Assembly: GCA_026399835.1 (NCBI GenBank)
Contig: JAPLQE010000034.1
Coordinates: 1 to 60,547 of the forward strand
Reading direction: 5' to 3'
Source: Burkholderiales bacterium
GTDB taxonomy: Bacteria; Pseudomonadota; Gammaproteobacteria; Burkholderiales; Burkholderiaceae_E
Length of the DNA: 60,547 nucleotides
Under the pieces are notes generated by a model. That model was not told the DNA's origin. It worked only from the letters and a program-made list of their open reading frames with translations, and did no database searches. Positions within the stretch are counted from its first letter, which is position 1, and every line of letters begins with the position of its first letter. This document shows positions 1 through 60,547 of the stretch, piece by piece. The translations under genes and the position numbers were made by a program.

Positions 1-14
1 CACCCTCAGCCTCA

Positions 15-40
15 ACAAAAACGTTCCCGCGGGAACGTCG
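15..40 (-). terminator. Rho-independent terminator downstream of the aminotransferase
   Basis: Positions 21-38 form a perfect 18-bp palindrome (ACGTTCCCGCGGGAACGT). On the minus strand it is followed directly by a run of T, seen as AAAAA on the plus strand at 17-21. A GC-rich hairpin followed by a T tract is the classic intrinsic terminator and points the right way to end the minus-strand aminotransferase gene, whose stop is about 100 bp upstream. A second stem lies between them at 58-87, with 12-bp arms and a 6-nt loop but no T tract. Confidence 0.75.
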
Positions 41-136
41 CGCCGAGCCGCCTTCGCGCTGCGGCGGCGACACACCGCCGCCGCAGCGCCGCATCAACGC
101 CGTTGCCTGGTGCGAAAGTGAATGGTTCACGCCTTC

Positions 137-1465
137 TCAGTACGCCGACAGCACCGTGCGCAGCGTCTCGACCATGCGGTCGATGTGCGCCCGCTCGGCG
201 ACGAAGGGCGGCGCCAGGATCAGGCTGTCGCCGGTCGACTTCAGGTTCAGGTTCGCGTCGTACAGCGCCTTCTGCGCCGCATGGCCACGGGCCCCCGGCG
301 GCTGCCCGGCGGTGGACAGCTCGATCGCCGCCATCATCCCGATGCCGCGGATGTCGACCAGACACGGCAGGTCGCGCAGCGAATACACGGCGTCGAGGAA
401 GTACGGGGACATCTCGGCGGCGCGCTCCATCAGCCCCTCGCGCTCGAAGATGTCCATCATCGCCAGGCCCGCGGCGCACGAGGCCGGATGTGCCGAGTAG
501 GTGTAGCCGTGGAAGAACTCGATGCCCTGCGCGGGGCCGGCCTCGGTGATGGTGTCGTAGATCGCCTGCTTCGCGGCGATCGCGCCCATCGGCTGCGCGC
601 CGTTGGTGATCGCCTTGGCCATGGTCAGCAGGTCCGGCGTCACGCCGAACTTCTGCGCGCCGAAGGGCGCCCCCATCCGGCCCCAGCCGGTGATCACCTC
701 GTCGAACACCAGCAGGATGCCGTGCTGGTCGCAGATCGCGCGGATCCGGTCGAGGTAGCCCACCGGCGGCGGCAGGCAGCCGAAGCTGCCCGCGGTCGGC
801 TCGACGAACACCGCCGCGATGTTGTCGCCGCCGACCAGCGCGCAGATGCGTTGCAGGTCCTCGGCGAGGTCGCCGCCGGTCTCGGGCTGGCCGCGGACGA
901 ACGTGTTCTCCGGCAGCGCGGTGTGGCGCATGAAGTGCACACCCGGCATGCCGACGCCGAAGGTGCGGCGGTTGTTGACCATCCCCGACAGCGCGACGCC
1001 GCCCATGTTCACGCCATGGTAGGCCCGCTCGCGCGACACGAAGAGCTGGCGGTGGCCCTGGCCGCGGATGCGGTGGTAGGCGAGCGCCATCTTCATCGCC
1101 GAGTCCACCGCCTCGGAGCCCGAGCAGGTGAAGAAGACGCGGTTCAGGCCTTCGGGCGTGTGCTGCGCCACCCGCTGCGCGAGCTCGAACGCCTTGGGAT
1201 GCGCGCGCGTGAACGGCATCGTGTAATCGAGCGTCGAGAGTTGGTCGAAGACCGCCTGCGCGATCTCGGGGCGGCAGTGGCCGGCGGCGACGCAGAACAG
1301 GCCGGACGAGGCGTCCAGCACCTGCGAGCCGTCGGGCTTGTAGAGCCACACCCCCTCGCCGCGCACGAACATCCGCGGCTCCTGCTTGAATTCCTTGTTC
1401 GGCGAAAACGGCATCCAGAAGTTCTGCCGTGCCTCCATCTCGATCAGCGGATCGGCGTGTCCCAT
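137..1465 (-). CDS. tpa: Omega-amino acid:pyruvate aminotransferase, probably taurine:pyruvate aminotransferase
   Basis: A class III PLP-dependent aminotransferase of 442 aa. The PLP lysine is about residue 284 in MAKAITNG, and the conserved aspartate that contacts the pyridine nitrogen is about residue 255 in FDEVITGWGR; the GSEAVDSA phosphate-binding loop is also present. The ATG at 1465 is preferred because a GAGGGA ribosome binding site precedes it; an upstream ATG at 1498 adds 11 residues. Class III omega-aminotransferases use beta-alanine, taurine or diamines, and sequence alone does not settle the substrate. The taurine call is inferred from the nearby sulfoacetaldehyde acetyltransferase, which consumes the product of taurine transamination. 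It would be cotranscribed with the upstream IclR gene (64-bp gap). Confidence is high for the family and moderate for the substrate. Confidence 0.8.
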   Translation of the reverse strand: MGHADPLIEMEARQNFWMPFSPNKEFKQEPRMFVRGEGVWLYKPDGSQVLDASSGLFCVAAGHCRPEIAQAVFDQLSTLDYTMPFTRAHPKAFELAQRVAQHTPEGLNRVFFTCSGSEAVDSAMKMALAYHRIRGQGHRQLFVSRERAYHGVNMGGVALSGMVNNRRTFGVGMPGVHFMRHTALPENTFVRGQPETGGDLAEDLQRICALVGGDNIAAVFVEPTAGSFGCLPPPVGYLDRIRAICDQHGILLVFDEVITGWGRMGAPFGAQKFGVTPDLLTMAKAITNGAQPMGAIAAKQAIYDTITEAGPAQGIEFFHGYTYSAHPASCAAGLAMMDIFEREGLMERAAEMSPYFLDAVYSLRDLPCLVDIRGIGMMAAIELSTAGQPPGARGHAAQKALYDANLNLKSTGDSLILAPPFVAERAHIDRMVETLRTVLSAY

Positions 1466-1529
1466 GCGAGGTCCCTCGGGTCGGTGGCGCCGGGCCACAC
1501 GGCCCGGCGGGTCGGGCGGTGGCGGCGGG

Positions 1530-2321
1530 TTACCAGTCGATCGTCGCGGTCATCGCCTCGGCGGCGTTGCGCAGCATCGGCAGGAACTCCAGCCCCTGCT
1601 CGATGCGCATGCGCGCGAGCGGCGCGTGCACCGCGACGCCGGCCACGACCTTGCCCTCGCTGTTGCGCACCGGCACGGCGATGCAGCAGATCCCGGGCAG
1701 GTACTCCTCGTTGTCGATCGAGTAGCCGCGCTCGCGGATCGCGTTGAACTCGTTCGACAGCCGCTTCGGATCGGTCAGCGTCTGCGGGGTGTGCTTGATC
1801 AGCGGCGTCTGCTGCAGGAACCGGTCGCGGCTGCGCTTGGGCATGGCGGCGAGGAACAGCTTGCCGCTCGCCGACGCGTACAGCGGCACGCGCGAACCCG
1901 AGCCGAAATGCACACGCAGCGGCCAGGCGGTCTCGACCCGGTCGAGATACAGCACGGTGTTGCCGTTGGGGATGGTCAGGTTGCAGGTCTCGCCGACCTG
2001 CTCGACCAGCTCCTCGAGGATCGCGTGGCGCGACGCCCGGTGCGGCGAGCCGAGCAGCACCTGCCCGGCGAACTTGTTGAGGCGCTCGGCGAAGCCGTAG
2101 CGCTTGGTGTCCGGCTCGCGGGCGACGACCCCGGCGTGCTCGAGCGTGCCCAGGATGCGCAGCACCGTCGGCTTCGGCAGCGCGACGGCCTGCGCGATCT
2201 CGGCGAGCTGCGGAGGACGCTCGTGGTCGGCCAGGGCTTCGAGAATGCGGATGGCGCGCAGGATGGCCGAACCTGCGGGAACGTCTGCGTGGGCGGCTTC
2301 GATGGCGGCTTCGGTGTTCAT
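1530..2321 (-). CDS. IclR-family transcriptional regulator
   Basis: A 263-aa IclR-type regulator. A winged helix-turn-helix occupies about residues 20-80 (PTVLRILGTLEHAGVV is the recognition-helix region) and the IclR effector domain fills about 95-260. The ATG at 2321 is preceded by GAGGAGA about 10 nt upstream; the frame stays open further upstream but that stretch does not resemble the family. It is divergent from xsc and just upstream of the aminotransferase, so it is the likely local regulator of both. Taurine clusters are more often controlled by MocR-type TauR proteins, so an IclR member here is a variant arrangement. The ligand is unknown. Confidence 0.88.
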   Translation of the reverse strand: MNTEAAIEAAHADVPAGSAILRAIRILEALADHERPPQLAEIAQAVALPKPTVLRILGTLEHAGVVAREPDTKRYGFAERLNKFAGQVLLGSPHRASRHAILEELVEQVGETCNLTIPNGNTVLYLDRVETAWPLRVHFGSGSRVPLYASASGKLFLAAMPKRSRDRFLQQTPLIKHTPQTLTDPKRLSNEFNAIRERGYSIDNEEYLPGICCIAVPVRNSEGKVVAGVAVHAPLARMRIEQGLEFLPMLRNAAEAMTATIDW

Positions 2322-2376
2322 GATGTGCTCGTGTCTCCTCGACGTCGGTCCTGTCTCGGCCGTCTTCGAGGACGGC

Positions 2377-2397
2377 TTTTCACGATTATGGTGAAAA
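2377..2397. promoter_or_regulatory. Candidate IclR operator in the divergent promoter region
   Basis: In the AT-rich gap between the IclR gene and xsc, TTTTCAC (2377-2383) and GTGAAAA (2391-2397) form perfect 7-bp inverted arms around a 7-nt spacer. A second weaker pair, CGAAA (2421-2425) and TTTCG (2434-2438), lies closer to xsc. IclR proteins bind such short imperfect palindromes near their own promoters. The link to this regulator is by position only. Confidence 0.45.
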
Positions 2398-2490
2398 TGG
2401 AACCGTCGTGCATTAGAAAACGAAATACTTGGGTTTCGAGCGCCCGAGGCGGGTGACACAGTGCCGCGAATCCAACCGGAGTCGCGCCGC

Positions 2491-4281
2491 GTGAACCAAG
2501 CCATCCCTTCGAATCGCACCGTCGTCTCCGGACGCCAGAAGATGACGCCGTCCGAGGCCTTCGTGGAGACGCTGGTGGCCCAGGGCGTGACCGACGTGTT
2601 CGGCATCGTGGGCTCGGCCTACATGGATGCGCTCGACCTGTTCCCGGCCGCGGGCATCCGCTTCGTGATGGTCGCGCACGAGCAGGGCGCGGCCCACATG
2701 GCCGACGGCTACGCGCGCGTCTCGGGCAAGCACGGCGTGTGCATCGCGCAGAACGGTCCGGGCGTCACGAACTTCGTGACCGGGGTCGCGGCCGCGTTCT
2801 GGGCGCACTCGCCGGTGGTGGTGGTCACGCCCGAGACCGGCAGCATGTCGCTCGGCCTCGGCGGCTTCCAGGAGACCGAACAGCTGCCGATCTTCTCGAA
2901 GATCACCAAGTACCAGGCGCATGTGAACAACAAGGCGCGGATGGCCGAGCTGACCGGCCGCGCCTTCGACCGCGCGCTGCTCGAGCTCGGACCCACGCAG
3001 CTCAACATCCCGCGCGACTACTTCTACGGCGACATCGAGGCCGAGATCCCGACGCCCATCCGCATCGAGCGCGGCGCCGGCGGCGAGCAGGCGCTCGCCG
3101 AGGCGGCCGAGCTGCTGGCGACGGCGAAGTTCCCGGTGATCCTGTCCGGCGGCGGCGTGATCAACGCCGACGCTTGGGCCCAGGCGATCGCGCTCGCCGA
3201 GCTGCTGCAGGCGCCGGTCGCCAGCAGCTACCTGCACAACGACTCCTTCCCCGCCAGCCACCCGCTGGCGGTGGGCCCGCTCGGCTACCAGGGCAGCAAG
3301 GCCGCGATGAAGCTGATCGCGAAGGCCGACGTGGTGCTGGCGCTCGGCACGCGGCTCGGGCCGTTCGGCACCCTGCCCCAGCACGGGCTCGACTACTGGC
3401 CCAAGCACGCGAAGATCATCCAGGTCGATGCCGACGCGAAGATGCTCGGGCTGGTCAAGCCGATCTCGGTCGGCCTGTGCGGCGACGCGAAGGCGGTGGC
3501 CGCGGCGCTGCACGCGCGCCTCTCGGGCCGCGCGCTCGCCTGCCAGGCCAACCGCGACGCGCGGCTCGCGACGGTGAGCGACGAGAAGGCGGCCTGGGCG
3601 AAGGAGCGCGCCGAGTGGACCCACGAGCGCGACGCCTGGTCGATCGAGACCGCGCGCGTCTCCTCGCACATGCATCCTCGCGAAATGCTGCTCGAGCTCG
3701 AGCGCGCGATGCCCGCCGACGCGATGGTCTCCACCGACATCGGCAACATCTGCTCGGTGTCGAACAGCTACCTGCGCTTCGAGCGCCCGCGCTCGATGTT
3801 CGCGGCGATGAGCTTCGGCAACTGCGGCTACGCGTTCCCGACGATCATCGGCGCCAAGCTCGCCGCACCCGATCGCCCGGCGATCGCCTACGTCGGCGAC
3901 GGCGCCTGGGGCATGAGCTTCGGCGAGCTTCAGACCTGCGTGCGAGAGAACATCCCGGTGATCGCGGTGGTCTTCAACAACGGCCAGTGGGGCGCCGAGA
4001 AGAAGAACCACGTCGACTTCTACGACAACCGCTTCCTGGGCGTGAACCTCGACCGCCAGCCGAGCTGGGCGGCGGTGGCGCGCTCGATGGGCGCCGACGG
4101 CGTCGTGGTCGACAAGGTGTCCGACGTCGGTGCCGCACTCGCAGCGGCCGTGCAGGCGCAGCGCGAGGGCCGCACGACGGTGCTGGAGATGATGGTCACC
4201 GCCGAGCTCGGCGATCCGTTCCGCCGCGACGCGCTGTCCAAGCCGGTGCGGCACCTGGACAAGTACAAGGCGTACGTCTGA
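2491..4281 (+). CDS. xsc: Sulfoacetaldehyde acetyltransferase
   Basis: A thiamine-diphosphate enzyme of about 596 aa that splits sulfoacetaldehyde with phosphate to acetyl phosphate and sulfite in taurine and sulfonate breakdown. The N-terminal domain carries the TPP-activating glutamate in VAHEQGAAHMADGYAR, and the C-terminal TPP/Mg motif is GDGAWGMSFGE ending in NNGQWG. The stretch MTPSEAFVETL and the GGFQE and NIPRDYFYG segments match Xsc proteins better than acetolactate synthase. The start is uncertain: GTG 2491 has GGAG nine bases upstream, ATG 2542 gives a 579-aa form, and GTG 2461 lacks a binding site. It is divergent from an IclR gene. No phosphotransacetylase, sulfite exporter or taurine transporter is visible in the window. 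Confidence 0.87.
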   Translation: MNQAIPSNRTVVSGRQKMTPSEAFVETLVAQGVTDVFGIVGSAYMDALDLFPAAGIRFVMVAHEQGAAHMADGYARVSGKHGVCIAQNGPGVTNFVTGVAAAFWAHSPVVVVTPETGSMSLGLGGFQETEQLPIFSKITKYQAHVNNKARMAELTGRAFDRALLELGPTQLNIPRDYFYGDIEAEIPTPIRIERGAGGEQALAEAAELLATAKFPVILSGGGVINADAWAQAIALAELLQAPVASSYLHNDSFPASHPLAVGPLGYQGSKAAMKLIAKADVVLALGTRLGPFGTLPQHGLDYWPKHAKIIQVDADAKMLGLVKPISVGLCGDAKAVAAALHARLSGRALACQANRDARLATVSDEKAAWAKERAEWTHERDAWSIETARVSSHMHPREMLLELERAMPADAMVSTDIGNICSVSNSYLRFERPRSMFAAMSFGNCGYAFPTIIGAKLAAPDRPAIAYVGDGAWGMSFGELQTCVRENIPVIAVVFNNGQWGAEKKNHVDFYDNRFLGVNLDRQPSWAAVARSMGADGVVVDKVSDVGAALAAAVQAQREGRTTVLEMMVTAELGDPFRRDALSKPVRHLDKYKAYV

Positions 4282-4316
4282 GGCGGGCGGCCGCGGGGCC
4301 GCGGGGCCGCTGGTCG

Positions 4317-5909
4317 CTAGGCGGCCTTGCGCTTGCGCGGCGGGCGCGTCGCTTCGGCGGGCGTGCTCGCCGCAGCGGCTTGCTTCGCGGCAGCGGCTTG
4401 CTTCGCGGCAGCGGGCTGCCTCGCACGAGCCGGTTTCCTCGCAGCGCCGGTCTTTGCCGTCGAAGCACCCCTCGGCGCAGCAGGCGTCCTCGCCCCACCG
4501 GCCGGAGCGCCGATCACCGCCGCCTCCAGCGCATCGAGCTCATCGCCGGCGTGGACCGCCAGCTTCTGCAGATGCGGGATCGCATCGCGGCAGCCGACGA
4601 ACGCGAAGTTCAGCGTGCCGGCGTAGCTCTCGCAGGTGATGTTCAGCGCCATCCCGTGCGAGATCAGCGAGATCGGGTAGATCGCCTCGAGGCGCGCGCC
4701 GCGGAAGTAGAGCGGCACGTCCGGCCCCGGCACGTTCGAGACGGTGACGTTGAACATCGGCCGCACCCGCCCGCCGAGCGGCGTCAGCATCGACACCATG
4801 CTCGGCGCCATCAGCAGCATCGTGTACGGCGTCATCGCGTCGCGCGGCAGCGTCTGCGCGTGCGCCTTGGCGAGCTTCGTCGATGCGACCACCGCCGCGA
4901 GACGCTCGCGCGCGCCGTCGACGTCGGTGGCCATCGAGGCGACGATGAAGGTGATCGCATTGCCGGTGCCCTCGTCGTCGGCCGGGCGCACCGACACCGG
5001 GACGCCGGCGGTCAGCGGCCGATCGGGCAGCGTGCCGTCCTCCACCAGGAAGCGGCGCAGCGCCCCGCCGCAGACCGACAGCACCACGTCGTTGAGCGTG
5101 CAGCCGGCACCCTGGGCGATCGCCCGCAGCCGGGGGATCGGCACCTGCAGCGTCGCTACGCGCCGCTGGCCGCGCACGCGCCCGTTCAGGCTCGAGCGCG
5201 GCGCCTCGAAGGGCAGCGTCATCGCCTCGGCGCCGCCGACGGCGGCGCGCGCCATCGCCGCGAATGCTCCCGCGACCTTCGGGACCGAGCGCGCCTGCGC
5301 GCCGATCCCGTCGCGCAGCGTGCCGAGCAGCGCATCGAAGCTCGGCGCCACCGCCGCGGCCTTGGCGCGCCGCTGCGGCCGGCGCACCGCGTCCGGCGCC
5401 CAGAACGGCGGCAGCCCGAGGCTGTCGGCCGCGCTCTCGGCCATCGAGCGCATCAGCAGCCGCACGCCGCTGATGCCGTCGATCAGCGAGTGGTGCATCT
5501 TCACGTAGATCGCGAAGCGCCGGCCCGCGAGGCCCTCGATCAGGTGGAACTCCCAGGGCGGCCGGCCGAGGTCCAGCGGCTGGCTGTGCAGCCGGGCGAC
5601 CAGCTGCCCGAGCTCGCGCTCGCCGCCCGGCCCCGGCAGCGCCGAGTGCCGCACGTGGTACTCGAGGTCGACCTCGCCCTCCGCCCAGCACGGCATCGGA
5701 TGGCGCAGGCCCGGTCGCTGCAGGCAGTAGTTCCAGGGCGCGACCACGCCGCGCGGCGTGCGCAGGTCGGCCATCAGCTCCTGCAGGAACCCCGGCCCCG
5801 CATCCTCGGGCAGCGAGAACGGCATCAGGCCCGCGATGTGCATCGGGGTGTCGCGCGACTCGACGAGCAGCCAGGATGCGTCGAGCGGATTGAGCCGGTG
5901 GGTCTGCAT
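4317..5909 (-). CDS. Wax ester synthase / diacylglycerol acyltransferase (WS/DGAT)
   Basis: A bifunctional acyltransferase of 530 aa that joins acyl-CoA to fatty alcohols or diacylglycerol for storage lipids. The catalytic HHxxxDG motif is HHSLIDG at residues 139-145. PPWEFHLI and the later NDVVLSVCGGAL motif are also typical of the family. ATG 5909 gives the usual N-terminus (MQTHRLNPLDASWLL); an upstream start at 5963 adds 18 unconvincing residues. The last ~55 residues form an Ala/Lys/Pro-rich tail with repeated AAAKQ blocks, absent from most members and reminiscent of histone H1-like or phasin tails. It is convergent with xsc. WS/DGATs are best known from Acinetobacter, Marinobacter and actinobacteria. 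Confidence 0.88.
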   Translation of the reverse strand: MQTHRLNPLDASWLLVESRDTPMHIAGLMPFSLPEDAGPGFLQELMADLRTPRGVVAPWNYCLQRPGLRHPMPCWAEGEVDLEYHVRHSALPGPGGERELGQLVARLHSQPLDLGRPPWEFHLIEGLAGRRFAIYVKMHHSLIDGISGVRLLMRSMAESAADSLGLPPFWAPDAVRRPQRRAKAAAVAPSFDALLGTLRDGIGAQARSVPKVAGAFAAMARAAVGGAEAMTLPFEAPRSSLNGRVRGQRRVATLQVPIPRLRAIAQGAGCTLNDVVLSVCGGALRRFLVEDGTLPDRPLTAGVPVSVRPADDEGTGNAITFIVASMATDVDGARERLAAVVASTKLAKAHAQTLPRDAMTPYTMLLMAPSMVSMLTPLGGRVRPMFNVTVSNVPGPDVPLYFRGARLEAIYPISLISHGMALNITCESYAGTLNFAFVGCRDAIPHLQKLAVHAGDELDALEAAVIGAPAGGARTPAAPRGASTAKTGAARKPARARQPAAAKQAAAAKQAAAASTPAEATRPPRKRKAA

Positions 5910-6025
5910 CCGGCCGAGTGTAGCAGCGGCTCCGCCTGCCCGGAACGCCCGGCGATGCGCCACCGGAGTCGTCTAAGTGCTTGATTAAGTGCCCGATTCG
6001 CTCGCGGCGGCGCAGGCCGCGCCGC

Positions 6026-6031
6026 TATAAT
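6026..6031 (+). promoter_or_regulatory. Consensus -10 element (TATAAT) at leuS
   Basis: A perfect TATAAT overlaps the most upstream in-frame ATG of leuS (6030). If used, transcription would begin near 6038, so translation would have to start at ATG 6048 or 6069 and not at 6030. No good -35 hexamer is seen at the right distance. Confidence 0.45.
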
Positions 6032-6068
6032 GGCGGATTCCCCCGCGATGCCCTCCAGCGCCCCCCGC

Positions 6069-8771
6069 ATGCAAGAACGCTACCTCCCCGCCGACGTCGA
6101 ATCCGCCGCCCAGCAGCACTGGACCGCGATCGACGCCTACCGCGCCGTCGAGCACGATCCGCGCTTCCCGAAGGGCAAGTACTACGCATGCTCGATGCTG
6201 CCCTACCCCTCGGGCAAGCTGCACATGGGGCACGTGCGCAACTACACGATCAACGACGTCCAGTATCGCCACCTGCGGATGAACGGCTGGAACGTGCTGA
6301 TGCCGATGGGCTGGGACGCGTTCGGCCTGCCCGCCGAGAACGCGGCGATGAAGAACAAGGTCGCGCCCGCGAAGTGGACCTACGACAACATCGCCTACAT
6401 GAAGCAGCAGATGCAGGCGATGGGGCTGGCGATCGACTGGTCGCGCGAGATCGCCGCCTGCGACCCGTCGTACTACCGGTGGAACCAGTGGCTGTTCCTG
6501 CGCATGCTCGAGCGCGGCATCGCCTACCGCAAGACGCAGGTCGTCAACTGGGATCCGGTGGACCAGACGGTGCTCGCCAACGAACAGGTGATCGACGGCC
6601 GCGGCTGGCGCACCGGCGCGCTCGTCGAGAAGCGCGAGATCCCGGGCTACTACCTGAAGATCACCGACTACGCCGCCGAGCTCCTCGATCAGGTCGAGCA
6701 CCACCTCGAGGGCTGGCCCGAGCGTGTTCGCACCATGCAGGCGAACTGGATCGGCCGCTCGGTCGGCGTGCGCTTCGCGTTCCCGCACGAGATCCGAGAC
6801 GCCCAGGGCGCGCTCGTCGGCGACGGCCGCATGTACGTGTTCACGACCCGCGCCGACACGATCCTGGGCGTGACCTTCGTCGCGGTGGCGCCCGAGCATC
6901 CGCTGGCCGGCATCGCCGCCGCCCGCGACCCGCAGGTCGCCGCCTTCGTCGACGAGGCCCGGCGCGGCTCGGTGATGGAAGCCGACATGGCGACGATGGA
7001 GAAGAAGGGCGTGGCCACCGGCCTGTTCGTCACCCACCCGCTCACCGGGGCGCAGGTCGAGGTCTGGGTCGGCAACTACGTGCTGATGAGCTACGGCGAC
7101 GGCGCGGTGATGGGCGTGCCGGCGCATGACGAGCGCGACTTCGCGTTCGCGCGCAAATACGGGCTGCCGATCCGCCAGGTGGTGGCGCGTGCGGGCGCCC
7201 CGCGCGAGTCCGAGGCCGCGTTCACCGACGAACGCTGGCAGGCCTGGTACGAGGACAAGTCGAACGTCGTTCTCGTGAACAGCGGCGCCTGCGACGGCCT
7301 CGCGTACGAGGCGGCGGTCGACGCCGTCGCGGCCGACCTCGCGGCGAAGGGCCTGGGCGAGAAGCGCATCCAGTACCGCCTTCGCGACTGGGGCGTCTCG
7401 CGTCAGCGCTACTGGGGCACGCCGATCCCGATCATCCACTGCGAGGACTGCGGCGCGGTGCCGGTGCCCGACGACCAGCTCCCGGTGCGCCTGCCCGAGG
7501 ACCTGATCCCGGACGGCAGCGGCAACCCGCTGGCGAAGGACGAGCGCTTCCTGTCGTGCCGCTGCCCGAAGTGCGACAAGCCCGCCCGGCGCGAGACCGA
7601 CACGATGGACACCTTCGTCGACTCGGCCTGGTACTACATGCGCTACTGCTCGCCGGACAACGCGTCGGCGATGGTGGATGCGCGCGCCGACTACTGGATG
7701 CCGATGGACCAGTACATCGGCGGCATCGAGCATGCGGTGCTGCACCTGCTGTACGCGCGCTTCTGGACGAAGGTCATGCGCGACGTCACCGGCCAGGTGC
7801 CCTCGGAGCCGACGCGCGGCCTGGTGACCTTCGACGAGCCGTTCACGCGCCTGCTCTGCCAGGGCATGGTGCTCAACCACATCTACTCTCGGCGCACCGA
7901 GCGCGGCGGCGTCGAGTACTTCTGGCCTGACGAGGTCACCGACGTGCACGGCCCCGACGGCCGCGTCACGCACGCGGTGCTGAAGTCCGACGGCTCGCGC
8001 GTCGAGTACGAGGGCGTGGGCACGATGTCCAAGTCCAAGAACAACGGCGTCGACCCGCAGGCGCTGATCGACCGCCACGGTGCCGACACCGCGCGCCTGT
8101 TCGTGATGTTCGCGAGCCCGCCCGAGCAGACGCTCGAGTGGTCCGACAGCGGCGTCGACGGCGCGAGCCGATTCCTGCGCCGGCTGTGGGCGTTCTGCCA
8201 TGCGCGCCGTGGCGCGGTGGCCTCGGCGGCGGGCAGCCGCGTCGCCGATCATGTCGCGGCGATGCCGGAGGCGGCGAAGACGCTGCGCCGGGAGATCCAC
8301 GGCGTGCTCAGGCAGGCGAGCTACGACTACGAGCGCAAGCAGTACAACACCGTCGTGTCGGCGGCGATGAAGATGCTCAACGCGCTCGAGTCGGCGAAGC
8401 TCGGCGACGACGCGGCGAGCGCCGCGGCGCTGCGCGAGACGCTGTCGATCGCGCTGCGGGTGCTCTACCCGATCGTGCCGCATGTCGGCCACGCGCTGTG
8501 GCGCGAGCTCGGCTACGACGCCGAGTCGGGCGACCTGCTCGATGCGCCCTGGCCGCAGGTCGACGACGCCGCGCTGGTCCAGGACGAGCTCGAGCTGGTG
8601 CTGCAGGTCAACGGCAAGGTGCGCGGCTCGCTGCGCGTGCCGGCGAGCGCCGAACGCGCGGCGATCGAGGCGGCGGCCGTCGCCTCCGAGGCGGTACAGC
8701 GGCTCGCCGAGGGCCGCGCCCCGAAGAAGGTGGTCGTGGTGCCGGGACGCCTCGTGAACGTGGTCGTCTGA
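6069..8771 (+). CDS. leuS: Leucyl-tRNA synthetase
   Basis: A class I aminoacyl-tRNA synthetase of about 900 aa charging tRNA-Leu in the cytoplasm. The HIGH signature appears as HMGH at residues 52-55, the KMSKS loop as MSKSKN near residue 650, and a CP1 editing domain with TRADT lies in between. The C-terminal anticodon-binding and LeuRS-specific regions are complete. ATG 6069 ([11 protein letters not shown]) matches how the family begins; ATG 6048 and 6030 are possible, but 6030 overlaps a TATAAT box. It heads a plus-strand series leuS-lptE-holA-proA, an order common in Burkholderiales. lptE starts one base after its stop. Confidence 0.97.
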
Positions 8772-8772
8772 C

Positions 8773-9312
8773 ATGACCCGGCCGCTCGCACCGTCCGTGC
8801 GCGCGCCGCTCGCCGGCCGGCGGCGGCTGCTCGCGGCCGGCGTGCCCGCACTGCTCGCGGCCGGCTGCGGCTTCAAGCTGCGGGGCCAGACCGAGCTGCC
8901 GTTCAAGACCTTCTATTCGCCGCTGCCGGCGAGCTCGCAGTTCGGCGGCGAGCTGCGGCGCTCGCTGCGCACCAACGGTGCGACCATCGTCGAGCGCCGC
9001 GAGGACGCGCAGGTGCGATTCGAGCTGCTCGGCGAGCTGCCCGAACGCGAGATCGCCGCGCTGTCCACCAGCGGCCGGCCGCGCGAGTACCAGCTGCGCT
9101 ACCGGATCCGCTGGCAGGTGCGCGACGCGAGCAATGCCGAGCTGATCCCGGCGAGCGAGATGGTGCTGCGCCGGCAGGTGACCGTGCTCGACGTGCAGGG
9201 GATCGTGAACGAGGAGGAGGTGCTGCTCCTCTACCGCGACATGCGCATCGACGCGATCCAGCAGATCCTGCGGCGCCTCGCGGTGCTGCCGCCCCAGCCC
9301 CCGCTGCCGTGA
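8773..9312 (+). CDS. lptE: LPS-assembly lipoprotein LptE
   Basis: A 179-aa outer-membrane lipoprotein that plugs the LptD barrel during lipopolysaccharide insertion. The N-terminus has arginines, a hydrophobic stretch and a lipobox LLAAGC with the modified cysteine at about residue 32, followed by GFKLRG, typical of LptE. Its place between leuS and holA is the conserved position of lptE (rlpB). Its TGA overlaps the GTG start of holA, suggesting translational coupling. Confidence 0.92.
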   Translation: MTRPLAPSVRAPLAGRRRLLAAGVPALLAAGCGFKLRGQTELPFKTFYSPLPASSQFGGELRRSLRTNGATIVERREDAQVRFELLGELPEREIAALSTSGRPREYQLRYRIRWQVRDASNAELIPASEMVLRRQVTVLDVQGIVNEEEVLLLYRDMRIDAIQQILRRLAVLPPQPPLP

Positions 9313-10376
9313 TCCTGTCCGACGCCACCTTGCCCCGCGCACTCGAGCGTGCCCGCGGCGTGCCGCCCCCCGTCGTCTGGATCGCGACCGACGAGCCGCT
9401 GCTGGGGCTCGAGTCGGCCGACCTCGTGCGCGCCTCGGCGCGCGCGGCGGGTTTCGACGAGCGCAGCGTGTTCCACGTCGACCGTCACTTCCGGCCCGAG
9501 GTGCTGATGCAGGAGGCGGGTGCGCTGTCGCTGTTCGCCAGCCGCCGCCTGCTCGAGCTGCGCCTGACAGGCAAGGCGCCCAAGGAGCTCGGCGAGTCCC
9601 TCGCCGAGTCGGTGCCTCGCCTGCCCGACGACATCCGGCTGCTGATCACCGGCCCGCGCCTCGACCGCGCCGCCAAGTCGGCGGCCTGGTTCGGCCGCGT
9701 CGAGCAGGCCGGCTGGCTGGTCGAGATCCCGGTGGTGGAGCGCGACCGCCTGCCGCGCTGGATCGGCGAGCGGCTGCAGCGGGGCGGCCAGCAGGCCGAT
9801 CCGCCGACCCTGCAGCTGATCGCCGAGCGCGTCGAGGGCAACCTGCTGGCCGCCAAGCAGGAGGTCGCCAAGCTCGGCCTGCTGCTGCCGCAGGGCAAGC
9901 TCGAGTTCGAGGCGGTGCGGGCCGCCGTGCTCGACGTGGCGCGCTGGGATGCGTTCGACCTGGTCGACGCGGCCCTGTCCGGGGACGTCGACCGCGCGAT
10001 GCGCTGCGCGGCGGGGCTGCGCGCCGAAGGCGCGGCGGTGCCCCTGGTGCTGTGGGCGGTCGCCGAGGCGGTGCGCACGCTGGGGCGCATGGTGGGTGCC
10101 CGCGATGCCGGCCGCCCGGTGGCGCCGGTGCTCGCGCAGGCCCGCGTCTGGGGCGACCGGGAACGGGTCTACCATGCGGCCGTCCGGCGGCTCGACGCGC
10201 CCCGGCTGCGGCTGCTGCTGCGGGCCTGCGGGCGCGCCGATAGAATGACCAAGGGCGTGCTCGCCGGCGACGACTGGCAGGCGCTGGAGGCGATCGCGCT
10301 CGGCCTGGCCGGCGCGGCGTCGCTGGCCCTGGCCTGCGACCCGGCGCTCGTCGCCGATGCCGCGGACGCGGGCTGA
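9309..10376 (+). CDS. holA: DNA polymerase III subunit delta
   Basis: The 355-aa clamp-loader delta subunit, which opens the beta clamp as part of the DnaX complex. The sequence shows the delta fold pattern: an N-terminal region with WIATDEPLL, the [12 protein letters not shown] strand-helix, and an all-helical C-terminal collar domain. The start is a GTG at 9309 overlapping the lptE stop (GTGA). Length and position between lptE and proA agree with other betaproteobacteria. Confidence 0.93.
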
Positions 10377-10399
10377 CCGCGCCGCCAGGAGTCTCCACG

Positions 10400-11677
10400 A
10401 TGAATCCGATCGACATCCAGGTCTACGTCACCGACATCGGGCGCCGCGCCCGCGAGGCCTCGCGCCACACCGCCCGCGCGGCCACCGCCGCGAAGGACGC
10501 GGCACTGCTCGCGGCGGCCTCGGCCATCCGACGCGAGGCCGCGACGCTGGCCGCCGAGAACGCCAAGGATCTCGAGGCGGCGCGCAGCGCCGGCCACGAT
10601 CCGGCCTTCGTCGACCGGCTCGCGCTGACCCCGAAGGTCATCGAGTCGATGGCGGTCGGGCTCGAGCAGATCGCCGCCCTGCCGGATCCGGTGGGCGAGA
10701 TGAGCGATCTGCGCTTCCGGCCCTCCGGAATCCAGGTCGGCAAGATGCGCGTGCCGCTCGGCGTGATCGGCATCGTCTACGAGTCGCGACCGAACGTGAC
10801 CATCGACGCGGCGGGCCTGTGCATCAAGTCGGGCAACGCGACGATCCTGCGCGGCGGCTCCGAGGCGATCCACAGCAACCGGGCGCTCGCCGTGCTGATC
10901 CGCGAAGGGCTGGAGCACGCCGGCCTGCCGGCCGATGCGGTGCAGCTGATCGACACCACCGACCGGGCCGCGGTCGGCGCCCTGATCCAGAGCCCCGAGT
11001 TCGTCGACGTGATCGTGCCGCGCGGCGGCAAGTCGCTGATCGAGCGCATCTCGAAGGACGCGCGCGTCCCGGTCATCAAGCACCTCGACGGCATCTGCCA
11101 CGTCTACGTCGACGACGCCGCCGACCTCGAGAAGGCCGTCCGCATCGCCGACAACGCCAAGACGCAGCGCTACTCGCCGTGCAACACGATGGAGACGCTG
11201 CTGGTCGACCGCGGCATCGCACCGCGGCTGCTGCCGCCGCTCGGCCGCATCTACGTCGACAAGGGTGTCGAGCTGCGCGGCTGCGCGACCACCCGCGAGC
11301 TGCTGGCCGCGGCCGGCTTGCCCTGCGCGGCGGCGACCGAGGCCGACTGGGCCACCGAGTACCTCGCCCCGATCCTGGCGATCCGCGTCGTCGACGGCCT
11401 GGACGAGGCGATGGCGCACATCGCCCGCTGGGGCTCGGCGCACACCGACGCGATCGTCACCGAGGACCATTCGCGGGCGATGCGCTTCCTGCGCGAGGTC
11501 GACTCGGCGAGCGTGATGATCAACGCGTCCACCCGCTTCGCCGACGGCTTCGAGTACGGACTGGGCGCCGAGATCGGCATCTCGACCGACAAGCTGCATG
11601 CACGCGGGCCGGTCGGCCTCGAGGGCCTGACCTCGATGAAGTGGGTGGTGTTCGGCTCCGGACAGGTCCGCAGCTAG
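10400..11677 (+). CDS. proA: Glutamate-5-semialdehyde dehydrogenase (gamma-glutamyl phosphate reductase)
   Basis: A 425-aa aldehyde-dehydrogenase-fold enzyme for the second step of proline synthesis, reducing gamma-glutamyl phosphate with [18 protein letters not shown] and the catalytic cysteine segment [13 protein letters not shown] are visible, and the C-terminal [11 protein letters not shown] is characteristic of ProA. AGGAG precedes the ATG at 10400. The product is the substrate of ProC, also in this window (20030-20866). proB is not in the window. Confidence 0.96.
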
Positions 11678-11686
11678 CCCGCTGCG

Positions 11687-11908
11687 CTAGCTGGCCGGCG
11701 GCCCGGCGACGACCGTGATCCGGACCTCGCCGACCACCACCTTCTGGCCGGCCCTCACCTTGCGGCTGCGGCGCGACTCGACCACGCCGTCGACCCGCAC
11801 CGCACCGGCATCCACCATCACCTTGGCCGCCCCGCCGCTCGGGGCCGTGCCGGTGGCCTTGAGCAGCGCGTCCAGGGCGATGTGATCGCCCCGCAGGACG
11901 AAGTTCAC
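11687..11908 (-). CDS. Small S4-domain RNA-binding protein (YbcJ-like)
   Basis: A 73-aa protein that is essentially one S4 domain: LDALLKATG, then VDAGAVRVDGVVESRRSRKVRAG, followed by a short strand. Single S4-domain proteins of this size bind structured RNA, but the specific target is unknown. Its ATG overlaps the end of the upstream DUF1993 gene by four bases, so the two are probably cotranscribed. Confidence 0.88.
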   Translation of the reverse strand: MNFVLRGDHIALDALLKATGTAPSGGAAKVMVDAGAVRVDGVVESRRSRKVRAGQKVVVGEVRITVVAGPPAS

Positions 11909-12420
11909 GCCAGCGTCGGGACCGGCCCGAGGTAGTCGCGCTTGCCGATGTCCACGCCGTTGTGGCGCAGGATCGCGTACGCCGTCATCACATGGAAGTA
12001 GAAGTTCGGCTGCGCCCAGTGCAGCAGGTAGGTGCGGCCGTCGAAGACGTTGGTGCTCGCCCGGGTCGGCACCTCGACGCGACGGCTCTCGGCGCCCTCG
12101 TACTTTTCGGCGGGCACGCTCGCGATGAACGCGCGGGTCGTCTCGATGCGTGCCTTGAGCTGTTCGATCGTCGACTCGTCGTCGGCGAACTTCGGCGCCT
12201 CGACCCCGGTCAGGCGCGAGACACCGAACTTGGCCGAGTCGGCCGCGATCTGCACCTGGCGCACCAGCGGGAACATGTCGGGCGCGAGGCGCGACTGCAG
12301 CAGCACGGCCACGTCGTAGCCCTTGGCGGCCGCATGGACCGCGGCCTTGTCGAGCAGCGTGGCGAGGTTGCGCAGCATCGCGTCGAACACCGGCACGGCG
12401 GTGTCGTGGAGGGTCGTCAT
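11905..12420 (-). CDS. DUF1993 family protein
   Basis: A 171-aa cytoplasmic protein of the DUF1993 family, which has a DinB-like helical fold and no established function. The start MTTLHDTAVPVF at 12420 has a strong AAGGAG site about 9 nt upstream; the frame extends further up but that part lacks family resemblance. The ending IGKRDYLGPVPTL is typical of the family. No signal peptide or membrane segment is seen. Confidence 0.85.
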   Translation of the reverse strand: MTTLHDTAVPVFDAMLRNLATLLDKAAVHAAAKGYDVAVLLQSRLAPDMFPLVRQVQIAADSAKFGVSRLTGVEAPKFADDESTIEQLKARIETTRAFIASVPAEKYEGAESRRVEVPTRASTNVFDGRTYLLHWAQPNFYFHVMTAYAILRHNGVDIGKRDYLGPVPTLA

Positions 12421-12487
12421 CGTTCGTGTCTCCTTCGGGAACGCGGCGATGCTAGCACCGCGCGCGGCCGCCAGCGGGGCGAGCCGG

Positions 12488-12493
12488 TACAAT
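12488..12493 (+). promoter_or_regulatory. -10-like TACAAT placing the hemJ transcript start at its ATG
   Basis: TACAAT at 12488-12493 would set transcription to begin around 12499-12501. The hemJ ATG is at 12500 and no ribosome binding site precedes it, so the mRNA could be leaderless. No convincing -35 element is visible. Confidence 0.35.
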
Positions 12494-12499
12494 CGCCCG

Positions 12500-12916
12500 A
12501 TGCTCTGGGTCAAGTCACTGCACATCATCTTCGTGACCAGCTGGTTCGCCGGCCTGTTCTACCTGCCGCGGATCCTGGTGAATCTCGCGATGGTGGATCC
12601 CGCCTCCACTGCGGAGCGGGAGCGGCTCCTCACGATGGCCCGCAAGCTCTACCGGTTCATGGGCCCGCTGATGGTGCTCGCGCTCGGCTTCGGATTCTGG
12701 CTCTGGTTCGGCTGGGGCTTCGGCGGCGGCTGGCTGCACGCGAAGCTCGCGCTGGTGGTCGCGCTGGTGGGCTACCACCTTGTGTGCGGCGCGATGATCC
12801 GGCGCTTCGCCGACGGCGCGAACCGCCGCTCCCACGTCTGGTATCGCTGGTTCAACGAGGCGCCGGTGCTGCTGCTGGTGACGGTGGTGATCCTCGTGGT
12901 GGTCAAGCCGTTCTGA
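12500..12916 (+). CDS. hemJ: Protoporphyrinogen oxidase HemJ / CopD-family membrane protein
   Basis: A 138-aa integral membrane protein with about four transmembrane helices. It begins MLWVKSLHIIFVTSWFAGL, carrying the conserved N-terminal histidine, and continues with YRFMGPLM, W-rich and HAKL segments typical of HemJ (UPF0093). HemJ oxidises protoporphyrinogen IX to protoporphyrin IX in bacteria lacking HemG and HemY. ATG 12500 is the only start that fits the family; reading further upstream in frame adds non-homologous sequence. The lack of a ribosome binding site and the nearby TACAAT hint at leaderless expression. Confidence 0.85.
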   Translation: MLWVKSLHIIFVTSWFAGLFYLPRILVNLAMVDPASTAERERLLTMARKLYRFMGPLMVLALGFGFWLWFGWGFGGGWLHAKLALVVALVGYHLVCGAMIRRFADGANRRSHVWYRWFNEAPVLLLVTVVILVVVKPF

Positions 12917-12972
12917 AGGCCGGCGCCCTGCCGCGCCGCCGTTCCCCTGTCCGACGCGAGGAGACCCGCACG

Positions 12973-13569
12973 ATGAAGACCGTCAGCTACTACTTCACCC
13001 CCGCCTCGCCGTGGACCTACCTCGGTCACGCGCGCTTCGTCGAGATGGTCGCGCGCCACGGCGCGACCGTCCAGCTGCGCCCGGTCGACCTCGGCCGCGT
13101 CTTCCCCGTCTCCGGCGGCCTGCCGCTCGCCAAGCGCGCGCCGCAGCGCCAGGCCTACCGACTGCACGAGCTCGCGCGCTGGCGCGACGCGGTCGGCGTG
13201 CCGCTGACGATCCATCCGAAGTTCTTCCCGGTGCCGGCCGACCTGGCTGCCCGGACGATCATCGCCGCCGACCTCGCCGCAGGTACCGATGCCGCGCTCG
13301 GACTGGCCGGTGCGGTGATGCGCGCCTGCTGGGCCGAGGAGCGCGACATCGCAGACGCGGCGACGCTGGCCGCCATCGTCTCGGCGCAGGGCCTCGACGC
13401 CGCGGCGCTCGCCGCCCGCGCCGACGCGGCGGCTGCCGCCTACGACACCTACACCGCCGAGGCCGTCGAGCACCAGGTGTTCGGCGCACCCTGGTACCAG
13501 GTCGGCGACATGCCCTTCTGGGGGCAGGACCGGCTCGAGTTCGTCGATCGCGCGCTGGCCCGCGGGTGA
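12973..13569 (+). CDS. DsbA-family oxidoreductase, 2-hydroxychromene-2-carboxylate isomerase-like
   Basis: A 198-aa protein of the HCCA isomerase/DsbA kappa-GST fold. It opens with YYFTPASPWTYLGHARF, where the serine of SPWTYLG sits at the glutathione-binding position used by this subfamily. The late segment FGAPWYQVGDMPFWGQDRLEF is also typical. True HCCA isomerases act in naphthalene breakdown, but most homologues have no known substrate and nothing here suggests naphthalene. GAGGAGA precedes the ATG, and its TGA overlaps the GTG of the next gene. Confidence 0.85.
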   Translation: MKTVSYYFTPASPWTYLGHARFVEMVARHGATVQLRPVDLGRVFPVSGGLPLAKRAPQRQAYRLHELARWRDAVGVPLTIHPKFFPVPADLAARTIIAADLAAGTDAALGLAGAVMRACWAEERDIADAATLAAIVSAQGLDAAALAARADAAAAAYDTYTAEAVEHQVFGAPWYQVGDMPFWGQDRLEFVDRALARG

Positions 13570-14798
13570 GCGTCTCGCCGTCCCCGGGGCGCGGGCGGGG
13601 GCCCGCCGCGTCCGCGCCGACCGTGTTCTTCGCACCCTGCCCGCGCGGACTCGAGGCGGTGCTCGCCGACGAGCTTCGCGGGCTCGGTGCCACGGTGCGC
13701 GAGACGCCCTCCGGCGGCGTGCGCTTCGAGGGCGACACCCATGTGGCGCTGATGGCGAACCTGCATTCGCGGTTCGCGAGCCGCGTGCTGCAGCAGGTGG
13801 CGCACGGCTCGTACCGCGGCGAGGACGACCTCTACCGGCTCGCCCACGAGACCGAGTGGGAGCGCTGGCACGATCCGCTCGCTTCGCTGCGCGTCGACAC
13901 CACCGCGGTCGGCGCCCCGGTGCGCAGCCTGCAGTTCGCGACGCTGCGGATCAAGGACGGCATCGTCGACCGCGCCCGCGAGCGCGTCGGCGACCGCCCG
14001 TCGATCGAGAAGCAGCGTCCCGACCGGCGCGTGTTCGCGTTCCTGGACGCAGGCCGCTGCACCCTCTATCTCGACTGGTCCGGCGAGTCGCTGTTCAAGC
14101 GCGGCTGGCGGCGCGACGGCGTCGAGGCGCCGATGAAGGAGAACCTCGCGGCCGGCCTGCTGGCGATCGCGGGCTGGCAGCCGGGCGCAGTGCTGCTCGA
14201 CCCGTTCTGCGGTTCGGGCACGATCGTCGTCGAGGCCGCGATGATCGCCGCCGGGGTGCCGCCCGGTGCGCAGCGGCCGTTCGCCTTCGAGCGGATGCGG
14301 GGCTTCGACCGCAGCGCCTGGGAGCGGATGCGCCGCGTCGTGCCGCGCGAGGCCCCGGCGGCGGCGTCGATCTTCGGCTCGGACGTGTCCGAGGCGGCGA
14401 TCGCCGCGGCCCGTGCGAACCTCGCGCGCTGCGGCGCCGATCCGCGCTGGGTGTCGCTGCGGCAGATCGACGTACTGCACCTCGAGGCGGCGCCCGCGCC
14501 GACCGGCCTGCTGCTCGCCAATCCGCCCTACGGCGAGCGCCTCGACGTGAAGGGCCGCGAGTCGCTGACCGGTGCCGAGCGCTTCTGGCCGGCGTTCGCC
14601 ACGCAGCTCAAGCAGAAGTTCGCCGGCTGGAGCGTGGGCCTGTTCACCAACGACCTCGAGGTGCCGCGGATGATGCGGCTCAAGCCCTCGAAGCGCACGC
14701 CGCTGTTCAACGGCGCGCTCGAATGCCGGCTGTTCAGGATCGAGATGGTGGCGGGCTCGGCGAGAAAGGACGCGCCGCCGGCCGAACCGCCGGCCTGA
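13566..14798 (+). CDS. THUMP-domain class I SAM-dependent RNA methyltransferase (RlmL/YcbY N-terminal type)
   Basis: A 410-aa RNA methyltransferase resembling the m2G-forming half of RlmL. An N-terminal ferredoxin-like/THUMP region (about 20-170) precedes a Rossmann methyltransferase domain with the SAM motif DPFCGSGTIVVEA and the catalytic NPPYGER motif. It lacks the second (RlmK-like) methyltransferase domain of E. coli RlmL, as is usual outside gammaproteobacteria. The start is GTG 13566, overlapping the upstream stop codon (GTGA). Likely target is 23S rRNA, not shown by sequence alone. Confidence 0.88.
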   Translation: MSVSPSPGRGRGPAASAPTVFFAPCPRGLEAVLADELRGLGATVRETPSGGVRFEGDTHVALMANLHSRFASRVLQQVAHGSYRGEDDLYRLAHETEWERWHDPLASLRVDTTAVGAPVRSLQFATLRIKDGIVDRARERVGDRPSIEKQRPDRRVFAFLDAGRCTLYLDWSGESLFKRGWRRDGVEAPMKENLAAGLLAIAGWQPGAVLLDPFCGSGTIVVEAAMIAAGVPPGAQRPFAFERMRGFDRSAWERMRRVVPREAPAAASIFGSDVSEAAIAAARANLARCGADPRWVSLRQIDVLHLEAAPAPTGLLLANPPYGERLDVKGRESLTGAERFWPAFATQLKQKFAGWSVGLFTNDLEVPRMMRLKPSKRTPLFNGALECRLFRIEMVAGSARKDAPPAEPPA

Positions 14799-14822
14799 AG
14801 TCAGCGCCCGGCGCCAGGCGCC

Positions 14823-16016
14823 TCAGACGATGTCGAGGTGTTCGGTGCCCGCGTTCAGGTCGCGGATGCTGCGCTTGCTGTTGAGCTTGATGTTGAGCCG
14901 CAGGTCGTTGACCGAGTCGGCATTGCGCAGCGCATCCTCGTAGGTGACCTTGCCCGCCTCGTACAGGTCGAAGATCGCCTGGTCGAAGGTCTGCATGCCG
15001 AGCTCGCGCGACTTCTTCATCACGTCCTTGATGCCCAGGACCTCGCCCTTGAAGACCATGTCGCTCACCAGCGGCGTGTTGAGCAGCACCTCGAGCGCCA
15101 GGACCCTCCCCTTGCCAGTGGCAAGCGGCAGCAGCCGCTGCGAGACGATCGACTTGAGGTTCAGCGACAGGTCCATCAGCAGCTGCTGGCGCCGCTCCTC
15201 GGGGAAGAAGTTGATGATCCGGTCGAGCGCCTGGTTGGCGCTGTTCGAATGCAGCGTCGCCAAGCACAGGTGACCGGTCTCGGCGAAGGCGATGCAGTGC
15301 TCCATCGTCTCGCGGTCGCGGATCTCGCCGATCATGATCACGTCGGGCGCCTGGCGCAGCGTGTTCTTCAGCGCGAGCTCCCAGCTGTCGGTGTCCACGC
15401 CGATCTCGCGGTGCGTGACGATACAGCTGCGGTGGGAATGGACGAACTCCACCGGGTCCTCGATCGTCACGATGTGTCCGTAGGTGTTCTCGTTGCGGTA
15501 GTCGATCATCGCGGCGAGCGAGCTCGACTTGCCCGAGCCAGTGGCGCCCACCATGATGACGAGACCACGCTTTTCCAGCGACAGGTCGCGCATCACCGGC
15601 GGCAGGTCGAGATCCTCGAAGCGCGGGATCTGCGTCCGGATGGTCCTCAACACCACCCCGACGCGGCCGAGCTGCATGAAGGCGTTGACGCGGAAGCGGC
15701 CGATGCTCTGCGGGCTGATCGCGAAGTTCAGCTCCTTCTTCGCCTCGAACTCGCCGGCCTGGCGGTCGTTCATCAGGGCGCGCGCGAGTTCCGCCGTGTG
15801 CTGCGGCGTGAGCGGCACGTTCGAGACTGGGGTGAGCCGGCCGTCGATCTTGAAGGCGGGCGGAAACTCAGCTGTCAGGAAGAGGTCCGAGCCGCGCTTG
15901 GTCAGCATCAGCTTGAGCAGATCGTGCAGGAACTTCGAGGCCTGTTCCCGCTCCATTCCGCTCGGTCGAAGGCTCCCAAGGGCCGAAGGCGGCTTGTGTT
16001 CGGACATCGTCGCCAT
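14823..16016 (-). CDS. pilU: Type IV pilus retraction ATPase PilU
   Basis: A 397-aa hexameric AAA-type secretion ATPase that works with PilT in pilus retraction. The Walker A is GATGSGKSSSLAA, the Walker B region is DVIMIGEIRDRETM, and the His box is TGHLCLATLH. PilU differs from PilT by sequence in the C-terminal domain and by its tail, and here SELGMQTFDQAIFDLYEAGK and an acidic end fit PilU. ATG 16016 follows AAGAGAA. It lies 23 bp downstream of pilT and is probably cotranscribed. Confidence 0.92.
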   Translation of the reverse strand: MATMSEHKPPSALGSLRPSGMEREQASKFLHDLLKLMLTKRGSDLFLTAEFPPAFKIDGRLTPVSNVPLTPQHTAELARALMNDRQAGEFEAKKELNFAISPQSIGRFRVNAFMQLGRVGVVLRTIRTQIPRFEDLDLPPVMRDLSLEKRGLVIMVGATGSGKSSSLAAMIDYRNENTYGHIVTIEDPVEFVHSHRSCIVTHREIGVDTDSWELALKNTLRQAPDVIMIGEIRDRETMEHCIAFAETGHLCLATLHSNSANQALDRIINFFPEERRQQLLMDLSLNLKSIVSQRLLPLATGKGRVLALEVLLNTPLVSDMVFKGEVLGIKDVMKKSRELGMQTFDQAIFDLYEAGKVTYEDALRNADSVNDLRLNIKLNSKRSIRDLNAGTEHLDIV

Positions 16017-16039
16017 CGTCTGCAGTGTTCTCTTGGCGT

Positions 16040-17083
16040 TCAGCCGGGGAAGTTGTCTTTGTTGGCGGCCGAGGAACGCGCCTCGGCCATCGAGATCGTG
16101 TTGCGCCGGACCAGGTCGGTCAGGCACTGGTCGAGGGTCTGCATGCCGAGCGAGGCCCCGGTCTGGATCGAGGCGTTCATCTGGGCGACCTTGGCCTCTC
16201 GGATCAGGTTCCGGATCGCCGGCGTGCCGAGCATGATCTCGTGCGCGGCCACGCGTCCGCTGCCGTCCTTCGTCTTGAGAAGCGACTGCGAGATCACCGC
16301 CTTGAGCGACTCGGACAGCATCGAGCGGACCATCTCCTTCTCGGCCGCCGGGAAGACGTCGATGATCCGGTCGATGGTCTTGGCCGCGCTCGAGGTGTGC
16401 AGCGTGCCGAACACCAAGTGGCCGGTCTCGGCCGCCGACAGCGCCAGCCGGATGGTCTCCAGGTCGCGCAGCTCGCCGACCAGGATGATGTCCGGGTCCT
16501 CGCGCAGCGCCGAGCGCAGCGCGTTGTTGAACGACAGCGTGTGCGGGCCGACCTCGCGCTGGTTGATCAGGCAGCGCTTCGAGTCATGCACGAACTCGAT
16601 CGGGTCCTCGACCGTCAGGATGTGGCCGTACATGTTCTCGTTGATGTGGTTGATCATCGCGGCGAGCGTCGTCGACTTGCCCGAACCGGTCGGGCCGGTG
16701 ACGAGGATCAGCCCGCGCGCCTGCGAGGCCAGTTCGCCGAAGATCTTCGGCGCGTTCAGATCCTCGAGCGACAGGATCTTCGACGGAATCGTCCGCATCA
16801 CGGCGCCGGCGCCGCGCTGCTGCTGGAAGGCGTTGACGCGGAAGCGCGCGAGGCCCGGGATCGCGAACGAGAAGTCGCACTCCAGGTTCTCCTCGAAATC
16901 CTTGCGCTGGGCGTCGTTCATGATGTCGTAGATCATCCCGTGCACCGCCTCGTGCTCCATCGGCGGCAGGTTGATCCGGCGAACGTCGCCGTGCACCCGA
17001 ATCATCGGAGGCAGACCCGCCGACAGGTGCAGGTCCGACGCCTTGTTCTTGACCGAGAAAGCGAGAAGTTCCGCGATGTCCAT
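16040..17083 (-). CDS. pilT: Twitching motility protein PilT, type IV pilus retraction ATPase
   Basis: A 347-aa PilT ATPase that powers pilus depolymerisation. Walker A is GPTGSGKSTTLAA, Walker B is DIILVGELRDLET, and the His box is TGHLVFGTLHT. The C-terminal AIRNLIRE motif, diagnostic for PilT, is present as TPAIRNLIREAKVAQ. It begins divergently from the YggS-family gene only about 30 bp away, the usual arrangement in many proteobacteria. No other pil genes are in the window. Confidence 0.97.
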   Translation of the reverse strand: MDIAELLAFSVKNKASDLHLSAGLPPMIRVHGDVRRINLPPMEHEAVHGMIYDIMNDAQRKDFEENLECDFSFAIPGLARFRVNAFQQQRGAGAVMRTIPSKILSLEDLNAPKIFGELASQARGLILVTGPTGSGKSTTLAAMINHINENMYGHILTVEDPIEFVHDSKRCLINQREVGPHTLSFNNALRSALREDPDIILVGELRDLETIRLALSAAETGHLVFGTLHTSSAAKTIDRIIDVFPAAEKEMVRSMLSESLKAVISQSLLKTKDGSGRVAAHEIMLGTPAIRNLIREAKVAQMNASIQTGASLGMQTLDQCLTDLVRRNTISMAEARSSAANKDNFPG

Positions 17084-17114
17084 GAATGCCTCGACGGCAG
17101 GTGCCGACCCCAGA

Positions 17115-17930
17115 ATGATCGATGGTAAAGAGACTTCCCCACCACCGCCCGCCTCGCCCGAGGATCCGTCGGGGGCAGCGACGGACGGTCACGCGTCGTT
17201 GCGGGTCCGCCACGCGGCGGTGCTCGGGCGGATCGCGGCCGCGGCCCGCGCCTGCGGCCGGGATCCGGCCGGCGTCGGCTTGCTCGCGGTGAGCAAGACC
17301 TTCGACGCCGGCGCGGTGCTCGCGCTCGCCGACTGCGGGCAACGTGACTTCGGAGAGAACTATGTGCAGGAAGCGCTGGCCAAGAGGACAGAGGTCGGCG
17401 ACCGGTGGCGGCTTCGACCGGCTCGGCGGCCCGAGCAGCTCGATCCGCCGGTCTGGCACTTCATCGGGCCGCTGCAGTCGAACAAGACCCGCCCGATCGC
17501 CGAGACGTTCGACTGGGTGCATTCGGTGGACCGCGAGAAGGTCGCGCGCCGGCTGTCCGAGCAGCGCCCGGCGTCGCTGGCGCCGCTGCAGGTCTGCATC
17601 CAGGTCGACGTGAGCGGCGAGGCCACCAAGAGCGGCTGCGCGCCCGAGGACGTGCCGGCGCTGGCACGGATCATCGCCGGCCTGCCGCGCCTGCGGCTGC
17701 GCGGGCTGATGGCGATCCCCGCGCCCGCCGACGACCCGGTGCTGCAGCGGGCGCAGTTCGCTCGGGTGCGCGAGGTGTTCGAGCGGCTGCTGGACGAGGG
17801 CCTGCCGGTCGACACGCTGTCGATGGGGATGTCGGCCGACCTGGAAGCTGCGATCGCGGAAGGCGCGACGATCGTGCGGGTCGGGACGGCGGTGTTCGGG
17901 GAGCGTCCGAAGAAGGAGGCGGTGAGCTGA
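17115..17930 (+). CDS. yggS: YggS-family pyridoxal phosphate homeostasis protein
   Basis: A 271-aa single-domain PLP-binding TIM barrel (PLPHP/YggS), which buffers free PLP and has no known enzymatic activity. The PLP lysine is in LLAVSKTFDAG, and FGENYVQEA, WHFIGPLQSNKT and LSMGMSADLEAAI are family signatures. ATG 17115 is chosen because earlier starts would overlap pilT; the first ~25 residues are Pro/Ser-rich and probably disordered. The pilT-yggS-proC neighbourhood is ancestral; here proC is about 2 kb away, past rpsT and murJ. Confidence 0.92.
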   Translation: MIDGKETSPPPPASPEDPSGAATDGHASLRVRHAAVLGRIAAAARACGRDPAGVGLLAVSKTFDAGAVLALADCGQRDFGENYVQEALAKRTEVGDRWRLRPARRPEQLDPPVWHFIGPLQSNKTRPIAETFDWVHSVDREKVARRLSEQRPASLAPLQVCIQVDVSGEATKSGCAPEDVPALARIIAGLPRLRLRGLMAIPAPADDPVLQRAQFARVREVFERLLDEGLPVDTLSMGMSADLEAAIAEGATIVRVGTAVFGERPKKEAVS

Positions 17931-18013
17931 TGGCGAGGTCAGCCGGCTCTCGCCGGATTCACGTCCGGGGTCCACCAGCCCGGCGCGTCACCGCGCCGGT
18001 CGCTCCGCAGGCG

Positions 18014-18048
18014 GCGAGCAGTGCTCGCTCGCGCGGCAGTGCCGCGCG
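18014..18048 (-). other. Two adjacent perfect hairpins downstream of rpsT
   Basis: Positions 18014-18028 (7-bp arms GCGAGCA/TGCTCGC) and 18030-18048 (9-bp arms CGCGCGGCA/TGCCGCGCG) form two back-to-back stems, each centred on CAGTG. They begin 26 bp past the rpsT stop on the minus strand and no T tract follows, so they may protect a 3' end or act in Rho-dependent termination. The rest of 17931-18073 shows nothing else. Confidence 0.4.
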
Positions 18049-18073
18049 CCCCTGCTCCGCCCGCGCGCCCTCT

Positions 18074-18337
18074 TTACGCCATCCGCTTGATGGCGGCCGA
18101 GAGGCGGCTCTTGTAACGCGAGGCGGCGTTCTTGTGGATGATGCGCTTGTCGGCGATCGAGTCGATCACGCTCGTCGACGCCTTCATCTGCGCGGCGGCC
18201 ACGGTCTTGTCACCGGTGGCCATCGCCTTGCGGACCGACTTGATGGCGGTGCGCAGGCGCGAGCGCAGGCTGGAGTTGTGCGCGTTCTGCTTGACGGCCT
18301 GGCGGGCGCGCTTGCGAGCGGAAGCGATGTTGGCCAT
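18074..18337 (-). CDS. rpsT: 30S ribosomal protein S20
   Basis: The 87-aa S20 protein, which binds the 5' and 3' minor domains of 16S rRNA. It begins [14 protein letters not shown] and is rich in Lys/Arg with the usual helical hairpin pattern, ending [13 protein letters not shown] 18337 is preceded by AAGAGA; although the frame stays open far upstream, this start matches the family exactly. It is divergent from murJ, a standard arrangement. Confidence 0.97.
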
Positions 18338-18409
18338 GCGAAAATCTCTTCTTATGGATTCCGCTGCCGGCGAACTGCGGGCAGCCAGAAAAATTCGGGA
18401 AAGCCTTGA

Positions 18410-18439
18410 AGTATAAGATGTCTTCGTCCTCGCCCGCAA
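18410..18439 (-). promoter_or_regulatory. rpsT: Candidate rpsT promoter
   Basis: On the minus strand TTGCGG (18439-18434) and TATACT (18415-18410) are separated by 18 bp, giving a leader of about 65 nt before rpsT. The -10 is near consensus and the -35 matches only the TTG. Confidence 0.45.
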
Positions 18440-18473
18440 GTCGGGTACTGCAGCCCCGCTCCGGGGCCCGCGC

Positions 18474-20033
18474 TTGAACCTCCTGCGGTCGGCTGCGACC
18501 GTCAGCGGCTTCACCCTGCTGTCGCGCATCACCGGCCTGGCCCGGGAGACGCTGACCGCGTCGATCTTCGGCGCCTCGGCGCTGACCGACGCCTTCTTCG
18601 TGGCGTTCCGGATTCCCAACCTGCTGCGCCGGATGTTCGCCGAGGGCGCGTTCTCGCAGGCCTTCGTGCCGATCCTCGGCGCCGCCCGCGAGCAGGGTGA
18701 CGAGGCTGCGATGCGCAGTCTGGTCGACCATGTCGCGACGGTGCTGTTCTGGGCGCTGGTGGCGGTGTCCGCGATCGGCGTGATCGCAGCGCCCGTGCTG
18801 GTCTGGGCGATGGCCTCGGGCCTGCGCGAAGACCCCGAGACCTTCCGGGTCGCCGTGGTGATGACCCGCTGGATGTTCCCGTACATCCTGATGATCTCGA
18901 TGGTCGCCCTCGCCGCCGGCGTGCTCAACACCTGGCGGCGGTTCGCGGTGCCCGCCTTCACGCCGGTGCTGCTGAACCTGTCGTTCATCGGCGCGGCGCT
19001 CGCGCTCGCGCCGCGCTTCGAGACCCCGGTCTACGCGCTGGCCGCAGGCGTCGTGATCGGCGGCATCGCGCAGCTCGCGCTCCAGGTGCCGGCGCTGCTC
19101 GGCATCCGGATGCTGCCGCGCCTGGGCCTGGACCTGCGCGCGGCCTGGGCGGATCCGCAGGTGCGCCGGGTCGTGCGCCAGATGGGTCCGGCCGTGCTGG
19201 CCGTGTCGGTCGCCCAGATCAGCCTGATCGTCAACACGCACATCGCGTCGCGGATCGGCCCCGGCGCGGTGTCCTGGATCTCCTACGGCGACCGCCTGAT
19301 GGAGTTCCCCACCGCGATGCTCGGCGTCGCGCTCGGCACCGTGCTGCTGCCGAGCCTGTCCCGCGCCAGCGGGGCCGGCCGTGCCGACGAGTACGCGGCG
19401 CTCCTCGACTGGGGGCTGCGCCTGGCGGTCATGCTCGCCCTGCCCTGCATGGTGGGCCTGGCACTGATGGCCGAGCCGCTGACGGCGCTGCTGTTCCATT
19501 ACGGCCGCTTCGATGCGCACGACCTGGAGATGACCCGGCGCACGGTGCTCGCCTACTCCGTGGGCCTGCTCGGGCTGATCGCCGTGAAGATCCTGGCGCC
19601 CGGCTTCTACGGCAAGCAGGACGTGCGCACGCCGTTCCGCATCGCGATCGTGATCCTGCTCGTGACGCAGGCGCTCAATCTGCTGTTCGTCCCCTGGCTG
19701 CAGCACGCGGGGCTGGCCCTGTCGATCTCGGTGGCCGCGCTCGCCAACGCCGGCCTGCTGCTGGCCGGGCTGCTCAGGCGCGGCATCTACGTGCCCCGCC
19801 CAGGCTGGCTCGCCTTCAGCGCGCGCGTGGCTGCGGCGCTGGTGCTGCTGGCGCTGCTGCTCTGGTTCGCCGTGCCGCGCGTCGACTGGGTCGCGATGCG
19901 CTCGCAGCCCGCCCTTCGCATCGGCCTCGCGCTCGGCCTCGTGGCCGCGGGCGCGGCCGTCTACCTCGGCACGCTCGCCGCCCTCGGGCTGCGGCTTCGC
20001 CAGTTCGTCCGTCGCACCGGAGATCCGCGTTGA
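18474..20033 (+). CDS. murJ: Lipid II flippase MurJ (MviN)
   Basis: A 519-aa polytopic inner-membrane protein of the MOP superfamily with about 14 transmembrane helices, flipping lipid II across the membrane for peptidoglycan synthesis. The N-terminus [25 protein letters not shown] and the [16 protein letters not shown] motif identify it. The start codon is TTG 18474; no ATG fits the conserved N-terminus. Its stop overlaps the TTG start of proC by four bases, so the two are translationally coupled. Confidence 0.95.
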
Positions 20034-20866
20034 ACGTCCCGCTCTCGTCCGTCCGAATCGCCTTCGTCGGCGGCGGCAACATGGCCGCCGCCCTGATCGG
20101 CGGCCTCCTCGCGCGCGGCGCGAATGCCGCCTCGCTCGCCGCGATCGACCCGTCCGAGGCGCAGCGCGCCTCGCTCGCCACGCGATTCGGCATCGCGGTC
20201 CATCCCGCGCCGTCGGCCGCCGCGCTCGAGACGGACGTCGTCGTGCTCGCGGTCAAGCCGCAGCAGATGCGCGAGGCGGTGGCCTCGGTCGCGCCGTACC
20301 TGCACTCGCCGCTGCTGCTGTCGGTCGCAGCCGGCGTGCGTGCGGTCGACCTGTCGCGCTGGCTCGGCGGCTACGGGCGCATCATCCGCACGATGCCGAA
20401 CACACCCGCGCTGGTGGGCCTGGGCGCGACCGGGCTCGCGACGCTCGCAGGGGCGACGCCTGCCGACCGCAGGCTCGCCGAAGCGATCATGGGCGCGGTC
20501 GGCGAGACGGTGTGGGTCGACGACGAGTCGAAGCTCGACGCGGTGACCGCGCTGAGCGGCAGCGGGCCGGCCTACGTCTTTCGCTTCATCGAGTCGATGG
20601 TCGACGGTGGCATCGCGCTCGGCCTGGATGCCGAGCAGGCCCGCCGGCTCGCGATCCAGACGGTGCTGGGCGCCGCACAGCTCGCTGCGAGCGCATCCGA
20701 ACCGCCATCGGTGCTGCGGGAGCGGGTGACCTCCAAGGGCGGCACCACCGCCGCGGCCCTCGCGGTGATGGCCGAACGCGACCTGCCCGCGCTGGTGGCC
20801 GACGCGATGGCCGCCGCCTGCAGCCGCTCCGAGGCGCTCGGCCGGGAGTTCGGCGCGGGAGACTGA
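20030..20866 (+). CDS. proC: Pyrroline-5-carboxylate reductase
   Basis: A 278-aa NADPH-dependent reductase for the last step of proline synthesis. The Rossmann motif GGGNMAAALIGG is at residues 14-25, VLAVKPQQM follows, and the C-terminal dimerisation domain contains ALSGSGPAYVF and VTSKGGTTAAAL. The start is TTG 20030 overlapping the murJ stop. It completes the pathway step fed by ProA at 10400-11677. Confidence 0.95.
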   Translation: MNVPLSSVRIAFVGGGNMAAALIGGLLARGANAASLAAIDPSEAQRASLATRFGIAVHPAPSAAALETDVVVLAVKPQQMREAVASVAPYLHSPLLLSVAAGVRAVDLSRWLGGYGRIIRTMPNTPALVGLGATGLATLAGATPADRRLAEAIMGAVGETVWVDDESKLDAVTALSGSGPAYVFRFIESMVDGGIALGLDAEQARRLAIQTVLGAAQLAASASEPPSVLRERVTSKGGTTAAALAVMAERDLPALVADAMAAACSRSEALGREFGAGD

Positions 20867-20879
20867 AGCGGCTGCGTCC

Positions 20880-21761
20880 TCAGTGGAGCGCCGCGTCGAG
20901 CAGGATGCCGCCGAACACCGCCGCGCCGAACCAGGTGTTGTGGTTGAAGGCCCGGAAGCAGCCGTCGCGATCGCGCTCGCGGATCAGGGTCCAGTGGTAG
21001 GCGGCGATGCCCGCCGCGACCACCAGCCCGCCGTAGAACAGCGGCCCGAGCTCCTCGATGCGCCCCACCAGCCCGAGCAGCACGAGCGTCGCCGCATACG
21101 AGGCCATCACCGCTGCGACATCGTGCCGGCCGAAGGTGATCGCCGAGGTGCGGATGCCGATCTTCAGGTCGTCGTCCCGGTCCACCATCGCATACTCGGT
21201 GTCGTAGGCCACCGCCCAGCACACGTTGGCCGCCAGCATCACCCATGCCGACAGCGGGAGCGTGCCCTGCAGCGCCGCCCAGGCCATCGGGATGCCGAAG
21301 CCGAAGGCGATGCCGAGGTAGGCCTGCGGGATCGCCAGGAAGCGCTTGGTGAACGGATAGCTCGCGGCGAGGAAGGCACCGACCGCGGCCAGCCCCCAGG
21401 TCAGACGGTTCATCGGCAGCACCAGCAGCAGCGCGAGCAGCGACAGGACAACGAACAGCCCGAGCGCCTCGCGCGGCTGGATGAGCCCAGCGGTGAGCGG
21501 GCGATCCTGCGTCCGTGCGACGTGTCGGTCGAAGTCGCGATCGGCCCAGTCGTTGATCGCGCAGCCGGCCGAGCGCATCAGCAGCGTGCCGAGGCAGAAG
21601 GCGAACAGCTCGTAGGGCGGCGGCGCACCGTGACTGGCGACGAACAGCGCCCACAGGGTCGGCCACAGCAGCAGCAGGGTGCCGATCGGGCGGTGCAGCC
21701 GTAGCAGGCGCCCGTAGAGCACCCAGCGCGGCGTGGCCGCGCCCGTCGACGCCCCGCTCAC
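20880..21761 (-). CDS. ubiA: 4-hydroxybenzoate octaprenyltransferase
   Basis: A 293-aa integral membrane prenyltransferase for ubiquinone synthesis that attaches the polyprenyl tail to 4-hydroxybenzoate. Both Asp-rich Mg-diphosphate motifs are visible: [20 protein letters not shown] and [18 protein letters not shown]. About eight or nine membrane helices are predicted by eye. Its ATG overlaps the stop of the upstream ComEA-like gene by four bases. It is convergent with proC. Confidence 0.95.
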
Positions 21762-22225
21762 GGCCGGGCGTCGGCCTTCGGCGCGGTCTTGGTGGCCGCC
21801 TTGGGATCCGCCTTCGGATCGGCCTTGGCGTCTGCCTTCGGGCCGGATTTCGCGTCGGACTTGGCGTCTGCCTTCGGGCCGGCCTTCGGGTCGACCTTCG
21901 CGTCGGGCTTCGTGTCCGGCTTCGTGTCCAGCTTCGCGTCCGCTTTCGACTCGGTCTTGGATCGGGCCCCACCCGAGACCGTGAGTCCGGCCGCGGCCAT
22001 CTTGCGGATGCTGGTCTCGCCGACGCCCTTCACCCGGGCCTGGATGTCGTCGAGGCTCTTGAACGGGCCGTTGCGACGCTCGTCGACGATGCGCTGGGCG
22101 ATGGTCGGGCCGATGCCGGCGACCGTCTGCAGATCATCGACGGTGGCGGTGTTCGCGTTGACGGCCGCGAACGCGGCCGAGATCGACAGCAGCAGGGCTG
22201 CGAATGCGAGCAGCAGGGTCTTCAT
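21758..22225 (-). CDS. ComEA-like helix-hairpin-helix protein with a Lys/Asp/Ala/Pro repeat tail
   Basis: A 155-aa exported protein. Residues 1-20 are a signal peptide ([20 protein letters not shown]). Residues 22-85 carry two helix-hairpin-helix motifs ([12 protein letters not shown] and [12 protein letters not shown]), the DNA-binding module of ComEA. From about residue 88 to the end lies a low-complexity tail of degenerate PKADAK/DTKPD units. Short ComEA-like proteins in betaproteobacteria usually stop after the HhH domain, so the tail is an addition. A periplasmic DNA-binding role in uptake is inferred. It overlaps ubiA by four bases. Confidence 0.85.
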
Positions 22226-22369
22226 GGCGCCTCCGGGCGGGCATCGTCGGATCGACGCCGGACTGTATCGGAGCCCGACCCATCCTCCAAGCCGATCCTT
22301 CGGCCTAGGCTGACCGTCCAGGGCCCGCCTGCCCGGGGCGCGCGGACGCAGCGGCGTCGCGCGCCGGAG

Positions 22370-23278
22370 TCAGCCGGCGACCGCGGACGCCCGCTCGACG
22401 GCCGGCTCGCGGGCCGGCCAGAGCGTGTTGACCAGGTCCCGCGTGCCGCGGATGTTGCCGCGGCTGGACGCGCCGAACACGATGCTCTCGAGGTTCGGCT
22501 GGGCGCACACCCACTCGAGCGCCTCCGACGCCGGGATCGCACCCGAGGCGAAGACCGACATCGCGATCGGACGGAAGCGGCGCTCGCGCATCGCGCGCTC
22601 GTAGGCCTCGATGCCGCCGCACATCCGGAACCCGATCTTGTTGAGGTTGCTGCAGACGATCGGGTTGTCGATGCCGACCTCCTCGAGCACGTCCAGCAGC
22701 TTGGGCAGGTTCATCGTGATGAAGCCCGGCTCGGCGTCGTACTTGGCCCTCACGTGGTCCGCGAAGATCCTGAAGGCATCCTTGAAGCCCAGGCCGAGCA
22801 GGAAGTCGACCAGCACGTTCTGCAGGAAGATGACCGGCGTCTTCAGGCCCTTGAACATCTTCATCTCGGCATCGATCAGCAGCGTGGCGATGCCCTCGAC
22901 GTCCTTGCGGGCGAGCGACATGCCGCCGCGCATGGCCGCGTCGAGCAGACCGCCGTCGGGCAGGAACCGCTTGATCGCGCCGAGCATGCCGTCATCCGCC
23001 ATGGCGTTCGCGTACTTGTGCGCGTAGGGCATGCACGGATAGAACACGAATTCCTCGTAGCGCTTCGGATTGGCGCGCACGTGGTCGCAGACCTCGCCGA
23101 TGCGGTCGTGGGTCGTGCACATGAACGTGCGCACACCCTCGTCGTAGGCGATGTCGAGGACCTCGATGACGGCACGCATGTCCTGGAAGCGCATCAGCTG
23201 CGCACGCGCCTTCTCCTCCGACATGTGGTTCACGCCGAAGAACTGGTTGTCGCCGAAGAGCAGTCGATCCATGGTCAT
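22370..23278 (-). CDS. Aldo/keto-reductase-like TIM-barrel protein of unknown function
   Basis: A 302-aa soluble protein I do not recognise as a named enzyme. The end of the chain (AMSVFASGAIPASEALEWV, then SIVFGASSRGNI) resembles the nucleotide-phosphate-binding end of aldo/keto reductases, and alternating strands and helices fit a TIM barrel. I cannot identify the usual AKR catalytic Asp-Tyr-Lys-His set. ATG 23278 overlaps the stop of the upstream oxidoreductase (ATGA), so it is the third gene of a tight operon with a Gfo/Idh/MocA oxidoreductase and a WecG glycosyltransferase. This suggests a step in making or modifying a glycan sugar. Confidence 0.7.
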   Translation of the reverse strand: MTMDRLLFGDNQFFGVNHMSEEKARAQLMRFQDMRAVIEVLDIAYDEGVRTFMCTTHDRIGEVCDHVRANPKRYEEFVFYPCMPYAHKYANAMADDGMLGAIKRFLPDGGLLDAAMRGGMSLARKDVEGIATLLIDAEMKMFKGLKTPVIFLQNVLVDFLLGLGFKDAFRIFADHVRAKYDAEPGFITMNLPKLLDVLEEVGIDNPIVCSNLNKIGFRMCGGIEAYERAMRERRFRPIAMSVFASGAIPASEALEWVCAQPNLESIVFGASSRGNIRGTRDLVNTLWPAREPAVERASAVAG

Positions 23279-24387
23279 CGCCCGGTGAGGCCGGCCAGTG
23301 CGGCGCGCCAACCGCGCCGCTGGACCGGTTGTTCGGGCCGCGGCGCCAGCACCTGGGGCAGCGCGGCGGCAGTGGCGTCGGAGTCGTCGATCATCATCGC
23401 GACCGTGCGGTCGGTCATCGCAGCGCTGGCGAACGAGTTGACGTTGTCGGTGCGTCCCGCGGCCATCGCCTGGACCCAGTAGTCGAGCTGCGACGAGTAC
23501 TCCTCGCCGCGGACGTAGAACCACACCGGGTCGGTCAGCTCGGTGGTGTAGCGCACGTTCCAGCCGGTCTTGTAGCCCTCGGGGGGCGCCACGCCCTCGC
23601 GCATGTAGACCTGGCACTCCTGGCGGTCGGCGTAGATCCGACCCGCGGTGCCCCAGGCGGTGATCCGCGTGGTCATCTTGCGGTACGACTCGTCGCTCCA
23701 GTTGACCGAGACCTGCGCGCTGACGCCGTCGCGATAGAGCAGCGTGCCGTAGACCTCGTCTTCGGTGTCCGCCGAGAAGATGCGGCCGAGCACGGTGCCG
23801 GTGGCCCGCTCGGGCGTGCCGATCAGCCAGTTCACGAGGTTGATCGGATGCGCCGCGTAGTCGTACAGGCAGCCGCCGCCCTCGCTGCGCTGCGTGCGCC
23901 AGGTCGAGCCCTTCGGGCGCAGCACCACCGGACCGAAGGCCTCGGCGCGGATGTGCGAGATGCGTCCGATCGCGCCGGAGTCGATCACGCGCTTCATCTC
24001 GTTGAACGCGCCGACGAACCGGTTGTGATAGCCGACCTGGGTCACCAGCCCCTTCTGCGCGCCGAGCTCGGCGAGCGCATCGGCATCGGCCGGATCCAGG
24101 CAGAACGGCTTCTCGCAGAACACGTGCAGGCCGCGCTCGAGCGCCTGGCGCACGAGCGTCGCATGCGAGCGCGACGGCGTCGCGACGATGACGGCGTCGA
24201 GGTCCGTCTTCAGCATCTCGTCGTACGACGTGAACCCGTTCATGCCGGTGTACTTGCCCAGCACGTCGAGGACGTACTGGCTGGCATCGCAGACCGCGAC
24301 GACTTTGGCGCCGGGATGGGCATTGATCATCGACAGGTGCGAAAGACCCATCTTGCCCAGTCCTACGACTCCGACCTTGACGACCAT
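23275..24387 (-). CDS. Gfo/Idh/MocA-family NAD(P)-dependent oxidoreductase
   Basis: A 370-aa sugar-type dehydrogenase. The Rossmann motif GVVGLGKMGLSHL is at the N-terminus, EKPFCLDPADADAL carries the EKP signature near residue 95, and the C-terminal alpha/beta domain includes GGGCLYDYAAHPINLVNWL with the catalytic-type aspartate and histidine. ATG 24387 fits the family start. Homologues oxidise or epimerise nucleotide sugars in polysaccharide clusters, or free inositols and sugars. Between a WecG glycosyltransferase (2-bp gap) and an AKR-like gene (overlapping), a nucleotide-sugar role is the better inference. Confidence 0.9.
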   Translation of the reverse strand: MVVKVGVVGLGKMGLSHLSMINAHPGAKVVAVCDASQYVLDVLGKYTGMNGFTSYDEMLKTDLDAVIVATPSRSHATLVRQALERGLHVFCEKPFCLDPADADALAELGAQKGLVTQVGYHNRFVGAFNEMKRVIDSGAIGRISHIRAEAFGPVVLRPKGSTWRTQRSEGGGCLYDYAAHPINLVNWLIGTPERATGTVLGRIFSADTEDEVYGTLLYRDGVSAQVSVNWSDESYRKMTTRITAWGTAGRIYADRQECQVYMREGVAPPEGYKTGWNVRYTTELTDPVWFYVRGEEYSSQLDYWVQAMAAGRTDNVNSFASAAMTDRTVAMMIDDSDATAAALPQVLAPRPEQPVQRRGWRAALAGLTGR

Positions 24388-24389
24388 GT

Positions 24390-25187
24390 TCAGCGTGCCT
24401 CGTGTTTGCCGGAAGAGAGATTTCGGGTGCTGCGCGAGCGGAAGATGCCGCCGAACGCCGCCTCCACCACGAACACCAGCGACCACCAGTAGCGCTTGGC
24501 GCGCAGCTTCGGCTGGATGATGAGCCGGAACAGCCACTCGAGGCCGAGCGCCCGGATCGGGGCGGGCGCCCACGGCACGGTGCCCGCGTGATAGTCGAAG
24601 GCGGCGCCCACGCCGACCATCCACGGCGCCTGCACGCGCCCGAGATGCGCGGCGATCCAGGCCTCCTGCTTGAGCAGACCCAGGCCGACCCAAACGATGT
24701 CCGGCTTGGCCGCGTTGATCATGTCGACGACCTGCGCATCCTCTTCGGCGGTCAGCGCGCGGAACGGCGGGGTGTACGTGCCGACGACCTGCAGGTCCGG
24801 GAAGCGCTCGCGCAGCTTGTCCGCCATCTGCTCGGCGACGCCTTCCTTGCCGCCGTAGAAGAAGTGCCGCCAGCCGGGGCCCTGCCCCGCTTCCGAGCAG
24901 TCGAGCTGCAGCACCGGCCCGTTGTAGCGCTCGATGCGCTCACCCCAGAACCAGCCCGCGACGATCACGCCGACACCGTCGCACAGCGAGAAGTCGGCAC
25001 CGCGGATGTAGGCGAAGTGCTCGGGCCGGCGCAGCGCGTGGTACATCGACTCGGTGTTCGTGATGGACACGTAGCCGCCGGGACGACGCTCCGAGATGCG
25101 CGCACTCATCGCTTCGAGCACTTCGGTCCTGCCTGCGCCGGAGACCGGGATGCCACAGACCCAGGACGTGGAGGGAGCCTTCTGCAT
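24390..25187 (-). CDS. WecG/TagA/CpsF-family glycosyltransferase
   Basis: A 265-aa glycosyltransferase of the GT26 family, which adds the second sugar to a lipid-linked intermediate in surface glycan synthesis. Visible signatures are SITNTESMYHAL, the region with the putative catalytic aspartate (DFSLCDGVGVIVAG), PDIVWVGLGLLKQEAWI and GVGAAFDYHAGTV; the C-terminal amphipathic segment that anchors TagA-type enzymes to the membrane follows. ATG 25187 starts the family-like sequence. A TACAAT on the minus strand (25247-25242) is a possible -10. No other glycosyltransferases, Wzx/Wzy or priming enzyme lie nearby. Confidence 0.9.
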   Translation of the reverse strand: MQKAPSTSWVCGIPVSGAGRTEVLEAMSARISERRPGGYVSITNTESMYHALRRPEHFAYIRGADFSLCDGVGVIVAGWFWGERIERYNGPVLQLDCSEAGQGPGWRHFFYGGKEGVAEQMADKLRERFPDLQVVGTYTPPFRALTAEEDAQVVDMINAAKPDIVWVGLGLLKQEAWIAAHLGRVQAPWMVGVGAAFDYHAGTVPWAPAPIRALGLEWLFRLIIQPKLRAKRYWWSLVFVVEAAFGGIFRSRSTRNLSSGKHEAR

Positions 25188-25405
25188 GGAGTGCGCCGGG
25201 AGCCCTTGAGGAGCAGAGCATTGAGGTTCGAGTTGCAGGGAATTGTAAGTGACCCCCCCACGGCGCTTTGTTAGTTTTGTCACCGAGCGGCCCTCAAGCC
25301 GACAGGCGGAACAGCGCGTCGTGCTGTCCGTGCAGAGCGCGCGAGGCAGCGACAGGACTTCCGTCACCGAAGCTCGACCGGCCGTCGATGCAGGACGACC
25401 GCAGG

Positions 25406-26596
25406 TCAGGCGCCGTCGGCCTCGAGCGCCTCGGTGCGGCGCGGCGGATAGCTGTCCCAGTGGTTGCACCCGGGACACTGCCAGTAGAAGCGGCGGGCCT
25501 TGAAGCCGCACTGGCCGCAGACGAAGCGCGACAGGCGAGCGGCCTGCTTCTGGATCAGCGCTCCGGCGAGCGCGATGTCCGACGCCGCGGCATCGGTCTC
25601 GCCGCCGGCCTTGCGAAGCTCGATCAGCTGCTCCAGGCCCAGCAGCGACGGACTGCGCGACAGCGACTCGCGCAGCCAGCCGATCGCCGCCGGCGCGCCG
25701 TCACGCCGCGCGCGCGCCTGCGCGATTGCGCGAAGCGCATCGACCGACGGATGCTCGGCGAGCACCGCCTCCAGCCTCGCCAGCCCCGCATCGAGCCGGC
25801 CCACCCGCTCGTGGGCCTGCAGCCAGCGCTCGCCGGTGAGCGCGAGGTGCGGGGCGCTGATCCGCGCGAGCTCGGTCCAGGCGTCGATCGCGGCATCGAA
25901 GTCGTCGGCGCCGAACGCCGCCTCGCCGCGCAACAGCCAGGGCCGCGGATGCGCGCCGCCCGAGGCGAGGGCCCGGTCGATCTCGCGGCGGGCCTGCTCG
26001 AGGCGGTCGGGCGCGCTGCCGGCGAGGGCCTGCTGACCGAGCTCGCAGTGGAAGTGCGCGATCAGGTGCCGCAGGTCCTCGCCGGTGTCGCGCTGCAGGC
26101 GCTGCGCGAGCTCGATCGCGCGCGGCCAGTCGCGCACCATCTGGGCGAGGTCGAGGCGATGGCGCAGCGCCGCGCCCGCATAGCTGGACCCCTCGAGACG
26201 ATTGAACGCGTCCTCGGCCCGGTCGAGCAGCCCCGCGCGCAGGAAGTCCTGGCCGAGCTCGAACAGCGCATGCTCGCGCTGCGCCGGCTGCAGGTCGGAG
26301 CGCGACACCAGGCTCTGGTGGACGCGGATCGCGCGATCGGTCTCACCGCGGCGGCGAAAGAGGCTGCCGAGCGCGAAGTGCAGCTCCACGGTCTCGGGGT
26401 CGAGCTTCACCACGTCGACGAAGGCGTCGATCGCCTTGTCGGGCTGCTCGTTCAGCAGGAAGTTCAGCCCCTTGAAGTACGCGTCGGGCAGCTGGGCCGA
26501 CTGACGGATCAGGTGGCGGGCGTCGATGCGCGAGGCGAGCCATCCCAGCCCGAAGAACAGCGGGATGACGGCCAGCCACCACGGCTCGAATTCCAT
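25406..26596 (-). CDS. lapB: Lipopolysaccharide assembly protein LapB (YciM)
   Basis: A 396-aa inner-membrane-anchored TPR protein that regulates LpxC turnover and LPS synthesis. Residues 1-20 form a membrane anchor (WWLAVIPLFFGLGWLA), several TPR units follow through about residue 340, and the C-terminus has a rubredoxin-like zinc ribbon with paired CxxC motifs (CGQCGF and CPGC). ATG 26596 fits the family. It is directly downstream of lapA in the usual ihfB-lapA-lapB order. Confidence 0.93.
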   Translation of the reverse strand: MEFEPWWLAVIPLFFGLGWLASRIDARHLIRQSAQLPDAYFKGLNFLLNEQPDKAIDAFVDVVKLDPETVELHFALGSLFRRRGETDRAIRVHQSLVSRSDLQPAQREHALFELGQDFLRAGLLDRAEDAFNRLEGSSYAGAALRHRLDLAQMVRDWPRAIELAQRLQRDTGEDLRHLIAHFHCELGQQALAGSAPDRLEQARREIDRALASGGAHPRPWLLRGEAAFGADDFDAAIDAWTELARISAPHLALTGERWLQAHERVGRLDAGLARLEAVLAEHPSVDALRAIAQARARRDGAPAAIGWLRESLSRSPSLLGLEQLIELRKAGGETDAAASDIALAGALIQKQAARLSRFVCGQCGFKARRFYWQCPGCNHWDSYPPRRTEALEADGA

Positions 26597-26631
26597 CTCG
26601 GGGTCGTCTCGGGCGCGCGCCGTCGGGGCGC

Positions 26632-26973
26632 TCAGATGCCGCGCGGGCCGGATTCGCCGCGCGCCGGCTGGCGGGCGACGTCGGTCGGCGAAGCGGCCTC
26701 GGCCGCGCGGGCCGTGGCCTTCGAGGCCGAGTCCGCGTCGCGCCGCAGCCGCCCGATCGAGCGGCGCTGGCGCAGCACCAGCGGCATCGTGGCGATCACG
26801 CCGATCAGGGCGCCCGCGGCAAAGAACAGCAGCAGGAACAGCACGAGCGGCGCACGCCACTCGAACTCGGGGATGCCGAAGAACCGCAGGGTCGCGGTGT
26901 CGGTGTTCGACAGCGCGAACCCCATCATCACGAGGAACAGGCCCAGCCTGAACAGCCAGCTCAGCAGCCGCAT
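26632..26973 (-). CDS. lapA: LapA-domain inner-membrane protein (YciS-like)
   Basis: A 113-aa protein with two hydrophobic helices (about 4-22 and 42-66) and a cytoplasmic coiled tail (RQRRSIGRLRRDADSASKATARAAE, broken here by A/R repeats). It belongs to the lipopolysaccharide assembly A domain family, partner of LapB in LPS biogenesis. It lies between ihfB (22-bp gap) and lapB (35-bp gap), the conserved order in proteobacteria. Confidence 0.9.
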   Translation of the reverse strand: MRLLSWLFRLGLFLVMMGFALSNTDTATLRFFGIPEFEWRAPLVLFLLLFFAAGALIGVIATMPLVLRQRRSIGRLRRDADSASKATARAAEAASPTDVARQPARGESGPRGI

Positions 26974-26995
26974 CGCGCCGGTCCCGTGAGCGCGC

Positions 26996-27301
26996 TCAGC
27001 GCTCGTCGCCGTCGGCGCGGGCGCGCACGTCGACCCGCTCGCGCAGCTCCTTGCCCGGCTTGAAGTGCGGCACCCGCTTCTCGGGCACCTGGACGCGCTC
27101 GCCCGACTTCGGGTTGCGACCGATCCGCGGCGGTCGGTGCGACAGCGCGAAGCTGCCGAAGCCGCGGATCTCGATCCGGTGACCGTCGGCCAGCGTCTTG
27201 GCCATCGCGTCGAGGATCGTCTTGACCGCGAACTCGGCGTCCTTCGCGACCAGTTGCGGATACCGCTCGGCGAGCCGCGCGATGAGCTCCGACTTGGTCA
27301 T
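26996..27301 (-). CDS. ihfB: Integration host factor subunit beta
   Basis: A 101-aa DNA-bending protein of the HU/IHF family. It begins [17 protein letters not shown], and the DNA-inserting beta arm contains [12 protein letters not shown] with the intercalating proline. ATG 27301 is chosen over an upstream ATG (27337) because IhfB proteins start MTKSEL. It follows rpsA, as in most proteobacteria. The short C-terminal acidic/basic end (RARADGDER) is a variable tail. Confidence 0.95.
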
Positions 27302-27369
27302 CGTCCCGGGGGACTGCTGATCGTCGATGTCGAGCATGGCGGCCTGAACGGATCCGGTGGATGGGGCCC

Positions 27370-27406
27370 GGCCTGCGAGGGCCGGGGGCCCCGGCCCTCG
27401 CGGGCC
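27370..27406 (-). other. Long GC hairpin in the rpsA-ihfB intergenic region
   Basis: Positions 27370-27387 and 27389-27406 form 18-bp arms with one mismatch (a G-U pair in RNA) around a minimal loop. The motif CCCTCGCGGGGC recurs again at 27420-27432. The stem falls between the rpsA stop and the ihfB start on the minus strand, with no T tract. It may uncouple ihfB from the abundant rpsA message by attenuation or RNA processing. Confidence 0.5.
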
Positions 27407-27451
27407 GGAGACCGATCGGGCCCTCGCGGGGCACGACCGGGGTGCTACGAC

Positions 27452-29040
27452 TTACTTGGTGGGCTCTTCGCCGCCGGTCAGCTTGGCACGCAGCAGCGCG
27501 CCGAGGTTGGTGGTGCCGGTGGCGGCACCGCTCTCGGCCTGCATGCGCTGGATCGTCTCGGCGGTCTCGACGGTGTCCTTCGCCTTGATCGACAGGCTGA
27601 TCGAACGGTTCTTGCGGTCGATGTTGATGATCATCGCCTCGACCTGATCGCCTTCCTTCATGTGCATGCGGGCATCCTCGACGCGATCGCGCGAGATCTC
27701 GGACGCACGCAGGTAGCCGTCGATGTCGCCACCGATATGGACCACCGCACCTTTCGGGTCGACGCTCTTCACGGTCCCGACCACGACGTGGCCCTTCTCG
27801 TGCTGCGAGGCGTAGCTGGTGAACGGATCGCCGTCGAGCTGCTTGATGCCGAGCGAGATGCGCTCGCGCTCGACGTCGATGGCCAGCACCACGGCGCCCA
27901 CGTCGTCGCCCTTCTTGAACTCGCGCACGGCCTCTTCGCCGGTCTTGCTCCAGGAGAGGTCGGACAGATGCACCAGGCCGTCGATGCCGCCCGGCAGGCC
28001 GAGGAACACGCCGAAGTCGGTGATCGACTTGATCGTGCCCGAGACCTTGTCGCCCTTGCGGTGGTTCTCGGCGAATTCCTGCCACGGGTTCGGACGGCAC
28101 TGCTTCATGCCGAGCGAGATCCGGCGGCGGTCCTCGTCGATCTCCAGGACCATGACCTCGACCTCGTCACCCAGCGACACCACCTTGCCGGGGTTGACGT
28201 TCTTGTTGGTCCAGTCCATCTCGGAGACGTGCACCAGGCCTTCGATGCCCGGCTCGATCTCGACGAAGGAGCCGTAGTCGGTGATGTTCGTGACCTTGCC
28301 GAACATGCGCGTGCCGGTGGGGTACCGACGCGAGATGCCGACCCACGGGTCGTCGCCGAGCTGCTTGACGCCCAGCGAGACGCGGCCAGGTCGATGAACG
28401 CACCGTAGTCGGTGATGTTCTTGACGGTACCCTTGACGATCGAGCCTTCCTGCAGCGTCTCGAGCAGCTTCGCGCGCTCTTCGCCCTGCGACAGCTCGAT
28501 GACGGCGCGGCGCGAGACCACGACGTTGTTGCGCTTGCGGTCGAGCTTGATGACCTTGAACTCGAGCGTCTTGCCCTCGTACGGGGTCGTGTCCTTGACC
28601 GGACGCATGTCGATCAGCGAACCCGGCAGGAACGCACGGATGCCGTTGGTCATGACGGTCAGGCCGCCCTTGACCTTGCCGGTGATCGTGCCTTCGACCA
28701 GGGTGCTGTCGTCGAGCGCGCGCTCGAGGTTGACCCAGGCCGCCAGCCGCTTGGCGCGGTCGCGCGACAGGCGCGTCTCGCCGTAGCCGTTCTCGAGCGA
28801 ATCGATGGCGACGGAGACGAAGTCGCCTTCCTTGACGTCGAGCTCGCCGCGATCGTTGTGGAACTCCTCGATCGGGATGAAGCTCTCGGATTTGAGTCCG
28901 GCGTTGACGACCACGAAGTTGTGGTCGATGCGGACCACCTCGGCGGTGATCACCTCGCCCTGCCGCATCTCCTGCTTGGAGAGCGACTCTTCGAAGAGCT
29001 TCGCGAAACTCTCGGTCTCTGGAATGGAAGTAGTGTTCAA
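27452..29040 (-). pseudogene. rpsA: 30S ribosomal protein S1, interrupted by an internal deletion and frameshift
   Basis: S1 carries mRNA to the ribosome through six S1 (OB) domains. Here the gene reads in one frame from 29040 to about 28386 (domains 1, 2 and the start of domain 3, ending DYGAFIDL). It resumes in another frame from about 28385 with RVSLGVKQL, the end of domain 3, then intact domains 4-6 and the C-terminus to 27452. Against other S1 proteins about 41 residues of domain 3 are missing; restoring about 124 nt also restores a single frame. As sequenced, translation runs into an unrelated frame that stays open until 28105. rpsA is essential, so an assembly or sequencing error is the likeliest cause. 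The start is TTG 29040 with AGGA upstream. Neighbours cmk and ihfB are standard. Confidence 0.9.
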
Positions 29041-29165
29041 GTAGGTGTCCTGTACGCGCGCCGGAGAGAGGGAACGCGAGGTGCCGGACCGAATGTCCTG
29101 CGCCTCAACTGCGACCCGTAAATCCAGCGGTGTTGACGTAAAAAGCGGTGCGCTCGCGCGTGCCG

Positions 29166-29885
29166 CTACCCTTGCGCCGACCAGAGCTCGAGCACCTTCT
29201 TCACCGTCTCGTCGATGGAGAGCGAGGTCGAATCCAGGACGTGCGCACCTTCTGCCTGGGCCAGCGGGGCGACCGAGCGCGATGCGTCGCGCGCGTCCCG
29301 TTCCCGCAGATCCTTCAAAAGGCCGGGGAGATTAGCAGAAATCCCCTTTTCGATCAACTGCTTATGGCGGCGGTCCGCGCGCGACTCGGCGCTGGCCGTC
29401 AGGAACACCTTGAGCGCGGCGTCCGGGAAGACCACGGTGCCCATGTCGCGACCGTCGGCGACCAGGCCCGGAGGGCGCCGGAAACCGCGCTGCAGGCCGA
29501 GGAGCGCCGTGCGCACGCCGGCGTGGACCGCCAGCCGCGAGGCGCCGTTGCCGACCGCTTCGTCGCGGATCGCGTCGGTGACCTCCTCCCCGCCGAGGAC
29601 GATCCGGCCGTCGTCGGTGAAGCTCACCGGCAGGCCGGCGGCGAGCCGCGCGAGCCCCTCGGCGTCGTCGAGGGGCACGCCGGCGCGCAGCGCCGCGAGC
29701 GCGGTCAGGCGATAGAGGGCCCCGCTGTCGAGATAGTGCCAGCCGAGCGTCCGGGCGACCCGCTGCGCGATCGTGCCCTTGCCCGAGGCCGTCGGGCCGT
29801 CGAGGGCGAGCACCGGCGCGATGCGGGCGTCGATCGACGCGGGCGCCGGGCGCCGTCCGGCCCGCGGCGTCGGGTTGCCGCTCAT
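29166..29885 (-). CDS. cmk: Cytidylate kinase
   Basis: A 239-aa (d)CMP kinase. The P-loop is [14 protein letters not shown] at about residues 28-41, DSGALYR follows, and [13 protein letters not shown] with the RADRRHKQL lid are typical. About 22 residues precede the usual start ([17 protein letters not shown]); these may be untranslated if a later start is used, but ATG 29885 overlaps the aroA stop (ATGA), which supports it. The aroA-cmk-rpsA-ihfB order is conserved. Confidence 0.95.
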
Positions 29886-31210
29886 CGGGCCCGGATGGGC
29901 TCGACGTCGATGCCCGCCTCGCGGGCGAGTGCGACGAAGTTCGGGAACGAGGTGCCGACGTTGGCGGTGTCGGCGATGCGGATCGGACCCGCCGCACGCA
30001 GCGAGGCGACCGAGAAGGCCATCGCCGGCCGGTGGTCGCCGTGCGAGTCGACCGCGCCCCCGGAGAACACGTCCGCGCGATCGCCGCGGCCCTCGATGAC
30101 GATGCCGTCGGGCGTCGGGGTGGCGTCGATGCCCAGCGCGCGCAGCCCCTCGGCCATCACGGCGATGCGGTCGGACTCCTTGACGCGCAGTTCCTCGGCG
30201 CCGGTGACGGTGGTGCGGCCGCGCGCGCAGGCGGCAGCGATGAACAGCACCGGGAACTCGTCGATCGCGAGCGGCACGAGCTCGGGCGGCACGTCGATGC
30301 CGCGCAGCGACGAAGAGCGGATCCGCAGGTCGGCGACCGGCTCGCCGCCGACGGTGCGCGGATGCTCGAGCGTCAGGTCGGCGCCCATCAGCCTCAGGAT
30401 GTCGATCACGCCGGTACGCGTCGGGTTCGTGCCGACGTGACGCAGCAGCAGGTCCGCGTCGCGGGCGATCGCGCCGGCCACCAGGAAGAACGCCGCCGAC
30501 GAGATGTCGGCGGGCACGTCGATGTCGGCGGCGCGCAGCGCGACGCCACCGCGCACGGTGACGGTCGCGCCGTCGACCGCGACCGGCACGCCGAAGGCGC
30601 CGAGCATCCGCTCGGTGTGGTCGCGGGTCGGCGCGGGCTCGGTCACCCGGGTCTCGCCCTCGGCATACAGGCCGGCCAGCATCAGCGCCGACTTCACCTG
30701 GGCGCTGGCCACCGGCATCGTGTAGTCGATGCCGTGCAGCCGTCCGGCCGGCGGATGGATCCGCAACGGCGGGCGGCCGTCGGCGGAGTCGATGCGCGCG
30801 CCCATCCGTGCGAGCGGCTCGGTCACGCGCTTCATCGGGCGGCGCGTCAGGCTCGCGTCGCCGACCAGCCGGGCCTCGAAGCCCTGGCCGGCGAGCAGCC
30901 CGGACAGCAGGCGCATCGAGGTCCCCGAGTTGCCGCAGTCGAGGTCGACGGTCGGCGCGCGCAGCCCGTGCAGCCCGACCCCTTCGACCGTGACGCGACC
31001 GTCGGACGGCCCGTCGATGCGCACGCCGAGCGCGCGGAACACGTTCATCGTCGAGATCGCGTCCGCGCCCTCGAGGAAGCCGGTGACACGCGTCGTGCCG
31101 GTGGCGATCGCGCCCAGCATGATCGATCGATGCGAGATCGACTTGTCGCCGGGAACGCGCAGCGCACCGCGCACGGCGCCGGCGGGTCGGGCGATGAAAT
31201 GGTCGGACAT
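29882..31210 (-). CDS. aroA: 3-phosphoshikimate 1-carboxyvinyltransferase (EPSP synthase)
   Basis: A 442-aa enzyme of the shikimate pathway that joins phosphoenolpyruvate to shikimate 3-phosphate. [31 protein letters not shown] and [14 protein letters not shown] match class I EPSP synthases; the glycine and proline residues around NSGTSMR are the ordinary class I form. ATG 31210 fits the family. A TACAAT on the minus strand (31268-31263) is a plausible -10 giving a ~45-nt leader. It is divergent from the next gene. Confidence 0.96.
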
Positions 31211-31337
31211 GCGATGAAGTTCCTGTGCGCCGCGCGTGGACGGCCGGATGCTGGCCGCTCAGATTGTATCGCCCGGGTCGACGCGTATCGGGCGCACGGC
31301 CCGGCACGACCGCTGCCGAAGCCGCGAGGAGACCGAC

Positions 31338-31763
31338 ATGCCCGCCAGCCGCCCCCCGTTCACCGAGTCCCCTCGGCATGCCGAAGCCGCGCCGGCCCAC
31401 CCGCACAGGATCGGGACCCCGCCCCCGGTCGCCGCCGACGGCCGCGCCGCGTCCGCGGAGCGGCCGGGCACCACGGACGACCGCCGCCCGCCCGCCTCGC
31501 GCCCGTCGATGGCCGCTCGAGAACTGCTGTCGAACCTGCCGGACGGCATGCTGCAGGCCACATCGGAGCGCTTCCCGCACATCGTCGAGGCGCTCGCCCG
31601 CGACTGGGCCGAGCCCTCGCGGATGAACGCGACGCTCGACCAGGTGTTGTTCGACGCCCGCGGCAACCGGTCGGGCTTTCCGCTCGAGGTGCTGCTCGAA
31701 CTCGCCGAACTCCGCGCGTGCTATGCGCGCTGGGTCGGTCCCAGGACGCAGCAGGGACGCTGA
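31338..31763 (+). CDS. Conserved hypothetical protein
   Basis: A 141-aa protein without a recognised name. The first ~55 residues are Pro/Ala/Arg-rich and probably disordered. The C-terminal ~80 residues look folded and helical ([20 protein letters not shown], then [20 protein letters not shown]) and resemble small proteins seen in Burkholderiales. GAGGAGA precedes ATG 31338. No membrane segment or catalytic motif is seen. It stands between divergent aroA and the FKBP gene. Confidence 0.7.
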
Positions 31764-31849
31764 GCCGGGTCGGCGCGCGGGCCCGCCGCGCGGGCCTCGC
31801 GCCGCGCCAGCGCGTGCTATCGTCGCCGCCTTTCCGACGGAGACACGCG

Positions 31850-32203
31850 ATGGCTTTCACCACTACCCCTTCCGGGCTTCAGTACGAGGACGTCGTCGTC
31901 GGCGACGGCGCCGAGGCGACCGCCGGCTGCATGGCCGTGGTCCACTACACCGGCTGGCTCTATGCCGACGGCCAGGCCGGACGCAAGTTCGACTCCAGCA
32001 AGGATCGGGGCGCCCCGTTCGACTTCCCCCTCGGCGCCGGCCACGTGATCCGCGGCTGGGACGAGGGCGTGCAGGGCATGAAGATCGGCGGCACCCGCCG
32101 TCTGGTGATCCCGGCCGAGCTCGGTTACGGCGCCCGGGGCGCCGGCGGCGTCATCCCCCCGAACGCCACCCTGCTCTTCGAAGTCGACCTGCTGGGTGTC
32201 TGA
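31850..32203 (+). CDS. FKBP-type peptidyl-prolyl cis-trans isomerase
   Basis: A 117-aa single-domain FKBP with no signal peptide, so cytoplasmic. [31 protein letters not shown] and [20 protein letters not shown] cover the active-site aromatic residues and the 80s loop. ATG 31850 follows CGGAGA. The 3' end, including its stop codon, is copied in a 32-bp tandem duplication immediately downstream. Confidence 0.95.
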
Positions 32204-32260
32204 TCCGGAGCGCCGGCCGGACGGCCGGTGTCTGATCCGGAGCGCCGGCCGGACGGCCGG
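32195..32260. repeat. 32-bp perfect tandem duplication carrying a hairpin
   Basis: Two exact 32-bp copies occur at 32195-32226 and 32227-32258, followed by a further GG. Each contains the FKBP gene's last codons and stop (GGTGTCTGA) and a self-complementary CCGGCCGGACGGCCGG stem (6-bp arms, 4-nt loop). The result is two identical hairpins in series between the FKBP gene and glnS. Confidence 0.9.
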
Positions 32261-32313
32261 CGAGGGGCGCCGCGGACCCGGTTGCTAGAATCGGGGTTTC
32301 AGTCCGACGTCCG

Positions 32314-34140
<1,827 letters not shown>

Positions 34141-34184
34141 ACGCGCGCGGCCGGCGCTAGGCGCCGGCCGGCGGTGCAGCGCGC

Positions 34185-34823
34185 CTAGGCGTCGTCCGCC
34201 ACGTACGGGTTCGACGCCCGCTCGTCGCCGAAGGTCGACATCGGCCCGTGCCCCGGCACGAAGGCGACGTCGTCGCCCATCGGCCAGAGCTTCTCGCGGA
34301 TCGACCGGATCAGCTGCGCATGGTTGCCGCGTGGGAAATCGGTGCGGCCGATCGAGCCCTGGAACAGCACGTCGCCGACGATCGCCAGCCGGCTCTGCGG
34401 GTGATGGAACACGACGTGGCCGGGCGTGTGCCCGGGACAGTGCGCGACCTGCAGCTCGATGTCGCCGAAGCGCACGGTGTCGCCATCGACCAGCCAGCGG
34501 TCGGACTCGAAGGCGTCGAGCTGCGGAAAGCCGAACATCTTCCCCTGGCCGGGCAGCTGGTCGATCCAGAACTTGTCGTCGAGGTGCGGGCCCTCGATGC
34601 TGACGCCGTGCCGCGTCGCGTACTCGGCGGCCTGGCCGCAGTGGTCGATGTGGCCGTGGGTCAGCAGCACCTTCTCGAGCGTCGCACCGGTCGCGGCGAG
34701 CGCGGCATCGATGCGATCGAGGTCGCCGCCCGGATCGATGACGACCGCGCGCTGCGTCGTCTCGTCGACGAGGATCGAGCAGTTCTGCTGGAACGGCGTG
34801 ACCGGGACGATCGTCAGCTTCAT
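34185..34823 (-). CDS. MBL-fold metallo-hydrolase (glyoxalase II-like, YcbL type)
   Basis: A 212-aa metallo-beta-lactamase-fold hydrolase. The metal-binding HxHxDH motif is THGHIDH, and later ligands lie in HCPGHTPGHV, IVGDVLF and PGHG. It lacks the C-terminal glyoxalase II substrate domain, so it resembles small YcbL-type enzymes of uncertain substrate. ATG 34823 (MKLTIVPVTPFQQNCSIL) is the family-like start. It is 10 bp downstream of the DUF2237 gene. Confidence 0.9.
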   Translation of the reverse strand: MKLTIVPVTPFQQNCSILVDETTQRAVVIDPGGDLDRIDAALAATGATLEKVLLTHGHIDHCGQAAEYATRHGVSIEGPHLDDKFWIDQLPGQGKMFGFPQLDAFESDRWLVDGDTVRFGDIELQVAHCPGHTPGHVVFHHPQSRLAIVGDVLFQGSIGRTDFPRGNHAQLIRSIREKLWPMGDDVAFVPGHGPMSTFGDERASNPYVADDA

Positions 34824-34833
34824 CGCCGCGGCC

Positions 34834-35235
34834 TCAGCGGGATTCGGTGGGCCGCTGCACCCAGGCATGCGCGAGCAGCGCCTTCATCGGCACGATCGAC
34901 AGCGCGGATTCATGGGTCGCCTCGAGCACCACCGGCGGTGCCGCGCCCGCCTCGTAGGCCTCGAGCCAGCGGGCCGCGCACAGGCACCAGCGGTCGCCGG
35001 CCGCGAGGCCCTTGAAGCGGTACTCGGGACGGGGAGTGCTCAGGTCGTTGCCGCGCCGCTGGCTGAACTCGAGGAACGCCGCCGTGACGCGTGCGCAGAC
35101 GGTGTGGCTGCCGTGGTCGTCGGGGCCGGTGCTGCAGCAGCCGTCACGGAAGAAGCCCGTCAGAGGGTCGAACGAGCAGGCCTGCAGCGGCCCGCCGAGC
35201 ACGTTGCGGCCGGGACGGCCGACCGGATCGGTCAT
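34834..35235 (-). CDS. DUF2237 family protein
   Basis: A 133-aa protein of the DUF2237 family of unknown function. Family signatures are NVLGGPLQAC, GFFRDGCCSTG, DHGSHTVCA and GDRWCLCAARWLEA; the many conserved cysteines suggest a metal or redox site. No signal peptide. It is probably cotranscribed with the MBL hydrolase 10 bp downstream. Confidence 0.88.
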   Translation of the reverse strand: MTDPVGRPGRNVLGGPLQACSFDPLTGFFRDGCCSTGPDDHGSHTVCARVTAAFLEFSQRRGNDLSTPRPEYRFKGLAAGDRWCLCAARWLEAYEAGAAPPVVLEATHESALSIVPMKALLAHAWVQRPTESR

Positions 35236-35274
35236 GGGAAACGGACTCCTCGAGATCGCCGGTCCGAACCGGCC

Positions 35275-36432
35275 TCAGCCGTCCCGATCGATCACCTGAT
35301 CGAGAACGCGGCGTCCCGCATCCTCGATGCGGAGCCGCACCGGCAGCATCTCGAAATCGTACCCCAACCACAGGTCGATCCTGGGGTCGTCCGTTCCGGG
35401 CCGCACGGGTCGCGCGAGGTGCAGGGCATGGATCGGACCTCCGGGCGCCATCAGCACGTCGGCGCCGACGACCACGAACCGCTCGCTCCGGACCTCCCGC
35501 ATCGTCGCCACCGGCAGCTCGAAGGCGAGGCCGGCGACGAAGCGCGCGGGCTCGGCCCGCACCAGCAGGCCGATCTGGTAGAAGACGCTCAGCCGGTCCT
35601 GGGTGCCCGCGGGCAGCGGCACCGGCTCGCCGCCGCCAGGCAGCAAGCGCCTGCCGTCGGGGTCGAAGGCGACGGCCCGTTCGGCACGCTTGCCGCGGGT
35701 CTCGGCATAGCGCACCGGCTGCAGCCCGCCCGGCCCCAGGCGACCCGCGCTCGACTGAGTGAGCGTGCCGGAGTAGACGAGCGACAGCAGGCCCTCGGCC
35801 TCGCCTTCGGTGCGCAGTTCGTAGCGCGCGCCGTCGTGGCTGAGGCGGTATTCGAGGCGCGCCACCGAGCGACCGTCGGAGAAATCGCCCCAGTAGACCT
35901 TGAAGCGCTGACGGCGCGAGCCAGGGAGCGCGGGGAGCGGCACGGCGGGCACGGCGGGCATAGCGGGCACAGCGGGCTCGACGGCTGGCGGCGGCACGGG
36001 CGCGTCGGCGACGGGCGCCGCAGGCGGCTCGGACGCGGCCGGCAAGGGCTCGGTCGCAGGGGGCGGTTCGGCAGCCTGGGCGGCCGCCTGGGCCACCGGC
36101 GTCGGCTCGGAGGACGACTCGACCGACTCGGCGGGCGTGACGTCGGGCCGGCTCGCTGCCGGCGCACGGGGCTGCGCGTCGGGTGCCGCTGCGCGACGCG
36201 GCGCCTTGGGAGCCGGTGCCGGCGCCACGGCCGGGGCGGCAGACAGGGTCGGCGGCGCGGGCGGCGCCAGCAGCGCGACCTCGACCGTGCTGCCGGCGTC
36301 GGCCGGGCGAGGCGCCGCTGTCCCGAGCCGCCCCGCCATGCCGGCGACCACGAGCGCATGCAGCGCGACCGACGCGGCGAGCAGCGCGACGGTCGCGCCC
36401 GCAGCACGCATGCGCTCGGCGATTCGGGTCAT
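35275..36432 (-). CDS. DUF3108 protein with a proline-rich periplasmic linker
   Basis: A 385-aa protein. Residues about 10-33 form a single membrane anchor; residues 40-170 are a Pro/Ala-rich linker like that of TonB; the C-terminal ~210 residues are a DUF3108 domain (YWGDFSDGRSVARLEYRLSHD to the end), a beta-rich periplasmic fold of unknown role. The layout suggests a periplasm-spanning protein tethered to the inner membrane, possibly linked to envelope lipid or LPS handling. It stands alone, upstream of DUF2237 by about 40 bp. Confidence 0.82.
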   Translation of the reverse strand: MTRIAERMRAAGATVALLAASVALHALVVAGMAGRLGTAAPRPADAGSTVEVALLAPPAPPTLSAAPAVAPAPAPKAPRRAAAPDAQPRAPAASRPDVTPAESVESSSEPTPVAQAAAQAAEPPPATEPLPAASEPPAAPVADAPVPPPAVEPAVPAMPAVPAVPLPALPGSRRQRFKVYWGDFSDGRSVARLEYRLSHDGARYELRTEGEAEGLLSLVYSGTLTQSSAGRLGPGGLQPVRYAETRGKRAERAVAFDPDGRRLLPGGGEPVPLPAGTQDRLSVFYQIGLLVRAEPARFVAGLAFELPVATMREVRSERFVVVGADVLMAPGGPIHALHLARPVRPGTDDPRIDLWLGYDFEMLPVRLRIEDAGRRVLDQVIDRDG

Positions 36433-36606
36433 CGAACCATCCTAACGCACGGCTCCGGCACCTTGCCGACCCGCGATCCGAGGTGTTGCTGACCTTTACA
36501 CCGGCCTTCGGCGCTTCGGCTGACGCCGCACGGCCGAGCCTTTCAGATCAGGCACTTGGCGAGTCGACCGCCACCCGGCACGCGAATTGCTCTTCACGCC
36601 TCCGAC

Positions 36607-37095
36607 ATGAGAGTCTCGATCGAAAGGCTGTGGAGGGTGGTACCGGTTCCGGTGATCGTGCTGGACCGGATGCCGGGCCGCCTGGTCGGCCTGAGCATGG
36701 GCGTGTTCGTGGTTCTGCGGGCCGACTACGCCCAGGACCGTCCGACCATGGTCCACGAACTCGAGCACTGCAAGCAGTTCTGGCGCGGCGGCGCGCTGCT
36801 GCACATGCTGCGCTACTACGCGAGCCGGGAGTACCGGCTGCGGGTCGAGGTCGAGGCGTTCCGCGCCGAGCTCGACGCCTGCGAGGCCGAGGAGCGCGCC
36901 GCGCGGCTCGACGACGCGTCGCGCGCGCTGGCCACCGGCTACCATGTCGGGCTCGACGTCTCCTCGTGCCGAAGGCTCCTCACGTGCTCCCACCCATTCG
37001 ACGCCTTCTGGCCGACTTCGCCGCGGGCCGCAGCACGCCCGTCGAACTCCTCGCCCGCTGTCATGGCGAGATCGACCGAGTCGACGGAGTCCTGA
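36607..37095 (+). CDS. Small HExxH-type hypothetical protein overlapping the amidase gene
   Basis: A 162-aa protein with a possible zinc-binding motif HELEHCKQF near residue 56, preceded by a hydrophobic segment (VIVLDRMPGRLVGLSMGVFV). This pattern recurs in small unnamed betaproteobacterial proteins. ATG 36607 is used; a TTG at 36556 is also possible. The last ~43 residues overlap the amidase gene in another frame by up to 130 bp and look unlike protein (TSPRAAARPSNSSPAV), so the true end may lie near 36990 and a base error or a fused frame is possible. Confidence 0.55.
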   Translation: MRVSIERLWRVVPVPVIVLDRMPGRLVGLSMGVFVVLRADYAQDRPTMVHELEHCKQFWRGGALLHMLRYYASREYRLRVEVEAFRAELDACEAEERAARLDDASRALATGYHVGLDVSSCRRLLTCSHPFDAFWPTSPRAAARPSNSSPAVMARSTESTES

Positions 37096-38384
37096 ACGCA
37101 CTGCCCACGCGCCGCGACCGGGCGGCGTGCGTCGCCGAGGCCGAGCATGCAGGCCGCGCGATCGCGGCGGGCGAACCGGTCGGCCTGCTCACCGGCCTGC
37201 CCTACGTCGCCAAGGACATCTTCGACACCGCCGGGCTGCGCACCACCTTCGGCTCGCCGATCTTCGCAGACCGGGTGCCCGAGACCGACGCACCCGGCGT
37301 GCGTCGCCTGCGCGAGGCCGGCGCGATCCTGATCGCGAAGTCGAACACGCCGGAGTTCGCGGCCGGCTCGCAGACCTTCAATCCGGTGCTCGGCGCCACC
37401 CGCAATCCCCACGACACCACGCGCACCGTCGGCGGGTCCTCGGGCGGCGCGGCCGCGGCGCTCGCTGCCGGAATGACCGTCGTCGCCGACGGCTCCGACC
37501 TGGCAGCCAGCCTGCGCAATCCGGCGAGCTTCTGCGGCATCGTCGGCATGCGGCCCTCCACGCGGCTCGACCCGACACTGACCGACGGACCGAACGGCTT
37601 CGACCTGATGTCGACGATCGGGCCGCTCGCCCGCAGCGTCGACGATTGCCGGATCGTCCACTCGGCGCTGTTCGAGCCGGCTGCGCATCGCCCGATCGAG
37701 GCCTGGCTCGCCCACCTCGAGGCGCGTCGCACACCGCGTGCGACGCGCGGCCTGCGCCTGGCCTGGTCGGCCGATCTCGGCGGCGTACCGCTCGCCGCGC
37801 CGGTGCGCGAGGCCTTCCTGCGCGGCATCGACGCCCTGCGCGAGGCCGGCGCGACGCTGGTGGAGAAACATCCCGACTTCAGCGGCGCGGACGAGTCGTT
37901 CATGACGCTGCGCGGCCTGTACTTCGTCGAATGGCTGGGCGAGCTCTACGGAACCGAGCGGGCGCGGATGAAGGACACCGTCGTCTGGAACATCGAGCAG
38001 GGCATGGCGCTCGATGCTGCCGCGATCGCCCGCGCGCAGCGCCTGCGCAGCGCCGTGTTCCGTCGCGTGGCGGCCTTCATGGCCGACGTCGACGCCTTCC
38101 TGCTGCCGACGGTGCAGGTGCTGCCCTTCCCGCTCGACGTGCCGTTCCCGACCCAGGTCGACGGCGTGCCGCTCGTGAACTACATCGACTGGCTCAAGAC
38201 CTGCTACTGGATCAGCGCGAGCGGACACCCCGCCGTGTCGGTGCCCTGCGGCCGGGCTCGCGACGGCGGCAGCGCCCCCCTGCCGGTCGGCCTGCAGGTG
38301 GTCGGACGCTGGAACGGCGACGCGTCGCTGCTCGACGTCGCCGAGGGCATCGAGACGGTCCTCGGTCCGCTGAACGCGGGCTGA
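36966..38384 (+). CDS. Amidase (amidase signature family)
   Basis: A 472-aa amidase signature hydrolase. The catalytic lysine is in PYVAKDIFDTAG, the cis-serine in VGGSSGGAAAAL, and the nucleophile serine in GSDLAASLRNPA. In most members this last loop reads GSDTGGSIR; here two alanines replace glycines next to the nucleophile. Substrate is unknown; the family includes glutamyl-tRNA amidotransferase A and many aliphatic or aryl amidases, and there is no gatB or gatC here. The start is GTG 36966 or 36984; no ATG fits. Confidence 0.88.
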   Translation: MPKAPHVLPPIRRLLADFAAGRSTPVELLARCHGEIDRVDGVLNALPTRRDRAACVAEAEHAGRAIAAGEPVGLLTGLPYVAKDIFDTAGLRTTFGSPIFADRVPETDAPGVRRLREAGAILIAKSNTPEFAAGSQTFNPVLGATRNPHDTTRTVGGSSGGAAAALAAGMTVVADGSDLAASLRNPASFCGIVGMRPSTRLDPTLTDGPNGFDLMSTIGPLARSVDDCRIVHSALFEPAAHRPIEAWLAHLEARRTPRATRGLRLAWSADLGGVPLAAPVREAFLRGIDALREAGATLVEKHPDFSGADESFMTLRGLYFVEWLGELYGTERARMKDTVVWNIEQGMALDAAAIARAQRLRSAVFRRVAAFMADVDAFLLPTVQVLPFPLDVPFPTQVDGVPLVNYIDWLKTCYWISASGHPAVSVPCGRARDGGSAPLPVGLQVVGRWNGDASLLDVAEGIETVLGPLNAG

Positions 38385-38400
38385 AGGCACACCGGCCGCG

Positions 38401-38913
38401 TCACAGCACGAGCGGCGCGTTCGGCAACTCGTCCGCGTTGCTGCGGCCGTCGGCCGGGTACGCGAGCGCGAGCGCATCGTTGAGCGTCGCCATGCAGGCG
38501 ACGGCGCCCTCGACCGGCTGGCCGCTGCGGCATCCCTCGGCGAGCTGCGCGCAGGCCCGCTCCCAGACGGCCGCATCGACCGCGCGCCGGGCGCCGCGAT
38601 CGGCGACGATCTCGACCGCTCGGTCCGCCCACAGCAGGTAGACCAGCACGCCGTTGTCCTCCTCGGTGTCCCAGATCCGGAAGCGGGAGAACACCTCGAG
38701 CGCGCGCTCGCGCGCATGCATGCCGCGCCAGAGCTGACCGGTCTCGAGCGAGGACTCGACCGCGAAGCGCAGCTCCGCGCGATGCCGGCGCTCGCCGTCG
38801 GCGATGGCCCGCTCGATGCGCGCGTAGGCCCCATCGGGAAAGGCCGCGCGGACGTGCATCGGCCCGATCCACAGATGATGGAGCCAGCGGGCGAGCCCCG
38901 TACGACGGCTCAC
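38401..38913 (-). CDS. TPM-domain protein
   Basis: A 170-aa soluble protein with a TPM (TLP18.3/Psb32/MOLO-1) domain, the fold also found in the upstream membrane gene. IERAIADGERRHRAELRFAV and DNGVLVYLLWADRAVEIVADRG are characteristic. No signal peptide is seen. The start is GTG 38913. It is third in a minus-strand series LemA, membrane TPM protein, TPM protein, a common grouping in Burkholderiales. Confidence 0.85.
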   Translation of the reverse strand: MSRRTGLARWLHHLWIGPMHVRAAFPDGAYARIERAIADGERRHRAELRFAVESSLETGQLWRGMHARERALEVFSRFRIWDTEEDNGVLVYLLWADRAVEIVADRGARRAVDAAVWERACAQLAEGCRSGQPVEGAVACMATLNDALALAYPADGRSNADELPNAPLVL

Positions 38914-38949
38914 GCCCGCCTCCGTGCCGCGCTGTCCGAGCGCATGCGT

Positions 38950-39945
38950 TCACCAGTCACCGGACGCCCCTCCCCCTCCGAAACCACCACCCCCGCCGCC
39001 GAACCCCCCGCCACCACCGAAGCCGCCGCCGCCCGAGCCGCTCCCCCATCCCGAGCCCGGGACGAAGATCGGCGCATCGCCGATCGTGCGGCGCCCGACC
39101 CTGCGCAGGCGTCCGCCCGGCCCGCCGCCGCCCCGTCCACCCATGACCATCACCAGCAGGCCGACGCCGACCCCGACCGCCGCGCCCAGCCCGAGCGAGG
39201 CCAGCCCGAGCGTGGCAGTGACGCCCGCCCCGCCCCCGCCGACGGCCGCGCCGAGGAAGCGGCCCGCCGCTCGCGAGACCATCAGCCCGACGAAGAGCGA
39301 CAGGAACACCGCCGGCAGCAGCTCGAACTGCGGCTCGGCCTGCTGGCCCTGCTGCCAGGGTGCAGGCAGGTCCTCGCCGTCGATGCGCTTCGACAGGTCG
39401 GCGACCGCGGCATGCAGGCCGCCGGCGAAGTCGCCGGTCCGGAAGCGCGGACCGATCGTCTCGGTGATGATCCGCTTGGCGACCGCATCGGGGATCGCGC
39501 CCTCGAGCCCGTAGCCGACCTCGATGCGCACCTTGCGGTCGTTCTTGGCGACCAGGACGAGCACGCCGTCGTCGACCGCGCCGGCCTTGCGATCGCCGGT
39601 GTCGCGCTGCGCGCGCTCGCGCCCCCGCCCGAGCTTCCAGGCCTCGGCGACACGGATGCCGAACGCCTCGATGGCTTCGGGCTGCGTCGTCGGCACCATC
39701 AGGATCGCGACCTGGGTGCCCTTGCGCGCCTCGAGGGCGGCCAGCTCGGCCTCGAGGCCGGCGCGCTGCTCGGCGCTCAGCGTCCCGGTAAGGTCGGTGA
39801 CGCGGGCCGACAGGGCCGGCACGGGCACCAGCGGCTGCGCGGCCGCGGGCGGGACGGACGCGAACAGCCCCAGCAGCGCCGACAGCGCGAGCAGCGCCGC
39901 GAGCAGGCCGCGACGCAGCCCGGTCGCCCGCAGCCCGGTCGCCAT
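38950..39945 (-). CDS. YgcG-type TPM-domain membrane protein with Gly-rich tail
   Basis: A 331-aa protein with a signal peptide (about 1-36), a periplasmic TPM domain (about 45-175, with VTDLTGTLSAEQ, DDGVLVLVAKNDRKVRIEVG and TGDFAGGLHAAV), membrane helices around 210-275 and a Gly/Phe/Ser-rich tail (GGGGFGGGGG repeats ending GASGDW). This is the YgcG architecture; the role is unclear, with proposals in membrane stress or photosystem-like repair by plant homologues. ATG 39945 starts the signal peptide. It follows lemA by 11 bp. Confidence 0.9.
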   Translation of the reverse strand: MATGLRATGLRRGLLAALLALSALLGLFASVPPAAAQPLVPVPALSARVTDLTGTLSAEQRAGLEAELAALEARKGTQVAILMVPTTQPEAIEAFGIRVAEAWKLGRGRERAQRDTGDRKAGAVDDGVLVLVAKNDRKVRIEVGYGLEGAIPDAVAKRIITETIGPRFRTGDFAGGLHAAVADLSKRIDGEDLPAPWQQGQQAEPQFELLPAVFLSLFVGLMVSRAAGRFLGAAVGGGGAGVTATLGLASLGLGAAVGVGVGLLVMVMGGRGGGGPGGRLRRVGRRTIGDAPIFVPGSGWGSGSGGGGFGGGGGFGGGGGGFGGGGASGDW

Positions 39946-39956
39946 GAACTGCCCCG

Positions 39957-40556
39957 CTACTTCGACGGCGCCGGCGCCGGCTTGCCGAAGTCGACCTTCG
40001 GGGCGGTGGAGATCTCGCGCTCGTTGTCGACGGTGAACTGCGGCTTGGCCTTGTAGCCGAAGACCATCGCGGTCAGGTTCACCGGGAACTGGCGGACCAT
40101 CACGTTGTAGGCCTGGACCGAATCGATGTAGCGCTTGCGTGCGACGGTGATGCGGTTCTCGGTGCCTTCGAGCTGTGCCTGCAGTTCGCGGAAGTTCTGG
40201 TCCGACTTGAGCTGCGGATAGTTCTCGCTGACCACCAGGAGCCGCGACAGCGCGCTGCCGACCTCCCGCTGCGCCGACTCGAACTTCTTGAGCGACTCCG
40301 GATCCGAAGGATCGACGCGGACCTGTCCGACACGCGAACGGGCCTCGGTGACGCCGAGCAGCACATCCTTCTCCTGCTCCGCGAAACCCTTGACCGTGTT
40401 CACCAGGTTGGGGATGAGGTCGGCGCGACGCTGGTACTGGTTCACGACTTCCGACCAGGCCGAGTTCGTCGTCTCGTCGGCGACCTGGATGTCGTTGTAG
40501 CCGCAGCCCGTCAGACCGACCGCGACAGCGATCCACAGCATCAAGCGATTGAACAC
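39957..40556 (-). CDS. lemA: LemA family lipoprotein
   Basis: A 199-aa LemA-family protein. The N-terminus is a short hydrophobic segment ending in the lipobox LTGC, so it is likely a lipoprotein; then comes the coiled LemA helical bundle with SEVVNQYQRRADLIPNLVNTV, LLVVSENYPQLK and YNVMVRQFP. GTG 40556 is preferred because AGGAG lies about 6 nt upstream; ATG 40541 is internal. Function is unknown, though LemA commonly pairs with the TPM proteins found directly downstream. Confidence 0.92.
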   Translation of the reverse strand: MFNRLMLWIAVAVGLTGCGYNDIQVADETTNSAWSEVVNQYQRRADLIPNLVNTVKGFAEQEKDVLLGVTEARSRVGQVRVDPSDPESLKKFESAQREVGSALSRLLVVSENYPQLKSDQNFRELQAQLEGTENRITVARKRYIDSVQAYNVMVRQFPVNLTAMVFGYKAKPQFTVDNEREISTAPKVDFGKPAPAPSK

Positions 40557-40674
40557 ACGCAGCTCCTGGGGGGTGAGCGGCCTTGGCCGGCCGACGTCCC
40601 GTAAGATAACCGAATCGACGTCCGAGACCGTCCGGGCCCCCGTCCCCGCGCCCACGGTCAGTGCCCGGCCAGCC

Positions 40675-41412
40675 ATGCGCGACCGCCTCCGCCCCTTCTT
40701 TCCGACTCGGTCCGCCGCAGTGCTCGCGGCTGTGCTGTGCCTGTGCGGCGCACTGCCTGCCGCCGCGGCCGACGCACCGGCGGTCGCGCCGGGCGCCACC
40801 GTCCGGGCCGATGCGCGTGCGGTGCGCGACTGGAACCGCGCGGCCTTCGAGCGTTACGAGGCCGGCGAGACCGCCCGCGCCCTCGCGCTCTTCCAGCGGG
40901 CCGCCCGCACCGGCGACGCCTCGGCGCAGTACAACGTGGCGGTGATCCGCCTGCGCGGCGAGAGCCGCAGCCCCGCGCTGCAGCAGGCGATCGCGCTGCT
41001 GCGCTCGAGCGCCCGGAGCGGCTTCTCGCCGGCGCAGTACATGCTCGCCTCGATGCTCGAGACCGGTCGCGAGGTGACCGCCTCGCAGCCCGAAGCCACC
41101 ACCTGGTACGCGAAGGCCGCCGAACAGGGCCATGTCGATGCGCAGACCTCGCTCGCGACGCAGTACTACCTAGGCCGGGGGATCGCGCAGGACTACGCGG
41201 CGGCGGCGCGATGGTACGAGCGCGCGGCCGACGGCGGCGACGTCGGCGCGCAGTACCTGATCGCGTCGATGTACGAGAAGGGCCTGGGCGTCGGGCGCGA
41301 CCTGCGCGTCGCACTCGACTGGTACGCCGCGGCGGCACGCCAAGGCGACGACGTCGCACGGGCCCAGGCCCGCGTGATCGCCGAGCAACTCGCCCGCGAA
41401 CGCGACTCCTGA
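40675..41412 (+). CDS. Exported Sel1-like repeat protein
   Basis: A 245-aa protein with a signal peptide (about 1-32, ending AAAADA). The rest is Sel1/TPR-like repeats with the pattern AxWYxxAAxxGxxxAQxxLAxxYxxG (for example ATTWYAKAAEQGHVDAQTSL and ARWYERAADGGDVGAQYLI). Such repeats scaffold protein complexes in the periplasm; no partner is evident. ATG 40675 starts the signal peptide. It is divergent from lemA and 6 bp upstream of the DUF72 gene. Confidence 0.85.
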   Translation: MRDRLRPFFPTRSAAVLAAVLCLCGALPAAAADAPAVAPGATVRADARAVRDWNRAAFERYEAGETARALALFQRAARTGDASAQYNVAVIRLRGESRSPALQQAIALLRSSARSGFSPAQYMLASMLETGREVTASQPEATTWYAKAAEQGHVDAQTSLATQYYLGRGIAQDYAAAARWYERAADGGDVGAQYLIASMYEKGLGVGRDLRVALDWYAAAARQGDDVARAQARVIAEQLARERDS

Positions 41413-41418
41413 GAAGCC

Positions 41419-42456
41419 ATGGCGCCGCGCGCCGGCGAGCCCCTGCCGCTGTTCGACGACCTGCCGGTCGCGGCACGCCCCGGGCCGCGTCCCGACGCTC
41501 CGGTCGGCGTCGCCGCGACACCGCTCGCGCTGCCCGCGCGCCTCGAGCCCTACCGAGCGCTGCTCAGGCTCGGCACCTCGTCCTGGTCGTTCCCCGGGTG
41601 GCAGGGCCTGGTCTGGGACGCACCGCCCTCGCCCTACGCCGAGGGACGGCTGTCGCGCGCCGGCCTGCCCGCCTACGCCTCGCATCCGCTGCTGTCGGCG
41701 GTCGGCATCGACCGCGGCTTCTATGCGCCGATCGGCGTCGACGAGTACGCACGCTACGCCGCCCAGGTGCCCGCGGGCTTTCGCTTCCTGGTGAAGGCGC
41801 CGGGCCGGGTGACCGATGCGCTGCGTCGCGACGAGCACGGCCGCGGCCGCGAGCCGAACCCGCAGTTCCTCGACCCCTCGGCGGCGATCGAGCAGTTCGT
41901 CGCACCCGCGATCGAGGGCCTGGGCGCGACGCTCGGCACGCTGCTCTTCCAGTTCTCGCCGCTGCCCGCGCCGATGCTCGCCGACCCGCCCGCCTGGGTC
42001 GCCGCGCTGCGCCGCTTCCTCGAAGCGATGCCGCGCGCGCTGCCCGCGGGGGCGGGCATCGCCATCGAACTGCGCGACGCGTCGCTGCTGACGCCACGGC
42101 TGGTCGACGCGCTGCGCCAGACCGGCGTCGCCTACTGCATCGGACTGCACGACCGGATGCCGCCGGTCGAGCGCCAGCTGCGCGCGCTCGGGCGGCTGCA
42201 TGCCGACGGCCCGGGGCCGCTGGTGGCACGCTGGACCCTGCACGCCGGCATCGGCTACGAGGCCGCACGCCACCGCTACGCCCCCTTCGACGCGCTGCTC
42301 GACCCCGACCCGGCGAGCCGGCTGCCGCTGGCGGCGGCCTGCGCGGCCACGCTGATCGCCGGCCAGCCGGTGACCGTCATCGCGAACAACAAGGCCGAGG
42401 GCAGCGCGCCGCGCACGCTCGCACTGCTCGCCGAGGCGATCGCGGCGGCGCTCTGA
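41419..42456 (+). CDS. DUF72 family protein
   Basis: A 345-aa DUF72 TIM-barrel protein. LGTSSWSFPGWQGLVW, RFLVKAPGRVTDALR and VTVIANNKAEGSAP are family marks. DUF72 proteins are widespread and of unknown function; some lie near radical or nucleic-acid enzymes. About 40 residues precede the domain. It is convergent with msrA, 9 bp away, and probably cotranscribed with the Sel1-like gene. Confidence 0.88.
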   Translation: MAPRAGEPLPLFDDLPVAARPGPRPDAPVGVAATPLALPARLEPYRALLRLGTSSWSFPGWQGLVWDAPPSPYAEGRLSRAGLPAYASHPLLSAVGIDRGFYAPIGVDEYARYAAQVPAGFRFLVKAPGRVTDALRRDEHGRGREPNPQFLDPSAAIEQFVAPAIEGLGATLGTLLFQFSPLPAPMLADPPAWVAALRRFLEAMPRALPAGAGIAIELRDASLLTPRLVDALRQTGVAYCIGLHDRMPPVERQLRALGRLHADGPGPLVARWTLHAGIGYEAARHRYAPFDALLDPDPASRLPLAAACAATLIAGQPVTVIANNKAEGSAPRTLALLAEAIAAAL

Positions 42457-42465
42457 GGCGCGGGC

Positions 42466-43005
42466 TCAGCCCGCCTTCAGGAAGGCCTTGAACTGCTTGC
42501 GGAACTTCGCGACCTTGGGGCCCACGACGATCATGCAGTAGCCCTGATACGGGTTCCGCTCGAAGTAGCGCTGGTGGTAGGCCTCGCCCGGCCAGTACTG
42601 CGGCACCGGCGCGAGCTGCGTGACCACGGGTGCGTCGTAGATCCGCTGGCGCTCGATCTCCTCGATCACCTCGCGCGCGGTCGCGACCTGCGCGTCGGAG
42701 TGCGTGAAGATCACCGAGCGGTACTGGGTGCCGACGTCATTGCCCTGGCGATTGAGCGTGGTCGGATCGTGGATCGCGAAGAAGATGCCGAGGATCTCGC
42801 GGAACGAGATCGTCCCGGTGTCGAAGGACACGCGCACCACCTCGGCATGGCCGGTCTGGCCGCCGCAGACCTGCTCGTAGCTCGGATCGCGCATCGGGCC
42901 GCCGGCGTAGCCCGACTCCACCGCAGTCACGCCGCGCACGTCGAGGAACACTGCCTCCAGGCACCAGAAGCAGCCTCCGCCCAGCGTGGTCGTCTCGATC
43001 GTCAT
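42466..43005 (-). CDS. msrA: Peptide-methionine (S)-S-oxide reductase
   Basis: A 179-aa methionine sulfoxide reductase A that repairs oxidised methionine. The catalytic cysteine is in GGGCFWCLEAVFLDVRGV, and ESGYAGGPM, YEQVCGGQTGHAEVV and WPGEAYHQRYFERNPYQGYC complete the family pattern, the last including a possible resolving cysteine. It is monofunctional (no MsrB domain). Confidence 0.96.
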   Translation of the reverse strand: MTIETTTLGGGCFWCLEAVFLDVRGVTAVESGYAGGPMRDPSYEQVCGGQTGHAEVVRVSFDTGTISFREILGIFFAIHDPTTLNRQGNDVGTQYRSVIFTHSDAQVATAREVIEEIERQRIYDAPVVTQLAPVPQYWPGEAYHQRYFERNPYQGYCMIVVGPKVAKFRKQFKAFLKAG

Positions 43006-43087
43006 CTCAGCTCCATCAAGGTCGGGGGTCCGCCGAATCCGGACGAGGATACCTCGTCGGCCGGGCGATCGCGCCCTGGCCGTGCCG

Positions 43088-43477
43088 CTATCGGCCGAGC
43101 CGCTCGACGATGCGCTCGCGGTACTCGAAGAGCGCCGCCGCGCTGCGCCCCATGCCGTTCGCCTCGAGCGCCATCGTCAGCGCGACCAGCTTGCGCCGGC
43201 CGCGCGCGCGGGCAGCGGCGTCCTGGACGCGAGGCTCGCCGCCCTCGTCGCGGGCGAGCTGGGCGATCATCGAATCGAGGTCGCGCAGCGCGCCGACTTC
43301 GGCCGGCACGCAGCCGGCGTTCTTCAGGATCCGGACCGCGACCCGCAGTTCGGGCGGCACGCCCGCGAGGTCCTCGTCGGGCAGCGGCCGGCCCGAGCCG
43401 GGCAGGCTGTCGAACTCGCCGCGTGCCTGCGCGTCGCGGATACGGGATTCGACCAGGTCGTCGAGCGCCTTGAGCAC
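43088..43477 (-). CDS. DUF1992 (DnaJ-homologue conserved domain) protein
   Basis: A 129-aa protein of the DUF1992 family, related to the conserved domain of DnaJ homologue subfamily C member 28 but lacking a J domain. LVESRIRDAQARGEFDSLPG followed by GRPLPDEDLAGVP is the core signature. The start is GTG 43477 (VLKALDDLVES); no ATG fits. Function is unknown. It lies 82 bp from msrA in the same direction. Confidence 0.82.
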   Translation of the reverse strand: MLKALDDLVESRIRDAQARGEFDSLPGSGRPLPDEDLAGVPPELRVAVRILKNAGCVPAEVGALRDLDSMIAQLARDEGGEPRVQDAAARARGRRKLVALTMALEANGMGRSAAALFEYRERIVERLGR

Positions 43478-43529
43478 GCATGCCCCCTTGCGAGACGACG
43501 CGCCCACGGCGGCGGCCCGACGACCCCCG

Positions 43530-45878
43530 TCAGGCCTTGACCCTCGCCGCCTTGCGGGCCGCGTCCTGCTTCGCGCGCTGCATCGTCGTGTGCAGCTGCG
43601 ACGCGCCGGTATGGTACTGCACGGGCCAGCCGATCCCGCGCCAGTCCGCCTCGGCCGCGGCATGCAGCGTGAAGTACGGATCGGCCAGGTGCGGCCTCGC
43701 CAGCGCGACCAGGTCGGCGCGGCCGGAGATCAGCAGCGTGTTCACCTGGTCGGCGCTGGTGACCGCGCCGACCGCCATGGTCGCGATGTCCGCCTCGAGC
43801 CGGATCTGCTCGGCGAAGCTCGCCTGGTACATGCGGCCGTACACCGGCCTGGAGGCCGGATCGGTCTGGCCGGTCGACACGTCGACCAGGTCGCAGCCGG
43901 CAGCCGCGAACGCCCGCGCGATCTCGACCGAGTCGGCGCCCGACAGGCCGCCCGGGATCCAGTCGGTGGCCGACAGCCGCACGCTCATCGGCTTGCCCTT
44001 CGGCCAGGCCTCGCGCACCGCGGCGAACACCTCGAGCGGCCAGCGCATCCGGTTGGCGAGCGAACCGCCGTACGCGTCCGTGCGGCGGTTGGTGACCGGC
44101 GACAGGAAGCTCGCCAGCAGGTAGCCGTGCGCCATGTGCAGTTCGAGCATGTCGAAGCCCGCCTGATCGGCGAGCCGCGCGCTGTGCACGAACTGCGCGA
44201 GCACCTCGTCCATGTCGGCCCGGCTCATCTCGCGCGGCACCTGGTTCACGCCCTCGCGGTAAGGCAGCGGCGACGGGGCGATGAGCGGCCAGTTGCCGTC
44301 CCGGTCAGCACCGTCGTCGATCGGCCAGTCCATCCGCCCCCAGCCGACCTGCGTCGAGCCCTTGCGGCCAGCGTGGCCGATCTGCATGCAGAGCTTCGCC
44401 TGCGAGTTGGCGTGCGCGAAGTCGGCGAGGCGGCGGAACGCGCGCATCTGCTCGTCGTTCCACAGCCCGGTGCACCCCGGGGTGATGCGGCCCTCGGGCG
44501 ACACGCAGGTCATCTCGACGAACACCAGGCCCGCACCGCCGAGCGCGCGCGAGCCGTAGTGCACCAGGTGCCAGTCGTTCGGCACGCCGTCGACCGCGGA
44601 GTACTGCGCCATCGGCGAGACCACGACGCGGTTCGGGATCCACAGGTCGCGCAGCCGCAGCGGCGCGAACATCGGCGGCGCATCGAGCCAGGGCTGATCG
44701 CCCTGCGAGGGGATGCCGAGGCGCGCCGCCTCCTGCCGGTTCCACCAGCGCGTGGCCGACTCGACCAGCGCGGCGTCGCGCAGCCGCAGGTTGTCGTAGG
44801 TGATCTGCTTGCTGCGGGTGAGCAGCGACACCTCGAACTGGATCGGATCCATGTCGAAGAAGCGCCGCACGTTCTCGAACCACACCAGCGACACGTTGGC
44901 CGAGTGCTGGATGCGGCCCACCTCGTCGCGCCGGCTCTCCTGGTAGAGCGCCAGCGCCGCGCGCAGGTCGTCGGGCCGAGCGCCGATCGCCTCGTCGAGC
45001 GCGATCGCGTCCTCGAGCGCGAGCTTGGTGCCCGAGCCGATCGAGAAGTGGGCGGTGTGCGCGGCGTCGCCGAGCAGCACCACCGGCAGGCCGTCGACCT
45101 CGGTGTGCCAGGTCCTGCACGAGATGGTCGGGAACTGACGCCAATGCGAACGGTTGGTCAGCACCGTCGCACCCTTCAGGTCGTCGGCGAACAGGCGCTC
45201 CACCAGCGCGGCGGTGCCCGCCTCGTCGTCGACCGCCAGGCCCGAGGCGCGCCACGCGGCGTCGGTGGTCTCGATGACGATCGTGCACTCGCCCGGCCGG
45301 TACTGGTAGGCGTGCATCGCCCAGATGCCGCCGTGCTCGTCCTCGCGGAAGCTGTAGTAGAAGCCCGGCAGGTTCATCTTCGCGCCGAGCCAGGTGAAGC
45401 GGTTGGTGCGCAGGTCCACCGAGGGCGCGAAGCGCTCGCGGTGGGACTCCCGCACCGCGCTGTTGATGCCGTCGGCCGCGATCACCAGGTCCGCGCCGCG
45501 ATGCGACGCCAGACCCGCGTCCTCGCTCTGGTAGTGCACCGGAATGCCGAGTGCCTCGGCACGCTCCTGCAGGATCTTCAGCAGCGCGAGCCGTCCGATG
45601 CCCGAGAAGCCGTGGCCGGAGGAGCGGCGCACCGTGCCCTTGTACTGCACAAGGATGTCGTCCCAGTAGGCGAAGCCGGCCTCGATCGCACGACGCGACG
45701 GCGGGTCGGCCCGCTCGAGGTTGGCCAGCGTCTCGTCGGAGAGCACGATGCCGAAACCGAAGGTGTCGTCCGGACGGTTGCGCTCGGTCACCCCGATCGC
45801 TGCATGGGGGAACCGCTTCTTGAGCAGGATCGCCGAATACAGGCCCGCGGGGCCGCCCCCGATCACGTCGATGCGCAT
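43530..45878 (-). CDS. FAD monooxygenase / old-yellow-enzyme fusion, 2-aminobenzoyl-CoA monooxygenase/reductase type
   Basis: A 782-aa two-domain flavoprotein. Residues 1 to ~390 are a group A FAD monooxygenase ([10 protein letters not shown] near residue 7; [14 protein letters not shown]). Residues ~400-770 are an old-yellow-enzyme reductase ([31 protein letters not shown]). This fusion is the hallmark of 2-aminobenzoyl-CoA monooxygenase/reductase, known from Azoarcus evansii, which hydroxylates and reduces the aromatic ring of anthraniloyl-CoA. Databases often label it bifunctional salicylyl-CoA 5-hydroxylase/oxidoreductase. ATG 45878 has AAGGA at good spacing; GTG 45884 is closer to it. 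It is divergent from kynA across a palindrome. The anthranilate role is supported by kynA but not proven. Confidence 0.85.
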
Positions 45879-45945
45879 GGTCACTCGTCCTTCTTGGCCG
45901 CCCAGGGGGCGGCCGTCGCCCGGGGCGCCGATTGCGCCCGAATTG

Positions 45946-45959
45946 CTTTAAGCTTAAAG
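45946..45959. promoter_or_regulatory. Perfect 14-bp palindrome, candidate MarR-type operator
   Basis: CTTTAAGCTTAAAG at 45946-45959 is a perfect palindrome between the divergent fusion monooxygenase and kynA genes, in an AT-rich pocket. It ends 8 bp before the kynA ATG (45968), overlapping where a -10 element would lie for both directions. Size and symmetry fit MarR-family operators, which often control aromatic catabolic genes. No MarR gene is in the window. Confidence 0.6.
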
Positions 45960-45967
45960 TATCCCGC

Positions 45968-46828
45968 ATGAGCTCCACAAGCCCGGAAGCCCCTGCCGGC
46001 GACGCGGCGGCCTCGCATCACGGTGCGCGGCTCGACTACGCGTCGACGATGAGCTACGGCGACTACCTGCACCTCGAGGACATCCTCGGCGCGCAGCACC
46101 CGCTGTCCGGGTCGCACGACGAGATGCTGTTCATCGTGCAGCACCAGACGAGCGAGCTGTGGATGAAGCTCGTGCTGCACGAGATGCGTGCGGCCCGCGA
46201 TGCGATCCGCAAGGACCGCCTGCCCCCCGCGTTCAAGAACCTCGCGCGGGTCTCGCGGATCATGGAGCAGCTGGTCCACGCCTGGGACGTGCTGTCGACG
46301 CTCACGCCCTCCGAGTACACGGCGATGCGCCCGAAGCTCGGCTCCTCGTCGGGCTTCCAGTCGTTCCAGTACCGGGTCATCGAGTTCATGCTCGGCAACA
46401 AGAATCCGGTGATGCTCAAGCCGCATGCCCATCACCCGGCGCGCTACGCCGAGGTCGAGACCGCGCTGCACGAACCCTCGCTGTACGACGAATCGATCCG
46501 GCTGCTCGCGCGCCATGGCTTCGCGATCGAGCCGGCCCAGCTCGAGCGCGACTTCGCCGCGCCCCGACCCTTCTCCGATGTCCTCGAGGCCGCGTGGCTC
46601 GAGGTCTATCGCGAGCCGCCGAAGCACTGGCCGCTCTACGAGCTCGCCGAGGAACTCGTCGACCTCGAGGACGCGTTCCGGCAATGGCGCTTCCGCCATG
46701 TCACCACCGTCGAGCGCATCATCGGCTTCAAGGCGGGCACCGGCGGCACCGCCGGCGTGCCCTACCTGCGCCGCATGCTCGACACCGTGCTGTTCCCCGA
46801 ACTCTGGAAGGTGCGCACCGACCTATGA
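45968..46828 (+). CDS. kynA: Tryptophan 2,3-dioxygenase
   Basis: A 286-aa haem dioxygenase that opens the indole ring of tryptophan to N-formylkynurenine, the first step of the kynurenine pathway. Substrate-binding [24 protein letters not shown] and the haem-ligand region [21 protein letters not shown] with the axial histidine are present. ATG 45968 lies only 8 bp after the palindrome and has no ribosome binding site, so the message may be nearly leaderless. Its TGA overlaps the ridA ATG. kynB and kynU are not in the window. Confidence 0.95.
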
Positions 46829-47235
46829 ACCGACCCCTGCTCCCCCCCGGCTGGCCGACCCCCAAGGGCTACGCGAACGGCATCGCCGCGCGCGGCACGC
46901 TCGTCTCGATCGCCGGCCAGGTCGGCTGGCATCCGGACGGTCGCTGGGAGACCGACGACTTCGTCGCGCAGTGCCGCCAGGCGCTGCAGAACCTGCTCGC
47001 GGTGCTCAAGGAGGCCGGCGGCGGCCCCGAGCACATCGTGCGGATGACCTGGTACCTGACCAGCAAGCGCGAGTACCTCGAATCGGGCCGCGCGCTCGGC
47101 GCCGTCTACCGCGAGCTGATGACGGGGGCCGACGGCAAGGTCGCCTTTCCCGCGATGAGCGCGGTCGAGGTCACCGCGCTGATCGAGGACCGCGCCAAGG
47201 TGGAGATCGAGGCGACCGCGGTCGTGCCGGACTAG
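46825..47235 (+). CDS. RidA-family protein lacking the usual deaminase arginine
   Basis: A 136-aa Rid-superfamily (YjgF/UK114) protein. [23 protein letters not shown] aligns with the C-terminal active-site segment of RidA, broken here to show that the catalytic arginine of VEVARLPKD is replaced (VEVTALIED). The conserved glutamate of EIEA is kept. Archetypal RidA hydrolyses enamines and imines; subfamilies without that arginine are not shown to do so. It is translationally coupled to kynA (ATGA) and opposite the aminobenzoyl-CoA-type monooxygenase, whose product is an enamine, which suggests a dedicated role. Confidence 0.9.
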
Positions 47236-47318
47236 AATCCCCAAGTCGCCCGCCGCGCCCGCGGCGGGCCCGCATCGCCGGCGACCGACCGGCTTGCACG
47301 CATCGTTGAGGAACGAGG

Positions 47319-48533
47319 ATGAACGCACCCGACTCCGCACGCGGCCTGAAAGCCGCGTTCAAATGGGACGACCCGCTGCTGATCGAGTCGCAGCTGACCG
47401 AGGACGAGCGGATGATCCGCGAGGCCGCCGCCCAGTACTGCCAGGACAAGCTCGCACCGCGCGTGACCTCGGCCTTCCTCGACGAGCGCACCGACATCGA
47501 GATCTTCCGCGAGATGGGCGAGCTCGGCCTGCTCGGGCCGACCATCCCGACCGAGTACGGCGGCCCGGGCCTGAACTACGTCGCCTACGGCCTGATCGCC
47601 CGCGAGGTCGAGCGCGTCGACTCCGGCTACCGCTCGATGATGAGCGTGCAGTCCTCGCTGGTGATGCTGCCGATCCACGACTTCGGCACCGAGGCCCAGC
47701 GCATGAAGTACCTGCCGAAGCTCGCCACCGGCGAGTGGATCGGCTGCTTCGGACTGACCGAGCCGAACCACGGCTCCGACCCCGGCAGCATGGGGACACG
47801 CGCCAAGCGCGTGGACGGCGGCTGGCTGCTCACCGGCTCGAAGATGTGGATCTCGAACAGCCCGATCGCCGACGTCTTCGTGGTCTGGGCCAAGTGCCAG
47901 GGCGGCGACTTCGACGGCCGCATCAAGGGCTTCGTGCTGGAGAAGGGCATGAAGGGCCTGTCGGCGCCGAAGATCTCCGGCAAGGTCGGCCTGCGCGCCT
48001 CCATCACCGGCGAGATCGTGATGGACGAGGTGTTCGCCTCGGACGAGCAGCTGCTGCCCGGCGTCGAGGGCCTCAAGGGCCCGTTCACCTGCCTCAACAG
48101 CGCCCGCTACGGCATCGCGTGGGGCGCGCTCGGCGCCGCCGAGGACTGCTGGTTCCGCGCGCGCCAGTACGTGCTCGACCGCAAGCAGTTCGGCCGCCCG
48201 CTCGCCGCCAACCAGCTCATCCAGAAGAAGCTCGCCGACATGCAGACCGAGATCACCCTCGGCCTGCAGGGTTGCCTGCGCCTGGGGCGCATGAAGGACG
48301 AGGGCACCGCAGCGGTCGAGATCACCTCGATCATGAAGCGCAACAGCTGCGGCAAGTCGCTCGACATCGCGCGCCTGGCCCGCGACATGATGGGCGGCAA
48401 CGGCATCTCGGCCGAGTACGGCGTCGCCCGCCACCTGGTCAACCTCGAGGTGGTCAACACCTACGAGGGCACGCACGACGTGCACGCGCTGATCCTGGGC
48501 CGTGCCCAGACCGGCATCCAGGCCTTCTCCTGA
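47319..48533 (+). CDS. gcdH: Glutaryl-CoA dehydrogenase-like acyl-CoA dehydrogenase
   Basis: A 404-aa FAD acyl-CoA dehydrogenase. [35 protein letters not shown] and the catalytic glutamate in [19 protein letters not shown] are those of glutaryl-CoA dehydrogenase, which converts glutaryl-CoA to crotonyl-CoA plus CO2 in lysine, tryptophan and aromatic breakdown. GAGGA precedes the ATG. It is on the same strand as kynA-ridA after an 83-bp gap containing a GC-rich repeat, so cotranscription is possible. The substrate assignment is by resemblance. Confidence 0.9.
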
Positions 48534-48549
48534 TCTCGGGTACCGATCG

Positions 48550-49314
48550 ATGACCGTCTCCCACGATTTCAAGGGCCGCCGCGTGCTCGTCGCCGGCGGC
48601 AGCCGCGGCATCGGCCGCTCGATCGCGCTCGGCTTCGCGCGCGCCGGCGCCTCGGTGTCGATCTGCGCACGCGGCGCCGAGGCCCTCGAGGCCGCCCGCG
48701 CCGAGCTCGCCGCGGCCGGCCCCGGCCGCATGCACGCGGCCTCGTGCGACCTCGCCGACCAGGCGCAGATCGAGGCCTGGGTCGCGTCCGCGGCCGACGC
48801 GCTCGGTGGCGTCGACGTGCTGGTCAACAATGCGTCGGGCTTCGGTGCCGGCGACACCGAGGAAGGCTGGGCCGCGAGCTTCGGCGTCGACGTGCAGGCG
48901 GTGGTGCGCGCCAGCCGCGCCGCCCTGCCCTGGCTCGAGCGCGCGACCTCTGCGTCGGTGATCAACGTGTCGTCGATCTCGGCGCTCAAGCCCTCGACGC
49001 GCACGCCGGCCTACGGCGCCGCGAAGGCCGCGGTCATCCACTACACCACCAGCCAGGCCGCGCTCTGGGCCCGGCGAGGCATCCGCGTGAACTGCGTGGC
49101 GCCCGGCTCGATCGACTTTCCCGGCGGTCTCTGGGAGCAGCGCAGGGACTCCGACCCGAAACTGTACGAGGGCACGCGCCGCAGCATCCCCTTCGGCCGC
49201 TTCGGCGCCCCCGAGGAGGTCGCCGAGGTCGTGATGTGGCTCGCCTCGGACGGGGCCCGCTGGGTCACCGCACAGACCATCGCCGTCGACGGCGGCCAGA
49301 CGCTCGGCGTCTGA
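48550..49314 (+). CDS. SDR-family oxidoreductase
   Basis: A 254-aa short-chain dehydrogenase. The cofactor motif AGGSRGIGRSIALGF is at residues 13-27, NNAS in the fourth strand, and the catalytic YGAAK with its upstream serine in INVSSISALKPS. The end (SDGARWVTAQTIAVDGGQTLGV) is classical SDR. It follows gcdH by 16 bp and precedes the MFS gene with no gap, so it likely acts on a hydroxyacyl intermediate or aromatic diol of the same pathway. The substrate is unknown. Confidence 0.9.
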   Translation: MTVSHDFKGRRVLVAGGSRGIGRSIALGFARAGASVSICARGAEALEAARAELAAAGPGRMHAASCDLADQAQIEAWVASAADALGGVDVLVNNASGFGAGDTEEGWAASFGVDVQAVVRASRAALPWLERATSASVINVSSISALKPSTRTPAYGAAKAAVIHYTTSQAALWARRGIRVNCVAPGSIDFPGGLWEQRRDSDPKLYEGTRRSIPFGRFGAPEEVAEVVMWLASDGARWVTAQTIAVDGGQTLGV

Positions 49315-49315
49315 G

Positions 49316-50731
49316 TTGTCCGCAGCACCCGCGCCGGGCCTGCCCCCCGAGCAGGTCCGGCGGATCGTCCTCGGCCTGCTGCCGACGATCTTCCTCGGCG
49401 CGATCGACGGCTCGATCGTCCCGATCGCCCTGCTGACCATCGGCCGCGCGCTCGACGACGTCTCGCTGATCGCCTGGGTGATGGCCGGCTACCTGGTCGC
49501 AGGGACGGTCGCCACGCCCATCTACGGCAAGCTCTCCGACCTGCACGGGCGGCGCCGGATGCTGCTGGTCGCGACCGGCATCGCCGCCTGCGGCTCGCTG
49601 CTGTGCGCGCTGTCGGTGAGCATGCCGATGCTGATCGGCGCACGCATCCTGCAGGGCCTGGGCAGCGGTGCGCTGTTCGCGCTCGGGCAGGCGGCAGCGG
49701 CAGACGTCGTGCACGGTCCCGAGCGCGGCCGCTGGCAGGGCTACTTCTCGTCGGTGTTCGCCACCGCGGCGCTCGCCGCACCGCTGCTCGGCGGCTACCT
49801 GACCGAGCACCTGTCGTGGCGGGCAGTGTTCTGGATCAACCTGCCGCTGGCGGCGTTCGCGGCCTGGCGCGTGCTCGCCGTGCTGCCGGCGGCCGCACCG
49901 GCCCACCGCGAGGCGCGCATCGACTGGCCGGGTGCGGCGCTGCTCGCCGCGGGGCTCGCCGTGCCGCTGGTGGCGCTGACCCGGATCGGACAGGGCGCGG
50001 ACTGGTTCGGCGCGTCGACGCTGGCGCTGGTCGCCGTCGGCATCGTGCTGCTCGGGCTGTGGGCCTGGCGCGAGTCCGACGCGCCCGAGCCGATCGTGCC
50101 GACCTCGCTGTTCGCCAACCGCACCGTGCTCGCCTGCTGCCTGGTGAACGGCCTGAACTTCTTCGTGCTGATCGGCAGCACGGTGCTGCTGCCGCTGACC
50201 ATGCAGACGCTCGGCGGCGCCCGTGCGGGCGAGGTGGCGCTGCGACTGGTGGCGCTGACGCTCGCGACCCCGGTCGGCGCCCTCGTGGCCGGACGCCTGA
50301 TGCTGCGCTGGCCGAAGATGGGTGCGATCTCGGCGATCGGCTCCGCGCTCGCCTGCATGGGCCTCGGCGTCATCGCCTGGTCGGCGCATGCGAAGGCCCC
50401 GGTGCCGCTGCCGGCGATGGTGCCGCTGGGCTTCGGGCTCGGGATGACGCTGCCCTCGGTGCTCGTGGCCGCACAGGGCGCGGTCGGGCCGGCGATGATC
50501 GGCGTGGTGACCGCGCTGGTGTCGTTCTTCCGCTCGCTGGGCGGCGTGGTGGGCATCGCGGTGCTGACCTCGATGGTCATGGCCGGCACCGTCGGCGGCT
50601 CGCTGGCCGATGCCCGGCCCGAAGCGTTGTCGCACGCCTTCTCTCTCGCCTTCGCGACGGCGGCCGGAGTGGCCGCGCTCGCTGCGCTCGCCGCGCTGCG
50701 GATCAGGCCGCCGAGACCCCGGCCCGCCTGA
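49316..50731 (+). CDS. MFS transporter of the DHA2 (14-TMS) drug/proton antiporter type
   Basis: A 471-aa major facilitator with about 14 membrane helices. Motif A after TM2 is GKLSDLHGRRRMLL, the motif C region GYFSSVFATAALAAPLLGGYL follows, and the N-terminal DGSIVPIAL pocket is typical of DHA2 exporters such as EmrB. The start is TTG 49316, one base after the SDR stop. Position suggests export of a toxic intermediate of the adjacent catabolic genes, but general drug efflux is equally possible. Confidence 0.9.
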   Translation: MSAAPAPGLPPEQVRRIVLGLLPTIFLGAIDGSIVPIALLTIGRALDDVSLIAWVMAGYLVAGTVATPIYGKLSDLHGRRRMLLVATGIAACGSLLCALSVSMPMLIGARILQGLGSGALFALGQAAAADVVHGPERGRWQGYFSSVFATAALAAPLLGGYLTEHLSWRAVFWINLPLAAFAAWRVLAVLPAAAPAHREARIDWPGAALLAAGLAVPLVALTRIGQGADWFGASTLALVAVGIVLLGLWAWRESDAPEPIVPTSLFANRTVLACCLVNGLNFFVLIGSTVLLPLTMQTLGGARAGEVALRLVALTLATPVGALVAGRLMLRWPKMGAISAIGSALACMGLGVIAWSAHAKAPVPLPAMVPLGFGLGMTLPSVLVAAQGAVGPAMIGVVTALVSFFRSLGGVVGIAVLTSMVMAGTVGGSLADARPEALSHAFSLAFATAAGVAALAALAALRIRPPRPRPA

Positions 50732-50752
50732 GGCCGGCCCGCCAGCGCCCGC

Positions 50753-51283
50753 TCACTCGCGGGGAAGCAGCCTCGAGCGGCGACGCACGATGGTCACGGT
50801 CGGCGCGACCGGCGCACGCGGCTCGCTTGGCAGCACCACGTCGCCGTCGAGCTCGGGGTCGGAGACCGGCGTCGCATCGCGCGGCGCCGACCAGGGCCGG
50901 TCGCCGGAGTCGCGGCGCGGGGCCGAATCGCCGTCGCGGCGAACGCCGCCGCCCTCCCGGCGCGGCGCGCCCGGTCCCGGACGGCGTCCGCGCACGGTGG
51001 TCGCGGGCTCGATGGTGCTGACGGCGTGGCCGTAGATCACCATCTCGCCGTGCTGCGTCTCGAGCAGCAGGGTGTGCACGTCAAACGAGCGGATGCGACC
51101 GGTGAACCGCGTGCCGCTCAGCAGGTACACGTGGACCGCGGTGCGCTCGCGCCGATACCGGTTCAGCTGGAGGAACTGCCGGTTCTTGGGATCTTCAGGA
51201 GCTTTCAAGCCAAACCGTGTCGTTGGACGGGCGCCGCGAGGCGGGACGTCGGCGCGCCGATCGGTGCCGTAGAGTCTGTTCAT
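50753..51283 (-). CDS. Divergent Hfq-like RNA-binding protein with basic tail
   Basis: A 176-aa protein with an Hfq/Sm domain at about residues 33-92: an N-terminal helix with RRER, Sm1 VHVYLLSGTRFTGRIRSFD and Sm2 IYGHAVSTIEP. Compared with E. coli Hfq the rim arginines and Gln8 are kept, but the proximal-face residues equivalent to Phe42 and Lys56 are His and Gly and one residue is inserted before Sm2. A ~30-aa N-terminal extension and a ~80-aa Arg/Pro/Asp-rich, probably disordered tail flank the domain. It is unlikely to be the main Hfq; long second Hfq proteins are known in Burkholderia. TACAAT overlaps the ATG, so the real start could be downstream. Confidence 0.75.
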   Translation of the reverse strand: MNRLYGTDRRADVPPRGARPTTRFGLKAPEDPKNRQFLQLNRYRRERTAVHVYLLSGTRFTGRIRSFDVHTLLLETQHGEMVIYGHAVSTIEPATTVRGRRPGPGAPRREGGGVRRDGDSAPRRDSGDRPWSAPRDATPVSDPELDGDVVLPSEPRAPVAPTVTIVRRRSRLLPRE

Positions 51284-51461
51284 TGTAGTCGCCGACGCGC
51301 ATTAGTGCGATCGGGGCTCGCAACGCGGCACGACGCGTCCCCGACCGGCCATCCGGCTTGACGCCCCCGGGGTGGGCGCACAGAATCCGCGGGCACCGCA
51401 TATGGACGGGCGACGCGCGCAGATCGCGACCGACCCGTACCCCCACACGAGGAGACCCCCC

Positions 51462-52439
51462 ATGATCCGATCGCTTTCCCGCATCCTGAAGACCGCGGCC
51501 GCCGGACTCGCGCTCGCCGCGTCCGCCTCGGCCTTCGCGCAGGCCTACCCGAACCGTCCGATCACGCTGGTCGTGCCCTGGGGCGCCGGCGGCGGCACCG
51601 ACGCGACCGCCCGGATCATCGGCAGCCTGCTGGAGAAGGAGCTGGGCCAGCCGATCAACGTGGTGAACCGCACCGGCGGATCCGGCGTCGTCGGCCACCA
51701 GGCGATCGCCGCCGCGGCGCCGGACGGCTACACGCTCGGCCTGATCACGGTCGAGATCACGATGATGCATCACCAGAAGCTGACCGACCTGACCCACGCA
51801 AGCTATACGCCGCTGGCGCTGGTGAACCTCGATCCGGCCGGCTTCCAGGTCCGCGCCGACTCGCCGTACAAGACGATGAACGACGTGATCGCGGCGATCA
51901 AGGCGAACCCGGGCAAGTTCAAGGCCTCGGGCACCGGCCAGGGCGGCATCTGGCACCTCGCGCTCGCCGGCATGCTGTCGGACCTGAAGATCGACCCGGC
52001 CAGCGTACCGTGGGTCCCCTCGAACGGCGCCGCACCCGGCCTGCAGGACCTGGCCGCGGGCGGCGTGGAGTTCGTGCCCTGCTCGCTGCCCGAGGCGCGC
52101 TCGCTGATCGACGCCGGCAAGGTGCGCTCGCTGGCGGTAATGGCCGACAAGCGCGCGACGCTGTACCCGAACGTGCCGACGCTCAAGGAGGCCACCGGCT
52201 CGAACTGGGGCACCGGCGCCTGGCGCGGCGTGGCCGCCCCCAAGGGCATCCCGGCCGACGTGCGTGCCAAGCTCGAGGGCGCGCTCAAGAAGGTCTACGA
52301 CAGCAAGGACTACCAGGAGTTCATGGCCTCGCGCGGCTTCGGCGTGATCTGGGGCACGGGCGAGGAGTTCGGCAAGTTCATGGCCAAGGGCGACGCCGAC
52401 ATGAAGGCGGTGATGACCGCGGTCGGCATCGTCAAGTAA
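51462..52439 (+). CDS. Tripartite tricarboxylate transporter substrate-binding protein (TctC/Bug family)
   Basis: A 325-aa periplasmic binding protein with a signal peptide ending ASAFAQA. YPNRPITLVVPWGAGGGTDATAR and the GGSGVVGHQAIAAAAPDGYTLG loop are Bug-family marks. It captures a carboxylate for the TctAB transporter encoded directly downstream; the ligand is unknown. GAGGAGA precedes ATG 51462. It is divergent from the Hfq-like gene. Confidence 0.93.
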   Translation: MIRSLSRILKTAAAGLALAASASAFAQAYPNRPITLVVPWGAGGGTDATARIIGSLLEKELGQPINVVNRTGGSGVVGHQAIAAAAPDGYTLGLITVEITMMHHQKLTDLTHASYTPLALVNLDPAGFQVRADSPYKTMNDVIAAIKANPGKFKASGTGQGGIWHLALAGMLSDLKIDPASVPWVPSNGAAPGLQDLAAGGVEFVPCSLPEARSLIDAGKVRSLAVMADKRATLYPNVPTLKEATGSNWGTGAWRGVAAPKGIPADVRAKLEGALKKVYDSKDYQEFMASRGFGVIWGTGEEFGKFMAKGDADMKAVMTAVGIVK

Positions 52440-52451
52440 GGCCCGCTGACC

Positions 52452-52913
52452 ATGCGATCGATCGACCGCTGGACGGGCGCCGGCATCGCGGCCCTCGGGG
52501 CCGCGGTGTACTTCAGCTCGCGCGGCTTTCCGAACGTGCCGGGCCAGAAGCTCGGCGCCTCGACCCTGCCGTCGATCGTCGCAGTCGGCCTGTTCGTCTG
52601 CGGACTGCTGCTGGTGCTGCGCAGCCTGCGGTCCGCGCGCTATGGCACCGCGTCCGACGAGGCGCCCGAGGCCGAGCAGATCACGCCGGCCTTCGGGATC
52701 CTCGGGTCGATCGTGCTCTACCTCGTCGCCTCGGACGGGCTCGGCTACCTGATCGTGGCGCCCGTCTGCATGGCGATCGCCATGCGGGCCCTGAAGGTGG
52801 GCTGGACACGCGCGATCGGCTGGTCGATCGTCGCCTCGCTGGCGGTGCACCTCGCGTTCTACAAGCTTCTCAAGGTACCGCTGCCCTGGGGCATCGTGCC
52901 CGTCCTCTACTGA
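52452..52913 (+). CDS. Tripartite tricarboxylate transporter small membrane subunit TctB
   Basis: A 153-aa membrane protein with about four helices, the small subunit of the Na+-coupled tripartite tricarboxylate transporter. Sequence conservation is low in this family, but helix pattern, length and place between tctC (12-bp gap) and tctA are diagnostic. Confidence 0.9.
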   Translation: MRSIDRWTGAGIAALGAAVYFSSRGFPNVPGQKLGASTLPSIVAVGLFVCGLLLVLRSLRSARYGTASDEAPEAEQITPAFGILGSIVLYLVASDGLGYLIVAPVCMAIAMRALKVGWTRAIGWSIVASLAVHLAFYKLLKVPLPWGIVPVLY

Positions 52914-52938
52914 GCGCGCCGCTCCGCGGCGCGACCCC

Positions 52939-54435
52939 ATGGACCCCATCCTCACGGCATTCGGGCTGGTCTTCCAGCCCTACGTCCTGCTCGTCATCCT
53001 GCTGTCGGCCCTGTTCGGGCTGTTCGTCGGCGCGATACCGGGCCTGACCGCCACCATGGCCACCGCGCTGCTGGTGCCGGTGACCTTCTTCATGGCGCCG
53101 ATCCCGGCGGTCGCCGCGATCGTGACCGCCACCGCGATGGCGATCTTCTCGGGCGACATCCCGAGCGCGCTGCTGCGCATGCCGGGCACGCCCGCGTCGG
53201 CCGCCTATACCGACGAAGCCTATCTGCTGACCCGACAGGGCAAGGCCGAGATCGCGCTCGGCTCGGGACTGGTGTTCTCGGTCCTCGGCGGCATCTTCGG
53301 CACGCTGGTGCTGATCGTCGCCGCGCCGATGCTCGCCGAGGTGGCCCTCAAGTTCAGCTCCTACGAATACTTCTGGCTGGTGATGCTCGGCTTCACCTGC
53401 GCCATCTTCATCGCCGGCACCGACCCGCTCAAGGGCTGCGTGTCGCTGCTGCTGGGGCTGCTGGTCTCGGTGGTCGGCCTGGAGAATCCGGCCGCGCATC
53501 CGCGCTACACCTTCGGCAATGCCGACCTGCTCGGCGGCATCCCGCTGATCCCGCTGATGATCGGCATGTTCGCGATCTCGGAAGTGCTGCGCTACGCGAC
53601 CACCGTCGTGCGCCCGGTGCTCGGCACCGACAAGCCCTTCGGCAGCGTCTTCGCCGGCATGTGGGGGCTCATCAAGAAGTATCCGGTCCAGCTGCTGCGC
53701 GGCTCGGCGCTCGGGACGCTGGTGGGCGCGCTGCCGGGCGCCGGCGCCGACATCGCGGCCTGGATGTCGTACGGGATGTCGAAGCGCTTCTCCAAGGAGC
53801 CGGAGAAGTTCGGCACCGGCCACGTCGAGGGCATCGTCGAGTCGGGCGCCGCGAACAACTCGGCGCTCGGCGGCGCATGGATTCCGGCGCTGGTGTTCGG
53901 CATCCCCGGCGACTCGATCACCGCGATCGCGATCGGCGTGCTGTACCTGAAGAACATGAACCCGGGGCCGACGCTGTTCGTCGACAACCCGCAGAACATC
54001 TACGCGGTGTTCATCGTCTTCATCCTCGCCCAGCTGCTGATGCTGCCGCTCGGATGGCTCGCGATCAAGGTGGCCAAGCAGCTGCTGCGGATCCCGGGCG
54101 AGATCCTGATGCCGATCATCCTGCTGTTCTGCGTGGTGGGCAGCTACGCGATCAACAACACGCTGTTCGGCGTCGTCGTGATGGTCGTCGCCGGGGTCTT
54201 CGCGTTCTTCATGGAGCGCTGGGGCTTCCCGGTGGCGCCGACGATTCTCGGCGTCGTGCTCGGCACGATGCTCGAGGAGCATTTCTTCAGCTCGCTGATC
54301 AAGGCCGACGGCCGGCTGCTCGCCTTCTTCGAGCGCCCGATCGCGGGCGTGCTCGGCGTCGCCACCGTCGCCATCTGGGCCTGGTGGATCGCCAAGTCGC
54401 TGAAGTCCACCTCCAACAGGACGGTTCATGGATGA
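52939..54435 (+). CDS. Tripartite tricarboxylate transporter large membrane subunit TctA
   Basis: A 498-aa membrane permease with about 11-12 helices. VGAIPGLTATMATALLVPVTF, SGDIPSALLRMPGTPASAAYT and the second conserved loop GALPGAGADIAAWMSYGMSK with AANNSALGGAWIPALVFGIPG are the two inverted TctA signature regions. It completes the TctCBA unit. Its end overlaps the following SDR gene by eight bases. Confidence 0.95.
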   Translation: MDPILTAFGLVFQPYVLLVILLSALFGLFVGAIPGLTATMATALLVPVTFFMAPIPAVAAIVTATAMAIFSGDIPSALLRMPGTPASAAYTDEAYLLTRQGKAEIALGSGLVFSVLGGIFGTLVLIVAAPMLAEVALKFSSYEYFWLVMLGFTCAIFIAGTDPLKGCVSLLLGLLVSVVGLENPAAHPRYTFGNADLLGGIPLIPLMIGMFAISEVLRYATTVVRPVLGTDKPFGSVFAGMWGLIKKYPVQLLRGSALGTLVGALPGAGADIAAWMSYGMSKRFSKEPEKFGTGHVEGIVESGAANNSALGGAWIPALVFGIPGDSITAIAIGVLYLKNMNPGPTLFVDNPQNIYAVFIVFILAQLLMLPLGWLAIKVAKQLLRIPGEILMPIILLFCVVGSYAINNTLFGVVVMVVAGVFAFFMERWGFPVAPTILGVVLGTMLEEHFFSSLIKADGRLLAFFERPIAGVLGVATVAIWAWWIAKSLKSTSNRTVHG

Positions 54436-55189
54436 TCTGAAAGGCAAGGTCGCGCTGGTCACCGGCGGCTCCACCGGCATCGGCGCCGCGGTCGCGCGCG
54501 AGTTCGGGCGCCTCGGCGCGAAGGTCGTGGTGCACTACTTCGCGAGCGGCGACGCCGCCGAGCAGGTGGCCGCCGACATCCGCACCGCCGGCAGCGAGGC
54601 GATCACGCTGCGCGCCGACGCCCATTCGTCGGCTGCGATGCGGCAGGTGGTGGCCGACACGCTGGCGCACTTCGGGCGCATCGACATCCTCGTCAACAAC
54701 GCAGGCGCCCTGGTCAAGCGCGTGCCGATCGAGCAGCTCACCGACGCACTCTTCGACGACGTGGTCGACCTCAACGTGCGCTCGGCGCTGGCCGCGACCT
54801 CGGCGGCGGTGCCGGCGATGCGCGCCCAGGGCGGCGGCAACGTGATCTTCGTGACCTCGGTGGCGGCGCGCCACGGCGGCGGCCCGGGCGCGGCGCTCTA
54901 TGCGGGCTCCAAGGGCTTCATCAGTACCGCGACCCACGGACTCGCCAAGGAGCTCGCGCCCGACGGCATCCGCGTGAACGCGGTATCGCCCGGCGTCATC
55001 ACCACGCCCTTCCACGAGAAGTTCTCGACGCCGGCCCAGCTCGAGTCGATGCGCCTCACGATTCCGATGGCGCGCCTCGGCTCGGCCGACGAATGTGTCG
55101 GCGCGTTCGTGTACTTCGCGTCGGACCGGCTCTCGGGCTACGTGACCGGGCAGATCCTCGAGGTCAACGGCGGGCAGTACATGCCCTGA
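54428..55189 (+). CDS. SDR-family oxidoreductase coupled to the Tct transporter
   Basis: A 253-aa short-chain dehydrogenase. TGGSTGIGAAVAREFG is the cofactor motif, NNAGALV follows, and YAGSK holds the catalytic Tyr/Lys with serine in VTSVAARHGG. It resembles 3-oxoacyl-ACP reductase-like enzymes. The eight-base overlap with tctA indicates cotranscription and suggests it acts on the imported substrate, for example a hydroxy or keto acid. The precise reaction is unknown. Confidence 0.9.
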   Translation: MDDLKGKVALVTGGSTGIGAAVAREFGRLGAKVVVHYFASGDAAEQVAADIRTAGSEAITLRADAHSSAAMRQVVADTLAHFGRIDILVNNAGALVKRVPIEQLTDALFDDVVDLNVRSALAATSAAVPAMRAQGGGNVIFVTSVAARHGGGPGAALYAGSKGFISTATHGLAKELAPDGIRVNAVSPGVITTPFHEKFSTPAQLESMRLTIPMARLGSADECVGAFVYFASDRLSGYVTGQILEVNGGQYMP

Positions 55190-55221
55190 TCGGCCGGTGC
55201 CGCGCGGCGCGCACGTCGTGC

Positions 55222-55872
55222 TCAGTGCTTGGTGCCGAAGATGCGGTCGCCGGCGTCGCCCAGCCCGGGGACGATGTACGCATGCTCGTTCAGGTGCGAG
55301 TCGAGCGCGGCGACGTAGACCGGCACCGTCGGATGCGCTGCCTGGAACGCGGTCACGCCCTCGGGCGCGGCGACCAGTGCGAGGAAGCGGATCTGTTCGG
55401 CATGCACGCCGCGATCGAGCAGGACCTGCACCGCGTGCGCACCCGAGTGACCGGTGGCCAGCATCGGGTCGCAGACGATGAAGATCCGGCCCTCGAGCTC
55501 CGGCAGCCGCACGTAGTACTCGACCGGTCGGTTGTCCTCGCCGCGGTACAGGCCGATGTGCCCCTGGCGCGCCGAGGGCATCAGCTCCATCAGGCCCTCG
55601 GCCATGCCGAGGCCGGCGCGCAGCACCGGCACGACCGCGACCTTCTTGCCGTCGATCACCGGCGCGTCCATCGGGCACAGCGGCGTCTCGATGGGCTGCG
55701 TGGTCAGCGGCAGGTCGCGGGTGATCTCGTAGCCCATCAGCAGCGTCAGCTCGCGCAGCAGCTGGCGGAAGGTGCGCGTGGACGTCGTGCGGTCGCGCAT
55801 GTGCGAGAGCTTGTGCTGGATCAGCGGATGATCGAGCACGAACAGGTTCGGGAAGCGGGAATCTCGGCGCAT
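55222..55872 (-). CDS. upp: Uracil phosphoribosyltransferase
   Basis: A 216-aa pyrimidine salvage enzyme forming UMP from uracil and [20 protein letters not shown] at the N-terminus, [18 protein letters not shown], and the PRPP loop [15 protein letters not shown] are family signatures; the C-terminal [13 protein letters not shown] binds uracil. It is convergent with the upstream SDR gene. Confidence 0.96.
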
Positions 55873-55921
55873 CGGGGCTCTCGCGGCGGAAGGGGCGGGT
55901 CGATCCAGTGTAGCGCGGGCG

Positions 55922-56716
55922 TCAGCGCCCCTTGAACACCGCGTCGCGCCGCTCGCGGAACGCGGTCGTGCCCTCGGCCAGGTCCTCGGTCAGCCCGACA
56001 TCGTGGAACGAGCTCGACTCCAGCCGCAGCGCCTCGTCCTGCGGCATCCCGACGGCACGCTTCATCACTTCCTTGGCGAAGCGGTGCGACAGCGGCGAGC
56101 GAGAGGCCAGCTTCTGCGCGTAGTCCATCGTGCGCTCGAGCAGCTCGGCCTGCGGCCAGATCCGGTTGACCAGGCCGATGCGCAGCGCATGCTCGGCATC
56201 GACCCGATCGCCGGACAGCACGATCTCCATCGCGTGGCCCAGGCCCACGATCTGCGGCAGGCGGATCAGACCGCCGTCGCAGGCGTGGAAGCCCCACTTC
56301 GCGTCCTGCAGCGCGAACTCGGCGTTCGGCGAGCAGAAGCGCAGGTCGCAGGCGAGTGCGAGCTCGAAGCCGCCGGAGATCGCGAAGCCGTTGACCGCTG
56401 CGACGATCGGCTTGAAGACGTCCATGTTGCGCGTGATGCCGCCGAAGCCCGGGCCGTTGGTGAAGCGGCGGCGGAACTCGGGCGCCGGGCGACGCGCGAA
56501 GTCCATCGTGTAGGTCTTGAGGTCGGCGCCGGCGCAGAACGCCTGCGCGCCCGCGCCGGTGACGACCGCGACGTGCGCGTCGTCATCGGCGTCGAACTCG
56601 CGCCAGGCGGCGACGAGGCGATCGTTCGCCTCGAAGTCGAGCGAGTTCATCTTCGCCGGGCGGTCGATCGTGATCAGCCGGACCCGGCCGTGGGCTTCGT
56701 AGCGGATGTCGGTCAT
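55922..56716 (-). CDS. Enoyl-CoA hydratase/isomerase family protein
   Basis: A 264-aa crotonase-fold protein. The oxyanion loop [10 protein letters not shown] and the first catalytic glutamate in [14 protein letters not shown] match enoyl-CoA hydratases. At the second catalytic glutamate position it has aspartate ([16 protein letters not shown]), so hydratase activity may be altered or another crotonase reaction performed. ATG 56716 fits the family start and overlaps the stop of the Zn-ribbon OB gene (ATGA). It is the last gene of a ligase-thiolase-OB-hydratase operon. Confidence 0.9.
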
Positions 56717-57081
56717 TCGGGGGCTCGTCTCGTGGCGTCGGAGGGGGCTGCGGGCAGCAGCTCGAACAGCAGGTAGGGCGCGTCGAAGGCGCGCGCCCGG
56801 ACGGCCGCGCCGACCTCTGGCACGACGCCGTTCGGGGCCAGGCGCCCGGTCACGCGCGGCCCGGCGTCGAGGTCGACGACGGCGACCTCGTAGGGCGCGT
56901 CGTCGCGGAACTGCGAGGGGGCACGGCGGATGGTGGTCCAGGTGGCGAGCCGGCCGGTGCCCGGCACCTCGACCGGCTCGAGCGCGAACGACAGGCAGCC
57001 GGCGCAGACCGTTCGCCCGGCGCCGTCGAGCCGGCCGCAGCCCGCGCAGCGCAGCAGCGAGATCGGGGCGGCGGCGCTCAT
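56713..57081 (-). CDS. Zn-ribbon and OB-fold (DUF35) protein
   Basis: A 122-aa protein with an N-terminal rubredoxin-like zinc ribbon of two CxxC pairs (LLRCAGCGRL and TVCAGCLS) followed by an OB-fold acyl-CoA-associated domain. DUF35 proteins form complexes with thiolases or HMG-CoA synthases and help shuttle CoA intermediates. Consistent with that, the thiolase gene lies immediately upstream (37-bp gap) and an enoyl-CoA hydratase overlaps downstream. Confidence 0.9.
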   Translation of the reverse strand: MSAAAPISLLRCAGCGRLDGAGRTVCAGCLSFALEPVEVPGTGRLATWTTIRRAPSQFRDDAPYEVAVVDLDAGPRVTGRLAPNGVVPEVGAAVRARAFDAPYLLFELLPAAPSDATRRAPE

Positions 57082-57118
57082 GCACGGCCCCCGCGCGGCA
57101 GCGGCATCCGTGCCGCGT

Positions 57119-58282
57119 TCATGCGTCGCCCCGGCGCAGCACGCTCACCGTGCAGGCCACCCCGGTGCCGCCGAGGTTGTGCGTCATGCCGATCGCGGCG
57201 CCGGGCACCGGATTCGGATGGTCGCCGCGCAGCTGGCGCACCACCTCGTAGAGCTGTCCGACGCCGGTGGCACCGACCGGATGGCCCTTGGCCAGCAGCC
57301 CGCCGCTCGGGTTGATCGCGACGTCGCCGCCGATGCCGGTGCGTCCCTCGGCGGCCCAGCCGCCGCCGTGGCCGCGCGGCATCAGGCCGAGGTCCTCGCC
57401 GTCGATGATCTCGGCGATCGAGAAGCAGTCGTGCAGCTCGACCACATCGACGTCGGAGGCCGCGATGCCCGCCATCGCATAGGCCTGCCGTGCAGCCGAG
57501 ACGGTCGCGTCGAACGAGCACAGGTCGGGGTGGCCTGCGATGCGCGAGGCGCCCCGCGTCTGGACGGTGGCGAGCACGTCGATCGGCAGCCGGGGCAGCC
57601 CGTGCGCGCAATCGCGGGCGACCACCACCACCGCGGCCGCGCCGTCGCTGGTCGGGCAGCAGTCGTAGAGCTGCAACGGGTCGCAGATCGCGGCGGACGC
57701 GGCGATCTGCTCGTCGGTGAGGGCGGCGCCCATCTGGGCGAGCGGATTGCGCAGCCCCGCCGCCTTGTTCTTGCGCACCACCGCAGAGACCTGCGCGCGC
57801 GTCGTGCCGTGGCGCTGCGCGTGCTGGCGCCACGCGAGGCCGAACAGGCCCGGGAAGGTCAGCCCGCTCGGGCCGTCGTGCGTGTTGTCCATCGCGCAGT
57901 TGAGTGCGGCGATGGTCTGCGCGGTGGGCGCATGGGTCATCGTCTCCACGCCGACCACGAGCGCGGCGTCGCACTGCCCGGAGGCCACCGCGAGCCAGGC
58001 ATGGCGGAACGCGATGCCCCCCGACGCGCAGGCGCCTTCCACCTTCGTGCAGGGCACGTTCGGCAGGCCGAGCTGGTCGGCGACGATGCCGGCGAGCACC
58101 TCCTTGCCGTTGAGCGGCCCGCTCACGAAGTTGCCGAGATAGACCGCACCGATCCGCTCGCGCGGCAGCCCCGAATCGATCAGCGCCTCGGCCGCGGCAC
58201 GCACCGCGAGCTGCTCGATCGGCGTGCCCGCGTGCCGGCCGAAGGCCGTGGACCCGATGCCTGCGATCACTACGTCACGCAT
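57119..58282 (-). CDS. Thiolase (acetyl-CoA acetyltransferase / SCP2-like)
   Basis: A 387-aa thiolase-fold enzyme. The nucleophilic cysteine is in KVEGACASGGIAFRHA, the second active-site region is VELHDCFSIAEI, and the C-terminal GGLLAKGHPVGATGVGQL carries the catalytic histidine. The cysteine pattern and pairing with a DUF35 protein place it in the SCP2-like branch. Such enzymes cleave or form CoA-thioesters with branched or cyclic substrates. Its start overlaps the ligase 3' end by eight bases. The substrate is unknown. Confidence 0.9.
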   Translation of the reverse strand: MRDVVIAGIGSTAFGRHAGTPIEQLAVRAAAEALIDSGLPRERIGAVYLGNFVSGPLNGKEVLAGIVADQLGLPNVPCTKVEGACASGGIAFRHAWLAVASGQCDAALVVGVETMTHAPTAQTIAALNCAMDNTHDGPSGLTFPGLFGLAWRQHAQRHGTTRAQVSAVVRKNKAAGLRNPLAQMGAALTDEQIAASAAICDPLQLYDCCPTSDGAAAVVVVARDCAHGLPRLPIDVLATVQTRGASRIAGHPDLCSFDATVSAARQAYAMAGIAASDVDVVELHDCFSIAEIIDGEDLGLMPRGHGGGWAAEGRTGIGGDVAINPSGGLLAKGHPVGATGVGQLYEVVRQLRGDHPNPVPGAAIGMTHNLGGTGVACTVSVLRRGDA

Positions 58283-59822
58283 TGCGTTTCTCCATGTTCG
58301 ACATGCTGTCGTCCAGCATCCGGCGCAGCTCGGTCTTGAGCACCTTGCCATAGTTGTTCTTCGGCAGCGACGCGACCCGACGGTATGCGCGCGGCCGCTT
58401 GAAGCGTGCGATGTGCTCGAGGCACAGCGCATCGAGCGCGTGGTCGTCGACCGCCTGCCCGTCGCGCACGACGACGAAGGCGATCACCTCCTCGCCCCAG
58501 TCGGCGTGCGGACGCCCGACCACCGAGCACTCGAGCAGCGCCGGATGGCGCAGCAGCACCTCCTCGATCTCGCGAGGATAGATGTTGGTGCCGCCCGAGA
58601 TGATCATGTCCTTGGAGCGGTCGCGCAGCGTGAGGTAGCCGTGCCCGTCGAGCGCGCCGACGTCGCCGGTCCACAGCCAGCCGTCGCGCAGCGCGGCGGC
58701 GGTGGCCTGCGGGTTGTTCCAGTAGCCGATCATCGTGCAGTCGCTGCGGCACACCACCTCGCCGGTCTCGCCGGGCGCCACGTCGCGCCCCGCCGCATCC
58801 ACGACGCGCACCTCGACGCCGGTGCGCGCGATGCCGCAGGACGCGAGCCGCGCGAGGTGCGCCGGCCCGCCGTCGCCTTCGTGGTCGGCCTTGGACAGGC
58901 CGGTGATCGTCATCGGGCTCTCGCCCTGGCCGAACAGCTGCCACAGCCTCGGGCCGAAGGCATCGAGCGCGCGCCGCAGGTCGCTGACGTACATCGGGCC
59001 GCCGCCGTAGTAGAGCGTGCGCAGCCCGGCGGCGCGCGGCTGCGCGCCGGCCGCCTGCACGAGCCGCGTGACCATCGTGGGCGCGGCGAACATCGTCACG
59101 TTCGCATGGCGCTCGAAGGCTTCGAGCACGTCCTGCGGCTCGAAGCCGGGCAGCACGACCTGGTGGCCGCCGGCGAACAGGTGCGGCAGCGCGTACAGGC
59201 CCGAACCGTGCGACAGGGGCGCCGCGTGCAGCTTCACGTCGCCGGGCGAGACATGCTCGATGTCGGCCGCATAGGCCAGGCTCATGAACAGCAGGTTGCG
59301 GTGCGTGAGCATCGCGCCCTTGGGACGGCCGGTGGTGCCGCTGGTGTAGAAGAGCCAGGCGAGATCGGTAGCCGCGACCTCGGCGCAGTCGGCGGGCGCG
59401 GCGTCCAGCAGCCGGGCCCAGCCGCTGCTTTCGGTGACCACGAGCGGAGGCGGCGGCGCGCCGTCCTCGCGCAGCGCCAGGGCGATGCCCTCGGCCAGTG
59501 CCTCGCTGGTGAGCACCGCGGCCGCGCCACTGTCGCGCACGATGTGCGCGACTTCTCGCGGATGCAGCTTGGCGTTGACCGGGACCGCGGCGAGCCCGCC
59601 GATCCAGCAGCCGAACAGCGCCTCGAGGAACTCGGGCCGGTTCTCCATGCAGAGCACGACACGATCGGCCGCGGCCAGCCCGTGGCCGGCGCGCAGGCCG
59701 CCGGCCAGGCGCGCGGCGCGCGAGGCGAGTTCGCCGTACGACCAGGTCCGGCCCTGGGAGGTGAGCGCGGGACGATCGGGCGCGCTGCGCGCGCGCTTGA
59801 GCAGGCTGGCTGCGACGTTCAT
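58275..59822 (-). CDS. AMP-forming acyl-CoA synthetase
   Basis: A 515-aa ANL-superfamily ligase that activates a carboxylic acid to its CoA thioester. The P-loop is FYTSGTTGRPKGAMLTHRN, the adenine-binding loop is LWQLFGQGESPMTITG (a less common variant of the usual YGxTE motif), and the hinge is GWLWTGDVGALDGHGYLTLRDR followed by DMIISGGTNIYPREIEE. Substrate cannot be read from sequence; long- and medium-chain or aromatic acids are possible. It leads the operon ligase-thiolase-DUF35-hydratase, as for breakdown of one acid. GAGGGGA precedes ATG 59822. Confidence 0.88.
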   Translation of the reverse strand: MNVAASLLKRARSAPDRPALTSQGRTWSYGELASRAARLAGGLRAGHGLAAADRVVLCMENRPEFLEALFGCWIGGLAAVPVNAKLHPREVAHIVRDSGAAAVLTSEALAEGIALALREDGAPPPPLVVTESSGWARLLDAAPADCAEVAATDLAWLFYTSGTTGRPKGAMLTHRNLLFMSLAYAADIEHVSPGDVKLHAAPLSHGSGLYALPHLFAGGHQVVLPGFEPQDVLEAFERHANVTMFAAPTMVTRLVQAAGAQPRAAGLRTLYYGGGPMYVSDLRRALDAFGPRLWQLFGQGESPMTITGLSKADHEGDGGPAHLARLASCGIARTGVEVRVVDAAGRDVAPGETGEVVCRSDCTMIGYWNNPQATAAALRDGWLWTGDVGALDGHGYLTLRDRSKDMIISGGTNIYPREIEEVLLRHPALLECSVVGRPHADWGEEVIAFVVVRDGQAVDDHALDALCLEHIARFKRPRAYRRVASLPKNNYGKVLKTELRRMLDDSMSNMEKRNA

Positions 59823-59896
59823 GCGGTGCGTCCCCTCTTTCGGGCGATGGTAGACGGGCGGGGCGGGAACGCAAGCTGGCGGATCGAAGCGTGGGG

Positions 59897-59974
59897 GGTG
59901 TCGGTGTCGGTGTCGGTGTCGGTGGTGGTGTCGGTGTCGGTGGTGGTGGTGGTGGTGGTGGTGGTGGTGGTGGT
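59897..59974. repeat. GGTGTC hexamer array followed by (GGT)12 microsatellite
   Basis: Six copies of GGTGTC with one GGTGGT interruption (59897-59938) run into twelve uninterrupted GGT units (59939-59974). Such runs of GG can form two-tetrad G-quadruplexes and are prone to slippage. The array lies about 75 bp upstream of the ligase gene, not inside a gene. Confidence 0.95.
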
Positions 59975-60023
59975 CGGGTGGTCTGCTGCGGTTGTGGTGT
60001 CGTCGGCTCGAAGGTCGGCGCGC

Positions 60024-60250
60024 GGCGCCGCTGCCCTTCAGGCCGCCGCTTCCTCCGAGGCCCGCACCCCGGGCTTCGCCCGGGGTCCCCGTCTCGCGCA
60101 GACGCCCGACGGGCCGGCAAAAGAACTCGCCCCTTTCAGGGGCTCAGACAGCTTTTGCCTCGGCTGGCTTCGCCAGCCGATACCCGTCGGACGCCCGCGC
60201 GAGACGGTGCGGCCCAGTCGGTGCGCGACGGCCTGAAGGGCAACGGCGCC
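60024..60250. repeat. Large imperfect palindrome, possible miniature inverted-repeat element
   Basis: The outer arms are 60024-60049 and 60225-60250 (24 of 26 bases complementary); inner arms are 60089-60113 and 60183-60207 (22 of 25). Within them sit GGCAAAAG/CTTTTGCC and local hairpins at CCCCGGGCTTCGCCCGGGG and CGGCTGGCTTCGCCAGCCG. The whole 227-bp block could fold into one long branched cruciform or RNA. It resembles a miniature inverted-repeat transposable element or dispersed palindromic repeat; no flanking target-site duplication was seen. Confidence 0.7.
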
Positions 60251-60430
60251 GAGAGACGTGGGTGCACGCGACGGCGTTCGTGCAATGGTCGGTTCTTTCC
60301 CCACCACATTTTTTTTGTGGAGAGTTCGCATGCCACCGTCTTCTCGCCCGTCGTCGCCCGGGGGCGGGCATCGCGGAGTGTGAGGCCGCGCCGCGAGGTG
60401 GGGGGTCGCGACGGGTATCGGTCGGCGCAG

Positions 60431-60547
60431 TGACCTTGCCCCTGAAAACCGGATCCCTTGCTGAGGAGTTCAAAATGGACGGCAAGGAGAACGGAAGTGA
60501 CAGGAACGACAAGGGCGCGGTACACGCTGGAGTTCAAGCTGGAGGCG
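60431..60547 (+). mobile_element. Left end of an IS3-family insertion sequence, truncated by the window
   Basis: TGACCTTGCCCCTGAAAACC at 60431 resembles the left inverted repeat of IS3-family elements found in Burkholderiales (they begin TGACCT and continue C-rich). It is followed about 65 bp later by the start of a transposase-like frame. The other end is outside the window. Confidence 0.6.
60497..60547 (+). CDS. IS3-family transposase OrfA, N-terminal fragment
   Basis: Seventeen codons are visible (VTGTTRARYTLEFKLEA). The YTLEFKLEA segment is the start of the helix-turn-helix of IS3 OrfA proteins. It begins with GTG 60497, with AAGGAG seven bases upstream. The rest is beyond the window edge. 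Confidence 0.6.
   Translation, partial: MTGTTRARYTLEFKLEA

Follow-up and report, generated by a model that had tools for sequence, protein, structure and literature searches.

The S1 protein of Escherichia coli serves here as a guide to which parts of this ribosomal protein a bacterium can do without. As described in PMC3858243, domains 1 to 3 are needed for viability, with domain 3 needed for mRNA binding and growth; cells without domains 4–6 grow very slowly, and the loss of domains 3–6 is lethal. Work on metagenome assembly bears on the locus considered here from another side, in that conserved regions shared between genomes are said to fragment contigs and to cause intergenomic errors (PMC8021871), and similar breaks are described around resistance genes in metagenome assemblies (PMC11479545).

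The locus lies in a window of 60,547 nucleotides, the whole stretch of DNA that was analysed, which corresponds to positions 1–60547 of contig C52 in the draft genome G000 (4.95 Mb in 93 contigs, 97.95% complete). Its rpsA gene occupies 27452–29040 on the minus strand and switches frame at about 28384–28387. The S1 frame is open from 29040 down to the motif DYGAFIDL, the last codon of which ends at 28387, and the S1 sequence is picked up in a different frame at 28384 with RVSLGVKQL, remaining open until the stop at 27452 (Table 1). This is where the original prediction had placed a frameshift, associated with the loss of 124 nt and of some 41 residues of S1 domain 3, and the alignments presented below agree with it on all three points. 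In the usual gene order aroA and cmk lie upstream of rpsA; both are found there in the window by their Pfam domains, and in G011, G005 and G003, among other relatives, aroA likewise precedes rpsA at a short distance on one contig. The start codon at 29040 seems to be TTG, a codon found at the same place in each of the six relatives looked at (L010, L012, L013, L014, L027 and L017).

Table 1. Features of the rpsA region, in window coordinates
Feature	Position	Strand	Basis or remark
rpsA 5' part: S1 domains 1 and 2, first part of domain 3; start codon probably TTG	28387–29040	-	NF004954, PF00575
Junction; 124 nt of relatives absent, frame changed	28384–28387	-	BLASTN, flank placement; occurs once in window
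rpsA 3' part: last part of domain 3, then S1 domains 4, 5 and 6, stop at 27452	27452–28384	-	NF004954, PF00575
Out-of-frame tail added to truncated S1 (311-aa ORF 28105–29040)	28105–28384	-	ORF list
cmk, upstream neighbour, open frame	29166–29864	-	Pfam PF02224
aroA, upstream neighbour, open frame	29882–31210	-	Pfam PF00275
HU/IHF-type DNA-binding protein, downstream neighbour	26996–27337	-	Pfam PF00216
LapA-domain protein, downstream neighbour	26632–26973	-	Pfam PF06305
LapB-like TPR protein, downstream neighbour, start not fixed	from 25406	-	Pfam PF18073

The size of the gap was established by aligning the window rpsA, by BLASTN, with 29 loci from relatives and with its own locus. The alignment parted into two pieces at the junction in 27 of the 29 relative loci, the remaining two (L011 and L023) being cut by contig ends. 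When 150 nt of each rpsA flank were placed separately on the 29 loci, the spacing between them was greater by exactly 124 nt in all 27 loci that hold both flanks, which L011 and L023 do not. In the gene numbering of the closest relative, G011, the missing stretch is nt 656–779, inside S1 domain 3. Against the 560 positions of the NF004954 profile, the left piece matches positions 2–211 and the right piece 254–557, leaving about 42 profile positions absent, and the two pieces score 358.9 and 522.6 bits, compared with 991.9 bits for the intact G011 homologue and a cut-off of 727 for the whole protein. Likewise, PF00575 finds two and three S1 stretches in the two pieces, which lie in two frames, versus six in the G011 homologue, and with this Pfam model no single frame of the window rpsA was found to hold all six S1/OB domains. 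The gap is present in the assembled sequence, although the organism itself most likely does not have it. The overlap of the two open frames around the junction might suggest that ribosomal frameshifting or a similar form of recoding joins them into one product; however, recoding would not bring back the 41 residues lost from domain 3, no slippery heptamer was seen by eye at the junction, and the junction recurs in no locus from another genome, all of which makes recoding extremely improbable.

The state of rpsA in relatives was assessed at two depths. In a set of 61 genomes, the present one included, 59 had an rpsA match, which was one long match in an open frame in 49 other genomes and partial or split in nine (G001, G002, G004, G008, G009, G010, G014, G015 and G022), and no rpsA match was found in G019 or G032. 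In a draw of 300 genomes across the order, 293, again counting the present one, had a match at E values up to 1e-60, and seven had none even at E up to 1e-20 with all candidates scored. These seven are G070 and G261, both 99% complete, together with G130, G159, G176, G275 and G315; the first two indicate that rpsA, although S1 counts as essential, can be absent from good drafts, perhaps through being dropped in assembly. At the level of individual loci, 131 of the 141 fetched are without the junction and the ten that have it all derive from the window's own locus; it is absent from all 124 loci fetched from other genomes. Domain 3 is ungapped in 108 of these 124 (four genomes being counted twice), whereas in the remaining 16, which consist of flanking sequence or stop at a contig end, domain 3 is not covered whole.

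Two further observations were made among the relatives. A second S1-like gene occurs beside a full-length rpsA at G152:C83:164481-165827 (L146), where the match comprises residues 8–458 within a 635-aa frame, and at G207:C37:249761-251440 (L145), in a genome with 6% contamination. Two metagenome contigs titled Bordetella parapertussis (L059 and L094) match the window S1 at 75% and 74%, no better than other genera do, and their labels may be doubtful.

A second rpsA in the rest of the genome, for which the original prediction had proposed a search, was not found when the 93-contig G000 assembly was searched with PF00575. The matches outside C52 lie on C31, C69, C62 and C81 and all belong to other proteins: those on C69 and C62 are PNPase and RNase R, both above their NCBIfam cut-offs, and that on C81 is an RNase E/G-family protein, which scores above the cut-off of TIGR00757 and, on the stretch examined, below that of the RNase E equivalog model. 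The S1-domain protein on C31 we take, from its features, to be Tex-like. Nor was the lost middle of domain 3 found in G000 with a 261-nt query from the G011 gene that reaches across the lost segment, which matched the two flanks, paralogous S1 domains and some short, weakly matching sequences. A stray copy of the lost stretch, or a second rpsA, elsewhere in the assembly was rejected on these grounds.

Considering whether the gene has been released from constraint, the codons of the two halves were compared with those of G011. All 16 differences in the 218 codons of the left part are synonymous, and the 311 codons of the right part show 13 synonymous and two non-synonymous differences. No decay was seen in either half in this comparison, and each has the look of belonging to a functional S1. 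Five of the 16 left-part mismatches lie within the 60 nt that adjoin the junction (p = 0.0075 for this particular place); a chimeric left flank is at most hinted at by this cluster, since one as dense arises somewhere in the gene in 45% of random draws.

The product predicted from the sequence as it stands would consist of domains 1 and 2, the first part of domain 3 and an out-of-frame tail, and would by analogy resemble the lethal E. coli case. This weighs against a real and very recent deletion of 124 nt, whether in the sequenced strain itself or in a minority one, that would have inactivated the only rpsA seen and would be either lethal or tolerated by means of a second S1 absent from the draft. 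Such an event would account for the clean junction, with its 0–1 nt of microhomology, as in illegitimate deletion, and EF-G and rpoB are both whole in the same assembly. It is nevertheless improbable, given the need for domains 1–3 in E. coli (PMC3858243), the lack of a second rpsA in a draft of such completeness, the undecayed state of both halves, and the position of the left edge among widely shared k-mers and near the contig ends of other drafts, as described below.

A more radical reading has the two pieces working as separate polypeptides, with domains 1–2 translated from the first ORF and domains 4–6 from an internal start. An ATG at 28306 in the downstream frame is followed by an open frame of 284 aa, and this part is conserved, but the same part lies in an uninterrupted gene in relatives, so that its conservation needs no split; no Shine–Dalgarno-like run was seen by eye just upstream of 28306, and domain 3, required in E. 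coli (PMC3858243), would be lost. We consider a functional split S1 very improbable, and just as slight the prospect that a betaproteobacterium really lives with domains 1–2 and 4–6 on separate chains and domain 3 gone. No report of a split or frame-broken rpsA was found by title among the literature matches listed. Were the gap genuine, the view that S1 domain 3 is indispensable would be called into question.

We return, then, to the assembly as the source of the gap, and to the quality of the drafts involved. No 16S rRNA gene was detected in G000 by a search that, as a control, found it in nine of 14 known genomes. The absence of 16S rRNA is common in metagenome drafts, and we infer that G000 is a metagenome-assembled draft, which the missing gene fits. 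The frames around the other S1-domain matches in G000 are long and without stops. In the window, at least 53 frame-switch pairs were counted, 14 at the rpsA junction and at least 39 elsewhere, in a survey in which coverage by relatives is thin beyond about 36 kb. The relatives' ORFs were scanned for 30 of the 39 listed switches outside rpsA, and no broken Pfam domain was seen among them: 25 had no domain, and in five the domain (alanine racemase N-terminal, S20, cytidylate kinase, metallo-beta-lactamase superfamily and DUF2237) falls entirely to one side of the frame change. As the rest of the assembly is not visibly poor, the fault, if there is one, is local.

Among the 11 genomes of the same genus, six have rpsA split or incomplete (G001, G002, G004, G008, G009 and G010), EF-G is partial or not found in six (G002, G004, G005, G006, G008 and G010), and aroA is partial in one (G007), giving p = 0.06 for breakage of rpsA versus aroA and p = 1 for rpsA versus EF-G. 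The contrast between rpsA and aroA vanishes outside the genus, where, among 25 other genomes of the family, rpsA is not whole or not found in five (G014, G015, G019, G022 and G032) and aroA is truncated, weakly matched or not found in five (G019, G022, G023, G032 and G033). A breakage of rpsA special to its S1 repeats was rejected, with EF-G faring alike within the genus and rpsA equalling aroA outside it, and general conservation is a better explanation of the breakage than S1 repeats. With rpsA and EF-G each failing to appear in one piece in six of these 11 same-genus drafts, a conserved essential gene that seems broken or missing in such a draft should not be taken for a lost one.

Within the G011 rpsA, exact repeats reach at most 19 nt (at gene nt 621 and 876); collapse of an internal repeat was rejected, as the lost segment is not flanked by a repeat, does not correspond to a domain in length and has only 0–1 nt of microhomology at its edges. 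Sharing between species was examined with 31-mers, leaving out L011 and L023, which are cut by contig ends there. The 31-mers starting at gene nt 641–747 are common to an average of 4.0 of 106 relative loci, compared with 0.86 elsewhere, and the 31-mer at nt 655, on the edge of the loss, is present in 33 of the 106 loci, the maximum being 35. Equally wide sharing occurs elsewhere in the gene, the 31-mer bin 901–960 also averaging 4.0, and with 21-mers the maxima of sharing lie at nt 946, 1132–1134 and 616–618. In three drafts from other genera (G014:C15, L065 and L090) the contig ends at codons 221–222, 6–9 nt from the window's own left breakpoint at codon 218/219. A uniform model gives p = 0.004 for three ends falling at this particular place, but in 45% of random sets a nine-codon window somewhere in the gene holds three of the 20 contig ends, so that such clustering is not rare gene-wide. 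These 20 ends are those come across and form a non-exhaustive set; the ends in G008, G010 and G014 were checked against the extent of the contig and those of L065 and L090 against record ranges, and the rest are taken from match coordinates. Though the statistics are weak, sequence shared between species suggests itself as a better candidate cause than internal repeats.

A plausible, if statistically weak, mechanism is that the assembly graph would branch where S1 domain 3 begins, in DNA that may be nearly identical in several genera, and that an assembler, scaffolder or gap-closer could then have dropped the ambiguous stretch and joined its flanks. Judged from assembled sequences, the 124-nt gap is very probably an artefact of genome assembly, chiefly because no second copy was found, the gene is intact in relatives, neither half shows decay and domain 3 is essential. 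In the living cell rpsA is most likely a single, unbroken gene of the usual six-domain kind, and as biology the gap very probably does not matter. The cause given in the original prediction, an assembly or consensus error in a repeat-rich gene, is accordingly supported in its first part, by the single rpsA, the absence of the segment elsewhere in the assembly and of the junction from loci of other genomes, the lack of decay and the frequent cutting of rpsA in related drafts; repeats as the cause are not supported, the 19-nt repeat not flanking the loss.

Compared with the six-S1-domain bS1 proteins (NF004954/TIGR00717), both pieces of the window gene match in order, beside cmk and an HU/IHF-type gene, but without the roughly 42 profile positions and with a change of frame between them. 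The breaks and errors caused by interspecies repeats in metagenome assemblies, as far as these are described in PMC8021871, differ from the present case in that the window contig continues, with an internal loss of 124 nt in place of a contig end; the likeness lies in the widely shared stretch at the breakpoint and in the contig ends of other drafts close to it.
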